A stretch of DNA of 64,000 nt from positions 10,733,574 to 10,797,573 of the forward strand of contig OZ025248.1 of assembly GCA_964019135.1 (NCBI GenBank). Reading direction: 5' to 3'. The position numbers were made by a program, and so were the translations under genes. This document shows, piece by piece, positions 1-64,000 of the stretch. This DNA comes from Arenicola marina. Lineage: Eukaryota > Annelida > Polychaeta > Arenicolidae. The stretch's first letter is position 1. Each line of letters opens with the position of its first letter. Below the pieces are notes generated by a model, which was given only the letters and a program-made list of their open reading frames with translations, did no database searches and was not told where the DNA came from.

Positions 1-2610
1 TACTGGTGTATGTCATTTCTGGATGCCTTTTTTCCCGCCTTTGACTTATCTACGCGTTTCGTCCCTTTCTCTGCTTGAATTGCATAATTCGTTAGTCTGT
101 AATTGAAATATACCATGTTGTATACGCGTTAACACCACTCATCCACGCTTGTAATCGGCTAACTGTTCTATGCGAGACTGTTCCTTTATTGATACAACGA
201 TGTATTTCGGGTCGTCGACATGAGGTATCGCAGGTACATATGATCCGTGCCACGTTAATATGCTTTCAAGTTTCGCACCACATAACTAATCACGTGCAGA
301 GGGTTACACGCTCTCCTGAGCTCCTAAATCGCACCGATAACCTTTCATTACAATTCTTGCACTTCACAAACGCTTCTGGTACAAGTACACTTGCAAATAT
401 GTGTGCACGGCTGATGTCAGTGGGGTTAGTGTGCGACAACTATCCGAGCGACAACAAAGTGAAACCAATACACCACAACCTTCCTATGTTATATGCTACA
501 CCGACTCCAGAGACATATCCACGTGCTATATACACTCCTCACACCTCATATGGGGCCATTTCACCAAGGGTTACTAGCTCATAACCCGATACTTGTAGAT
601 ATTAATTCTTCCTACATTTACCAAATAGGACGATTAACGTTGTGCGAGAATTATTGGCGTCCAACGATCATAATGCAACTCTGTTCTGGACGGTATTAGA
701 TCTAGATACTGTTACAAGATATTTATGATTATGATATTATTCGTTTCTGAACGGCCTTATGATACCGACTTTCAGCATAACGCGATTTTAGTGAAATAGT
801 CCATAGGTGTTTATTGTAATCCGACACCATTTACCACATGGGGATGTGAGACCGTATAGCTATCCGCCTAGTTATCCGCATAGCTTGGCAGTTCAAAATT
901 AACACTACAACATGAATAACTGTCGCCCCTGTTTAATAAGTGACGTGAAGTGTTATTTTAATTGATCGTGAATCCGATTTAATTTTGTGGCTACATTTTG
1001 ACCACATATTTATAAACTGATATGTTTTTCAGTTTGAATTTCTATATAATTACCTATATATATATGTATGTAGACGATTTTTTTTTTATTATGGATAATA
1101 TGCTTCATGCAACGAAACGTGATCCACAACGTTTACATTTCGTTGGCATTTATTCCTTGCTGACTTATATCATCGGCATTGCCACGGACACCATGTACCG
1201 GTTATTAGAGTTGAATCCTTTACCCGCTTCAACCCGTGCTTTGTATAGCCTTAAGTGGATCCTCAAGTAATCCTGCTAGTTGACTTAATGAAACTAATTG
1301 GGATGACGATAAACCCTATTTTGAAGATACGGGTGGCATATTATGTATTCCCGGGCTGTCAGCCACACACTAAACCCTGGAGCATAACTATACGTAAACA
1401 TCGTATATTACGGCTTCGGTGTTAATACATATAGTTTATTATTGCGAAATTATCCAAGGAAGTTGGGTCTCAATGCCGTATTTTCAATATTTCCGATACG
1501 TTTATAACAGCGCTAGTATATACTGCTTGGGAAAAGTTCATTACCATGGCACTTGTGATATCGGTGTAAGTGGTTGCTGTGGCCAACGATGATTGAATTT
1601 CGCATGCACCCCACCCTTCCACCTCCCACCCCACCTCACGAGGTATTGCTAGTTTTTCTTTGGTTGAATTATCAGTCCCGTTTGAACGTTACGCTTGGAA
1701 ACGAAATGAACATTTTTAATTCAATTGACTTTGTCATCCGTTTTTCACTTAATTGCTTACCGTCCCGCCTGATGTGCATTTTAATTAACCGTCCTTTATT
1801 ATCGCTGAATGTAAACTTAATTATTAAGTTTAGCAGCAAGGGAAATGGGATGGGGACATGGTGAGCTATGGCTTGGGCAGGACTGATAGCGCTAGTGGGT
1901 ATTTGAGGATGCGGTGTTGCAATAGCAATCAACATTATTCAACCAATCATTATCTTCCCGCCAAAACACCTGAACAATAAAAAATAGCTGACATTGTAGG
2001 AGAACAAAATTTGCATAAGTATAAATGGTATGGGTTTATTTTTGTGTAGGTGTTATAGTTTACTTCAGCTATTGACCTCCTAATTTGGGCCTTTTAATAA
2101 ATATCCCGTTTTAAACCCCTCGGAGACAACCGACCATTTGCTATGTGATAGATAATGAGCAAACGGCGTCCCATCAGTGTGGTCAAACCGTGGTGACGGG
2201 GATAAGCTAGATAAAAGTTTTGTTTCTTTTTATTTAGTTATTTTAAGTTACGTTTGGTGTCCCAATGTTGTAACAATTACGAGTAGATGTCGAACAGGTA
2301 AATATATTCATTTGGAATTGTTCCCTCATATTTTTTTTTCTTGTTAATATGTACCTTTTTTCTTAAATGAAAACAACCGCAGGATATAAAACTGCTTCAC
2401 TTGATTTTGTTGTTTGTAGTGATACATACGATCGTAGGGTCTTTCTTTGGACTGGTAACTATTTTTCGGTTTATCTTTTAAAAAATCCGGTCTACGATGC
2501 ATGCTGTATATCAGCGTAAAATTTAATATTATACAACACCGCTAAATCACGTTAACATACTATTTTTGGTTATGTGTTATGCAGCCAATTTGGTTTCCTT
2601 TGATTCGCAG
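1..2610. other. Non-coding stretch upstream of the first recognised exon, probably intron
   Basis: This AT-rich stretch precedes the first recognisable exon of the SLMAP-like gene and is most simply an intron of that gene. Open frames at 189-584 and 1022-1270 lack splice context and show no recognisable family or coding composition. A homopolymer T run lies near 1079. I see no RNA gene, repeat array or transposon end here. The upstream exons, including any FHA domain, would lie left of the window. Confidence 0.5.
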
Positions 2611-2673
2611 AACAACTGCAGGAGGCGCAACAATCTGGGAAGCAGGCCAAGAACGAGGCAGAGCAGTTACGTA
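2611..2673 (+). CDS. SLMAP: SLMAP-like exon A (coiled coil)
   Basis: The exon follows a clear acceptor (ttcgcag) and ends at the donor A|gtaagta. It starts with two bases completing a codon and ends with one base of the next, so it enters and leaves in phase 1. The reading is rich in E, Q, K and A (EQLQEAQQSG..., ending EAEQLR), typical of coiled coil. Joined to the next exon the split codon is ATG. Its last 30 or so bases, with the donor, seed the tandem array that fills most of the following intron. The exon copy reads TTA near its end, whereas the array copies I checked read TGA in the same register. Confidence 0.7.
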
Positions 2674-4085
2674 GTAAGTACTACTCTCACAATACCAGGC
2701 CCAGAACGAGGCAGAGCAGTGACGTAGTAAGTACTAATCTCACAATACCAGGCCCAGAACGAGGCAGAGCAGTGACGTAGTAAGTACTAATCTCACAATA
2801 CCAGGCCCAGAACGAGGCAGAGCAGTGACGTAGTAAGTACTAACCTCACAATACCAGGCCCAGAACGAGGCAGAGCAGTGACGTAGTAAGTACTAATCTC
2901 ACAATACCAGGCCCAGAACGAGGCAGAGCAGTGACGTAGTAAGTACTAACCTCACAATACCAGGCCCAGAACGAGGCAGAGCAGTGACGTAGTAAGTACT
3001 AATCTCACAATACCAGGCCCAGAACGAGGCAGAGCAGTGACGTAGTAAGTACTAATCTCACAATACCAGGCCCAGAACGAGGCAGAGCAGTGACGTAGTA
3101 AGTACTAATCTCACAATACCAGGCCAAGAACGATTCAGAGCAGTGACGTAGTAAGTACTACTCTCACAATACCAGGCCCAGAACGAGGCAGAGCAGTGAC
3201 GTAGTAAATACTAATCTCACAATACCAGGCCCAGAACGAGGCAGAGCAGTGACGTAGTAAGTACTAATCTTACAATACCAGGCCAAGAACGAGGCAGAGC
3301 AGTGACGTAGTAAGTACTAACCTCACAATACCAGGCCCAGAACGAGGCAGAGCAGTGACGTAGTAAGTACTAATCTCACAATACCAGGCCCAGAACGAGG
3401 CAGAGCAGTGACGTAGTAAGTACTAATCTCACAATACCAGGCCCAGAACGAGGCAGAGCAGTGACGTAGTAAGTACTAATCTCACAATACCAGGCCAAGA
3501 ACGAGGCAGAGCAGTGACGTAGTAAGTACTAATCTCACAATACCAGGCCCAGAACGAGGCAGAGCAGTGACGTAGTAAGTACTAATCTTACAATACGAGG
3601 CCCAGAACGAGGCAGAGCAGTGACGTAGTAAGTACTAATCTCACAATACCAGGCCCAGTACGAGGCAGAGCAGTGACGTAGTAAGTACTAATCTCACAAT
3701 ACGAGGCCCAGAACGAGGCAGAGCAGTGACGTAGTAAGTACTAATCTTACAATACCAGGCCAAGAACGAGGCAGAGCAGTGACGTAGTAAGTACTAATCT
3801 CACAATACCAGGCCCAGAACGAGGCAGAGCAGTGACGTAGTAAGTACTAATCTCACAATACCAGGCCCAGAACGAGGCAGAGCAGTGACGTAGTAAGTAC
3901 TAATCTCACAATACCAGGCCCAGAACGAGGCAGAGCAGTGACGTAGTAAGTACTAATCTCACAATACCAGGCCCAGAACGAGGCAGAGCAGTGACGTAGT
4001 AAGTACTAATCTCACAATACCAGGCCCAGAACGAGGCAGAGCAGTGACGTAGTAAGTACTAATCTCACAATACCAGGCCAAGAAT
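2642..4085 (+). repeat. Minisatellite of 53-bp units copying the exon A 3' end and 5' splice site, about 27 copies
   Basis: Units are about 53 bp: roughly 30 bp of exon A end (starting AGGCCMAGAACGAGGCAGAG), then the donor GTAAGTA, then TACTAAT or TACTAAC, then CACAATACCAGG. The first unit is partly the real exon. Copies are nearly identical, so the array looks young or homogenised. Every unit supplies a strong donor-like site, a branch-point-like motif and a CAG acceptor-like end. Frame relative to the exon is not kept (53 is not a multiple of 3), so use of an inner donor would shift the frame. Confidence 0.9.
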
Positions 4086-4547
4086 CTGGTTGTACCGTTA
4101 GCCATGAGCCGTTGGCCTGTCACTTCTTCCTGCCCCTCTGCCACCACACGCATCCCACCCATGTCGTTGTAGCCGGCCAATATTGACAGCTGAACGTCTC
4201 TGGATGCCACCTTAAATCTACTGGCTGCATTTCTATTGTGCGCATGACACCAAAGCGAACTTCGTTAAAGCCAACATGGCGGAAATCCGTCGCACAATCC
4301 ACACAAACCTACAGGTATCGGGAACTGTCACTATGATAGCATGGAATGGCATCGGGAGCAAAAGGGCTAATTGCTAAGTTAGTAGTAATAATGACCCTAT
4401 GAAGTCGCTGTTACGGTGACGACTGACTCTTCTCATGCTCCGTGACCCGGTGTAATCCACGTGTACACAAAGGTGGCTTAAAACTTCTCCAGCCGAGCAC
4501 GCTCGTCTCTGTCATCACCTAGTAATGGGTTGTTTCTCGTGGTTCAG
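4086..4547 (+). other. Unique remainder of the intron between exons A and B
   Basis: This sequence follows the 53-bp array and leads to the exon B acceptor at 4547 (ggttcag). Short open frames here on the minus strand show no coding signal. No repeats or RNA genes were seen. A pyrimidine-containing stretch (ttgtttctcgtggttcag) precedes exon B. Confidence 0.5.
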
Positions 4548-4658
4548 TGCGCCTGCGCAGTCTGCAGGAGGAGCTGGATTTCGAGCGGTCGACCCGGAGC
4601 CTGAGCAGCGCGACGTCCGCCCACCAGGAGATCCAGAACCAGGCCGCCAAGAACAGAG
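4548..4658 (+). CDS. SLMAP: SLMAP-like exon B (coiled coil)
   Basis: The acceptor ggttcag|TG was chosen over the closer cgcag because it keeps the frame with exon A: A plus TG gives ATG. The donor is AGA G|gtgggt. The product begins RLRSLQEELDFERSTRS and ends IQNQAAKNR, a charged coiled-coil segment resembling the coil regions of SLMAP and lamin-type proteins. The last 22 or so bases plus the donor are the seed of a second, larger tandem array directly downstream. The gtgggt donor is weaker than the consensus, and about fifty copies of it follow. Confidence 0.7.
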
Positions 4659-6815
4659 GTGGGTGGTGGGGGTGGGCAACCAGGCCGCCAAGGTGGGTGG
4701 TGGGGGTGGGCAACCAGGCCGCCAAGGTGGGTGGTGGTGGTGGGGAACCAGGCCGCCAAGGTGGGTGGTGGGGTGGGGAACCAGGCTGCCAAGGTGGGGG
4801 GTGGGGAACCAGGCCGCCAAGAACAGAGGTGGGTGGTAGGGGTGGGGAACCAGGCTGCCAAGGTGGGGGATGGTGAACCAGGCCGCCAAGAACAGTGGTG
4901 GGTGGTGGGGTGGGGAACCAGGCCGCCAAGGTGGGTGGTGGGGGTAGGGAACTAGGCCGCCAAGATGGGTGGTGGGGGTGGGGAACCAGGCCGCCAAGAA
5001 CAGTGGTGGGTGGTGGGGGTGGTGAACCAGGCCGCCAAGGAGGGTGGTGGGGTGGGGAACCAGGCCGCCAAAACAGAGGTGGGTGGTGGGGGTGGTGAAC
5101 CAGGCCGCCAAGAACAGTGGTGGGTGGTGGGGGTGGTGAACCAGGCGCCAAGGTGGGTGGTGGGGGTGGGGAACCAGGCCGCCATGGTGGGTGGTGGGGT
5201 GGGGAACCAGTCCGTCGAGAAGAGAGGTGGGTAGTGGGGTGGGCAACCAGGTTGCCAAAACCAGAGGTGGGTGGTAGGGGTGGGGAACCAGGCCGCCAAG
5301 AACAGAGGTGGGTGGTGGGGGTTGGGAACCAGGCCGACCAGAACAGAGGTGGGTGGTAGGGGTGGGCAACCAGGCCGCCAAGAACAGAGGTGGGTGGTGG
5401 GGGTGGGCAACCAGGCCGCCAAGAACAGAGGTGGGTGGTGGGGGTTGGGAACCAGGCCGACCAGAACAGAGGTGGGTGGTGGGGGTGGGCAACCAGGCCG
5501 ACCAGAACAGAGGTGGGTGGTGGGGGTGGGCAACCAGGCCGCCAAGAACAGAGGTGGGTGGTAGGGGTGGGCAACCAGGCCGCTAAGAACAGAGGTGGGT
5601 GGTGGGGGTTGGGAACCAGGCCGCCAAGAACAGAGGTGGGTGGTGGGGGTGGGCAACCAGGCCGCCAAGAACAGAGGTGGGTGGTGGGGGTTGGGAACCA
5701 GGCCGCCAAGAACAGAGGTGGGTGGTGGGGGTGGGCAACCAGGCCGCCCAGAACAGAGGTGGGTGGTGGGGGTTGGGAACCAGGCCGCCAAGAACAGAGG
5801 TGGGTGGTAGGGGTGGGCAACCAGGCCGCCAAGAACAGAGGTGGGTGGTGGGGGTGGGCAACCAGGCCGCCAAGAACAGAGGTGGGTGGTGGGGGTGGGC
5901 AACCAGGCCGCCAGGAACAGAGGTGGGTGGTGGGGGTTGGGAACCAGGCCGCCAAGAACAGAGGTGGGTGGTGGGGGTGGGCAACCAGGCCGCCCAGAAC
6001 AGAGGTGGGTGGTGGGGGTGGGCAACCAGGCCGCCAAGAACAGAGGTGGGTGGTGGGGGTTTGGAACCAGGCCGCCAAGAACAGAGGTGGGTGGTGGGGG
6101 TGGGCAACCAGGCCGCCAAGAACAGAGGTGGGTGGTGGGGGTGGGCAACCAGGCCGCCAAGAACAGAGGTGGGTGGTGGGTGTTGGGAACCAGGCCGACC
6201 AGAACAGAGGTGGGTGGTAGGGGTGGGCAACCAGGCCGCCAAGAACAGAGGTGGGTGGTGGGGGTTGGGAACCAGGCCGACCAGAACAGAGGTGGGTGGT
6301 GGGGGTGGGCAACCAGGCCGCCAAGAACAGAGGTGGGTGGTGGGGGTTGGGAACCAGGCCGACCAGAACAGGTGGGGGTGGCGAACCAGGCCACCAAGAA
6401 CAGAGGTGGGTGGTGGGGGTTGGGAACCAGGCCGCCAAGAACAGTGGTGCGGGTGGGGAACCAGGCCACCAAGAACAGTGGTGGGTGTGGGGAACCAGGC
6501 CGTCAAGAACAGAGGGGGGTGGTAGGGGTGGGGAACCAGGCCGCCAAGAACAGAGGTGGGTGGTGGGGGTTGGGAACCAGGCCGCCCAGAACAGAGGTGG
6601 GTGGTGGGGGTGGGCAACCAGGCCGCCAAGAACAGAGGTGGGTGGTGGGGGTGGGCAACCAGGCCGCCAAGAACAGAGGTGGGTGGTGGGGGTTGGGAAC
6701 CAGGCCGCCCAGAACAGAGGTGGGTGGTGGGGGTTGGGAACCAGGCCGCCCAGAACAGAGGTGGGTGGTGGGGGTGGGCAACCAGGCCGCCAAGAACAGA
6801 GGTGGGTGGTGGGGG
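4636..6815 (+). repeat. Minisatellite of about 41-bp units copying the exon B 3' end and 5' splice site, about 50 copies
   Basis: The unit is AACCAGGCCGCCAAGAACAG followed by AG, the donor-like gtgggt and a G-rich spacer (ggtgggggtgggc). Units between about 4659 and 5250 are variable in length and often lack the AAGAACAG part. Units beyond about 5300 are a regular 41 bp with a few point variants (accgacc, cgcccag). Because 41 is not a multiple of 3 and the unit is almost stop-free, long spurious open frames appear on both strands. G runs on the plus strand give strong quadruplex potential. Confidence 0.92.
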
Positions 6816-6910
6816 ACTTATAAATACAGCTTTATCTGATATTATCTGTATTCCACAAAGTGTGTGATGTATATCATCGGTCCTCACTGACGAGCACATT
6901 CTCTTTCCAG

Positions 6911-6986
6911 TGGAGTTCACATCTCTCAAGGAGGAGTGTACCGGACTGAGACAGCGGATACAGGATATCGAAACAGAAATGAGAAC
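6911..6986 (+). CDS. SLMAP: SLMAP-like exon C (coiled coil)
   Basis: The acceptor ctctttccag ends at 6910 and the donor is AC|gtgtgta. The exon enters in phase 1 (G plus TG gives Val) and leaves in phase 2 (AC plus C gives Thr). It encodes VEFTSLKEECTGLRQRIQDI followed by ETEMRT, a coiled-coil segment. The next GT, four bases on, would break the frame with exon D. This exon has no associated tandem array. It sits about 95 bp after the end of the 41-bp array. Confidence 0.7.
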
Positions 6987-7250
6987 GTGTGTACCCTCAT
7001 GTTCGTCACTTAAATTAGCACGGCATTAACTAGTATCACTTATAAGGCACTGTTTCGTAATATCAGAAAGTGCATTGATAGCTTATTCTTGCGCGCGGGT
7101 ACATAGCATTATACTCATCCCATCGTCGGCTGTATCTATAATCTGTTACCTTGAAGACCTTTAAAATGTTCGAAAGGTGTCACTTGTATGTGTAAGTATG
7201 TACGTCCATGTGTGTTGCTTACCCCCTTGCCTTTGCCTTGCCGTGCCCAG

Positions 7251-7410
7251 CTCGCGGATCGAGAACCAGCAGTTACAGACGGACTACGGCAAGCTGCAGC
7301 AATCCTACTCGGACCTGGAGCTGATGAAGGACAAGCTGGAGAACAAGGAAACACTCTGGAAACTCAACCTCACGGACGCCCAGAAGTCGGCTGAACTCAT
7401 CAAGGAGGAG
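7251..7410 (+). CDS. SLMAP: SLMAP-like exon D (coiled coil)
   Basis: The acceptor is gccgtgcccag and the donor is GAG|gtaggg. Length is 160 bp: one base completing the split Thr codon, then 53 codons, leaving phase 0. The product runs from SRIENQQLQTDYGKLQQSYS through a KLENKETLWKLNLT segment to AELIKEE. The W within a K/E-rich coil is the sort of landmark that could be checked against SLMAP. No repeat array abuts this exon. Confidence 0.75.
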
Positions 7411-8394
7411 GTAGGGAGAATTCGTGAATACGGGCCTGAGGTGCTGCGCTGTTTAACATGTATTGTATGTAACGATTTTGCTCGGGAATGATGTCAGTGG
7501 GGCTCAGTCCGTATGTTAGTGAGACTGGATGTTCGCTATGTTAACCACGGCATCCCGATCGACCCTATTAAGGTAAGCCACCCATAATAGCAAGGTAAAA
7601 GAACTCTGTATTTGTGATTATTTTATGAAAGTATACCCAAAAACACACCTTCTGGTGATTTTTTAGGATACTTTACCGTCCCGTTAAATAAAATATTCTC
7701 CATTTTCCAAGTATATCCCCATTTCATAAAATGACCAAAACTTGACACCTACCACGAATATGTAATTTTGCTACAATTCAGCTCGATATTAAGTCATTAT
7801 CATCAGTAAGAGCTCTTTGGAAAGCTTAAACCTAGTGCAATACAGGAATGATATTCAACAATTTAAATAGTAGCCACAAAAATAACAGAATGGCAATAAT
7901 AAAGTGCAGTTATGCACAGGACCGTTTTTGCCAAAATTCGAAATCACCACCTTCACAAAATTGGCTATAATTTCATCAAAAATGAAAAGCTTGACACCAA
8001 ACCACGTTTGAAAACTTCTAAAAACATAGTTCTTGTAATAAAAATGAAGAAAAATATAGATAGCCGTGCAAATTTCCCGAGAAACACGTCCTGAAACTTG
8101 AAAATGTTATTTCAGAAATATTTTTTGGAGCAGCTTATTTCACACCAATTATCAGTAATTTACGCCTTGTGCTCACATTTCAATAAATCTGGTTATATAC
8201 AATGGTCTCCGATATAATTATAATCTACACTAATGTTTTCTGAACTATTTACACGTTTTCTCCATGTTTTTTTCTTGAATATTCGGAATTTATCACGAAG
8301 AGCCATTCTCGGGGAAATACCCTGTGAATGACGTCACGAATTGAGGATTCCCTGTGAATGACGTAACGAGTTAGGGATTCCCCTTTCACTGACA

Positions 8395-8605
8395 CCCGGC
8401 GATGTTTGTCGATGTTTACCGAGGTCTTCTCTAAATCGCCGAAGCTTATTATACGATGTTCTATTTATTTTACCTATGTCACCACTTCTTTTGCTGTGTT
8501 TTATTTGTGCTTTGTTTCATTAAGACTGCTTAAAGTATCAGGGCTACAGCCCGCCGATGTTTGCCGATGTTTGAGGTCTGCTCAAAATCGCCGAGGCTCA
8601 TTATG
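8395..8605 (+). repeat. Pair of direct repeats of about 55-60 bp beside the tRNA-like units
   Basis: The segments at 8395-8455 and 8551-8605 share GATGTTTGYCGATGTTT, then GAGGTCT.CTC.AAATCGCCGA and CTTATTATA- or CTCATTATG-like ends. They are diverged, and about 95 bp lies between them. The second copy merges with the first tRNA-like unit, so the pair may be two copies of one short interspersed element body. Confidence 0.55.
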
Positions 8606-8752
8606 GGTAGCTCAGTTGAATAGAGCTGTCGGGGCGCCAAGCCGGCGGTCCTGGGTTCGAGTCCCGGTTGCGACACCAGTCGCTGTAGCTCAGTGGTTAG
8701 AGCTGCCGGCGCGCCAAGCCGGCGGTCCTGGGTTCGAGTCCCGACGGCGACG
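8604..8752 (+). mobile_element. Two tandem tRNA-like units, probably a tRNA-derived SINE or pseudo-tRNA pair
   Basis: Both units carry an A-box-like TAGCTCAGT and a perfect B box GGTTCGAGTCC. The second (8679-8752) folds into an acceptor stem gtcgctg/cggcgac, a D arm, a CCGGC/GCCGG anticodon stem with loop GCGCCAA, and a T arm with a mismatch at its base. The loop would give anticodon GCC, but position 33 is C instead of the near-universal U, so a working tRNA-Gly is unlikely. The first unit lacks a matching 5' acceptor strand. Tandem tRNA-like units with intact Pol III boxes suggest a SINE head or its relic. No clear SINE tail or target duplication was seen. Confidence 0.55.
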
Positions 8753-8925
8753 TCAAGATTTTCACATACATGTCCTGGTCTTGCATACGCTGTTGGCAAT
8801 ATTGGGGCATCACGTGTGAGAGATTGTAGCTTTCGTTGTGAACTACGTCATCGACATCCGACTATCGCTGCCATTTGCTTCCGTTAAGATAAAGACCTTT
8901 ACGCTAAACTCTCGGGTCGTTCCAG

Positions 8926-9060
8926 CTCACGAATGCCCAGCACGAGATCGCCGTTCTCAAGGCGAAGTGCGCTCGCTTCGAGCTGGAGATCAGCCAGCTG
9001 AAGGCCACCATGGGCGGCATGGAGGAGGAATACGGCGCGCTGGCCTACCGCACCAAGACG
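8926..9060 (+). CDS. SLMAP: SLMAP-like exon E (coiled coil)
   Basis: The acceptor gtcgttccag ends at 8925 and the donor is ACG|gtaagt. The exon is 135 bp, exactly 45 codons, phase 0 on both sides. It encodes LTNAQHEIAVLKAKCARFEL then a coil ending YGALAYRTKT. It is the last coiled-coil exon before the membrane anchor. The final 24 bases with the donor are the first unit of a 43-bp tandem array, the third exon of this gene with that arrangement. Confidence 0.75.
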
Positions 9061-9430
9061 GTAAGTCTACAGGCTGACCACGCTGGCCTACCGCACCAAG
9101 ACGGTAAGTCCACAGGCTGACCAAGCTGGCTTACCGCACCAAGACGGTAAGTCTACAGGCTGACCACGCTGGCTTACCGCACCAAGACGGTATGTCTACA
9201 GGCTGACCATGCTGGCCTACCGCACCAAGACGGTAAGTCCACAGGCTGACCACGCTGGCTTACCGCACCAAGACGGTATGTCTACAGGCTGACCATGCTG
9301 GCCTACCGCACCAAGACGGTAAGTCCACAGGCTGAACACGCTGACCTACCGCACCAAGACGGTAAGTCTACAGGCTGACCACGCTGGCCTACCGCTGGCC
9401 TACCGCTGACCACGCTGGCCTACCGCACTT
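9037..9430 (+). repeat. Minisatellite of 43-bp units copying the exon E 3' end and 5' splice site, about 9 copies
   Basis: The unit is CTGGCCTACCGCACCAAGAC, then G, the donor gtaagtctacag, then gctgaccacg. The first unit is the real exon end. Two later units have gtatgt instead of gtaagt, and the last ones are truncated or scrambled (repeated ctggcctaccg). Each unit also contains tctacag, an acceptor-like end, so a 31-base mini-exon lies between acceptor-like and donor-like sites in each copy. Confidence 0.9.
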
Positions 9431-9661
9431 TGCGATCATCATGCTCCCTGTAGACCGCCCCATTACCATGCTCACCAAATTGGGCGACACTTCGCGCTCA
9501 AATATTGTTTAAGTAAATTATTCCTGTTGCAGGAAAAGGAATTAATATGTATTTATTTCACTGAATTTGCAACACGGCTTGGACGCGCCCAATATACAGA
9601 TGTTCTCGCCTGTGAAGCTATTGAGCTGTTCTTTATGTGTGTTTGTTTCTGTTATCTACAG

Positions 9662-9769
9662 CTGTCGACGTGTTCCATGATCCCGCTGTTGATGCTGATG
9701 TTCGCCTTCATCGTGGCGTTCTACCCGGCCCTCTCCTCTCTCACGGCCACTTCTACCCCGGAGTCCTAG
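9662..9769 (+). CDS. SLMAP: SLMAP-like terminal coding exon F: membrane anchor and stop
   Basis: The acceptor ttatctacag ends at 9661. Entry is phase 0 from exon E and the frame stops at TAG (9767-9769). The 35 residues begin LSTCS and contain a hydrophobic stretch (MIPLLMLMFAFIVAFYPAL) and a short polar tail ending TPES. One membrane segment at the extreme C terminus after a long coil is tail-anchor architecture, as in SLMAP, whose anchor also follows a Met-Pro and has an aromatic-Pro near its end. The last 15 codons with the stop lie inside the first unit of a 46-bp tandem array, so tail length or sequence could vary between alleles. Confidence 0.72.
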   Translation: MSTCSMIPLLMLMFAFIVAFYPALSSLTATSTPES

Positions 9770-10390
9770 CCCGGCACTCCCCTCTATCACGGCCACTTCT
9801 ACACCGGAGTCCTAGCCCGGCCCTCTCCTCTCTCACGGCCACCTCTACCCCGGAGTCCTAGCCCGGCCCTCTCCTCTATCACGGCCACCTCTACCCCGGA
9901 GTCCTAGCCCGGCCCTCTCCTCTATCACGGCCACCTCTACCCCGGAGTCCTAGCCCGGCACTCTCCTCTATCACGGCCACTTCTACACCGGAGTCCTAGC
10001 CCGGCCCTCTCCTCTATCACGGCCACCTCTACACCGGAGTTCTAGCCCGGCACTCCCCTCTATCACGGCCACTTCTACACCGGAGTCCTAGCCCGGCCCT
10101 CTCCTCTATCACGGCCACCTCTACGCCGGAGTCCTAGCCCGGCCCTCTCCTCTATCACGGCCACCTCTACACCGGAGTCCTAGCCCGGCACTCCCCTCTA
10201 TCACGGCCACCTCTACACCGGAGTCCTAGCCCGGCACTCTCCTCTATAACGGCCACCTCTACACCGGAGTCCTATCCTGGCCACCTCTACACCGGAATCC
10301 TAGCCCGGCACTCCCCCTCTATCACGGCCACCTCTACACCGGAGTCCTAGCCCCGCATTCTCCTCTATCACGGCCACCTCTACAACCAGC
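9726..10390 (+). repeat. Minisatellite of 46-bp units copying the last codons and stop codon, about 14 copies
   Basis: The unit runs from CCCGGCCCTCTCCTCTMTCA through CGGCCACYTCTACMCCGGAGTCCTAG. The first unit is the true end of the coding sequence. The rest lie in the presumed 3' UTR. A degenerate end with CCTATCCTGG and a final CTACAACCAGCGAACC closes the array near 10390. Since 46 is one more than a multiple of 3, stop codons alternate in frame. No canonical AATAAA is visible directly after the array, so the transcript end is undetermined. Confidence 0.88.
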
Positions 10391-10669
10391 GAACCCTAGT
10401 GCAGCGGAACCACAGTCTGGAGCCCGATGTATGGCCAGCAATATATGGATCTGTTTGTGATGTCCGGGAGCACTGGACTTCTACGCCCGCCAGGTGGCAG
10501 GGCATATTGCTCGCCCCACACACCCAAGTACTCCTCATCGTGTCGTGTACCAGCGATCAGCGATCCCCTCATCGTCTGCAGATGTCTGTTCAATTATATC
10601 CCGAAGTGTGACGGGAATGAGTTTGCCTCAGTTGCTATATCAACACCATATGGAGCGCGCAAATGAATG

Positions 10670-10720
10670 TGACGTCACGTATGTGTGACGTCACGACCCT
10701 TGCGTCTGTATGCGACGTCA
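10670..10720 (+). promoter_or_regulatory. Cluster of three CRE/ATF-type sites
   Basis: TGACGTCA occurs at 10670-10677 and 10686-10693, and CGACGTCA at 10713-10720. All are followed by C and lie within 51 bp. TGACGTCA is the palindromic CREB/ATF recognition sequence. The segment lies about 0.9 kb beyond the SLMAP-like stop codon and far upstream of filamin, so the target gene is unknown. A small local tandem duplication could also explain the cluster. Confidence 0.35.
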
Positions 10721-13552
10721 CGCCACGAGGTCTGGTGCGTATTAACATAGTGATAGCTATCACCTGTAACCTGCACAGCACAGAGACCAGCCACATAGTC
10801 CATCCAAGGGCATGCAATAAGCGGGTATGGGCAGGACAGCAGTGGAGTTTGACAGGCTAACCACATGCACGTGGAATGTTGGGAGAACTCGTGAATGCAA
10901 TGTGCCAATATCAGTGCGATTACTTGGCTTGATAAAGTGCGTAGTTCGCGAAAAATCCTTTGTACATTTATTATCCCAACGAGATACCCTGTGGCAGAAG
11001 TTCGCACTATGCTATAATCTGCATCATTGCGTTATGCCTAAATTGACTACCATTTTGTGAGGATATTTTGAAGAGAAAGCGCTTTCCTGAAGCTTGTCAA
11101 TGCGCCATACGTAATTGAGCCAGGCGGCTTGGTTCGCGTTCAATTCGCTAGGGGCGCGCTGTATACATTAGCTCTCTGCTCAGGTTGATGCCAACCGCCT
11201 AGCTCCAATTGAACCCTTTCCTGCCCACTGCCTACTTTATGTCCTGCGCGTTATATTCTGGTTTCCGTGAGGAAAACGCTTCGTGGAATTGCGTGTATTA
11301 ACTTAGCTAACCGGAATATTTTTGCGGGAATATTATTATTATTAAAACATGCTTACGAGTTTTAAGAATTCCTGGTTTATTGTAAAAAATATTAAATTAC
11401 AAAAAAAACATAGATGATAAGGTTGACGAATAATGAGCGAGTGCTGTGTGGTGTTGAAGTTAAAGCGCGGAGATAACTTTGTGGCTAGTCTTATGCAGAA
11501 CCTCTGTAACTATACCCAGGGGCTTCTGGGAACTTTCGGCATCTTTCCGAGTAAAGATGCGTCTTTTGCTGCTATGGACTGCCACGTTATGACTTTTGTG
11601 CGTTGCTCTAGACCGTCGAATTATATGTATATCTATGAACAATATGGGTACGATTTGGTCACAAGTACATATTCATGTAGAGCGAGGTACGCCACGTCAT
11701 TTATAGCCATGTATATGAAGAATCGTGTTGCTGTGCATGTCTTGTGACAGCGCGAAATTGTGCTTGCCCCATATGTAAAACATGAGTGAGACAAACAAAA
11801 TTATATTCAACAGCTTCCATCTACTGGGAGTTTGTGTATGAACAGCATATGATAGAATGAAAGTTAGCTAATGTACATCTTATTGCGGAGTGAAGACGCG
11901 AATCACTGTTAATTTGTATACACCCCAAAATGCTTAATGCTTAGGATTAACTCTTCTCCTGATCCGTGAATTGTACTTTTAGAGAAGTACTTTATCATTA
12001 GATACTCGATAGCCGAGGAGTGCAGGAATTCCACATTACCTTCAAAAAAGAAGACTTAGCTAGTTTTTTTAAGAAATCAATAGTAGGAGTATGTCTGTAA
12101 TGTACAGTGTGCGAAACCAGAGAACGCAAGGAGACTTCTATTGCTGTTCATGTATACTTTGTGTATTGTGTAATTTTCGTAATTTAATTTATTATCGATA
12201 GACTGCAGGAGTAATTGGGCTTACTGTGCTACTAAAGATGAAAATAATTCGGAGTATGATGTCGCTAATGGTCTGTTTTTTGGCGTATCTCTTGAACAAA
12301 TAGTTTGTGGCCCTCCCTATTTCTATCGGAGTTTTGGAGTCAAATTGAAGTTATCCTATACATATGTACAGCAGGGCACTATTACTAAATATTTCAATAA
12401 TGTAAATACACTTCATAACGGTATACTTTGCACAAATCCGGACTGTGTTAGTGATCTCACGATCTGGGTTTTGATAAGCAGCAAGATCTGTTCGTGAATC
12501 AAACAAGACACTTGTCGAGAAGATGTCGGCAACACGTAAATAGTCAATGTGTGGTCTGCAAGAGAACCCCGCAGCAAAGGTTACCATGGTGATCTGTTGT
12601 TATGCTAGCACTGCCCGAATTATGCGGAAAGAGAATCCAAACAGCTGATATGGTGTCCCATGGGTAGGGCCCCGCACGTTGTGTGTGTCTCAATATGTGT
12701 ATATGATGAGCTTCTCTATGTTTGCTTGTTTGTTGTTATTTACTATTGTCGTTTCCTTTGCAATATACTTGCTGTTATGTTATACTTATATTCCGTAACG
12801 ATGCACGGTTCGATTAAGTAATGTGTACAGCTAAGTAGCTGCTTAAAGAGTCAATTTTTTATAGCCTAATAGAGGCGGCTTTATTTGTAGGAAGGGTGCA
12901 GGATTTTCTTGTGATTCTTAAAGTGAACGTTTCACAATCCTATAATATGAATTCATATTCGGCGATTCACTTACCTAAAACTGAATTAGTACGCCGTTGC
13001 TACAATAGTTGCGCAGGCTTAGGCTACATGGAGCAAAACTATCTACGTAAGGTTCATTATCTTAGCAACTGTTCTCACGTTCTTTTGTTACTACAACGCA
13101 AAGGACGAGTCGTTAATATATTGATGATGTAAATACACACATTTAAGAGTAGTGCCACTTGTGGCCGATGAACTACCCACCTTTATTATGACTTTTATTA
13201 CATTGTGTAACATTTGTAGAACCGCAAACAAATTATATATGTATATTAGTTGCCTGGTGTCATTGGTGGTCGAGAGCTGTCGAGTTAAGTGCACAAAGAT
13301 GACAAGGAGTGGTCTGTTCGGTGAATGTTAGCAAGCCGTGTGTTGTGTTTTGTGGTGTCGTGTTGTATGACTGCTAGATATGTGCGCCTTGTTTGCCCCT
13401 CTCGGGGGCGGGGTGGGGGGGGTGTTGGGGTGGGAGGGGATATTGTCGTGTCAGACTGCTATCAAGTGGGGTGATTGCCTTGTGTTCATGTTGTTGTGGG
13501 TGATAATTGTAGTGTATGTGATTTGTAATCTAGTGACACTCAGGGTTTCCTT

Positions 13553-13657
13553 TCAAGGTCAGGGTTCCCTCAAAAGGGTCCCCCTCTCAAGGTCAGCCCC
13601 TTCATCTCAAGGTCATCTTTCCCCCCTGTCAATGTCCGACCCCCTCCCTCAAGGTCA
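13553..13657 (+). promoter_or_regulatory. Four TCAAGGTCA sites (ERR/SF-1-type extended half sites)
   Basis: TCAAGGTCA occurs exactly at 13553-13561, 13587-13595, 13607-13615 and 13649-13657, with a degenerate TCAATGTCC between the last two. TCAAGGTCA is the monomer recognition site of estrogen-related receptors and NR5A (SF-1) receptors. The sites are embedded in C-rich spacers of unequal length, so this may be a decayed minisatellite and not an enhancer. Confidence 0.35.
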
Positions 13658-14070
13658 GTGTCCCCTTTTCGTGTTTCCTGGCCTTGTGCCAATAACCTGT
13701 ATTGTTTCGCTTGCAGGCTACCATAAACAAACGCATTGTTGTATGAATAATTTTGGCTGAAAACAAACCAATCGGCTGGAAAGTATATGTTTAAGGTTTA
13801 TCTGAGGTACATCTGGATTAGAAATGTGAAAGATTTGTGGAGTGGCACACCATGATTCGATGACACCTCCGTTCGATATGTCTTGTCTGATTGTAAATGT
13901 GATTACTCACAGGCAAGAGGTACATGTCGACAAAAAACCCACATACATATACCAGTAAGCAAGCTCTGTATACAGTATGAATAAATTTGCAATACAAGTA
14001 CTGCGTATTTCTTACTTTTTAATGAATTGGGTCGGCACTGTCGTGTGTGGGTGGATTTATGATGTAAACG

Positions 14071-14955
14071 GATCTGGGGAGGTGGGCGCAGCTTTGATAG
14101 CCCACACCCCCTGTTGAATCCCCCCATGGTCCTCACAATGATCTGGGGAGGTGGGCGCAGCTTTGATAGCCCCTACCCCTTGTTGAATCCCCCATGGTCC
14201 TCACAAGGATCTGGGGAGGTGGGCGCAGCTTTGATAGCCCCCCCCCCCCCCTGTTGAATCCCCCCAGGGTCCTCACAATGATCTGGGGAGGTGGCCGCAG
14301 CTTTGATAGCCCCTACCCCTTGTTGAATCCCCCATGGTCCTCACAATGATCTGGGGAGGTGGGCGCAGCCCTCCTAGCCTCTACCCCTTGTTGAATCCCT
14401 CATGGTCCTTACAACGATCTGGGGAGGTGGCCGCAGCTTTGATAGCCCCCACCCCATGGTCCTTACAACGATCTGGGGAGGTGGGCGCAGCTTTCATAGC
14501 CCCCACCCCATGGTCCTTACAACGATCTGGGGAGGTGGGCGCAGCTTTCATAGCCCCCACCCCATGGTCCTTACAACGATCTGGGGAGGTGGCCGCAGCT
14601 TTCATAGCCCCCACCCCATGGTCCTTACAACGATCTGGGGAGGTGGGCGCAGCTTTCATAGCCCCCACCCCATGGTCCTCACAATGATCTGGGGAGGTGG
14701 CCGCAGCTTTCATAGCCCCCACCCCATGTTAAATCCCCGTGGTCCTCACAATGACCTGGGGAGGTGGGCGCAGCTTTCATAGCCCCCACCCCTCGTTCAA
14801 TACCCCCATGGTCCTCACAATGATCTGGGGAGGTGGCCGCAGCTTTGAGAGCCCCCACCCCATGTTAAATCCCCGTGGTCCTCACAATGACCTGGGGAGG
14901 TGGGCGCAGATTTCATAGCCCTCACCCCTCGTTCAATATCCCTCATGGTCCTCAA
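14071..14955 (+). repeat. Intergenic minisatellite of 54- and about 68-bp units
   Basis: Every unit contains GATCTGGGGAGGTGGGCGCA, then GCTTTSATAGCCCCYACCCC and CATGGTCCTYACAA. The longer units add TTGTTGAATCCCC. About five consecutive 54-bp units (around 14400-14690) keep an 18-codon periodicity and give open frames on both strands. Outside that block the spacing changes and the frames break, so the array is best read as non-coding. A C homopolymer lies near 14240. Confidence 0.88.
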
Positions 14956-15321
14956 AGGCTATAACCGGCCACGAGGACTCGCTTTAGGAGGGAGGCAAGC
15001 CACCCCTGTCTGTTCGTTCTCATCAAGGGGGCAACCGCCTCTTCCAAGTCTGTTTCCTATTGATCTTGACCTTTAGCAATGATGTTGAAAGAGTGGTGTT
15101 CGCATGACCCTCCTCTTCCTTGGCGACTCCCTTTGTGCATGTAATGTGTAGGACATTATGATGAGACAGAGCAGAAAGTCATAATGTCCTCGTTTAAATT
15201 CCACACATGGACTCCCTGATATTGTTACTATATTATCTTTCTCACCGTACAAAACATACACGAACTGGGTAACATTTATGACTGAATTATGCATGTGTCG
15301 TTATGGAAACTAGAAAGATAT

Positions 15322-15333
15322 AAAAAAAAAAAA
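15322..15333 (-). terminator. Pol III oligo-T terminator of tRNA-Glu
   Basis: Twelve consecutive T on the minus strand begin 7 bases after the mature tRNA 3' end. RNA polymerase III stops at runs of four or more T, so this is a strong terminator and supports the gene being active. Confidence 0.85.
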
Positions 15334-15340
15334 TTCTCAG

Positions 15341-15412
15341 CTCCCACACCGGGAATCGAACCCGGGCCGCCTGCGTGAAAGGCAGGAATCCTAACCACTA
15401 GACCATATGGGA
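15341..15412 (-). tRNA. tRNA-Glu (anticodon UUC)
   Basis: Read on the minus strand, the 72-base sequence folds into a full cloverleaf. The acceptor stem is TCCCATA/TGTGGGA (one G-T pair). The D arm contains TCTAGTGGTTAGGA. The anticodon stem is CCTGC/GCAGG with loop CTTTCAC, giving TTC. The T arm is CCGGG-TTCGATT-CCCGG. U33, the A box and the B box (GGTTCGATTCC) are intact and no intron is present. The sequence is very close to the animal tRNA-Glu consensus, so this looks like a functional gene. It decodes GAA and is transcribed by RNA polymerase III from internal promoters. Confidence 0.95.
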
Positions 15413-18400
15413 TCACGTGATAACTCGGAGTTCAAAGAGTCGTTTTATCCTGAATCATAATCCTTCGCGTGATACCGGCTCGAAGAATGTGACGTCAAAA
15501 AGCCAAAAATACGGTTCTATCCGCTTCCCGCCCCTAACCATATACACACTATGCATTCAGACATTACCCTATTAACTGCTCCCCATACCCAGGCACCCTC
15601 ATCACCCCCCCGTCACCACCGCCCCCTTCCCGAGCTGGGCTACGGAGCTGCTGATTTCGTTTAAGCGAAACGCCCTCTGCCGGGAGATCGGTGCGCTTGT
15701 CAAAAGTTTCACATAGTTATGGGGCGCCGTTTCAGATATCTCGCATCTAAAACCATGGCGGGGGGGCGGGGGCGGGTGCAGGGGCGGGGCAAGGGGTACT
15801 TCCATTCCTCGAGAATGGGCTTTTCATTTTACCGTGAACTAGGAATAATAATAATAATTCTTACTGAAATGGGAAGGAGGTTTTAGCCGAGCGTCGTGAT
15901 CAAAGATTTTCATTGGGAAATCGAGAAATGTTTATCATATCCGCCCTTCCATTGTACGCCGAGAGTTCTCGGTGTAAAGATTTTTTTTGGCTGTTTAAAG
16001 CTAAGACAAATACTAGGTCTAGGTCTAGGTTTTAAAACTACCTACAACGGGAGGGGGGTGTGGGTAGGCCTATGTATTAGGGGTGGAGGCGGGGGATGAA
16101 GCAACCACACACAATTAAGATGTATGATGTAGTGAACGTGGGATTGCATCATAATTAAATGTTGGCCAACTTTTTAAAAAAACGGAAATTAAATTTAACC
16201 AGCGTCGCTTTTTTAATCATGGTAATCTCGTAGACGATGGATGTCAGCATCTATTGCACTTAAAAACAACGTCGCGCAGGACACACCACAATCCAACCCT
16301 CTTTTAGATGCGCTGCATGGTCCAGCCAACCCGTAGCCGGGGGGGAGGGGGGGGGGGGGTACCAGGTTGAGTTTTACCCCCTACGCCGCCCCCCCCCCAC
16401 CCCCGACCGGTCACTATATTTACTGACACCCCCACCCCCCCATCCCCCAACAGCCGACCAGTCGTTATATGCAGACCACGCCTGGTATTACGTGCACTAG
16501 CTTAACATTTATAGGTCTTTATACCCAGTGCCATGAAGCCATCAAAGACAAGCGTACCGTGAAACACACAAATATACGGTTATCAGGCTCAGTCAACAAC
16601 ATAGCAGGCATTTCATTGAGTCATCTCAGCATCCGCCCAGCCCCACTTACGCTGTGGATGCAACTAGGGTACTTTTTTTTCTCCCAGTTTCAGAGAACTG
16701 AAGCAAAGCCAACATGGCAAACACATGGCCATACATGTGAATCGGTCTGCATACTGCGTGAGTAAAGTTATGTGTGAGCACTGTGACTGGTGGTAGAAGA
16801 TTGTGTGTATGTGTACTGGCAGTATAGTGATGCCTTGCACGTAGTTTTAGCGTTACTCACAATCCCACTTCCCCCGGGTTTCGCAGTTCGGGAACGGGTG
16901 ACTGTACACCACGGCATGACAACATAATGGTAGAATCGACTAGAAGTGTGAGCTCTGGCAATACATAACAAGGATGAGGTGCAGACCCACTTATAAATAC
17001 TGGAAGTACCTCTGAATAATACTGAAGAGTGACATTCTGCGGCCGGCCTTACTCCATAAACTGGCAAGTCCTACTTAAACTCGTGTTCTGAACTATAAAT
17101 ATCCCGGAATATACATATAAATGTACGTGTGTGTATTAAGCCAAGCTGGGACATCATTTTCACCATTAGCATTTGAAATAGGATTTGCAAAGCGCGCGCA
17201 TGCATGGGCACTAATCCACTGGACTACGGTAAGAAACATACATATAATCCATAACGTTATCAACATTGAGGCAGTTGTAAGAACCTCACCCGGTCACTTT
17301 GTTTTAATGGTGGCATTTTCTTTGATTAATGAAGCCTCCTTCCTTCGTGCCAAGCTCATATAGACCTATATGGTCGCTTAATTAGCGTACATGTATATTC
17401 ATCATTAAATGTCGTTCCTTGATAAGCAGAGATCGCCTCCCTGCGGGGTCCTCTTCAATAGTTATTATAATTGTTATTGCTGAAACATCAAGCATTGCGT
17501 TTGACATTATGGCAGTGGTTGTACGTTTGACTAATTGACTGAGTTACAGACAGTCTATAACCGTTGACCGGCAAACATACTCTTGATATAGATTGCTATA
17601 CATACAGGTGTACATATGAGTGGTATTACGTACGTTCTTGATAGCGGTGGTATTATCCTTCAATATATATAACCGAGCAAATAATGCAATTCCCGCATTT
17701 AAGTTGTTTCTTCGGCGTTTTCGAGTGGCGAAATCTTGCACCACGTCTACATATATATCCCATGAGTCGCTGAAACATCTTGAATCTTGGCACATCTTGT
17801 TCCCCGGCTTGTTTGGTTATGTAAGAGGTTGACAAGTACGATTGAGTCGTGGCTTGGAGCTATCGCGTCATTCTGACGTTACTAAGGGCCTTTCCAGGAC
17901 GTGCATTGTTATATGAACTGGAGTTATGGATACCTGTGACCCTCCTATCAAATAGACAATTACTGGATGTGCTACACGTATGCGAAAACTGATGCACATA
18001 TGTGTGTGATGTCTATGTGCCTGTCAACTTTACAAACAACAGATATAAAACAGTGATGACAGAGTACGTATAAGTTTTTGTTATCGGCCTTTATGTTTTT
18101 TTATTAAAGGTTATCTAGCTATAGCTACGCGTACCGTCACATTCAGTGTGCTGTGCATTACCTCTATGGTTCAAAGGCGCACCAGGCTTGCCAAGGTGAC
18201 TTCAAGCAGAGTCAGTGGAATGTTCATGCTCTGAAGGTGGTAAATATGGTCCCGCTTGTGTGTCACCTTCGGCTCTGTGCATCGACAGTGCTGGGCCACA
18301 TGGAAGTGTCTACGTCATGAAGCACCCCTGGACGTTTTTGCTCTGTCGGTTTATAGGTTGGTCGGTTATTCAGGACGCTTTAACCACTTTTGGTCAGATC

Positions 18401-21400
18401 GCGTCAATGGGAGAAGGAAGGGAGAGTCGAGCCATGTACCCGGGGGTAACCTACTCTTCTGTCGGTTTTTTAGAAAGCGCTTTGGAATTTTAGAAGAAAT
18501 CGACATCAAATATCGTGGTCAAACCTAGTTATCATGGGTACAAACATATCTGATGACATAAAGTATAAAGTCCCCTAGTTCTTGGTTATAAGTGTTTACT
18601 AGCCGGCAAAACATATCAACGCCCTTATGTCAATATATGCAAGAAACTTAAATATTTGTTCCCTCGTTATAATTAAATTTCTTCAAAATATATTCCCGAC
18701 TGCTGCCTTCTGATTGAATGATTTGTTCTGTAATTCATATAACCTTAATGTATTTGACAGTTTTTGCTGATGTATATATGCAATTTCTTATGCCATGTTT
18801 ATGGTATTAAAGTCCAGTTCCTAGGTACCAAGGGACTTTCAAGATATTAATCCAGATATAATTACTCCATCAGAATAGAATACCCGTTAAGTCGGGAGTA
18901 GCATGCATTAGAAATATTTACCATTACCCCACTTGACGCGTTAAAAGTCATACTATTTCTTTTGTTGAAAACTATTTACAAAACATCAGGTTAAAACGCT
19001 ATTTTAGATATTATCATTTCAACACATCGAACTTCTGCTACTGCTGGGTACCTCCTTTCTCAAAAATATCAATTTATCTGAAAATTTACATAAACCATTC
19101 GCCTGCCTATATTTTGAAATTAAACCCGAACCGGCATCCATTGGCGCGAAAATTACGGCTTTGATCGCTGAGTTGATGCCCGAGTCGGTACAGTTTTCGT
19201 GACAAACACGTTCCACACCAACTTCCAACTCGTCACAGCCGTCACCCACCACGTGACAGCACTGAGTCTGGCTCCTTTATCTTCTTGTGATATATTTGTC
19301 ACAGTAACGGTTAAACACCGTCATGGTACGAGGAGGCCTATAGCTGCTGGTGGTCTCATAGGATAGGGTCCTTACAATACAAGCACGCTCAACACTTGGG
19401 GGTGGGGGGTGGGGGGATGGGGGGTGTATTACTATGTAGTCTGCTCTGGTCGATCTGGAGGAGAGCCGTATATATGAACTATTATGGTAAACTATCAACA
19501 TTCATTATTTAGCCCAAATTATCTTAGTCCTAATGCAAGTATAAGGTAGAATAATATCTAGACTATAGTGTGGAGTAAGTAGAAAATGTAGACGGTATAA
19601 AACAGTCGTGGAATTATGAGTTGGGTGGCGCTGTATATCTATCCCGTGCTACGTGATAAATTGTAAACAATGTTCGTTTCTGTATCAACAAAAAAATACA
19701 TGACAAAAGATGGGGGAACAAGTGGCGAAAGTTTCATACAAACCTAACCTATAAACAACTTCCCGACACCACCAGACCGTCCCATCCTGGCTTTCCGAAT
19801 GAACATTTCATTTCTTGGTTTAAATCGGCACTGTGCGGTGGCTTCATTTAGAGTGTGTTTCAGCGGCTCGAACCTTTAATTATAGATTAAATAAATAATG
19901 CATACATTATTCACGCGGCATGGCGCAATGGAATTTTAATGCAAGAGGTACGTCCGTGTATGTCTTTGAATATTAATTTGTTACGACTGCTTTTGCAAGC
20001 TTACCGTGTAGAGAAACTAAGACTAACTAAGAATGTATTAGGCACATCGAAAAATAATAATTCATGCGTGCTATATCCTGGGATCCCGGAGTAATCGTGT
20101 CATATCTTACTGGAACACAAATAATTTTTAGTTTTAGTTTTTACGACATTGTTACTAAATGAAAGAGTAAGTTCTAATCTAAGGTAAAGATTCTATTGAA
20201 ACCTCCTTCTTCAATGCTGTTTTACTGCCACACCGGAAATACGGTTCCGCATTCAGGATTCCCTTGTCGATGTAGACCTGGGCACTGTACCACCCAAGCA
20301 CGCTGGTGATCCGTGTCATGTAAAACATTACGTAGGTCCTAATATCACTGTGCGGTGCGAGGTTTTACAAATTTTGTTACAAAACCGTGTCTACTAAATT
20401 TAATTACTTTAAATATATGCACCTCTTAATTAAAATTACATATGTTCTTATGGCCTAATCTTAAAATCCAAACATAAATATGGTTGAATAATGATTGAGT
20501 AATGTTCTCTTTGAATATGAAACGCTTAATTAAGCTTATACGTTTAATTATCAGTAGTCTCTGTGTATGGCATATCTAGAGCTAAAAATTGTTAAATTTA
20601 CATCTCGAGTTTTTGTCAGTAATACCTGTAAGTTTGCGTATGTGCAGTAAAGGCAGATGGTATATTGTTGCAGAAAACTCCAGTCTCCAAAACAAAAATA
20701 ATATAGAGATGTCAGTTATGATATAGTGCTGATGATTTGTGTTCCGGAACCTTTCTAACCTTGCAGCCCGTACCACGTTCTCTTGGCAAAAAGGATCATA
20801 TTATATATCAATCGAATGTTCATTCATATAATGTATCTTTTACCGCTATAGATTAGTAAATATGTGTTTTTTTTGTCATTCATATCTGTCACCCATCCAA
20901 CGGTCATTGAAGGCAACACAGGCCGCGTGTTTGTACACTCGACTGCCATAAACCTGCATCATTGGATGCGGTGAGGATACCGATAACGTGTGCTTGCCCG
21001 GGGCTATGTTATGGATGCCATGTATGGTAAGAATATTGCATTTGTATGCCAACCACGTTCCTGTCATCGCAGACAGTGTAAGCTATACGTACATGCATGG
21101 TATATATGGGAGGGGGAGAGGTCCGGTCAATTTACACAAGGCATAGAAGTAAGTGATAGAAGTAGAAGATACTATGCCCCCCCCCATCCCCCCACACTCC
21201 CTCCCCCCATCGATGCACCGACCAACCCACCCATGCACATATCTCTGTCATTGACCCTACCTCCCTCCCCCAGCAATCGCTTCCACCACGCCCCTTTAAT
21301 ACGCACACACCCCTCCCTCTTCTCCCCACGATCCCCGTGGCCCTTCACTCCCGCCTCTCCTCCCTCCTCACCCCCCCCCCCCTCACCTGGCCTCCACCCG

Positions 21401-21859
21401 TCTCCCCCTTACCCCTCTCTCCTACCCCCCCCCCCCCTCACCACTCCCGCCTCCTCCCCCCACTCACCCGGCTTGCATAGAGCTCTGTTTTATGTCCTGT
21501 TGACTCCACATGCAGGCAAAATACCACTAGGGGACGCCACAGACAAGATTGGGTGCATGCGCGACTCAATATGCCACTATATAACACAGACAGACCCCTC
21601 GTGTACAGTTTCAGGATCCGATCATTTTTACCTCCGAATCCAATTTCACTTCGCTCGGAGATTACTTGCCGAAAGCGACCTAGCTGAACTTTAATATCCA
21701 TGGCAGTGCGGTCTGAGTCACGCAGCTACGCGATAGTAACATCCCGACTCCCCATCGCCACGGTGCCCCTCTCTCCCCTCCCCACTCCTTCCTACCCCCT
21801 CTCCATCCCGCCCCCACTCCGGCACTGTCTGCCACCTGGCCCTCGGTCCGTTGACCCAG
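15413..21859. other. Intergenic stretch, no gene recognised
   Basis: I see no convincing exon, RNA gene or transposon end here. A CRE-like TGACGTCA lies near 15490. Long G and C runs occur at about 16340-16450, a poly-G patch at about 19400, and a very C-rich block at about 21178-21470 that produces a spurious proline/serine-rich open frame (20990-21694). The rest is AT-rich and unremarkable. Confidence 0.45.
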
Positions 21860-21949
21860 TCGGGCCTCAGCTTTACAACCGTGTTTGGCGGGACGAGCCA
21901 GGAGTTGGCCGGGGAGACACAGTTTAGGAGACCGCAGTCTATCAGCGAG
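21860..21949 (+). CDS. Candidate orphan exon, unknown protein
   Basis: A pyrimidine-containing stretch and acceptor (ttgacccag) precede an open 30-codon block. It begins SGLSFTTVFGGTSQELAGET and ends RPQSISE, followed by the donor GAG|gtgaga. Phase is 0 on both sides. The composition looks coding and differs from the surrounding low-complexity C-rich DNA. I do not recognise the family. It could belong to an uncharacterised gene between the two main genes, possibly with the block at 24349, or be a chance open frame. Confidence 0.3.
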
Positions 21950-24348
21950 GTGAGACAAAAACATTGCTGTTTGCGTAAATACATTATTCACTTCTTAAAG
22001 AAAAATATCCGCATACTTTTAAGACCGCAATCTGCATCGTAAGGCTATTATAAGGCGCTAGTCATGACAGTGTTCTGTTTTTGTCATCTCCCTAGATGAC
22101 AGTTGGGTCTTGAGGGATAGCTGTAGGCCTTCATGGCATCTTAGTGCTTAGTTATACACGGGTCTAGCGATGCGGCCTTCGTGCGCTATCCTGAAACTCC
22201 CCAAGAGGCATAAATGAAATTAAAGATTCAGCGGTGACTGGACCCGGTTTACCCCCATGTGTGCATAAAGCTGGCCCGAAGTGACACTGTATGTTCCAAG
22301 TCACGCCCCCACGGGCACAGCGTTTGGTTGCCCTCTTTACTGGATTCCCCACTATTTTGGGTGGACCTTTTTCGGCTTCACCCCCCCCCCCCCGCCCCCC
22401 ACCCCCACACGCGCCGGGTTGCACGATTTTCGAACCTTGCCAAATCTTAGATCCGCGCCTGTTAATTCCTTTCTGAATCCTGGGTACTACTATTGGCGCA
22501 GTGAATGGACAGCTACAACCATTGGGTCTAATACATCTATCTGCCCACTGGGAGGTATACTCACTCCCACATACACCCATAAGCCAATATATTAGTACGA
22601 ACAAAACGATGATTTACAAAGATAGCCTTCCCGGACAAAACTGACGTCCACGAAGGATCTGGGGCTGATGCCGCGCGTGATCTCGCGAGAACTTTCCGAG
22701 AACTCCAGACAAGCGACCTGACCCCGAGAAGTGGCTCCCGTCAGCACGCATATAGCGCGGCCCTTGCCAAATTAGGAACAGTCTGGCTGGCGATATACAC
22801 CTGGGATACCAGCGATATGTGTATGTGTCGGGCATATGGCATATAGCTAGCCTCCAGTGATGTAGACAGATGCACAGCTTTACCTGGCCGCGGTGATGGT
22901 TGGGCTGAGGGCGGCTGGGATTGGCGTGGATGTGGGTGAAACGGGTGAGGAGGTGGGCGAGGAGGGGTGGGGGGGGGGGGGCGTAGATTGCGATAGGAAG
23001 GAAGAGGATTCGACTTGTTGTGATTTCTCTTATCTCGATTAAGTGCATTTCACTGTAAACTGGGTCACAGTGACAAGCCCGACAGGGGGTGCGGAATGCT
23101 TAGGCCATTAACTTAAAAAGCTTTAGCTCTCCTTTTTGTTGTAATTATCGATCTATCTTCGGGTATATAGCTATATACACAGTGCATACATTACTGTGTG
23201 AATGTCTTGATTTGTAGTTGGATCCGTTTGTTATATGCCAGTGAACTCAGTTATCATTATACCTATTTTCGACAGCGAAGTCCGCTACAGACTTGTTGTA
23301 GTGCATTCTGTTTTCTGCATATTGAAAACATCTGTACGGTGATTTGCATGCAGGGCAAAAACGGCCTGGTATATAAATATTACACCCCGATGGCTAGTGA
23401 ATTAGACAAGTAAATTAGACGACTTGCTCGAGGTCACATTGCCTGGTGTAACTTTACGTGAGAGGGTGGGATGGGTAGGGGCAGGGGCAGATGGCGGACA
23501 GCACAACTTTTTTTTATCCTACCACATTACTCATGTTTGAAACGGAACCGCGGTTTTTTGTAATTTAAGTAGATGGCGAAGATGGTTAACAGAAGGAATG
23601 GAGAGAGGTTCAGGATGGGAGAAGGACTTGATCTGTTGAGATCAAGCATGTGAAGAGAAAAAGTACTGAGATAAATGGTGAGGAGACGTTAGATGAAGAC
23701 GAACGTTAGAGAAAGATGGATATGGAGGGATGGGAAAAGAATGGGAAAATTGACAAAGCCAGAAGAGAAGCTCACGAGAGAGAAAGTAGAAAGGAAGAGG
23801 GAAAATGGGAAGATCGAAAGAAGTTAAGAAGGGGCAATGAAACCATTAGAACGAAATTGCAAAGAAAGCATGGGTTTATTAATTAGTAAAGGTGCCGGTT
23901 TAGCTCATGGGTGAGCAAAAGTGGCAAACAACAATTCAACAATTAGCACGTGTCTGATGTCTCTTCCACAAGGAGAGGGGGAATGGAGGGGGGGGGGGGA
24001 AGGTGAATTGATTGAGTATCCGGAAGGAAAGGGAACGGGGTCGAGGCAAGGGAGGGGGTGGGGGTGCATGTATCAATTGATTGAGTATCCAGAGGGACAG
24101 AGGCCGAAGCAGGCAGGAGTGTAGGGAGGGGGGGGGGGGGCGGGGGGGGAAAATTCCACCCCCCCCCCCAACTCTACATCTACTACTCTTATGCATCGTA
24201 CGTAAGAACATCCTCAAACGAGATCCCCAGTCTCCTCTCCCTCCCACCCCGCCCGTACCCACCCCGCAGGCCCAGGAGAGAGGTGAACACCTTGTCTGAA
24301 AAGTTGGCCTCGCCGCTCGTTCCATACCCTCTGACCACGTTTTGTCAG
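21950..24348. other. Intergenic or intronic stretch with homopurine and G-rich tracts
   Basis: No exon could be supported. C runs lie near 22380 and G runs near 22970. About 23570-23870 is strongly purine-rich on the plus strand. From 23970 to 24160 are G runs and a repeated ATTGATTGAGTATCC (near 24006 and 24076). A tiny AG-bounded block at 24271 (GCCCAGGAGAGAG) could act as a microexon, but nothing independent supports it. Confidence 0.4.
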
Positions 24349-24440
24349 GTCTCAGCGCCTCCGTGGTTGCCAACCACCGGGCCGCGTTTGCCGACGATGT
24401 GACGGCGTTCTGGATTTCTGGCTTCCTGCTGGCGGCCTAG
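24349..24440 (+). CDS. Candidate terminal exon, unknown protein
   Basis: The acceptor ttttgtcag is followed by two bases completing a codon and then 29 codons. They begin LSASVVANHRAAFADDVTAF and end WISGFLLAA, then TAG at 24438-24440. The composition looks coding, with a mildly hydrophobic C terminus. The required incoming phase is 1, which the phase 0 donor at 21949 does not give without an intervening exon. No AATAAA follows closely and I do not recognise the family. Confidence 0.25.
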
Positions 24441-26061
24441 ATCCCGGCAGCAATATCGCCATAGTCTGGATCTGAACTGGAGGTGGGCCAGGCCAGGTCA
24501 GGCTAGACCAAGCTGCCGGGCCCATCGCACCACTGAGAATCCAGACTACATTCTACAAGCTTCTACATTCCCCACCAGCCTCCTACGCTACAAGAACAAA
24601 CGCTACTGACTTCTTCCTTCATATACATCCCCTGGCTTCTCCCCCACCCTAGACACCAACTCACTCCTCATCGCCCCATCTGTCCGTGTGTGTAGGGGGT
24701 AGGAGCGGAGGGGGGAGGGGGCGCAGTGGAATAGGGATGATAAAGCCCACTCTTATAATGGCAGCTCCATACCCCCCTCCTCCCGGACGAAGCCAACATG
24801 GCCGCCACTTTCAGCACTAGGGGTGAGAAAGGGGCCCAGCACCCACTCAACCAACGGCCCGATTTAGTCCACGACTGTAACTCTAGAAGTGCGCTAGACG
24901 TGTGCTGCAAGGCATCCGCCTCCCTCACTGCATCCTTACCCAGAGCCGCCAGCCAGCTACCCCCTCCCTCCTGCCTCGAAATCCCGTCTATCCCACCACT
25001 CCTCTGCCGCTTCTACCCCCTAAGCCCCCGCCTCCACCCCCAACCGCCGGTCCCTCCCCAGCCAACCGCATCTAGCTATCCCCACCCCACCCCTCCCCCT
25101 CCCTCAGTCTCGCGAGGCACCGCCGGCTGGTGCAGCCCCACCCCCTCCCCCGCGCCTGATCCTAGAAATACACCTATCCCCTGGGAGCCAGGGCTGTTGG
25201 AGAATCCAGACTGGCCGGCCTTCCAGGAAGAAACTGCCTTTCTGCTGTAGTAATCTTTGTAGGAAGTACCGGTTCTCGGTTCTCATCCCGCGTCGACTTC
25301 AAGCTTGTTAATTTCTCTGCTATTTGTAGATCTCGGGCTACAATAGCAGAGATATATATATCGCTTGAAATGCAAAGTGGACAACACTCCACTTAAGTCG
25401 ACGAAAAGCAGGTTAGTAGTCGGTGAAAGCTGTGATAGCGGTCATCTCTCGCTGTTTCCTCTTGAATGTCGGTCTCGATATTCGCCCCGAAGTTTCTCTC
25501 GTATGTAGCGCGAGGCCGAACTTCACCGGTATAAATTTAGGCCACACCTTGGCCTGCATTGGATACCACCACCCTGGAATAATAATGTACCTTTAACTAC
25601 TTGTCTATTGTATCGTAGAACTGTTTCATCATGGCTATTTTATATGCCTCATTGATATGGCTAGCGAAATGTGTGTGTATAGTCGCTGTACAAGTCTTGC
25701 TGTCGATAGATTCAACGGTGTATAGGGGGTACAGGTTTACAATGTAACTACATGTACTTATAACTACCAGTAATACCACAGGTGTTCTTTCAAAACCGGT
25801 GTATAGAAGATCGTGGCCTACGTTAGGACCAAATAATGGCAAGGTATGCAGTCTAATAGTATGCACCGATGCTTGTCGGCTTAGCATGCTCACATCTCCA
25901 ACATATTTGTGTTAAGGTATTCAGCGGTCGGTTTGATGTTATCCCACACTATTTATGGCTGTCAAATACATAAAATATCGCAGTATATTATCCTCTAACA
26001 GACAAAGTGCTGTATGTTGTGGCATGGAAGTTATCCAAAGTGCCAATACCATGAATTATGG
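24441..26061. other. Intergenic stretch, no supported gene
   Basis: A plus-strand open frame at 24798-25250 starts at a good Kozak context (gccaacATGG) and ends with a less repetitive segment (PWEPGLLENPDWPAFQEE...). Its middle is proline/serine low complexity from C-rich DNA, and no family is recognised, so it is not called. The remainder is unremarkable AT-rich DNA. Confidence 0.4.
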
Positions 26062-26166
26062 TAAGGAGAATGCCCATGTAACAGTACATTCTTGAAAAAG
26101 AATGTACGAGGCGCAAGCCGAGTACATATCTTTTCAAGAATGAACTGTTACACGGGTATTCTCTTA
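26062..26166. repeat. Imperfect inverted repeat (foldback)
   Basis: The left arm (26062-26100, TAAGGAGAATGCCCATGTAA...) pairs with the right arm (26130-26166) at about 34 of 38 positions. The left arm also contains a smaller palindrome GTACATTCTT/AAGAATGTAC. The unit sits 30 bp left of the Harbinger-like element and looks like an older foldback MITE or a transposon end. No clear target duplication was found. Confidence 0.55.
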
Positions 26167-26437
26167 CTTAAAGTACGGTCGGTGAGCCTCACCTGGGGCC
26201 GGTTGCACCAAGCGGTCGTAAAATTTACGCCGGTCGTATCGTGGTCGTATACGGTACGCCCTCCATACGTCGGTTGCACGACGTGGTCGCAAATCGTACG
26301 CGGTCGCAAAAGGGGGCGTAAATATACGACCACTACGGGGTAGGCGTACCGTGGTCGTATATCGGTAAAGCCACCAAGACCATCTCATTTCTTTGCTTAA
26401 ACACAATATTTACATGAGTAAATATTTTCAAGCTTAA

Positions 26438-29400
26438 AGGAATAGACTAGTCCGAGGATTTGTGCGTTGGATTGTCCTTTTCTTTTTAGCATATGCAAGA
26501 CAAGTAAAATATCTATTGAAATGATCAAAATTGAATATCAAAAAAAAATTAAGTAAAACGTTACGAAGGTTTTGTTGTGCCAAAAAAAATTTGGCGCGAA
26601 AGTTGGTTTTCCAAGGATCGAGTGAGAAATCGACCTTGACCTTGGATCCCGCGTCATTGGTGCTTAAAATGTTTTGAGCGCCCAGGTCAGCCATTCGTTC
26701 AACACTCAAAACAAACAAGCACATCTGGCCTTAAAATGCCGACGTGTTGTGGTCCTGGTTGTGTCCGAGTAAAGGAATCAAGCCCAGATTGTTCTTTCTT
26801 CCGCTTACCATGGGATAATGCGTCAAGGTCTCGTTTGTGGCTGGCAAAATTGAATCTTGTTCACCCCACCTGCCCACTAACACGGGCTTTGTCACCTCCA
26901 TTTTGAAGAACGTTTTCTCGTCATGGAGCCGCATCGCCCCAGAGTTATACCTGTCCTGAGACCTGTTCACAAACTCACTGCGGATATATTTCAACACAAG
27001 TCAGTGAAGGAAACAAGAAAAAAGTTCCTTGCATCGGAAGAGAACGCGAGATCACGAAGAGGGGAAGGTTAGTAGGCCCTACAGCGGCTTGATACGGTCC
27101 GTTCACAGGTTTGTTGACAAACCACCAAAGCCAGGGTCAAGCACCTAAGCCAAGGCTAATGCTAAATTGGGCCCTTTTGACAGTTTGATAGGCTTAGCAG
27201 GCCCCCTGTCTCAACTTATAATAATATAAGTGTGGTAGTGTCATCCCAAGTCTATGATATATCAAGTAAGCTAAGTTACTAACTTATCATGCTTATATGT
27301 TTATATATTAGATCTAGATCTAATAAATTCAATATAGCTTATTTCAATCCTCATCGACCGGACATATTTTTTAAATTGGAAATGAAGGAAATAATTCTTT
27401 TCAATGGAGAATGGGGCATTAACCGACCGCTGTCATCAATTATGTTCAGTAATCGTGAACTGGAAATTTTAATATTAAATAAGTTAACTGAATATCCAGA
27501 AATAGCCAATTCTCCTTTTAATTCATCATGACCTCCCCCCCCATAGATCTACCGGTACTGAGAACTATTACCCGGCTAAAAAAACACATCCGTGAAATCC
27601 TTCATAGCCATAATTTAAAAAAAAAATTTGTTTAGTTTTTATTTCAGCAAATTACAATATGTGAATAAGTATTGAAATATGTCTTTTTCTACATTTCAGC
27701 TCCTTCAGGAGCTTGAAGAAATACCAAGCATTAATGAAACTTCTGTTGTTGAGTCACACAATAAACTTAATGACCTTCCTGTGAAAATCAGTAGATTTTT
27801 TTTTTCTTTACAGTCATTTTTACATCAGAGCAAATAGATAATTTGCCATGATTAACAAGGCATGTTAAATGCACCTTTTTGGCTAGTTTAGGGTTGATAT
27901 GTCATGATGAATAGTGTGACGACATTTTTAGCATCTTAGAAGGTTCATAGATCGGAGTATGATGATTGTATTAAAAAATGGCTGCATGAGCAGAATTACA
28001 CAAGAGATACTGTATAGTATTTAATTACATATCCTTGACCTGTTGACACATATTGTGGGGGGAAATACAAAACCCTGGATGGGTTATTCTCTATAATGTG
28101 GGATATACTGACCCTATTGTCTAGCTAATTGCACATCGATTGCCAGATGCAGTTACCTTGTTTGGCAGAATGAGACCTGACCTGAGGGGGGTAAATATAA
28201 CTATATATAGGTTACATAAGATACCAGGTCCAGATTCATTTTATTATGGTTTAGCTGTATCGCATATATACATACACAAGCCATTGATTTGTTTAATAAG
28301 GATATTGTAACCAGTGTAATTATTCATCGACTGGTTGGTGAGACTGACCCAGATCACTGAAACAATGTGCAAGGTTTATTCAATGTTGATCATATACAAT
28401 GTAGTGTTCTTTTGGCTAATTGAATTAAAAGCCATTAATTTTACTGTGCCAATTCTAATTGTTGGATGGCAGTTATTGTGACTTGGATAGAGCTTGCTTG
28501 ATCTTGATATCCTTCACATAATCAATTGGACTCAGCAGTGACTTACTCCAAATGTATCCTTATGCTTATCAGAATTCGAATAAACTAGTAAAAAGCTGTG
28601 CAAGGTGCTTCTGATATAATGCCCATGAAAATGTAGCCATCAGTTTGATTTGTTGTGATTTTTATAAAACAAATAACTGCTTCCTTTGGACACCATCACA
28701 GTATGGGTGAATAAAAGATTTACTTCAAGCGTAATATAAGTTTCATGTTTTTTTTCATATTTCTTTTGCAAAATGTTATGAAATACTTTCATTTGGGAAA
28801 ATCAGTGCCTTGACAAAAAAAAAGTCTACTCACTACAAAAATTTGTTTTGGACGAAGTGAATACAAAATTGAAATATTCCATAATATTAAATATTCTATA
28901 AAGTGTTTTAAATTTTAATTTACATTATTAATTAATTATTATTGCATCCTTAATCAATTTTACACACAAAACTGTTACATTGGACACAATTTCCACCTTA
29001 CGGTCATTTTCAAGCAGTGTCAGATTTACCATTGCACTCACAACAAATATTACAATTCTGTTAAATGGTAATCACTATTCCTTAAATTCAGTATACTTTG
29101 AATACTGTTTTATGTAGCGGGAAACAACTGTTTCCGACAGGCCTGCAGTTTTAGGTATAAGTCACACATGTCTTCTACATGTACTGCTGTCGTGTATCGA
29201 AAAGAGGCCGAGTGTCCATACATCTCTGTCAAGGCATCTCTCGCTTGAGACAATGTATTTGCTCGCCATTGAGTGGAAAGTCATTTTGTTGCATACGGGA
29301 GTGATTTCCTGAACCAGCAGTTGGTTTTGCCTTTTAATTTATTATTCTTTCACGTTTGACCCGCGTTCACCGCGGCTACGTTGCGTTCATGATAAGGCTG

Positions 29401-29655
29401 AGACAGGGCAGGCTGTGTGGCCGCCTGGAACCTATGACGCGTTTTTTACGCAGCGCGCTGATTGGCTTGCGCTCTGCTCAGCATGCCGAACTCACAGTCG
29501 AGCGGGAAGCGGTAAATGTGAAGGTTTCAGTGCCAAATACTAATACTTATTGCTGGAGCCGGTAGCAACATACATTTTAGACTGATAGTTTGCATCTTGA
29601 TCTATATGTAACATGCTACGCCTTGCTGGCCCAAAAACCGGACTAAACTATTCCT
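26438..29655 (+). mobile_element. Kolobok-like DNA transposon inserted in the Harbinger-like element
   Basis: The ends AGGAATAGACTAGTCC and (reverse complement) AGGAATAGTTTAGTCC match at 14 of 16 positions. They are flanked on both sides by TTAA (26434-26437 and 29656-29659). TTAA duplications fit piggyBac or Kolobok. The N-terminal THAP-type zinc finger at 26736 favours Kolobok, whose transposases carry THAP domains. The interior is AT-rich. No continuous transposase core was found, and only short coding-like fragments appear at about 27700-27800 (plus) and 29110-29276 (minus). The copy looks degenerate. Confidence 0.65.
26736..27072 (+). pseudogene. THAP-domain fragment of a transposon protein, frameshifted
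   Basis: ATG at 26736 opens MPTCCGPGCVRVKESSPDCS, the C-x4-C start of a THAP zinc finger, followed by FFRLPW and RLWLAKL with the conserved Trp. The frame then meets TGA at 26904-26906. One base forward, the frame continues with CHLHFEERF, supplying the missing C-x2-H and the following HF, and then VIPVLRPVHKL before a K/R-rich tail ending at TAG (27070-27072). A single-base shift near 26885 therefore separates the two halves of the finger. THAP domains bind DNA and occur at the N terminus of Kolobok and some Harbinger proteins. An intron is unlikely because no splice sites fit. Confidence 0.7.
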
Positions 29656-30551
29656 TTAACTTGTATCATTTGTGCATCGACTAAAGCACATTTAAAGAAT
29701 TATTTTTTTCGGGACTATTTATGCAACTTTTATTTCCTTATTTTGTTGTGCACAATTTAACAATTACTCAATGTTATTGGTTGAACAATCCTTCCTTTTG
29801 TATTACTCTACAGCATTGAGACAGCAATATATCACTCGTACAGGGTGCAGTTTCATTACAACAGCAGCCACAGTACGAAATTAAAGCAGTATTTTACTAA
29901 TTTATTGAATATCTATGCCAGTAGTGTCCATGAGTCATCAATAGATAGATGTTTTACATAAAAGGGGTTTCCACCAATGGTGCAGTATTGTCATTAAAAG
30001 CAAGTTTTAGCGTCAATACCGTAAGATATTGTAGTCATGGTTTTTGGGGATGGTGCATATAATGACAAGCTACAAACAACAGTTTTTGTGTATTAAATTA
30101 ACAGGATTGTTCAATGACCCCATCTTCATGTAAGTTATGAACTAATAATTTGAAATAAATACGTCTTACTTGCTTAAAATGCCACTGTTACGGGAGCGTG
30201 AAAGTGAGTGCTAAAAGGCTCTTTTGCGCGCCCAATCTGGCAACGGTAGTTCTTTGTCTTTAATAAATGAGTTTGCGCCGATGTGGTACCGTCTCCTGTG
30301 CGGGAACCGTGCCCCTGCGAACGACACGGAGTCAGTGTGATGACAGACATGACACATTCCAACGGGGAAAACCCGAAACTTTCGGCTGGCGGGCGTAAGC
30401 AAGGACGTACGTGCGACCGCCTAAATTTTGGTTGGTGCAACCGACGTTAGCTCACGGGCGTAGAGAGGGCGGTGATACGTCCGGCGTTTTTACGTCCGGC
30501 GTTTCAGATTTGCGACCACCGTTTGCGACCGCTTGGTGCAACCGGCCCCTG

Positions 30552-33500
30552 GTGAATGTAGCGTGAATAAGAGTTATTTGAAGATGTACATTGCATCTCT
30601 CGCTTCCGAAACCAATAAAATAGCTCACTTACGTCGGTCCATAATCTATCTAAGAACCCACGAAATGTATTGTTGTGGCAATGGTAAACTTGAGTCATAC
30701 GTGAGCCAAGAAGAAACAGTGGTTTGCCCTGACATGGAAGAACGTCGGACGCTGCAGCCACAAGTCAGTTTAGTTCATCTTCAGTTTGCATGAATGAAGT
30801 CGTGTTTCGCATCAAGGCGCGTAGGCTACTTCGCATGGATTATATGTCATTATACAGACGATAATGGTCATTTGAATGTGGAATATGATAGCCTACAATC
30901 GTTCAAATTATTGGAGACTGAAAGAATATGATACGCAGCGATGTTGCGATGGTGTTTGAAACAGGTAACACCCAGTGCGTTGTTGATGCATAGGATACGC
31001 TTTGCAAACTGAGTTTCGTGGGATTCACGAGAAAGAAAATGATTTCCAGTGTGATTATGGGATATAAGGAAATGTCGGTATGTATTTTGCATATGAATTA
31101 CACATGATTTCAAATTCAGTTTCTAAAAGTGGATTTTGTGACCTACGCTTGTTTTGATGAGAAATTTGTATCTGTTTTTGCTGGGGCTTTCCATCGGCCG
31201 TCAAGCTTCCAGTTCATCATCCATTGTGGTTGTGACCTGTTTTAGACAAGCTCACTTATTGCTCATGATTGGCATTGCCTGCGATTGTCGATTTCGTAAC
31301 AGAAGGACGATTGTTCAACGGAAACATAGTTTGGTCTCCTTGAGTCGATCGCAATTTATCAGCTCGCTAAAACAGTACATTCGTGAAAAATAATGTACAG
31401 TTTAGACAATAGAATAACGTCATAGCAGTACTTTAATTAACGGTACATAGAAAAAACCTGTTTGTATAACCGGACGGCTATAACCGGATTGATTCTAATT
31501 CTCAGATGGTCAATATGTAATCACACTGACGTACTTGTAAATGTATGTACATGCCATGTGAGGGATGATATACTTTCTGCAAGTGGTCGTTATAACCAGG
31601 GCATCGCTAAACACAGGAGGCTTGCTTATTGGAGTATGCTTTATGACGGTGTCGGTTGGACGAGCCGCCCACAGCATATATATATATATATCAAGTCAGA
31701 TCTTGAAACCAGGTTTCACCCAAGCAAGGGCCGATCTTTTTGATGAAGAATGCCGTTTTTTTATGCAAAATTTAGGCCATCTGAGGCGTGGACCCCCCCC
31801 CCCCCCCCCCCCCCACTCACACACACACAGCCCCTGTCCCCTTTTTTGAGGAAGGACGCTATCTCTTCCTGGATCCGCCCCTGCCTAAGTATTTAGACAC
31901 ATATATGATGGTAAACCTATTATGTGTTGCAAAGGCGCATATATTACGATCGTAGCTGGCCGATCATCATACTATACGATTTTCCGGCAGAGGGCGTTCC
32001 GCTTACGCTATTGTTCGACGTGAGGAAGGAGCGCCCTCTACTGGCAGATTGCATATGTATGTCATCACTGACACGTCAATTGCTTCTGGGACAAGTCTGG
32101 CTTTTTTGGGCTTGCCTTGTCCCCCGAACCGAGGTCTCTATTTGTGTTGTAATGTGTGTACTGGTGTGGGATGATGCCACCCAGCGCATCTATGTTTATT
32201 CAGCGTAAAAGACCCCGCCAAATACCATGATCATTATTAGATGCCAATCAATTTAGGTATTTGGCGGTCACCAGTGCTGAAGGACACACATAAGATCCTG
32301 TGTACCAGTACCGGGGCTCTTATGCCCGCCATGTACATTCATATAGTGTAGAGATGCAGAGAAGAGTCTAGGCTCCAGACTCCATAAGGCGGATGTCACC
32401 CCTCGCTATTAGAACTACAGCTCTGGAATGTACAGAGCTTATCAGCCCAGAGTGTAGCGTATCCGCCTATTCATGACATGCGAGCATATAATGCGCTTAG
32501 TCTACATAACGAGCTAATGCAGACTTCTTTAAAGTTGCCCACTGAAAAAATAAAGGCCGCCCAGACAGACTCGTTCAGCTCCGGACGTGCCATTTTTATA
32601 TGTGTGTAGTCTGCAGGGCTCCTGATAAATGAAAAACAAAAGTCCACGAATATACACCACCTTCATGCAGTGAACCACATCCACCAGATCCGTGAACCAC
32701 ATCATCAGCGATATGGTGTCCGGCGTTGTTATGTTGTTCAGCGATATGGTGTCCGTTGTCATTGTGTTAAGCGATTGGGTGTCTGTAGTCACGGCAATGA
32801 AGCGCTATGGCTGCCCTGTCTAGGTATATTGGGCCAGGTGTTCAGCGATATGGTGTCCGTTGTCATGGTGTTCAGCGATATGGTGTCCGCTGTCATGGTA
32901 ATGAAACGCTGTGGCTGCCCTGTCTAAGTATATTGTATCAGGTGTTCAGTGAGATGGTTTCGTCGTCATGGTAATGAAGCGTGATGGCTGCCGTGTCAGG
33001 TGCTTTCGTGACGTAGGTTTACTTTGTTTCATCTTAACACTGTCAGTTTCGCTGTATCACAAGTACAAGCAAAATTTTATTCCATGTGTTCAAGACTAAG
33101 CTTATATGTCACTGCATATGTCTAAAATCTGTAATGAGTCACAATGTCTGACCCAGAACGACCGGACGAAATTTACTGTACATCTTTAGAACTACATATA
33201 CAGCGAAACGTTTACTGTATGAAGAATTGAAGTGTATGCCTTAGAACTACTTGGAGCATTGCATTAAATTAAACTATATGGGGAGGTCTACTGTATGTCC
33301 GACCCCTTCACCACAGTAGTACAGTAACAACTGACACGTTTATATCGTTCTGTTATGTTCACGCTTGAAGGCAATGCACGTGTCGCGCCGATACCACTTA
33401 ATTGGCACTAAATGGTTACACGATCGGTCATAATCATTCTTGTAGTACATCAAATATCATAAACCTAAAGTAAATATTACCCCGGAGCGACCTATTACAA

Positions 33501-35576
33501 CTTGCGGAGGAAACAGGGACATTGCAACGTCTCAGCTCAGAGGGCTGACAACCAAATATGTTCTGGTTGACCGCGTTACACGTCCTGTCGGAAACGGGGT
33601 GGTGGGACGGGGGGGATGGCTGATCAGGTTAGGGTTGGGTTGACTTTTCTTTATCGTTCGTCACCCCCTGCACAATGCCTCCGACCCCCCCCCTCCCCCT
33701 CAACCCGCTCCCCGTTATGAACCTCCCTCCCTCGGCGTGAGTTTTCGAACAACTGACCAATGTTCGTTGCCTGTTCAACCCTCAAGATCGGATTCGCCTG
33801 AAAGGTGTGCAGGGGTGGGGTGGGGGAGGGGGGGACAATTTGGGTGAGAATAGCGTTCATAAAAAGTTCACCAATAACAATTATTATTTATTGCAGTCTT
33901 TATCAGTTACTTGTTAATGAGCGTTCCTGGATGCTGAAACATCACACAAGAGAGAGACCTCAATTGTCGTATTGCCATCCCAAGGAGGGGGGTTACTGAA
34001 TGCATAGCTCGTTTGAGGGGGGGGGGGGTCCCCGGGGGGGGGGGGGTCCCCCGTAAAGACCCTCCCTTTTTCACCGCCAAAATCCGCCAACCTTTTTTCG
34101 CGCCAACATTTTTCCGCTCTTTAAACGCACATTTTCAGACCCCCACCCCACCCCCCGGTCGAAAGTTTTTAAATCATCATAAATGTCCGCTCTGTCAAGC
34201 ATCAAGGCACCCGTGACCCCTGCTACCCGCGACCCCTCCCCCCACCCCCCCTCCCAGATTTGTATCATAGTGCCCCCCCCCCGGGATTGCCATATTGGCC
34301 GCTATTCATTCGCCTACGCTCTGCTGGTTAGAGAGGTGTGGAGGTTGGTGGTGGTGGGGGGGACAGAACGAGAAAACGGGTTGCGCGGCGGGAGGGTGGG
34401 GAGGGGGGGTCTGGTGAGGAGGACCCTGGCCGTGAGACGCACTCGCGACTTTGTGCCGTGACCCGGCGGGCGAGTTTTCGTTGACGGTGGCATTATGACA
34501 TAACATGTCTGGGGACAGACCGGTTGGTTCAGCTGCTGGCCTCGTCTCAGTCCTAAATATCACTGGCTTGCATGGGACACTCTTCATGCGTGTTATATAT
34601 ACGACTGAACTTAAGTTCAACTGCTCAAATTCGGATCGTATGCACTAAATTACTTGTGCTTTATGGAATTCTATCGCGACGGTTTGTAGAACTATTTGAT
34701 TGCTAATTGACACGTGCATATTTACGTAAACGATGAAATACTGCCGAATGAATTTATACAATGGGTCATTTGGCAGTCCAGCACGTAAATCCCATAAGCC
34801 GGCCTATAAGATATACTGGTTTCATTTAATGTCAGTATTATATGGTTGCTTACGTACTTTGTATTAATTAGTAGGAATTACTTTTCTTTATTTCATGATA
34901 TTGATTGCAATAAAACTGCTATAAAAATCGCTAGGATGTCCCCTGTATGCCTACGTTTACTGATATTGTGTCTTAATAAACAATTCTGCTTCACACTTCC
35001 AACAAATGCTTTGATACAAGCATATGGGTCGAGATATCCACTCATGCTATTTGTATGAGCTATTTGCATAAGACAAAATCAATACTGATGTAGATTTAGT
35101 TAGCGAACATAGACGTAACCACCTTACTTGGATAAGAGCTCCATACAGGCTCAGCCGCCTACTCACACGTCAAGACATTTCCGCGAAGTTGGGTGTCAAA
35201 GACGAAAAGCAATGACGCATCAACAGTCCCCCAGGTTTCTTTTCGAGGGACTGATCAATGGATTCTATAAATATTCTCACCTTCCTATATGCATACCTTT
35301 GATTGTTTAGCGGTATTTGCCCTTTGCCGGTAGTTGTACATCCGCTATGACGCCTATGTCCATTCGAGGACACTTATTTGTATGAATGAATCACTCGGGC
35401 ACCGCAAATGTTACTCCCACCGCGAAGATTGTATACTATTTCGCTAGAACTCCTACGTTTTCTATTTCCAGTGCACTTCTGAGGACACATTTGACACAGT
35501 CGGCCTTCCATAGCCAGGTAGCGACCAACCCATATTTGGAAGTTTGTAGGCGGGGCCTAATATTTAAAACGTCAGG
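30552..35576. other. Intergenic region upstream of filamin
   Basis: No coding exon or RNA gene was recognised. A long C run followed by CA repeats lies near 31794-31830, and G and C runs lie at about 33600-33840 and 34015-34060. The block at 32676-33000 is a compound minisatellite. The last few hundred bases presumably contain the filamin promoter and 5' UTR. A TATTTAAA lies only 9 bases before the start codon, too close to act as its TATA box. Confidence 0.45.
32676..33000 (+). repeat. Compound minisatellite with higher-order structure
   Basis: Short units containing CAGCGATATGGTGTCCG and TTGTCATGGTGTT recur about six times. A larger unit of about 110-115 bp ending GGCTGCCCTGTCTARGTATATT is repeated roughly twice with a third decayed copy. 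No exon abuts it. Confidence 0.65.
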
Positions 35577-35928
35577 ATGGCGGGCGAAGCAGATTACTAT
35601 GACCCGTACAGTCAGTACGACGACGAAGAAGAGGAGATGCCGGCCACCGAAAGGGAATTAGCCGATGACGCCCAATGGAAAGTAATCCAGAAGAATACCT
35701 TTACAAGATGGGCTAATGAGCACCTTAAAACCGTCAACAAGAATGTAGCAAGTTTAGAAACCGACTTCTCCGACGGGCTTCGACTGCTAGCGCTTGTCGA
35801 AGTGCTGTCCGGAAAGAAGTTCGCAAAATTCAACAAGCGTCCCAACTTCAGGACCCAGAAGCTGGAAAATGTGACCATGACCCTGAAGTTTCTGGAAGAA
35901 GACGAAGGGATTAGGATTGTCAATATTG
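35577..35928 (+). CDS. FLN: Filamin exon 1: N terminus and CH1 of the actin-binding domain
   Basis: The start ATG is in an optimal context (A at -3, G at +4), and an in-frame TAA lies at 35565-35567, so it is the first possible Met. Residues 1-24 are an acidic leader (DYYDPYSQYDDEEEEMPATE). From about residue 33 the sequence matches filamin CH1: QKNTFTRWANEHL, then SDGLRLLALVEVLS and QKLENVTMTLKFL. The exon ends ATT G|gtaggt in phase 1. In filamins CH1 and CH2 together bind F-actin. The leader is longer and more tyrosine-rich than in vertebrate filamin A as I recall it. Identification of the family is secure. Which vertebrate paralogue it corresponds to cannot be said, since an invertebrate gene would predate their split. 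Confidence 0.96.
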
Positions 35929-36274
35929 GTAGGTGATTTGTTGTCACGATAAAACGTTGTATTGTCTTTAATTTCATGCGTTATCTAACAGGTGACATTG
36001 GTTAAGAATGCCCTATTATCGCCCAACTTGAACACACCGCTGGGACTTTTGATTCCCCATTTTGACAGGCCTTGGCAGTCAGTAGCCTACCACTGTACCG
36101 GCTATTCACTAATTCAGTGGTCGAGTTTGTCATGTTTGCTGGCAGTTGCCATGTGCAGCAAGTTGTGGACATGATATGTTCTTGGCTATTTCAAAATTAC
36201 AAGGCTTTGCGAAAGCTTTAAAGCTTCTGGCTTTGGTATCAAGATTTAAGTGATCAGTAAGGCAGCTAATCAGT

Positions 36275-36367
36275 TAGCCTGAACGTTCAGACGTTACAGT
36301 CCTGACACTTGTTCTTGTGAGTCACAAGAAGAAGTGTCAGGACTGTAACGTCTGAACTTTCAGGCTA
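36275..36367. mobile_element. 93-bp foldback MITE with 9-bp target duplication
   Basis: Two 46-bp arms beginning TAGCCTGAACGTTCAGACG pair almost perfectly (two mismatches seen) around a single central base. CTAATCAGT flanks both sides as a direct repeat (36266-36274 and 36368-36376). A 9-bp duplication suggests Mutator-type mobilisation. The near-perfect arms imply a recent insertion or a structure able to form a long hairpin in the filamin pre-mRNA. Confidence 0.8.
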
Positions 36368-37599
36368 CTAATCAGTGAAGTGAGCTTACACTGTAATTTC
36401 TGTATCATTGTATGGTTCTACTGTATGGAGTGATCAGTCCAGTAATTGCAGAGATAACAGTGATCAGGCGATTGCACAAATAGCAAAAGACAGTAATAAT
36501 ATGCAGATTACTTAAAATCTGACAAAATAGACATCAAGGTAGCTGTCATAAATGAAGATATCTGGTAAAAGTTTTGACCTAAATAAGCTAAATAAGTTTG
36601 TTTCTGCAAGAAAAAAATCACTGATAAGTTACCTGTGCAATCAATAGTTTCTCCTTCTGTACCTACTCAAGACTTTATATCTACAATATGCCCTCTGGGA
36701 AAGAATAAAATATAATTTTAACTGGTTGCCAACATGTCATGCCTCTTTAGAAGAGAGTGAGGTACTGATACTTTGATAGAACACTTGGCTTAACTGCTGA
36801 TTTTGCTATATTTCATATAGGAGTTGATCAGATGATATTCAAAACTAATATTAATAATCGCATATTGTCATAAAAAGTAAATAATACTGATGAACGAAAT
36901 TAGGTCTAGTAAATCTGGAAATTTTAAGTTGCCAATTTCATAGTAGATCTACAGACATCCAATCAATGCTTTCTCAGCTACCAGTACTGGAACTCTGAAC
37001 AAAATCTTGTAAAATAGTATACATAGTCTAATGGTCCTATTTCAAGGAATGGTACTCAATAATACAACCTTGTTATAATAATATATATCAACAAAACACA
37101 AGGTTGGGGCTGACATGAATGCATCTGTTTGGTGCAGCTAGTCTTTATTTACATGGGAATAAAGTCATGTAGGTGAAGTTATGCATCTGTGCACCATCAC
37201 TGGTATCTAGCCAATGGTTCTTTCTGTAGATTTAAATTATATGGAGGGAATCACTTTCATCTTCCAAGGTATCGTGCTCTATATGGCATGCAGTTTTTGC
37301 TTTACTTATTGAGAAGGAAATGTTGAGATGTAACTCAATGTAAAGTTGTAATGTGCTATAAGAATTGAGTATCTATCTACCATGAAACTGGAGTCCTGCC
37401 CTACAGGCTTATAGCAAATAACATATTTTACTATGCTGTAAATCTTGTAGGAGGTTGCATTCTGATTAACTTTTAATGGAGTCAATTGTTGTATTTAACA
37501 TATAATATTAAATCCTTTAGCCCCTGTATCATATAAAGTAATCAGCATATTTGATTATATTTGTATCCACCTTGGCACACCATAAACTAATGCAGTCGC

Positions 37600-37800
37600 T
37601 TGACAATGCAGCCTAGAACCATATCAAACTGATCACTAAACCTTCATGTCACAGCCTATAGTGATATCAACCAACCCTGACTGATGACCAATAATTTCAT
37701 CTAGATGTTGCAGCCTAGAGCCATGTCAAACCAACCGCAAACTGAGATGACAAACAATTCCATCTACATGTTACAGCCAAGTCATTTCAGTCTGACCCCT
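37600..37800 (+). repeat. Degenerate tandem repeat of about 70-75 bp, about 2.5 copies
   Basis: The motifs GCAGCCTAGARCCATRTCAAACY and CAACCAACCC/CAAACC-like segments, followed by AATTTCATCTA or AATTCCATCTA and ATGTYRCAGCC, recur with many differences. This looks like an old, decaying duplication in filamin intron 1. Confidence 0.4.
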
Positions 37801-40800
37801 GACTGTGATGGATTATGAGTTAGCATAATTTAGCGTTTGCATACAAGGTGCACAAAATGGGTCACAAATACCAAACTTTTCAATTCACATCTAATGAAAA
37901 TGATGCATGAGCGTGGTGAGTGTGAGAGTCAAGAATCAATCCCACTGCATGTCACAGCCAGGAACATCCAATGCCTTTCCAGTCTGATGTAATAGGTGTT
38001 TTCCAATTGATTTGTATCTGTATTGTGCACAAACTTATCTGAAGTCAAAACATTGCCTGTGAGCAGCAGCAGTTTGAGTCGGACAGATGTTACAGGGAAG
38101 GCTATGATGCTTTAGAGGCATAAGTATTCTGATTGTGCCATGCTTATATGTTTATTCCTTTTGCTGGAAAAAAAAAAAAAAACATTACAAGACTTTCAAA
38201 GATAACGCTTTTATTTGACTCCCTTGCACCTAAGAGTTAGTGGATAGGATAGGGCCCTTGCCTGCTTGCAGTGCAGAATGACCCCCCAGCCCACCCCTGG
38301 CTGGTGTATAAAACCAGGGTGTGAGTCCAAGCCCCCCCCCCCCTCCCCATCCACACACACCACCCTGACGTAGAGAGCAGCCCAAGCGGCCGGCTGGTGT
38401 GGTGGCTGGATCCCGTGACTACTATGGGCGGCCGCTTGTGGCTTTTGCTGCTACCCCAGACTTGGCCGGCCCTCAGGGCATAGTACACAACTCTATGTCT
38501 ATCATAGGCTGCTTATTGAATAGGTATACCACGGTGGTGGTGGTCACGGGGCTGAGTGAGAGAGAGAGGTGGATAGGGCAGGCCATGACACTAAGTCTGG
38601 TTGAATAGAGTGTTGGGCTAAGTGCCCATTACGTGTTGCTGCTGAAAGGGTAGAGGTCATTTTGGGGTCAAAGCCGAAGTACTATCATGCGCTGTGATCT
38701 ATTTTGGTGAGTGAGGGCGGCAGTGCAGTAACATGGTTTAGGCCAGAAATCGTATACAGAGTCAGTTTGCCATGCTTAAAAGTTAAGACTTGGGTAGTCT
38801 ACGGAGTAGTTTCTGTATTATGTTACGACGTCCCTATGTCCGATTTAGCTCTTGTATGCCTAAAGAGTTACCTACAACACAACAGTAGTGATGAATTTGA
38901 TGTATGAGAATACTGTTTATTCTCTAAATAATAAGCGTGCCTGCTAAGGCTAGCTATCTGGGTATGGATGAGCCCATGTACACAAAACATGAGCCATCTG
39001 CGTATTTATGGTATAATAAATGACGTGCCCTGTCTACTACACAATATGGTTAAAGTTGGGTAGGCGGCACACTGGATGCACATTATGAAACACCAGCCCA
39101 CGGTAACCCCGTCGCGTTGCGAGAAGTTAAGTACGCTCAGCTGGGGTAGTCATACTTGCATGTTTTTACCCTCTTACGGGGTTGGATATCAAGTGGGTAT
39201 ACAGACCAATTGGCTCTCGGTAATAATGCATTACGCGGCCGGCTTTATTATAGGAGTGGCAGATCGGGGTTTGTGTGATGAGGCCACTAAATACGGAATG
39301 CAGTGCATTATGCGAACATTGACAAGCCGGCATCGAGATACGGGGTGAGATAGCGGCGCCACGAGGTACCGCGTAAGGTATCAATCACACTACGTTAGTG
39401 AGGCCTTAATAAACACACCCTCGTCTGTCTCCACTGAGAGATGACGAAGCTGGCCGATCTCAGCAAATAATGGCAAATGTTGTTTCTGTTTAACTTTTAC
39501 ATTCAGTCAATAGATCGCGGGGTTTGGTTCGCCTCGGGAGTTTGTAAATAAAAGTAAAATAACGGAGAATAAATCTTTCGTGCTTAGACTAGCGGGTTTT
39601 GCATGTGATTCATTGAGAGTAGAACTGGAAAAAGGTTATTGCACCTGTTTTATGTTGGATACGAATCCCTAGCGCCCGGGGTTCAAGACTAGCTTGCACG
39701 TGCTTGTGGCGAAGGCTGTCCATATGGTGCCAACTGTTGCCGCGGGTCAAGCGGCGGCTGGGACAGCATGGACAGCGGCCCAGTGGAGCGATCGATCCAA
39801 GAAAAAAATGGGACCAAGAGAGGGGGAAAAGTGCTAGGCGTTATAGTTCATCTGACCTCCCATTTTGGGATTGAAGTAATGTCTTATGCGACGTCTGGGC
39901 TGAGTCATGAGTTTGGGTTTTGAACTACGCTGCCGACCCCTCCCCCGCCCCACTCCCCGCCAGAAACCGGCCCTAGTACCATCGGGGCTGTGTACCCTCG
40001 AATACTGCTCCCGGGGCTGACTGGCTGGCGGCGGCACGGTCCCGACGCGAATGTGGGCCACTCGAATGGCCTAAGGCTTAGCGCGCTCGGCTTGGTCGAG
40101 TGAGCTCTGCCAGGCCGGATAGTGGGTTCGCGCCCCTCTGTGCGAATATCTCGTTTGCGTTCAGGATAAAGATCCTTGTCTTTGACAAGAATTCCCTCGC
40201 GGCTTCCCTCTACCAGATGGGTATCGACCTGCGGTTGTCAGCCCCACCTTGTCCGGTCGGATCAGGGAGGTTCACCATATCGTTTTTATTTCCCGTGTCC
40301 CAATCTTGTGGAATAAGCGTGGGTTTCACTGCATATTGTAGTACCTCCCTGGATACTTGTCCGGGTCCGTGATGACGGGAGATGTAGTGGATACCGCCGT
40401 CTCCATGGGGATTGTGATGGCAGTTTGAAGTGGGACGTTTCTGCTTCCACTGGAATCTATAATAAGCCTCAACCAGGACCTGGCTCGGGGTTTGGACAGA
40501 CAGCCCGATGCGACACCACAGCACAGCGGTGGCACAGGGCAAGGTCACACCAGGGGTCAGCGAGTCTGGATGCTCCCGGATCCAGAGAAGCCTTAATGGC
40601 TCTTTAATCGGAAATGGGGTCTCGTCACTTTTGATTTCTGGAATCAATGGAAGGGAACCCCCGCCACAGGCAGTTGGTTGGGAGGCTCGCCTGGAATGTC
40701 GGACTGACCGCAGGCGTTTAGCGGTTTAAATAAAGTCTGGCGTTTGTAATGATGATGGGCGTGCCATTCCTTTGGAGTCATCTATACCCGATATAATACG

Positions 40801-43800
40801 TACAGAGTCTGGAGCTTTTCACATTAACCATGTCGCTCAGAATCACCCCCTCGATCTGATGCATGATGCCGATGCCCCGTCCGATACATGTATGTCCTAC
40901 TTTATGTTGCTGTACACCCGCCCCAGCACACATGCGCCCTAGCGGAAATCAGATCCCCGGCGGTTTGGTTTACCAGCCCATCTAGGATATTGAGTATAAC
41001 GGCATATTCGATTATAGCTACACATTGCAGGCTGTGCTTCATTTTTATCTTTGCAGTGTATAGTCATGCATCATCGCCCGCCCTCTAGACCCCCCCCCCC
41101 CCCGCCCCCATCTCACCACACACCTACACACGCGCACACACACACACACCCTTCTTCACCCATCGCGGGACTTGTCGGCAACAGGATGTGCGTTGTTATA
41201 CCAAAATGATGACTCCCTTATGCCAGAGTCAACACTGTCTACCGTCGGCGGTCCCGAGCCTCAGTCTTTCCTACATGCGTGGTGGTTACCCTGCTCCTCC
41301 AGTCTCGTACACCCTCCACTCAAGTCTCCCCGATCTTGGGGCCCCCACACTTCACAAATACCAAACATAAAACTAGACAGTCACTTAACGGCTACCATAC
41401 GTATGAAAACGTGTAGAGTCCCCTACGGGCTACCGTATACAAAACTCTTCCCAGTCACTGCCGTTGACCTGAGACTGACTCGTGGCGTCTGTCACGGTGT
41501 CTCTGTCTGACCCTCAACGTTTTATTTCCATGGATATTGCATGACGTTACCGGAAACCCAAAAGGACGAGCTACATAAAGATATTACAACGTGTTCCGCA
41601 GGACTTGTTGGATGACGACAAGGTCTTGACCTCATAACATTGGTTTTACCTACTCTAAAACGATTTTATGAGATCATTTACAGTAAAATGAATTATAAAT
41701 ATCTGATAGTTGCAAACTATGTATCTCTGTTGGTACAGATGTGGCTTATTGTAATAAAACCGCTGTGCACTCGGTCTCAGGACATCTTACCTTCGTTTTC
41801 GTAACGTCACTTGGGTCGTATAAAGCTCCACTCCCCATTGTCCCCAATGGTTCATGTTATTGCCTACGAAAAGGATTACTGTAGTAAATGATAGGCCTGA
41901 GACATACGTGAGCTGTGCTGAAACAATGGTTCGCTCTCACTTAGGAGAAAGACCCACCGAAGACAAAGTGTTTGGACAATGGTTTCACGTCGCGATGTTG
42001 TTCAAATTTCTAAATATTTGGAGGCCGCGTTGTTCTAAGCTGACCCACCTTCGCCATGACATGACCTTGAGCGTGTCATTGGGGATTCGCCCATATCGAA
42101 ATGTGGCTTAAATTATACGTGCGCGATAGATAGCTTCCAATGGCTGACCACAATCAATAGATGACATTTGTTACCTATAACCAATAACTGTCCCTTGCCA
42201 CCAGTTTGTTCCCAGTTGAGCAATATGATTAAATATCTGCTGATATTATTAGCGCCCACATTCCTCCCCAGCGTGCTCGACCTATTATCGCTCTAACTGT
42301 ATATTGTGGTTTCCGCCTGTCGATAGGTATTATCAGAATTTAGACGGGCGATAATTTGTGACGTTCAGGGGTTATCCACTTGCGGATGGTTATTGTTGAA
42401 TCATCTTTGGCCGTTGGATTGACGGTCCCAGCCTTCGTACAAATGTCTGTTAAGCGGCCTGCTCAGCCCGCTGAAGGGGTTCGACCTTGTTACGCTTTGC
42501 TTTACCTCGTACATGTACCGCGTGTCGTGATAGCACATCTCCCTTCGTTATCTCGCACTTGAAAGTAAACCCGTCCATTTATCGCCCACGGTGGCTGATA
42601 CGGACGGAGATAAAACACAGCCATGTCAGGCATGCCACATGTGACGAACGACTCGTTCTTCTTGGCATATAGCATTTGATATTTAGGGTATGTACGGAAT
42701 GCCTATGGCATCTATGATTATAGTGCGACTTAGAGGTTAGTTCTTTCAACGATTACGCCTCGATTGATTCACAAAGTTGTTGACTTTTCACTTCGCCCAT
42801 CGGGTTTCACTTACGCTGAACCCCAGGCATGCCGTGTGTGCACCCTGCTTATAAATGTAGGCCAGGCTTACCTATTGATTGGCTGCGTGTTATGGTATTT
42901 AGCAAACCACCTGTTCCCGTATCAAGCGAGATGAAAAGAGGGTATGGCCCACAACCCTTAGGTCTCTTAAGGATTCTGGTCAGTTCAAAAGGGGGTTCGA
43001 ATCTTAATAGGGTTGTTGAACTGCATTTGCATGGAGATCTGGTTATATGTAGGGATGCGAACTCAGGAACGCCGCTCAGCTGTCTGCCTTCACGCCAAGG
43101 TCGCATGGGTGTGGCTATGTATCATCATTCAAAATGGCGTGCGGCGTGGATATGGATTGATTTATAAGCTGCCATGAGCTCAGCTGCCGTCAGATCCCTA
43201 TGAATAAGTACATCGATAGTGTAGTGTAGGCAATGATATCGTCTTCATTGATGTAAATCTTGGTGGTCCCGGTGGTACACAGTGCTCACTGGTCAAACAG
43301 ATGAAGCTGTACTGTTGCTTTAACGACGTAATAATCATTGGGAGACGAAGTCGCCATAAGAGAGTGCTAGTGTGGGTTACTTCAAGTGTGTCAGTCCCAG
43401 TCTTTACAGGGTCAATGTTATACTTCCATTGACCCACTTACAGCACAGTGATAGTTCCGCACGAGTGGTCTTACTGTCAGACATAAGCGAGTGTGGTTGC
43501 TCAGAGATTCTGAAGTGGTTGGGCTTGTTGGTTACTTAGGTGGTGAGGTATATGAGGTACTGTCTTCTAAACTTTTATTGATAATAATATTATGGGGAAG
43601 ACGACCCACTTATGCACTGCTTTAATGAATCTCATAGCCATGGACTTTGGTGTATGATAATATGCAATCTGCATATTCCTCTGGTTATCGACCACGTGGT
43701 GTAGTAATGGCGTTCAGATGTAGCAAACCTGCTATCGTCTTAATCCTTGTAATGCGGATGATGGACACATTGACTTTCATTAGTGTATGATGTAACCCGT

Positions 43801-45410
43801 CGATGGCAGATACCATGTCTGTATTCTGTCGGTATGACAGTCACCCATACTGTACCACAGCCTCGGATTGTACGAACGTTAACGTACCGATGTCGACCCG
43901 TGTTGTTGAACTTTTCGACATTTTCGAAAAATTTTCGGTGCAGCGACAGGTGCAGGTCAACAGAACATTGAATGAAGTCATGAATCCGGTCTGTGTGCTA
44001 TTAATTGATTGGATTTACGTGTTTTTACACCACCTCGTTCAAACACAATTGAAAGACACTGTAAGGCATACCGGTTTGGAATCATTACGGCGTCCCACCA
44101 GATGGCGCCATTGGCGACCCGGGTAATGTTGACCTTTATGGTCGCGCCGTGTCATATTGCCGCCTGTGGGGAAATGTTTTACTTGGGTAAAAAGTAAAAG
44201 TAAAAGGAGCACTTGAAATTTATTTTGTCGTCATAACTGTGGAATGTGTAGCCAGCGAACCGTGCGAATACAGGGAGTGGGTGGGTGTTGATATGGGAGA
44301 CGGGAAGGGGAGGGCAGTGGTGTAGTACATGGCTTGGAAATATGGCACAGCCTTGCTATGGCACATGCAGTGAGTTTATCGCCAGATACATGGAATGAGG
44401 TTTTTACCGGGGTAGGAGTCTGGGGGGGGGGGGGGTGAAGGTCTTGCGTGGACCGAATAGGTATCAGATATGGTGCAGTATATCACTACAGCTTAATATG
44501 TGCGTTATCTAGTCCTTCAGCACATTTCCGTTCTTTAAAATGCTATTCAATTCTATCGTTGGATAGCAAGGAGCCACATGCCGGGCATCCTTCAACTAGA
44601 ATTGCTGCGCCGTTACAGTGTCACGCCTGTTTAAGTAAAGGGCAAGAAGTTTGGAATGGGTGCCGGGGAGCAGGTCATTCAACACGGCATAGGCGACCTA
44701 ACTCAGCAACCCAACTACGCAACTCCCTGACTCCCATTAGCACTTTAAAAATCATGCGATTAACTGGCCTTATTACTGGTATGATGCTGAATTGGGCGTC
44801 ATGCTGTGACACCGAATGCGTTTTACACTTGATTATCTTGGCTGTATTGCACGGGGAAATTGCCATGCATCCCCGCAAAGCTAGCGCGTATGTATGATGA
44901 TTAGTGCTTATAGCGCGGTCGTCGACGTCTCTTCACGGGCAAGTGCTGAAAGGCAAAATCTCTCTTGCCTTTGTCCTACGTTGGGCGGTGCTCGGGGCTG
45001 CAGAAAAATCGGCACAGCGCAGACAGTACTCAAGTATGGTGCAAAACATCACAGTCTGCATCACAGGCTCTGTTTGAGAAAGATGAGTCAGTGTTTGGTT
45101 GGTGAGAAACGTTGACGCTGTCAAAGCTTTGCATTGAATGACCACCGGACGGAAGCCAGCCTTCTCCGGTCGAGTCACTGCCAGCACTAGGGGGTGAACG
45201 CTTATATTATAATGGAGACCCACTTATCATTGCCAGCACTGGATGACCGATACCTTTTTTTAAAATTCTGACGTATTTTATTGCCAGCATATATAGCAAT
45301 TCACGGAATCAACAATATGTAATAGTCCATGAGCCAGACCCAAAAATTGTGACTACCAAATCGAGGGACAAGACGCCACTGTATTTTTCAGATTGCCTGA
45401 CAGGTCAGAA

Positions 45411-45827
45411 GTTTGGAATCGGGTGATAGACTTGCCTTATGTACAGCCCAATGTGAAGGTTCCCTTAATTGGCCAACTCGCTGCATGGTGAAAATCCTTT
45501 CTGCGGTAGTTTTGGTAGGCAATGACAGCGCTCGCCGATGATGTATGGGAGACTGCTATATTTAGGGGTAACCGTTAGATAATGAGCAATGGGAGAGCTA
45601 GGCTCGAGTGGCGTATTCGCATCTGGCCCTTTATGGCGTTCACTTCGGCTAACTGTGGAGATACAACGCCACCTCTCGTGGCTAACCTGAAGCACTGTGC
45701 TCAGAAGTCTAATGTTCCCGACTCTCACAACTTTATGTAGCAATAAATGTGACCGAATATTAATGAGATTTTGGAATCGGGTGACAGACTTGCCTTATTT
45801 ACAGCCCAATGTAAGGGTCCCTTAATG
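45411..45827 (+). repeat. Spaced direct repeat of about 58-60 bp
   Basis: Segments at 45411-45470 and 45770-45827 share TTTGGAATCGGGTGAYAGAC, then TTGCCTTATKTACAGCCCAA and TGTRARGGT.CCCTTAAT, about 360 bp apart. The spacer has no recognised feature. A segmental duplication or the remnant of an element's terminal repeats are both possible. Confidence 0.6.
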
Positions 45828-48470
45828 CTGTATTTAATGCATTGAAGGGGTGAGCTTCTCTGGCTGTGTGTTTGGTGGAGTATCCAGCCAGTTGTGGTAT
45901 TTGGTTAGCTGTCCAAATACTCGTACAGCAAGCGCGTGAGGCTGGTATTGTAAAAGGCGGTCTGTCTGGGATAATGTGGGGAAAACGAGCCTGATTTGGA
46001 GCTTACAACTCGTCGATAATCTGTGACTCACTTGCCTCCATGTGACTCATTGGAATAATAGTGATTCACCCTATTTCCCGGGGGAAGTAGTTGTGGTTAT
46101 GTGGATGAAATAGCACCCAGGAGAAAATATTGATTTATCTTCCAAGAGGGAAAAAATACGCTCTAAAACAAACACACGCCCCAGGTAATAGCAGCTATTG
46201 AAATTCAATTTCGCCTCCGGCCTTAGCCATCGGGTGTGCCCTATCTAGTTATATAGTACAAGGCCGGTATGACAAATCGCTGGCAGATTGTGACCTAGAT
46301 GTGTCACTCCCCCGGACTCTGTATCCGCTCCCTCCGCGATACGTATCTGTACACCAAGCAACGTTGTTCATGTTGAGGTTTGGAGCGAGAGTTTCTAGTC
46401 CGGCGACTAGACACTTCTGACCTGCCACATAATGCACGGGGCATTGACTTTGATGGCTATTAATGCCTTTGGTTTCACCATGGTTCGTTGGGTTGCTCTG
46501 AGCTGTCTGTGCGACTCGCTACATGGCCCACTGACGGCATGGCCGCCGCTATACTCGCCGTTAGCGGTCCCTAGAGTACACTGGCCTACACTTGTTTCAC
46601 ATCCCCGGCTGTTGTAGCGCTGCTTAATTTTCAGGCCCCGCCTGCGACAAGCTGAATGCTTCGTCGGGTTCGAATCCCCATATTTAATGGCGTATGAAAG
46701 CCTGAATGGCTATGCCTCGTATTGACAATTACGATTGACCTTTGAGACTTATGCTTCTTACCCAATCACTCATATTCTCTCGACTGTGTTTAAATAACAG
46801 GAAACCCACTCTTCCTGCCACCATTTTGCGTCCGGATGCCCCACTTCTATGCATCATAGACCGAACCCGACCAACCGGTCGCCTATTATTAAGCTATCCG
46901 TATACATACTCCGGCTCGAGGCACCGATGTTCTATTTAGGACATCAGCCCCCTAAACCCCTCACCAATGGTATATTAGTGTGCGCCTGGCCCTCACCGCT
47001 CCACCACGTGGGTGGTAATGGCGCCCATAGCCTTGGCCTTCTCCTCCTCCTCTGTGGTCCATCATACACACCCGGTCCAGTCAAGTCCAGTCAGTCAGTC
47101 AGTCATAGCCATCGCCAGCCGAGGATCCCTGACAGCCATCATGCCGCGATGCTGGCTGGCTGGCTCTATTATTAACTGGCAGAGGTCAGCTGGTATCGAC
47201 TGCCACAGTATCGACTGCGGGCTTAACGCGTACAGGGGTCATGCATATAGTGCCCATCCATATGTATCTCCTCCCATCATAACAACGATTGATTGGAAAT
47301 GTTATGTGTGGCCAGCGGTAGTTTATTGCATCTAAAGTTTACACCACTGCGGGTCATATGGGGAACGATCTCTGCCATGATTCATTGAGACAGGCGTATG
47401 GTGAAAGTATCAGGGTCACTCGCGTGCCAAAGGCCTCTGTGAATGCAACCCGCGGCGGTAATGTATTCCCTCACGCGAACTTCAAATCCAGCCCCCCGTG
47501 TCAGGTGCAATGATTTTAATTAACACGAGATAGAGTGACCGCTGTAAGGGAATGTACATACCATGTATAAGGTAATCAGAGAAAGGCAACGGAACCAATT
47601 CTTATGCAAATGTGATTGATTTATTACAATCCGTAACCCCTTTGTGTTGTATGGAGCGGAGGGCCAACCTCTAATACGACGTATAATGATACGATGAAGT
47701 TGGCGCCGTCTCGTATCCCTTGACGCTGTGTGGGCATCTTGAAGCTTTACTATTAAACGCACACAAAATCCTCAACCCAACCAGGCGTGTGTCATTGAAT
47801 TGATCTAGATCAAAGCACAACCGCCGACATGGGCTCAGCTCAGATTGCGTTGTTGACCTACCCAGATCAACAAGCAATTGTGTTTTTTTTTTTTTTTACT
47901 TTTTCGCGGTGAGGTTACAATTATACGGTCCTCGATTAAATAGTTCATCAAAAACTATTCAGATCAAACGTGACCCCTGAAGAGGTGGCTCAATCCACTC
48001 GTAAACTGCATGCGAATTAGCCAGTGCTGTGATTGTAGGCTGTGGCTTCAAATAGTAAAGCCAATATGGTGAGGAATTGTTATAGGTATGCTAATGAATG
48101 CATTGAAGTGGTGTATAAGTTCGTCTATAAAATATTGTCTTCGAAACTTTCTGGCTGTGTATACTTTATCATATCTACCTTTATCTTAGAAGACAAACCA
48201 CTGCTGCATTGTTCGAATTCTGATGACGTTGTACACACGAATGCCATAACTTTCCACATAATATAGCAAAAAATGCAATTAACGACCTCCCATTCTGATT
48301 ATGGCACATTAGACAGTTATGTTATTGTAATAAGTAACCTAAATACATCATTCCATTGAGACTATTTTTGTCAGTTCTGTATTGCTATATGACCAGTGTT
48401 AGATACCATGTCAAATGCTGTTTAACGAGCGGCATGTCGTAAAGACTAATTCTGACTCGGTGTCCGACTC

Positions 48471-48566
48471 CGTGGCTGTGGCCCGTGACAGCCGCGCTGG
48501 CCGAGTTCGTGGCTGTGACCCGTGACAGCCCCGTTGGCCGAGTTCGTGGCTGTGACCCGTGACAGC
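48471..48566 (+). repeat. 37-bp tandem repeat, about 2.5 copies
   Basis: CGTGGCTGTGRCCCGTGACA followed by GCCSCGYTGGCCGAGTT is repeated with few changes, and a partial third copy ends at GACAGCAC. It lies within filamin intron 1. Confidence 0.75.
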
Positions 48567-51500
48567 ACAATGCGACGTATTGACGGGACCCCGGACAGGG
48601 AGGGAGGTCACCTGTGCTCCACTAGGCTGTAGCCAGTCCTCATCGCCTCTTGTTCCTCTTAACTCATCTGTCTTGACCTTTCGAACTCGGTCGTGGCGCG
48701 ATTGACATCACGATAGTCGCCGAGGCCTTCGTGGCTGTTAACGGTTCGTTATGCGTTTCTGTATTGTTCATGCCGTGGCAGATTTCTGTTACGGCCGCCA
48801 TGCTGGTCGCCAGTGGTGAATGCGAATGTGGAACGTTCGTCTGTGGTCCACTCGCCTGCATTGTTTCTCTTAATATGTCAAGTGCTGATCTTATGATGGA
48901 CAAAGCCCATCTCCAGTAGCTCAGGTGGTAGCCCACCTAGCTTTGCCACCAACCACTATCGAAGGAGTCGCGGCGGTGTGGAGCAAGAAGAGTGCCACAA
49001 CATTTACTTTTACTTGCAATTATGTACAATTTAAACACAGTTACTTGCTGTTACAGTGATGCTTACCATTGAGCCATCATTACGGAATGGGGTTGGCATT
49101 TTATGAGCGGCTGTCACACCCTAATATTGAGCCGCAGGAGGGTCGTTATCATACCGTATACCCGAACCCTCCACTGATCGTTATTATGATAATGTGGGGC
49201 CGCCGTCATGACTTCCATCAGAAGCTTTTCATCCCATATGTCGGGCAAAGGTAAAGCAGAGAATAACAACATGACAAGGCATAGTTTCTTCAATTCGAAG
49301 CGTGTCGAAATGTTTGCTGAGTCAGCTGTTTATCTTCCTCAGCTTGACATTCCTGTTGAGTAAGCCTGCAAGACCGTCGGTAGCGGGTTTCTGGGGTGGT
49401 GGGCAGACGCTCTTATTCATAGGTATATCCGCCTGCAACGGCTGGAGGGGAGGGAAAAGGGTGTAGGAGTGGGGGGGTGGGGGGGGGGGTAGTCATTTGG
49501 TAGAGGCGGGCGTTTCAGGACGCGTCGTTGCCGATCCCACCTGCCCAGGTACAGCCTGCCTTCTCCCGTTAACTCAGAGCTGTATCGTATCATCTGCCAA
49601 TCTCCTGCCTCACCCCCTATCTCGACTTCTTCTTACAGCTTCCCTCTCTCCCTCCGCCCGTACATCTATCCCCGGCTCTCCAGTCACTCTTTCCCCGCCC
49701 CTCCCCCTGCCGCCGCCATCCCCACCACTTTCTGGATAGGCCGGCTGTTCGTTCGTATGCTGAGTAAACAGCGGCGAGGGGCAGGAATTTAGTCGTTTCC
49801 ATGGTGATACCCTCCCGAAAGCCACTGGGGATGAGCTTGGCTGCTTCTACCACCGTCCATCCCTCGGTCTGTTCTCCTGTCTGTCTACCAAGGTGTGAGC
49901 CCTGTATCCCGTGGGGCCAGCCGGTGATGGGGAGGGAAGGATGCAGGGAGGGTGTGAGGGGAGGGGGGGGGAGGGGGGGAGGGGGCTAGAAGACTCCGGT
50001 AGTTTTACATGTGGTGAGAAAGGGCCTGGGTTTGTGGGATGATCCCACGGACTTGGGCCCTAGTTTCTGTCTATATGCGATGTACACGCTGTTATCGCAA
50101 TGCGCTACCAGAAGATTGACTAATATGCTGGAGTTAACTGAAGTGGATTATATTGGCATATTTACCCATTGTCAAACTGCTCTGGAATGATTTGTTAGGG
50201 GCGATTGGGAGGGTTGGGGTGTTGATAAATTTTATCTTGTGACTCATTTGAGTAATTTAAGCCGAGGAAGGAATTCAGATTCTTGAGCTGCTTTTCTGTG
50301 TGAAATGAGACGAGAACGCTCGTATGTCGTGGGTGTAACTAATACAAACACGTGTCCATGGTGATGACGTTTGCATGGTTTCCCCGCTCCCAACGAACTG
50401 GGCGGAACCTTGTCACACAACAGAGCGGACGTGTTGGCCCATTCAAAACATGGAAGGTGGGGGGGGGGGGGGGGTGGAGATGCATATATATATTTTCCGG
50501 CTGCATTAGTGTTGCGTATTTTAACTGGATTTTAAAGACTAAAAATGAGTTGCTTGATTGCCTTAATGTGGCTTGGTACAGCCAGATAGGCCCAATAATG
50601 GGTGATCGTAAAAGATAGGCATATTTGGGTGACCAAGCGCTCTATACAAATGATACAGTTATTAAGCCATAATTCCCTGCCAAGTACTGGCTATATTTCA
50701 TCGGAATAGTATAATGCTATGATTATGTGGTAATCGGGTTGTAATTATGGAAGGAATACCGCTGTATGCGGGTAACTGCTGCTTAGAGGCCTAACCGAGG
50801 GCCCGCTAAATGCAGGTGGTTTGCACGTCAGTCTGTGCTGTATATATATAGGCGATCGGGTTATAGAGTGATAACGGGCGGTCCAGGCACCTGGATGATA
50901 GATCAGAGAAGCTCGCACCCCCTCCCCCCTCCCCGAGAGAAGCCCAACCAGTCCTCCAAAGCGGAGAAGAAGTACAAAGAAATGGGACTTGGGTCTCTAA
51001 TGTATAACAGTTTAGGTTTCACGAATTTGTTGGGTAAGTGTTCTGGTGTCCTGTTCGCGCCTGTGCCTGGGTTTTCCCTGGTCCGCCGCGGTGGTGGCTG
51101 TGGTGTTATATATTAGCCGTGTGCATGGATAGAGTTTAATGGGCCCAAGGGAGTGGATTTTCTGATGGATGATGTCTGTGTAGGCTGTTAATGGGGAGCA
51201 AGGCGAGCCACATCGGGCTGTAAACGTCTCCCTCTTGCCGCTATCTTGCCGCCCTGCTGCATGGTGTGAGGGGTTTACGGACGTTTCTGTTGAGATTTGA
51301 GTAGACATTGAATGACGAATGTAGGTTAGACCGTGTCTCTTTTTGACATGGGGGTTGGGATTGGGGGTGGTGGTGGGGAGGGGTGGGTAGTGGTTGGCGG
51401 CTTAAACGGGGAACGAAGAGAGGACTGCTTACCAAGCAGCACATCTTACGTCTGCCGCCTACAGGAATAGTTAAGGATCGAGGCTGTCGATACTTACCGC

Positions 51501-52297
51501 CTTTTGTTGTATACTTAAGGCATCGGGAAATGGAAGGAACCATTGCTTTTTGTTTTTTATTTACTGCAAGATTATCACCAGAAGAGTATTTATTGGTATT
51601 GGCTCTCACCAGCTCACCGGGAAGAAATGTAACGGGTATCGCTGTCCTGCACACCCTAAGCCTTAAATGTACAACAAACGCGACTGCATAATATCAATAG
51701 ACACCCTTTGGAAACCTGGCATGAGCGACATAATCTGGGGCGTATCAGAGCTTTTATTACTTGGCACCCTGCACGTTAGACCGGTAAATGAACTAAACCC
51801 CAGGGTGTAAACAAACTATTAATTAATTACTCTTGCGCAAACAGGCATGTGATATTCTGTCCGGTGAAATGAACTAAAAACGCGCATTTACACGTAGGGA
51901 CTAATGAGAGACTCGCGGCCCAGGTAACGCGTGTGTCACTGATTGAGGTAGGTAGTATATATATATTCTGGGACTTTCTCCACATCTGGTTAGCGAAACA
52001 CATTTCCGTCCATTATGTGTACCCTACCCATGGCACTAAGCCGCCCCACCCCCCGCCCCCTCGTGCACCCCTTGATTTGAGGCTGGCTGTACGCGGTGGG
52101 GTGGGGTGGGGGGGGGGGGGGGCAGGGTTTGAGGCCAATCAACCCATTGGTTGGCGTACACACATTCCGGCCTACCTGGGATGGTTACCCGGGCTGCTCG
52201 GCTCTGACTCCTCTGTGGTCTGGGAGTGGGGTGAGGCGGTGAGCAGGCTGGGTGGGAGGTATGGGTATAAGAGCCATGGACCATGGATATTTATTTA

Positions 52298-52515
52298 ATG
52301 AGCCCAGCCACATACATCGCTTGTGGTACAGATGGCAGGCTGTGGGGTGGGGATATGGGAACTTTGGAGACTCATTTTATGAGCCCAGCTAGATACATCG
52401 GTTGTGGTACAGATAGGAGGCTGTGGGTGGGGGTATGGGAACCCTGGAGACTTTTTTTTAATGAGCCCAGCTAAAAACATCAGCTGTTGTGCAGACCGGG
52501 GGCTGTGGGGGAGGT
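52298..52515 (+). repeat. About 82-bp tandem repeat, three copies
   Basis: Three copies begin near 52298, 52379 and 52460 with ATGAGCCCAGCYA. They contain ACATCR and TTGTGGTACAGAT, then a G-rich part (GGCTGTGGGGTGGGG) and GGGAACYYTGGAGACT. The third copy is more diverged and truncated. Confidence 0.7.
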
Positions 52516-53608
52516 GGAGGTCGGGGGCGGGGGTCGACGCTTATAGCGAACGTTTAAAGCGCAGAGACAGACAGGCTACTGGCATGTTTAGTCGCAATTT
52601 ATGGTTTTATCGTCTCATTAACTAATTGGTTATTCCCGAGAGAGTTTAAGTTGTAGAGGTTCGGTGGTAGTGGGTGGATGGGGAGGCGGGGGTTGGGGTC
52701 GTTGAGAATTAGTTTACATCAAGGTAGGGAACATGCTTGTATGGCGAACCGCTGTTAAACAACAAGCCTTTCATCAACTGGGGTAGGTACGCAACAGACA
52801 CTTAAACGTTATATACGAATATAAAGGCTTCGAAAAGGTATTTTTCATCTTGTGCTGTCAAAACCTGCAGGAGTCGATCTTATTGGACTATCGATCGATG
52901 CTTCTCTGGCTTTTATGTAATATGTTTTATTTTTGAGACTGTTATGGCTACCAAAATCCGTTTTGCTCAGGGCAAAGTTACCGGTTTGGTTTATTCTTTC
53001 TTGTTTTGTCTACAGTCCTTAACAGTTGTAGCATATGGGTTTATAGACCCATATTAACCCTATACCAGTGACTGCACCCCTTCCCCTACCCTCCTCCCGC
53101 GTTGCAGTACACACAAGGCACGTCTCTTTCAGGCTGTGGTCTTGGGATAGTCAATAGTTCACAACAGTCCTGGTATGCTATGTGGCTGATTACTCACACA
53201 CACCCGAGACGTGTGGCGGTGGTGGCGGTGGTGGCGTTTGGGGTCGTAATGTAGTGGCGATGGGCCACCTCATGTCGGGGGTCAATGCAGTGCACCTGGG
53301 GAACGCCGTCTGCAAGCGTTCAGGCCGCCGCCGCCATGGTTACGCTGCCATGGTTACCCGGGCGCCGAGTGCTCAGTGCCGAGTGCCGCGTGCAGCCGTC
53401 GGCGACGGTGGCGGTTACCGATCCAGGCCGAGGTCCGCTTCCTGACCTCCTCCTCCTCCTCCTCTCTCAAGTCTAGTTCTTTTCTGTCTGGGAGGCTTCC
53501 TCTGCTGGCTGGTCCTCCTACTTGCCCGATGGCTGTGTTGGCCGCAGCAGCCGGACGCTGGTGAGGAACGGGACCAAAGCCAGGGAACACGGCGAGTGTA
53601 GGGATGGG

Positions 53609-53700
53609 TAGCCACACTGGGTCAGCTCGCGAGAGGGGTGGGGTGGGGAGCGATTAGCCACACTGGGTCAGCTCGCGAGAGGGGTGGGGTGGGGAGCGAT
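53609..53700 (+). repeat. Perfect 46-bp tandem duplication
   Basis: TAGCCACACTGGGTCAGCTC through to GTGGGGAGCGAT occurs twice head to tail at 53609-53654 and 53655-53700 without a mismatch. This implies a very recent duplication. Confidence 0.85.
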
Positions 53701-56700
53701 GCAAGCCGCGCGCCGGCGTTGAATGAATGAATTGTCTGTTTCGCAAGTAGATGTAAGTGACCTGGGGGTCAAACCCATAGCCGGCCGGACTCAAGTCCGT
53801 CCTCCAGACTGGCCAAGTGGTAGAGTAACGTGCTTGTGTCGTTGTTCGTAACACGGGAGACATACGACGGAAATCCAACCCGTCCCTTGCCGCTTGTAAT
53901 AATATTTCACTGCGATCAATAATATCAGTGCAGTGTGCTGTATCTGTTTTCCCTCCCCCGCCCACACGCCCCCGCACTTTTGTCTTGTGGGACTTTTGAA
54001 CCCTGGGTCACGAGTCAAACACCACGCCCCTTCCGCACCGGCGGTATCTTATATAACACCCCCCCCACCCCCTATCCACCACACCCACGCGAACACCCCC
54101 CAACCAGCAGGTGTCGAAACTATGCCCTGCAAACCTTCCGTTGCGTTAATAGGAAGAATACGACTGTGTATGGGTGATACTACAGTGGATGGCTTGTTCT
54201 CTGCCCGATACTTATCACAAGTGGTCGTTCTGCGCTCTTCATTGCTGGTTTTTAATTTTTGCAACAGGCCGGAAAGTACAGATTCTGATAGCTCGGGCGA
54301 ATATTAGATAAGGACAGTACTACGGAATCGAATTAGCAGGTGGAGTCATTTGGTTTAGAGCACTGGACAACATATTGTGGGCAATGAACGAGGGTTTGAG
54401 GGTTACATAACAAGGCGAAGTACCATTTCCCAGTAGAAGTAAATCAAGCAATTTTGCTTTTTTAAGGTGCAGTCCTGATGGGTCAGTTATTATTTATTCT
54501 TACAGGTGGACGGCCATATTCGCCCCTGGCATTGGGGGTGGGAAAAGGTGTCCGTTATTAATGGCTGGCCATTATTACCATGGGTTCACTGAAATATGTT
54601 CTTTCAATGGCAGATACTTGTCTAACCTCTAACATGTCCTGCGGTCGTGTTATTACCATCATGTGTCTCCCACCAGTAAGATGCTACATGTGCACGCGCC
54701 AACCATTCGAGCAACATTACCATATTTTGCCTGTTATGTGGTGCATATATAGACAGCTGTTTCGATAAAACTGTTTGAGTCTTTGGCACGTGTCGAATGT
54801 TCAGGACCACCAACGATGTCCATGCTAAAGCGCATGCGTCTGCAAATATACCGTCAGTGTCAAGTAAGTCGAATCATTCTAGCATCGGCTAGAGGGATCA
54901 CCCCTTTAGCTGAAGAGGTAGAGTGACTGACTCGAGATCGGGAGATGACTCCTACTCCTGCCGAAGACCAAACCGGCCCCCGCCGTTACATCAATGTAAA
55001 GTAAAAACTTCGAGGAAGCACCATGGGTAAGCTTAGAGGAAGTACACTGGGCGCGCTTTAACGGCAGAGTGCGGTAATTCGGGACAATACGGTAATATTA
55101 TGTACGCATTGTTTTCAATGTTCTCAAATGTAATATTAACCCCCAATCGAGTCCGGGTCTATAGGGCGCAGCGATCACATTTCAGACAAATAAACTTGTA
55201 CGGTGTATCGAATGGCGTGATGGGATGATTATATCCTGTTGGAAGGCATCACATGACGTCGAACGTTTTGGTCCGGCGTCAAAGATATCCCGATTTTTCA
55301 ATCTGATGCGGACAGAAACCGGCCAAGCATAGTGGTGGAGTCATACTGGCAGAACAACCTTCCTCGATGAGGTCAACGCCGTGCCGCCCTGCTATCCACG
55401 CTCCTGCTATCTGATCTGGACCATCCGGCACAGTCAGGAATGGCCAATAGGATGGACGTACATAGCGTCCTTATCCCTTGAAAGTTGGATCCCTGCTGGG
55501 TTATCGCGTCATCTGGTTCCCTGTTAATCTGCCCGATGTCGCAGGCGAGATTCTGGAGAAGGGAATCGTAGATTTGGGGGAGTACGACTATTTTAGCCAT
55601 CGAAATAGTTTCTTCGCCTTGATTAACGATTATGTAGTAGATGTAGTTTCGCGGCCTGCCACGATAGTTATATGATTTATACCTACAGTAAGGGGTATCA
55701 TTATTTATAGACCTCGGTGGGTGAGCGGAGTGGCCCTGTCGCAAGTGGGCTACCCTCTATGCCTCTCCATCCCACCCCCTCCTAAGTATCTCTAATAGCC
55801 CACGTGGCCTACGTCCCGTGTGGGTGGCTGGGGGCTGTTGATGGCTCCCGGTTCGCCGCCGTCTTGACATCCCACCCACCGTCTGCAGCGCATCACAGAA
55901 CTACTGGCTGACGAGCGATCTCCATCTTAGCAGAACCATCTGTAATATGTTTCGCCTGTTGCTTGAATTTCGATTTGGATGCGAATCCACGTCAATGCTC
56001 TGGTGGCCTGGTGTTTGAGTGATCTGCCAGGCCAGCCATCGTGGTGGGGTTCGCGCCCCGTCGCGCCAGTGCCTTTGGTTGTGTAGGTTAAAGGACCCAT
56101 GTCCGCCTTCGAAAAGGCTCCTATTTCACCAAGCGAAGGAATGATATTAAGGATGGAGCTGGGGCGCTGGAGGAGGCATTCACCAAAATATCGGCACACT
56201 ATGGTTTGGGCATTAACCCCACCTTGCCCCCTCCCCCCCCCCCCCCCCCCGTCTCATCCTCTTCTCTCCTCACTGCCGCCAGGCAGCCCACCATCGCACG
56301 GAGTTCGGCTTCGCGTGCTTCGACCTTGAACTTTGTAGTTACTCTCGGCGACTGGGGCTTTCGCCAGGTTTTATAGGCCACAGCGTTGTGCTCGCTCCAG
56401 TTTTTATCTCTCGCAAGATGTTGTTGAGGCTCACAATATGGTTGCGTGTCTGCCTACCCCGACAAAGTTCATCTTCGCGAGTCACGATGTATTGATCTGT
56501 ACCTAGCGTGCGGCAGCCATAGCCTCGGGTCTTACGGCGGAGATGACCCAGAAGTTCCGTTGGCCTCCGCAAGCTGCTGTTCACCTCATTTTTGCCAATA
56601 TAATGAAATTATACGTCCGCTGAGTCACAAATAGTCCCCTGTGTTTTTGTTCATCGACTCCTCTGTATGATTACGGAAATTCGACTGTGAACGGCAGGGT

Positions 56701-58689
56701 CGTAAGACACGTAAGGTGGCGTCTATGCTTTGTAAACATAAAATACATCACGAAAGGTCACCATTAGCACCCCCTCACTGATTGATATTCAATGGGGGGG
56801 TTGGGGTGGGGGCATCTTCGCTCCGACCCCCCCCCCCCCCCAAGGTGACACCGCGGTGAGGAACGTGTGCATTTACCCATAAAATTCATAATAAACTTAG
56901 TCACAAACCGTTCATTTTTTAAACAGGATTTGTTTTTATCCCATGTTTGGCCCCACCCTTCTCTTGAGAGCAGGGAGGCTTGAGGTTTTGCTCGTTTGCA
57001 TGGTTTCGGGGATGACAGGAATGTATTACTGCGCGCTAGGAGACCAGTGGAATGGCATAGCGACGAAGGAGAACTGGCACTTTATTTACACTTAAACGCC
57101 AGCGGCAGCCTCATTTCGAAGACAAAGCCTCTCATTGTGTGCGCCAGCTGCTGGAACCAATGACTTCACTTTATTAGTGCCTCTCTCGCAACAGCGAAAC
57201 CTAATCGCCGGGCGGCCAAGAAAAAACGGCTTTAATTTCTTAAAAGGAGTAGCGCGCAAAACTACTGATTGCCTAAGTTACAAGGTTTTTTTCTTTATTC
57301 TTAAAGAATGTGACTAAGAATTGTTGTACTCATTTACCGCTATGACTATCGGGGAGATATTTGAGGGGGCGTACCCCGCCTTACCCCGCCTCGTATATTG
57401 ACACTCAGTCTGGAGTGGCCTTCACGTAACCTGTGAGAGAGGAGAAGTAGTTAGGGCGTTAAGGGTTCGGCTGGCTGCCTGGTGGTAGGCCTATGTCAGT
57501 GGGTTGGGTGATACAGCTAGAACTATGGGCTGAGATAGAGGATTCCCACCAGCCACTGCCGACCAAGGCAGGTAAAGTACTCGTGCTACATATTAAAGAT
57601 CATATATGACAATTAGATGCGGCAGTGACGTCACTGGGTCGGTACTATAGGCGGATCCCGGGGGCGGATCCCGGGGGCGGATCCACGATTTGTGGAATGA
57701 GGGGGGCACAGCAGTCTAAAGTTACACCTTAGTCTGTGTCAAGACCCCGAACAGGTGTACCAGGCCAAGAGCTTCGCTTCCGATATCAAGAGTCCAATAG
57801 TGGGCTATCAATATTAACAATAGGTCCAGCAAACGACCATATGATTAATGATATCGTGGCCCCCGGAGCAACACTACTTCTTCATCAAGCGAAAATATCA
57901 ACGTCACTTCCTCGCAGCCGCAGGCCTAAACTGGGGTGTCTGCTTCAATCCACTTAGTGCTGCTATACATTAGATATTTATATACTTTCTTTATATATAT
58001 ATTATACATTTACATGTCGTTGACACTCGCTCACTCACGTGCAGTCCACGTTGTGAGGTATTACCTATAAGTGTACTACCGCTGTACATGGTGCACTAGC
58101 CCAGTGTATCGGTCCAGTTATTTGATAGCGGTCTGGTCGTCTACTGTCTGGCCAGCACATGGCGGTTGCTTGGCCCCGCCCCCCGCCCCCCCACCACCCT
58201 AGCCCCAGCTCCACATCTCGTACACACCGCTAGTAACACCGCTGTTTGTTGGCGGGCGACCGCAGCCGCCGCCGCCTCCGGCAGCACAGCAAACATTTGT
58301 CCGACCTTCATTCTACACCAACTTGTCGCGCTAAGTTACATTCACTACTCCCCTCGAGGTCTCTAGCGCGACTGGCTGGTGCCCGGCGCACGAGGCTCCC
58401 GTAGTGGTAATCGAGCTCACTGACACGTCAATCAAATGCGTGGGCGGGGCTTGGTCGCGACATGTCAGTGAATGCGTCCAAAGGCTGCTTTCTTGTGAAG
58501 GAATGTATGGAAAGACTAATATGTCAAAATATATGAATTTTCGTCGCCAAAACCAACGTGTTTTTACTTTTTGCAGTGCGCTTCGAATGTGTCAGTGCGG
58601 TGCTGTAAGGCAATGTTTAATAGTGTAATACCAATTAAATAAATAAATAAGAAATGTTTGGGACACTGACGTTGACACAAATCTGTGTC

Positions 58690-58768
58690 AAACTTAATAT
58701 TTTATTTGCCTCGTTAAATCAAATGTCTGTGTCAAAGTTTAAAATAAAATTTGCCTCGTTATTAACGA
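58690..58768 (+). repeat. Short tandem duplication of about 42 bp
   Basis: TCTGTGTCAAA, then AAAATAAAATTTGCCTCGTT in one copy and AATATTTTATTTGCCTCGTT in the other, recur about 42 bp apart. It lies near the end of filamin intron 1. Confidence 0.5.
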
Positions 58769-59264
58769 TCCACCTTGTATTCAGTCCCATACAGTAAACT
58801 TTCATCTTCATAATCGAGTATGGATTTCAGTGCCCATATAATCGAATGTAATCTAATGTACCAAAGCTTGTACAATGAAGATTAGTGACGGAACAATGTT
58901 ATGTTTGCCAAACGTACATGAGGACAAATAAATGTATAATAATATAGTGACGCGAAAATTTAGTTCTATTAAACGTAGAAGTAGGTTATCTACATTTTGT
59001 TTTAAGTGTAAAAAGCAAATGGGGCTGCCTGTTGACTGTATTAATCAGAACTGCATTTACCATGTGCATGCAAAATATATATTGGAATAGCAAGTTTATA
59101 ACAGTCTTTGTGCATATGTTTCTTTCGTGTTTTACTAAATACGAAGTCAAAAATTAAATTAAAGCGAGGAAAACTCCTGTCTATGTTTATTACAAAGATG
59201 ATACCACCGTCTTTGACTACATTATGAACACTGGCTGATGTTCCTCTTTTTCCTCCCCGTACAG

Positions 59265-59516
59265 ACAGTACAGACATCGTGGACCACAAGCTGAAGCTGA
59301 TCCTGGGTCTGATATGGACGCTCATCCTGCACTACTCCATCTCCATGCCCATGTGGGATGGCGAAGAGGACGCGCCGGACAAGCCCGACATGACCCCCAA
59401 GCAGCGGCTGCTGGGCTGGATCAACAACAAGATCCCCGACAAACCCGTCCACAACTTCACCACGGACTGGAACGACGGCACCGCCATCGGCGCCCTGGTC
59501 GACTCCATTGCCCCTG
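59265..59516 (+). CDS. FLN: Filamin exon 2: end of CH1, linker and start of CH2
   Basis: The acceptor ccccgtacag gives an incoming phase 1 (G plus AC gives Asp). The donor is CCT G|gtgagc, phase 1. The exon encodes [20 protein letters not shown], then the invariant HYSISMPMW actin-binding segment, an acidic linker ([11 protein letters not shown]), [15 protein letters not shown] and [22 protein letters not shown], the first half of CH2. Similarity to vertebrate filamins is very high through the actin-binding helix. No internal repeat is present, and the donor is not followed by an array. Confidence 0.97.
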
Positions 59517-59975
59517 GTGAGCACGCCGGGCCACCGGAACCGGAAGTAGTTGTAGTCTGCTGGTCATCCGCTAGGGGGCGGGGATCCGGCGCCCCTTGCA
59601 GAACCCTAAGGGGCGCTGTTAGCGTGTCACTGTCCTACCAATGGAAGAGCTGTCATTGTTTTGACCCGCCCCATCCACCTTGCCGTCGGGTTTCGTCAGT
59701 CGGGGGTGTTATAGCCCCCCTCCCCTACCTCCCCCTTATGGATCTTCGTAATCAAGCGACTGAAATATTCATCGTCCTTTGAAGATAATGTGGCTGTTAT
59801 TTAACTGAAATTATTGCTATCTTGCCATTAAAATCAGGGAATTTTGTCACAAAAATTTTGGATATTTTATCTCTGATATTATCTGTTTTTTATCATTGCA
59901 ATTAACTTGGAAGTTGTAGAATACTGATAACGTATGTCACCACTGGACTTCATGGTATATATCTGTGTCGTTTAG
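59517..59975 (+). other. Filamin intron 2, 459 bp
   Basis: The intron runs from gtgagc to gtttag. The first half is C/G-rich and open to 59782 in the exon frame, but the filamin match ends at the donor. The second half is AT-rich with a weak pyrimidine tract before the acceptor. Nothing else was seen. Confidence 0.85.
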
Positions 59976-60073
59976 GCCTGTGCCCTGACTGGGACACATG
60001 GAACCCCAAGAACAAACTCCCCAACACCAAGGAGGCTCTCGATAACGCCGAGCAGTGGCTGGATGTACCCCAG
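59976..60073 (+). CDS. FLN: Filamin exon 3: CH2 continued
   Basis: The acceptor gtttag gives phase 1 (G plus GC gives Gly) and the donor is CAG|gtaggt, phase 0. The exon encodes LCPDWDTWNPKNKLPNTKEA and then LDNAEQWLDVPQ, directly matching filamin CH2. The next exon should begin with the vertebrate-like IAPEEIVDP region and was not found before the window ends. A tandem array starts exactly at this donor. Confidence 0.96.
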
Positions 60074-60800
60074 GTAGGTCACTAGTAGGCCACCAGTAGG
60101 TCACCAGTAGGTCACCTCTAGGTCACCAGTAGGTCACCTCTCGGTCACCAGTAGGTCACCTCTCGGTCACCAGTAGGTCACCTCGGTCACCAGTAGGTCA
60201 CCTCTCGGTCACCGGTAGGTCACCTCTCGGTCACCAGTAGGTCACCTCTCGGTCACCAGTAGGTCACCTCTCGGTCACCAGTAGGTCACCTCTCGGTCAC
60301 CAGTAGGTCCCCTCTTGGTCACCAGTAGGTCACCTCTCGGTCACCAGTAGGTCACCTCTCGGTCACCAGTAGGTCACCTCTCGGTCACCAGTAGGTCACC
60401 TCTCGGTCACCAGTAGGTCACCTCTCGGTCACCAGTAGGTCCCCTCTCGGTCACCAGTAGGTCACCTCTCGGTCACCAGTAGGTCACCTCTCGGTCACCA
60501 GTAGGTCACCTCTCGGTCACCAGTAGGTCACCTCTCGGTCACCAGTAGGTCACCTCTCGGTCACCAGTAGGTCACCTCTCGGTCACCAGTAGGTCACCTC
60601 TCGGTCACCAGTAGGTCACCTCTCGGTCACCAGTAGGTCCCCTCTCGGTCACCAGTAGGTCACCTCTCGGTCACCAGTAGGTCACCTCTCGGTCACCAGT
60701 AGGTCACCTCTTGGTCACCAGTAGGTCACCTCTCGGTCACCAGTAGGTCACCTCTTGGTCACCAGTAGGCCACCTATAGGTCACCAGTAAGTTACCAGTT
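60074..60800 (+). repeat. 22-bp minisatellite starting at the filamin exon 3 donor, about 33 copies
   Basis: The unit is GGTCACCAGTAGGTCACCTCTC, effectively two 11-bp half units. The array begins at the authentic donor (CAG|gtaggtcac). The half unit containing CAGTAGGTCAC differs from the donor context by one base (CAGGTAGGTCAC). Units are highly uniform, with a few CCCTC or TTGG variants, and decay after about 60760. It hugs the 5' splice site but, unlike the SLMAP-like arrays, copies almost no coding sequence. Confidence 0.92.
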
Positions 60801-62590
60801 AGTCACCAGTCAGTCACAGGCCCAAATACCTCACACTGTTAAATATGAAAGATTTAACGTTCAAACCATAGTAAGCCCGAAAGGACCAAACAATGTCCAT
60901 ACCAAGGTTACATGAAACAATGGGACTATTTGTTTCACGTCCACGTTATCGGCAACACATACTGTATTTCAGCATCCGTGCGGACTTACGCGTCTGGAAT
61001 CGTATTACTCTAAACCGACGCGGGATAGTGATACCGCTATTCTAAGGGTTAAGACGGCAGGGGCTTTTACCAATTAATATTTCTTCTCAAGGACCACTCA
61101 TTCCTGTAGCTGGAGTACCACCAAGGACAGTGTTCGTCAGGAGTGGGTGAGGAGGGTGGGGTGTTTGTGTGTGTGTGGGGGGAAGCGGGGGGGAGGGGGG
61201 GGGGGTTATAGGCTGCATGTCGGTTTCTTTACCTGGAATCCGGTGTCTGGTTTTTCTAACTGGGTTACCATCCTGGTTGTGAGCTCCATAACATATAGGG
61301 GACTATGTATAATCTGTATACACTATTTGGCTTGTCACTTCCATGCAATATGTGGCTGTAAAATTGTATATATAGACTGCTCCTAAACACTCCCGAGTCG
61401 TCTTTCTAGCGGTATAGCTCAAGCAGGGAGGTTGCTACGAGTGGATGGGATGTATTGGGTAATACCACTGACAGTGATTGACAAGGGCATCCTGTTCTTA
61501 TGGCGGCAGTCTGTTCTGATCCGAATCGAAAAGGCCTAGACAGTTGTCCAAAAACTACACTGTAACAAATGGTGGGGATATCCCACAAGTGTTTTTGTTG
61601 TTCATGCGCACAAAATTAATGTTTTGGGGAATTAGGGAGGTAATATAAAGCGGTATTCCTCTCCGGCGACCACCGATGCCGACTGCCCACCGGTGTAGAT
61701 ATATGTACTCGTGAGTGGCGCCATCTAGCGAACGCGCGAATAGATATGCTGACATCTGGCGGACAGTATTAGTAGTGAGTTCCTTTCGTCAGCGGGACTA
61801 CCAGTTGTCAGCTGCGGCTTTTAGAGGCCCAACGAGACTGTACACTACTGTGATGAACATATGGCTCAATCAAAAAATATGACAATTTCATCTTGTTTTA
61901 ATAATTAACTTTTAAAAGAATCATGCTTGCAAACAACTTTTGCACTATGGCCCCGATGTGAACCAGGGGCTCCAAACACCTCTCCTCATCGCCAAGCCAG
62001 GCCACCTATAGCACTCAACCTCCACAGCCGCCCTGTCGAACGTTCACCCATCTCTGCCGTAGTGATATATCTATTATTACAAGGAAAAACCAGTGTTACT
62101 TATGTTAGCGCGTCTAGACAGGTGGGCCTGGCCTGGCCTGGCAGTCTGTCGGCAGTCGGGTATCCAGAGCTTTGCGTAGGACAGGGAGAAAGTAGAAAGC
62201 GCTGGCAAATATACTATGCAATGAAACTGGCTGAGACATGTTCAAACTATGAAAGAAAGAAAACACTGTGGGTCTGGAGGCTTCGAACGTCGTGTTTTCG
62301 GAAGGAAAGGCTTTCAAAGAAGAAGTTACTTGGTGCATTTTTCTGACTGTGTCTGTGTATATATGTATATATATGTATATGTAGGCGGCAGGGCTATCCA
62401 GGGTCGTCCCTTTTGTGGGTGTATATATCCCATTGAATTGTCAAGGGTTAGTCAACTGAGAATAGATAGAACGAGAGGAGAGGGGCTTATGGCGAGGATA
62501 GCGTATGGATGGGGGGAAGGGGCGGGGCTGAAATGGCGGCAGAGCTATATTTCTGAATCTTACGGCGTAACGGATGAGGGAAAGTCTGAG
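60801..62590 (+). other. Filamin intron 3, unique part
   Basis: No filamin exon was found here. G runs lie near 61160-61205. TATATGTA-type simple sequence lies near 62355-62385. The segment 62100-62340 is open on both strands but matches nothing I know. Confidence 0.6.
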
Positions 62591-63410
62591 GATGTAACCA
62601 TGGGTGATAGGGAGGGTTTGGGCAAGGAGGGTGGGGATACGGTAGCGAATGAGGGGTGGGGAGGGTTTGGGCAAGGAGGGTGGGGATACGGTAGCGAATG
62701 AGGGGTGGGGAGGGTTTGGGCAAGGAGGGTGGGGATACGGTAGCGAATGATGGGTGGGGAGGGTTTGGGCAAGGAGGGTGGGGATACGGTAGCGAATGAG
62801 GGGTGGGGAGGGTTTGGGCGAGGAGGGTGGGGATACGGTAGCGAATGAGGGGTGGGGAGGGTTTGGGCGAGGAGGGTGGGGATACGGTAGCGAATGAGGG
62901 GTGGGGAGGGTTTGGGCAAGGAGCGTGGGTATACGGTAGCGAATGAGGGGTGGGGAGGGTTTGGGCAAGGAGGGTGGGGATACGGTAGCGAATGAGGGGT
63001 GGGGAGGGTTTGGGCAAGGAGGGTAGGGATACGGTAGCGAATGAGGGGTGGGGAGGGTTTGGGCAAGGAGCGTGGGGATACGGTAGCGAATGAGGGGTGG
63101 GGAGGGTTTGGGCAAGGAGGGTGGGGATACGGTAGCGAATGAGGGGTGGGGAGGGTTTGGGCAAGGAGGGTGGGGATACGGTAGCGAATGAGGGGTGGGG
63201 AGGGTTTGGGCAAGGAGGGTGGGGATACGGTAGCGAATGAGGGGTGGGGAGGGTTTGGGCAAGGAGGGTGGGATACGGTAGCGAATGAGGGGTGGGGAGG
63301 GTTTGGGCAAGGAGGGTGGGGATACGATAGCGAATGAGGGGTGGGGAGGGTTTGGGCAAGGAGGGTGGGGATACGGTAGCGAATGAGGGGTGGGGAGGAG
63401 CTGCGGAAGG
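62590..63410 (+). repeat. 49-bp G-rich minisatellite in filamin intron 3, about 16 copies
   Basis: The unit is GGGTGGGGAGGGTTTGGGCA, then AGGAGGGTGGGGATACGGTA and GCGAATGAG. Copies are nearly identical, with a few GAGCGTGG, GGGCGAGG and one-base-deleted variants. Each unit has four or more G triplets in close succession, a textbook quadruplex motif on the coding strand. Long minus-strand open frames of proline/histidine-rich protein here are periodicity artefacts. Confidence 0.92.
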
Positions 63411-64000
63411 AGCGTGCGGATGAGGCGGAGGAGGAGGGCGGGCATGAGTTGAAGAAGGGAAGTGAGATACGGTAGGGATGGAGGCGGGGGGAGGGGTGGG
63501 GGTGCGGTGTGGTAAGGCACAGTCGTATTTCTATAACACGTAGGTTGATAGATGTGAGATGTGAGTCAATGTGAGAGGGAGGGTGCGCTGGGTTCCGTTT
63601 CTTCTTCTTCTTATGCCGTCAGGTACAGGATATCCTAGAACTTGTTTGGCCAGGAGGAGGGGTTTGGGGGTTGGAGGGGGTGTGGTGGTGTGGATGTAAC
63701 AGATGTCTAGACGGTAACGTGCAGCAGCTGGGGTTTGCCAAGCTTCGACGCTCCTTGCAATAATAAAGAAATCCTTCTTTACGTCTATGTTAATCTGTTT
63801 ATCGCGGATGTGGTATAGCAGACAAGTGTTACTATATGCGGAAGGTACTGTACCGGGAGGTATGAGAGGGTGCGGGTGCGGGCGCGGGTGGTGATTAAGG
63901 TACATACTGACAGGAACCGGGCGCGGTGGGAGGTTCAGCTGGGGTGGGGAATGGGGGGGGGGGGAGTTATATAGTGCAAGCCCCGGGATATGGAACAGGT
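63411..64000 (+). other. Filamin intron 3, right end of the window
   Basis: This is G-rich sequence grading out of the array, then mixed sequence with a CTTCTTCTTCTT run near 63600 and a G run at about 63951-63964. No exon was recognised. Confidence 0.5.

Follow-up and report, generated by a model that had tools for sequence, protein, structure and literature searches.

Published examples of mirages, minisatellite-like tandem duplications lying over exon–intron boundaries, come from a few amphioxus genes: Adh3, the globin genes BflGb6 and BflGb9, and PGBD5 (PMC3087553, PMC3902484). In the first of these papers, the units measure 10–72 bp in Adh3 and ∼150–160 bp in the globin genes, the BflGb6 haplotypes carry 3 and 6 units, and both kinds of boundary are involved, in single genes (PMC3087553). 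Human genes in segmental duplications also have internal tandem repeats at exon–intron boundaries, with units of 30 bp on average, that can alter splicing; these arrays are reported to have ∼4 units, belong to recent primate paralogues, be often kept in transcripts and be linked with novel introns (PMC2812944). Tandem genomic duplication of AGGT is described as a route of intron gain (PMC3443670), and earthworm metallothionein genes contain first-intron minisatellites with ∼180 bp monomers, for which the available text does not state that splice sites are spanned (PMC12783039). Among open-licence papers, searched by titles and the starts of abstracts, we found no report of donor-anchored arrays outside amphioxus and human.

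We now report that in a stretch of DNA of 64,000 nt (here the window), and at other loci of the same assembly, exon ends are repeated together with their 5′ splice sites (donors) in long tandem arrays. In our judgement these are likely to be exon–intron-boundary minisatellites of the mirage kind in a spiralian, with a bias toward 5′ splice sites, that expanded through slippage or unequal exchange and are spliced from the first donor. Like the amphioxus mirages, they are boundary-spanning tandem repeats in which many units hold splice signals, and the unit sizes overlap; unlike them, they occur in a spiralian, reach ∼57 copies, can be several to a gene, are donor-biased, and turned up in exons sampled blind from many contigs. 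A mirage spans an exon–intron boundary and has a minisatellite-size unit with many splice-signal copies, and both properties are seen here; regular splicing is unaffected in amphioxus by RT-PCR, and frame and homology here fit the same behavior; length instability between alleles or somatically is a further mirage property, and the present material is one assembly. The likeness extends to the human repeats, which are also minisatellites at exon–intron boundaries, and to the earthworm genes, whose arrays likewise lie within an annelid gene intron.

Four arrays lie in a tail-anchored coiled-coil gene that we tentatively call SLMAP-like, a name given by no search. SLMAP has an N-terminal FHA domain, a coiled coil, and a tail anchor; coiled-coil matches and a C-terminal hydrophobic tail were seen here. 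Exons A–F, with canonical splice sites, join into a single open frame of 216 aa that ends in the hydrophobic tail and a stop codon. Two homologues were aligned with it: P0001, from a JGI metagenome (52% over 77%), which begins downstream of the A/B junction, and P0002, from Paralvinella palmiformis (45% over full length). The exons and arrays are:

2611..2673, + strand: exon A of the SLMAP-like gene (spliced frame, aligned with P0002)
2643..4084, + strand: array A, 53 bp x27 (TRF), 31 nt of exon A end plus 22 nt of intron with GTAAGT
4548..4658, + strand: exon B (spliced frame, homologue alignment)
4637..6815, + strand: array B, 41 bp, exon B end plus GTGGGT (TRF span 4662–6815; first copy from 4637)
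6911..6986, + strand: exon C, donor without array
7251..7410, + strand: exon D, donor without array
8926..9060, + strand: exon E (spliced frame, homologue alignment)
9038..9426, + strand: array E, 43 bp x8, exon E end plus GTAAGT (TRF 9038–9395, then a degenerate tail)
9662..9769, + strand: exon F, which encodes the hydrophobic tail and holds the stop codon (spliced frame, homologue alignment)
9724..10384, + strand: array F, 46 bp, last codons including the TAG stop, running beyond the stop (TRF)

TRF and the reading frame agree that exons A, B, and E end inside arrays that repeat the exon end with its 5′ splice site, as an earlier note on this DNA had described. Each unit combines exonic and intronic bases (22 + 19 nt in B, 23–25 + ∼20 nt in E), and the arrays fill much of their introns: 1411 of 1874 nt for A, 2157 of 2252 nt for B (in 57 split pieces, most of them 28–41 bp), and 366 of 601 nt for E. 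No array was found at the donors of exons C and D. The 46-bp array does repeat the last codons and the stop, but it sits at the stop codon, so the earlier note's placing of all units at exon boundaries holds for A, B, and E. Its six exons were all recovered; exon A is internal, however, and the gene therefore has more than six. Its description of the units as unrelated is less than fully certain, since A and B share an exonic similarity of ∼20 nt (p = 0.007, uncorrected over 21 comparisons). Searches gave no match for the SLMAP-like protein in GTDB genome contigs and none for the array unit in viral contigs.

The homologues align without gaps at the exon junctions (A/B, P0002 only; B/C and E/F, both P0001 and P0002), and the first copy of each array is thus the real exon end and the remaining copies are intronic; relative to the 216-aa frame, P0002 is 5 aa shorter within exon B and 3 aa longer at D/E. 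Since the exon ends are conserved in the homologues, the copying ran from exon to intron. All 26 complete later copies of array A contain TGA, and the exon copy alone has TTA (Leu). Scoring donor-like sites by a donor consensus, with a threshold of 2 bits or more and with the real site among those counted, we found that a full-length in-frame product results from 1 of 28 sites in the exon A region, from 8 of 144 in that of B, and from 1 of 9 in that of E; besides the real one, frame-keeping sites number none in A and E and seven in B. Frame and homology thus suggest that only the first donor is used, in which case the array would be spliced away and the protein unchanged. The acceptors of the host introns lie 96–464 bp beyond arrays A, B, and E. 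This separates the arrays from intron gain of the AGGT (Rogers) type: both are tandem duplications that bear splice signals, but here the acceptors are outside the arrays, the two splice sites of an intron do not both come from an AGGT, and arrays A, B, and E have produced no new intron.

The placement of the arrays was compared with chance. With limits of −60..+5 chosen after the arrays had been seen, 4 of the 7 major arrays of the window start near one of 8 donors (binomial p = 1.6e-7), or 4 of 12 when minor arrays are included (p = 2e-6); outside 2611..10390 the figures are 1 of 3 major arrays (p = 0.011) and 1 of 7 with minor ones (p = 0.026). Instability driven by G-quadruplexes was considered and rejected, because the splice-site arrays of the window have no canonical motif: none was found in arrays A, B, E, and F, in the filamin donor array described below, or in the array at 14070, and the array at 62610 has 16.

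The window also contains a filamin gene, whose first three exons match human filamin-A (E = 8e-92), with PF00630 matches downstream:

35577..35928, + strand: filamin exon 1 (filamin-A match); the gene begins at 35577
59265..59516, + strand: filamin exon 2 (filamin-A match)
59976..60073, + strand: filamin exon 3 (filamin-A match)
60074..60817, + strand: 22-bp (11-bp) array from intron base +1 of the exon 3 donor (TRF)

The SLMAP-like and filamin genes are neighbours here; compare SLMAP and FLNB, which appear next to each other in a table row for human 3p14.3 (PMC2686725). The array at the exon 3 donor is a fifth array, overlooked in the first reading; most of its copies read CCA/GTAGGT, weaker than the real CAG/GTAGGT. 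No array spans any of 19 hand-listed filamin donors past exon 3, among which one degenerate array starts from +5 (91503) and another from +28 (85570); further predicted filamin exons were covered by the array-edge scan described below. Two candidates on the acceptor side of this gene were discarded. The array before exon 5 (67624) does not span the acceptor, as the likelier acceptor lies ∼115 bp beyond the array end, and a nine-base repeat at the exon 2 acceptor is not an insertion, as this part of the protein matches human filamin in length.

Filamin also allowed the animal to be placed. In a tree of the actin-binding domain with 19 named relatives, the window sequence groups with Capitella, the snail Candidula, and the flatworms Schistosoma and Macrostomum (support 98/97). 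A clade uniting it with vertebrates is rejected (p-AU 0.0007), as is one that takes in both vertebrates and sea urchins (p-AU 0.00007); a 32-row tree that includes metagenome proteins agrees. Neither tree holds a lancelet filamin. From these sequences the animal is most likely a spiralian and not a lancelet, and we reject an amphioxus origin on a filamin tree that contains no lancelet. The earlier note had pointed to mirages in amphioxus Adh genes; the name is indeed in print for Adh3 and globin genes (PMC3087553), but a link by descent is not supported, as the filamin tree places this genome elsewhere.

We extended the survey to the window plus 200 kb flanks (264 kb in all), where 51 arrays of at least 150 bp were found; some arrays lie away from any exon found (14070, 62610). 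Upstream, a 48-bp array begins at the donor of an exon ending ...QELYQLAQYLQ and followed by gtaaac (C1:10717 kb), and a 15-bp array runs from intron base +1 after an exon ending ...METESQ (C1:10721.9 kb); the former exon probably lies upstream in the same SLMAP-like gene, to which the latter probably belongs as well. Downstream, on the other strand, a 27-bp array starts from +1 after a P450-like exon (C1:10876–10877 kb), recognised by eye from its signature FGFGPRTCA. We scanned 64 arrays of at least 100 bp, on both strands, for a coding-like exon with a donor at the 5′ end of the array or an acceptor at its 3′ end. The donor side gave 7 matches and the acceptor side 0, where random positions predict 1.95 and 2.15; one of the 7 is false, lying inside the coding tandem of filamin repeats, and the scan is incomplete, as neither array A nor the 48-bp array was among its matches.

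A sample chosen with the DNA unseen came from one gene family across the whole assembly (867 Mb, 762 contigs): 75 exons out of 133 genome-wide kinesin-motor matches, taken broadly in table order. Rows were dropped for an internal stop, for reaching the domain end, or for coming from one gene whose open frame is long and undivided; rows on three small contigs were also left out, as were one row of the last batch and the final part of the table. Within the 0.8–1.1 kb taken around each exon, we located the donor of 70 of the 75 exons and the acceptor of 74. At 13 of 70 donors an array starts in the interval −90..+5, and at 4 of 74 acceptors one ends in the interval −5..+90 (Fisher p = 0.019). Requiring 6 or more exonic bases inside the array leaves 10 of 70 donors and 3 of 74 acceptors (p = 0.042), one of these three having two copies only. 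For arrays of at least 60 bp, the density of starts per free kb is 2.09 in the exon-end bin, 2.07 in the intron bin +6..+100, and 0.50 in the bin +100..+300; the exon-end density exceeds that of the deep intron (p = 0.004) and of the acceptor edge (p = 0.026). For array ends the densities per free kb are 0.57 in the exon-start bin, 0.79 immediately before the exon, and 0.21 further out. The counts are modest, the bins were fixed after 60 of the 75 exons had been seen, and the p values, 0.004 to 0.04, are uncorrected. For the first 60 exons alone the balance by eye was 8 donors to 3 acceptors, not significant (sign test p = 0.23); in the last batch of 15 exons, for which the criteria had been fixed beforehand, it was 4 of 14 donors to 0 of 15 acceptors (p = 0.042). 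One further exon, L098, was left out of the count, its unit including the exon end and its TRF start lying at +56.

The earlier note had proposed a genome-wide test of array starts near donors, and in this blind sample the predicted enrichment appears, over acceptors and over deep intron alike. Its notion that duplication is favored at exon 3′ ends is supported to that extent. These counts do not single out the splice site as such, for starts are equally dense over intron bases +6 to +100, and around acceptors, too, array ends are denser than at a distance. Moreover, 12–16 of 56 points placed 60–300 nt past a kinesin donor fall within an array; in introns so crowded, crossing a donor (10 of 70) is no commoner than crossing an intronic point.

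Donor-anchored arrays have units of 15 to 92 bp, and the donor is retained in most copies of A, B, and E and of the others printed. In L075 the unit, read by eye, is the exact exon end SRSHAIFTIVFTQ followed by gtaacg. Arrays with different units stand at donors on several contigs, and four of eight kinesin exons around the conserved motif ...GGNxxT have a donor array, again with differing units. In the paralogous exons L084 and L089 the last 24 residues are identical and the array units measure 50 and 37 bp, an indication that arrays were born separately at the same donor.

These observations suggest a course of events in which a donor segment, 0 to ∼54 exon-end bases plus ∼6 to 40 intron-start bases, would be tandemly duplicated, at a birth rate that may be raised within ∼100 bases of donors and less so of acceptors; such a raised rate would account for the donor bias. 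The array would then expand into the intron through slippage or unequal exchange, processes assumed here by analogy with known minisatellites. Splicing that kept to the first donor would remove the array and leave the protein as it was. A duplication within an exon would disrupt the frame and disappear unless it straddled a coding-to-noncoding boundary, selection thus removing exon duplications neither spliced out nor behind a stop; the same coding-to-noncoding logic would also cover the 46-bp stop-codon array.

Selection might also do all the work: minisatellites would arise anywhere at a high rate, with no special birth at donors, and those touching exons would persist only where they are spliced out. 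This is the alternative that survives best, though we hold it to be unlikely. The abundance of arrays in the 264 kb, the crowded kinesin introns, and the exon-free arrays all fit it, and the lower GC of the deep intron (0.42 vs 0.55) could explain part of the density contrast. A filter alone, however, should not lift the density of starts above that of neutral intron, as seen at the exon end (2.09 vs 0.50 per kb), and acceptors should be tolerated too, where 4 of 74 were found against 13 of 70. Base composition does not explain this last difference, as exons without donor arrays have similar GC at their 3′ and 5′ edges (0.545 and 0.556).

The arrays could instead be functional, rows of donor-like sites serving as U1 snRNP platforms or as poison donors that tune expression. 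Most decoy donors in arrays A, B, and E do equal or approach the real donor in strength, and most would lead to a premature stop. Yet in filamin the real site is stronger than most of the copies, the unit differs from gene to gene, and a count of variable columns shows no clear advantage in conservation for the donor bases over the remainder of the unit. We hold this reading to be very improbable. We do not claim selection on decoy donors: in A and B the donor bases look less variable when changed copies are counted, and differ little from the rest when variable columns are. An assembly artefact is the least credible alternative, for although tandem arrays are difficult to assemble, the window lies within a 77-Mb contig, the copies vary by point changes and length variants, and different-unit arrays recur at donors on several contigs.

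Relative to the literature searched, the lineage, the scale (as gauged from one gene family and 264 kb), the array length, and the measured donor bias of these boundary minisatellites appear to be new. The recurrent copying of exon ends in several unrelated genes raises two questions: how is the right splice site found, and why are repeats born there? Competition among identical 5′ splice sites is a classic problem of splicing, and these natural genes, with 8 to ∼40 near-identical donors in a row of which frame and homology suggest that the first is used, would make the rules of donor choice testable in vivo. Donor-biased birth of minisatellites within one genome would likewise make the origin of boundary repeats, and the proposed step from repeat to new intron, countable genome-wide. 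More tentatively, the neighborhood of the 5′ splice site may be a genome-wide hotspot for the birth of tandem duplications in a spiralian lineage, with about 1 in 5–6 internal exons having the end or donor amplified, to judge from the 13 of 70 kinesin donors; such exons would present rows of near-identical donors of which the first alone must be used, and these would form a standing supply from which new introns and exons could arise.

Two of the sampled kinesin genes, L063 and L041, have arrays that span the acceptor. These mirror the donor arrays, the minisatellites that repeat an exon end and its 5' splice site. Donor arrays are present in four kinesin genes (L084, L089, L094, and L096), at about the same conserved position and with units that differ.

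The SLMAP-like gene carries, in the intron 3' of its exon D, two tRNA-Gly-like sequences in tandem (8607-8752), one of which is predicted as a tRNA-Gly(GCC) gene. An element at 26189-30555, bounded by 34-nt terminal inverted repeats of 94% identity, is probably the remnant of a DNA transposon; a short open frame within it appeared THAP-like by eye, and comparison of that frame with Pfam gave no match.

Filamin intron 1 holds an inverted repeat (36275-36367; 46 nt, 96%) with a 1-nt spacer between its arms. A tandem array (62610-63398), 3' of filamin exon 3 and not at the splice sites identified, is composed of a G-rich 49-bp unit and has 16 G-quadruplex motifs on the + strand. Beyond the window, at C1:10813729-10815502 (window coordinate 80156-81929) on the same contig, filamin repeats lie in tandem with a period of 285 bp, all of them inside a single open frame of 1446 aa; this tandem is an amplification of entire domains within an exon.
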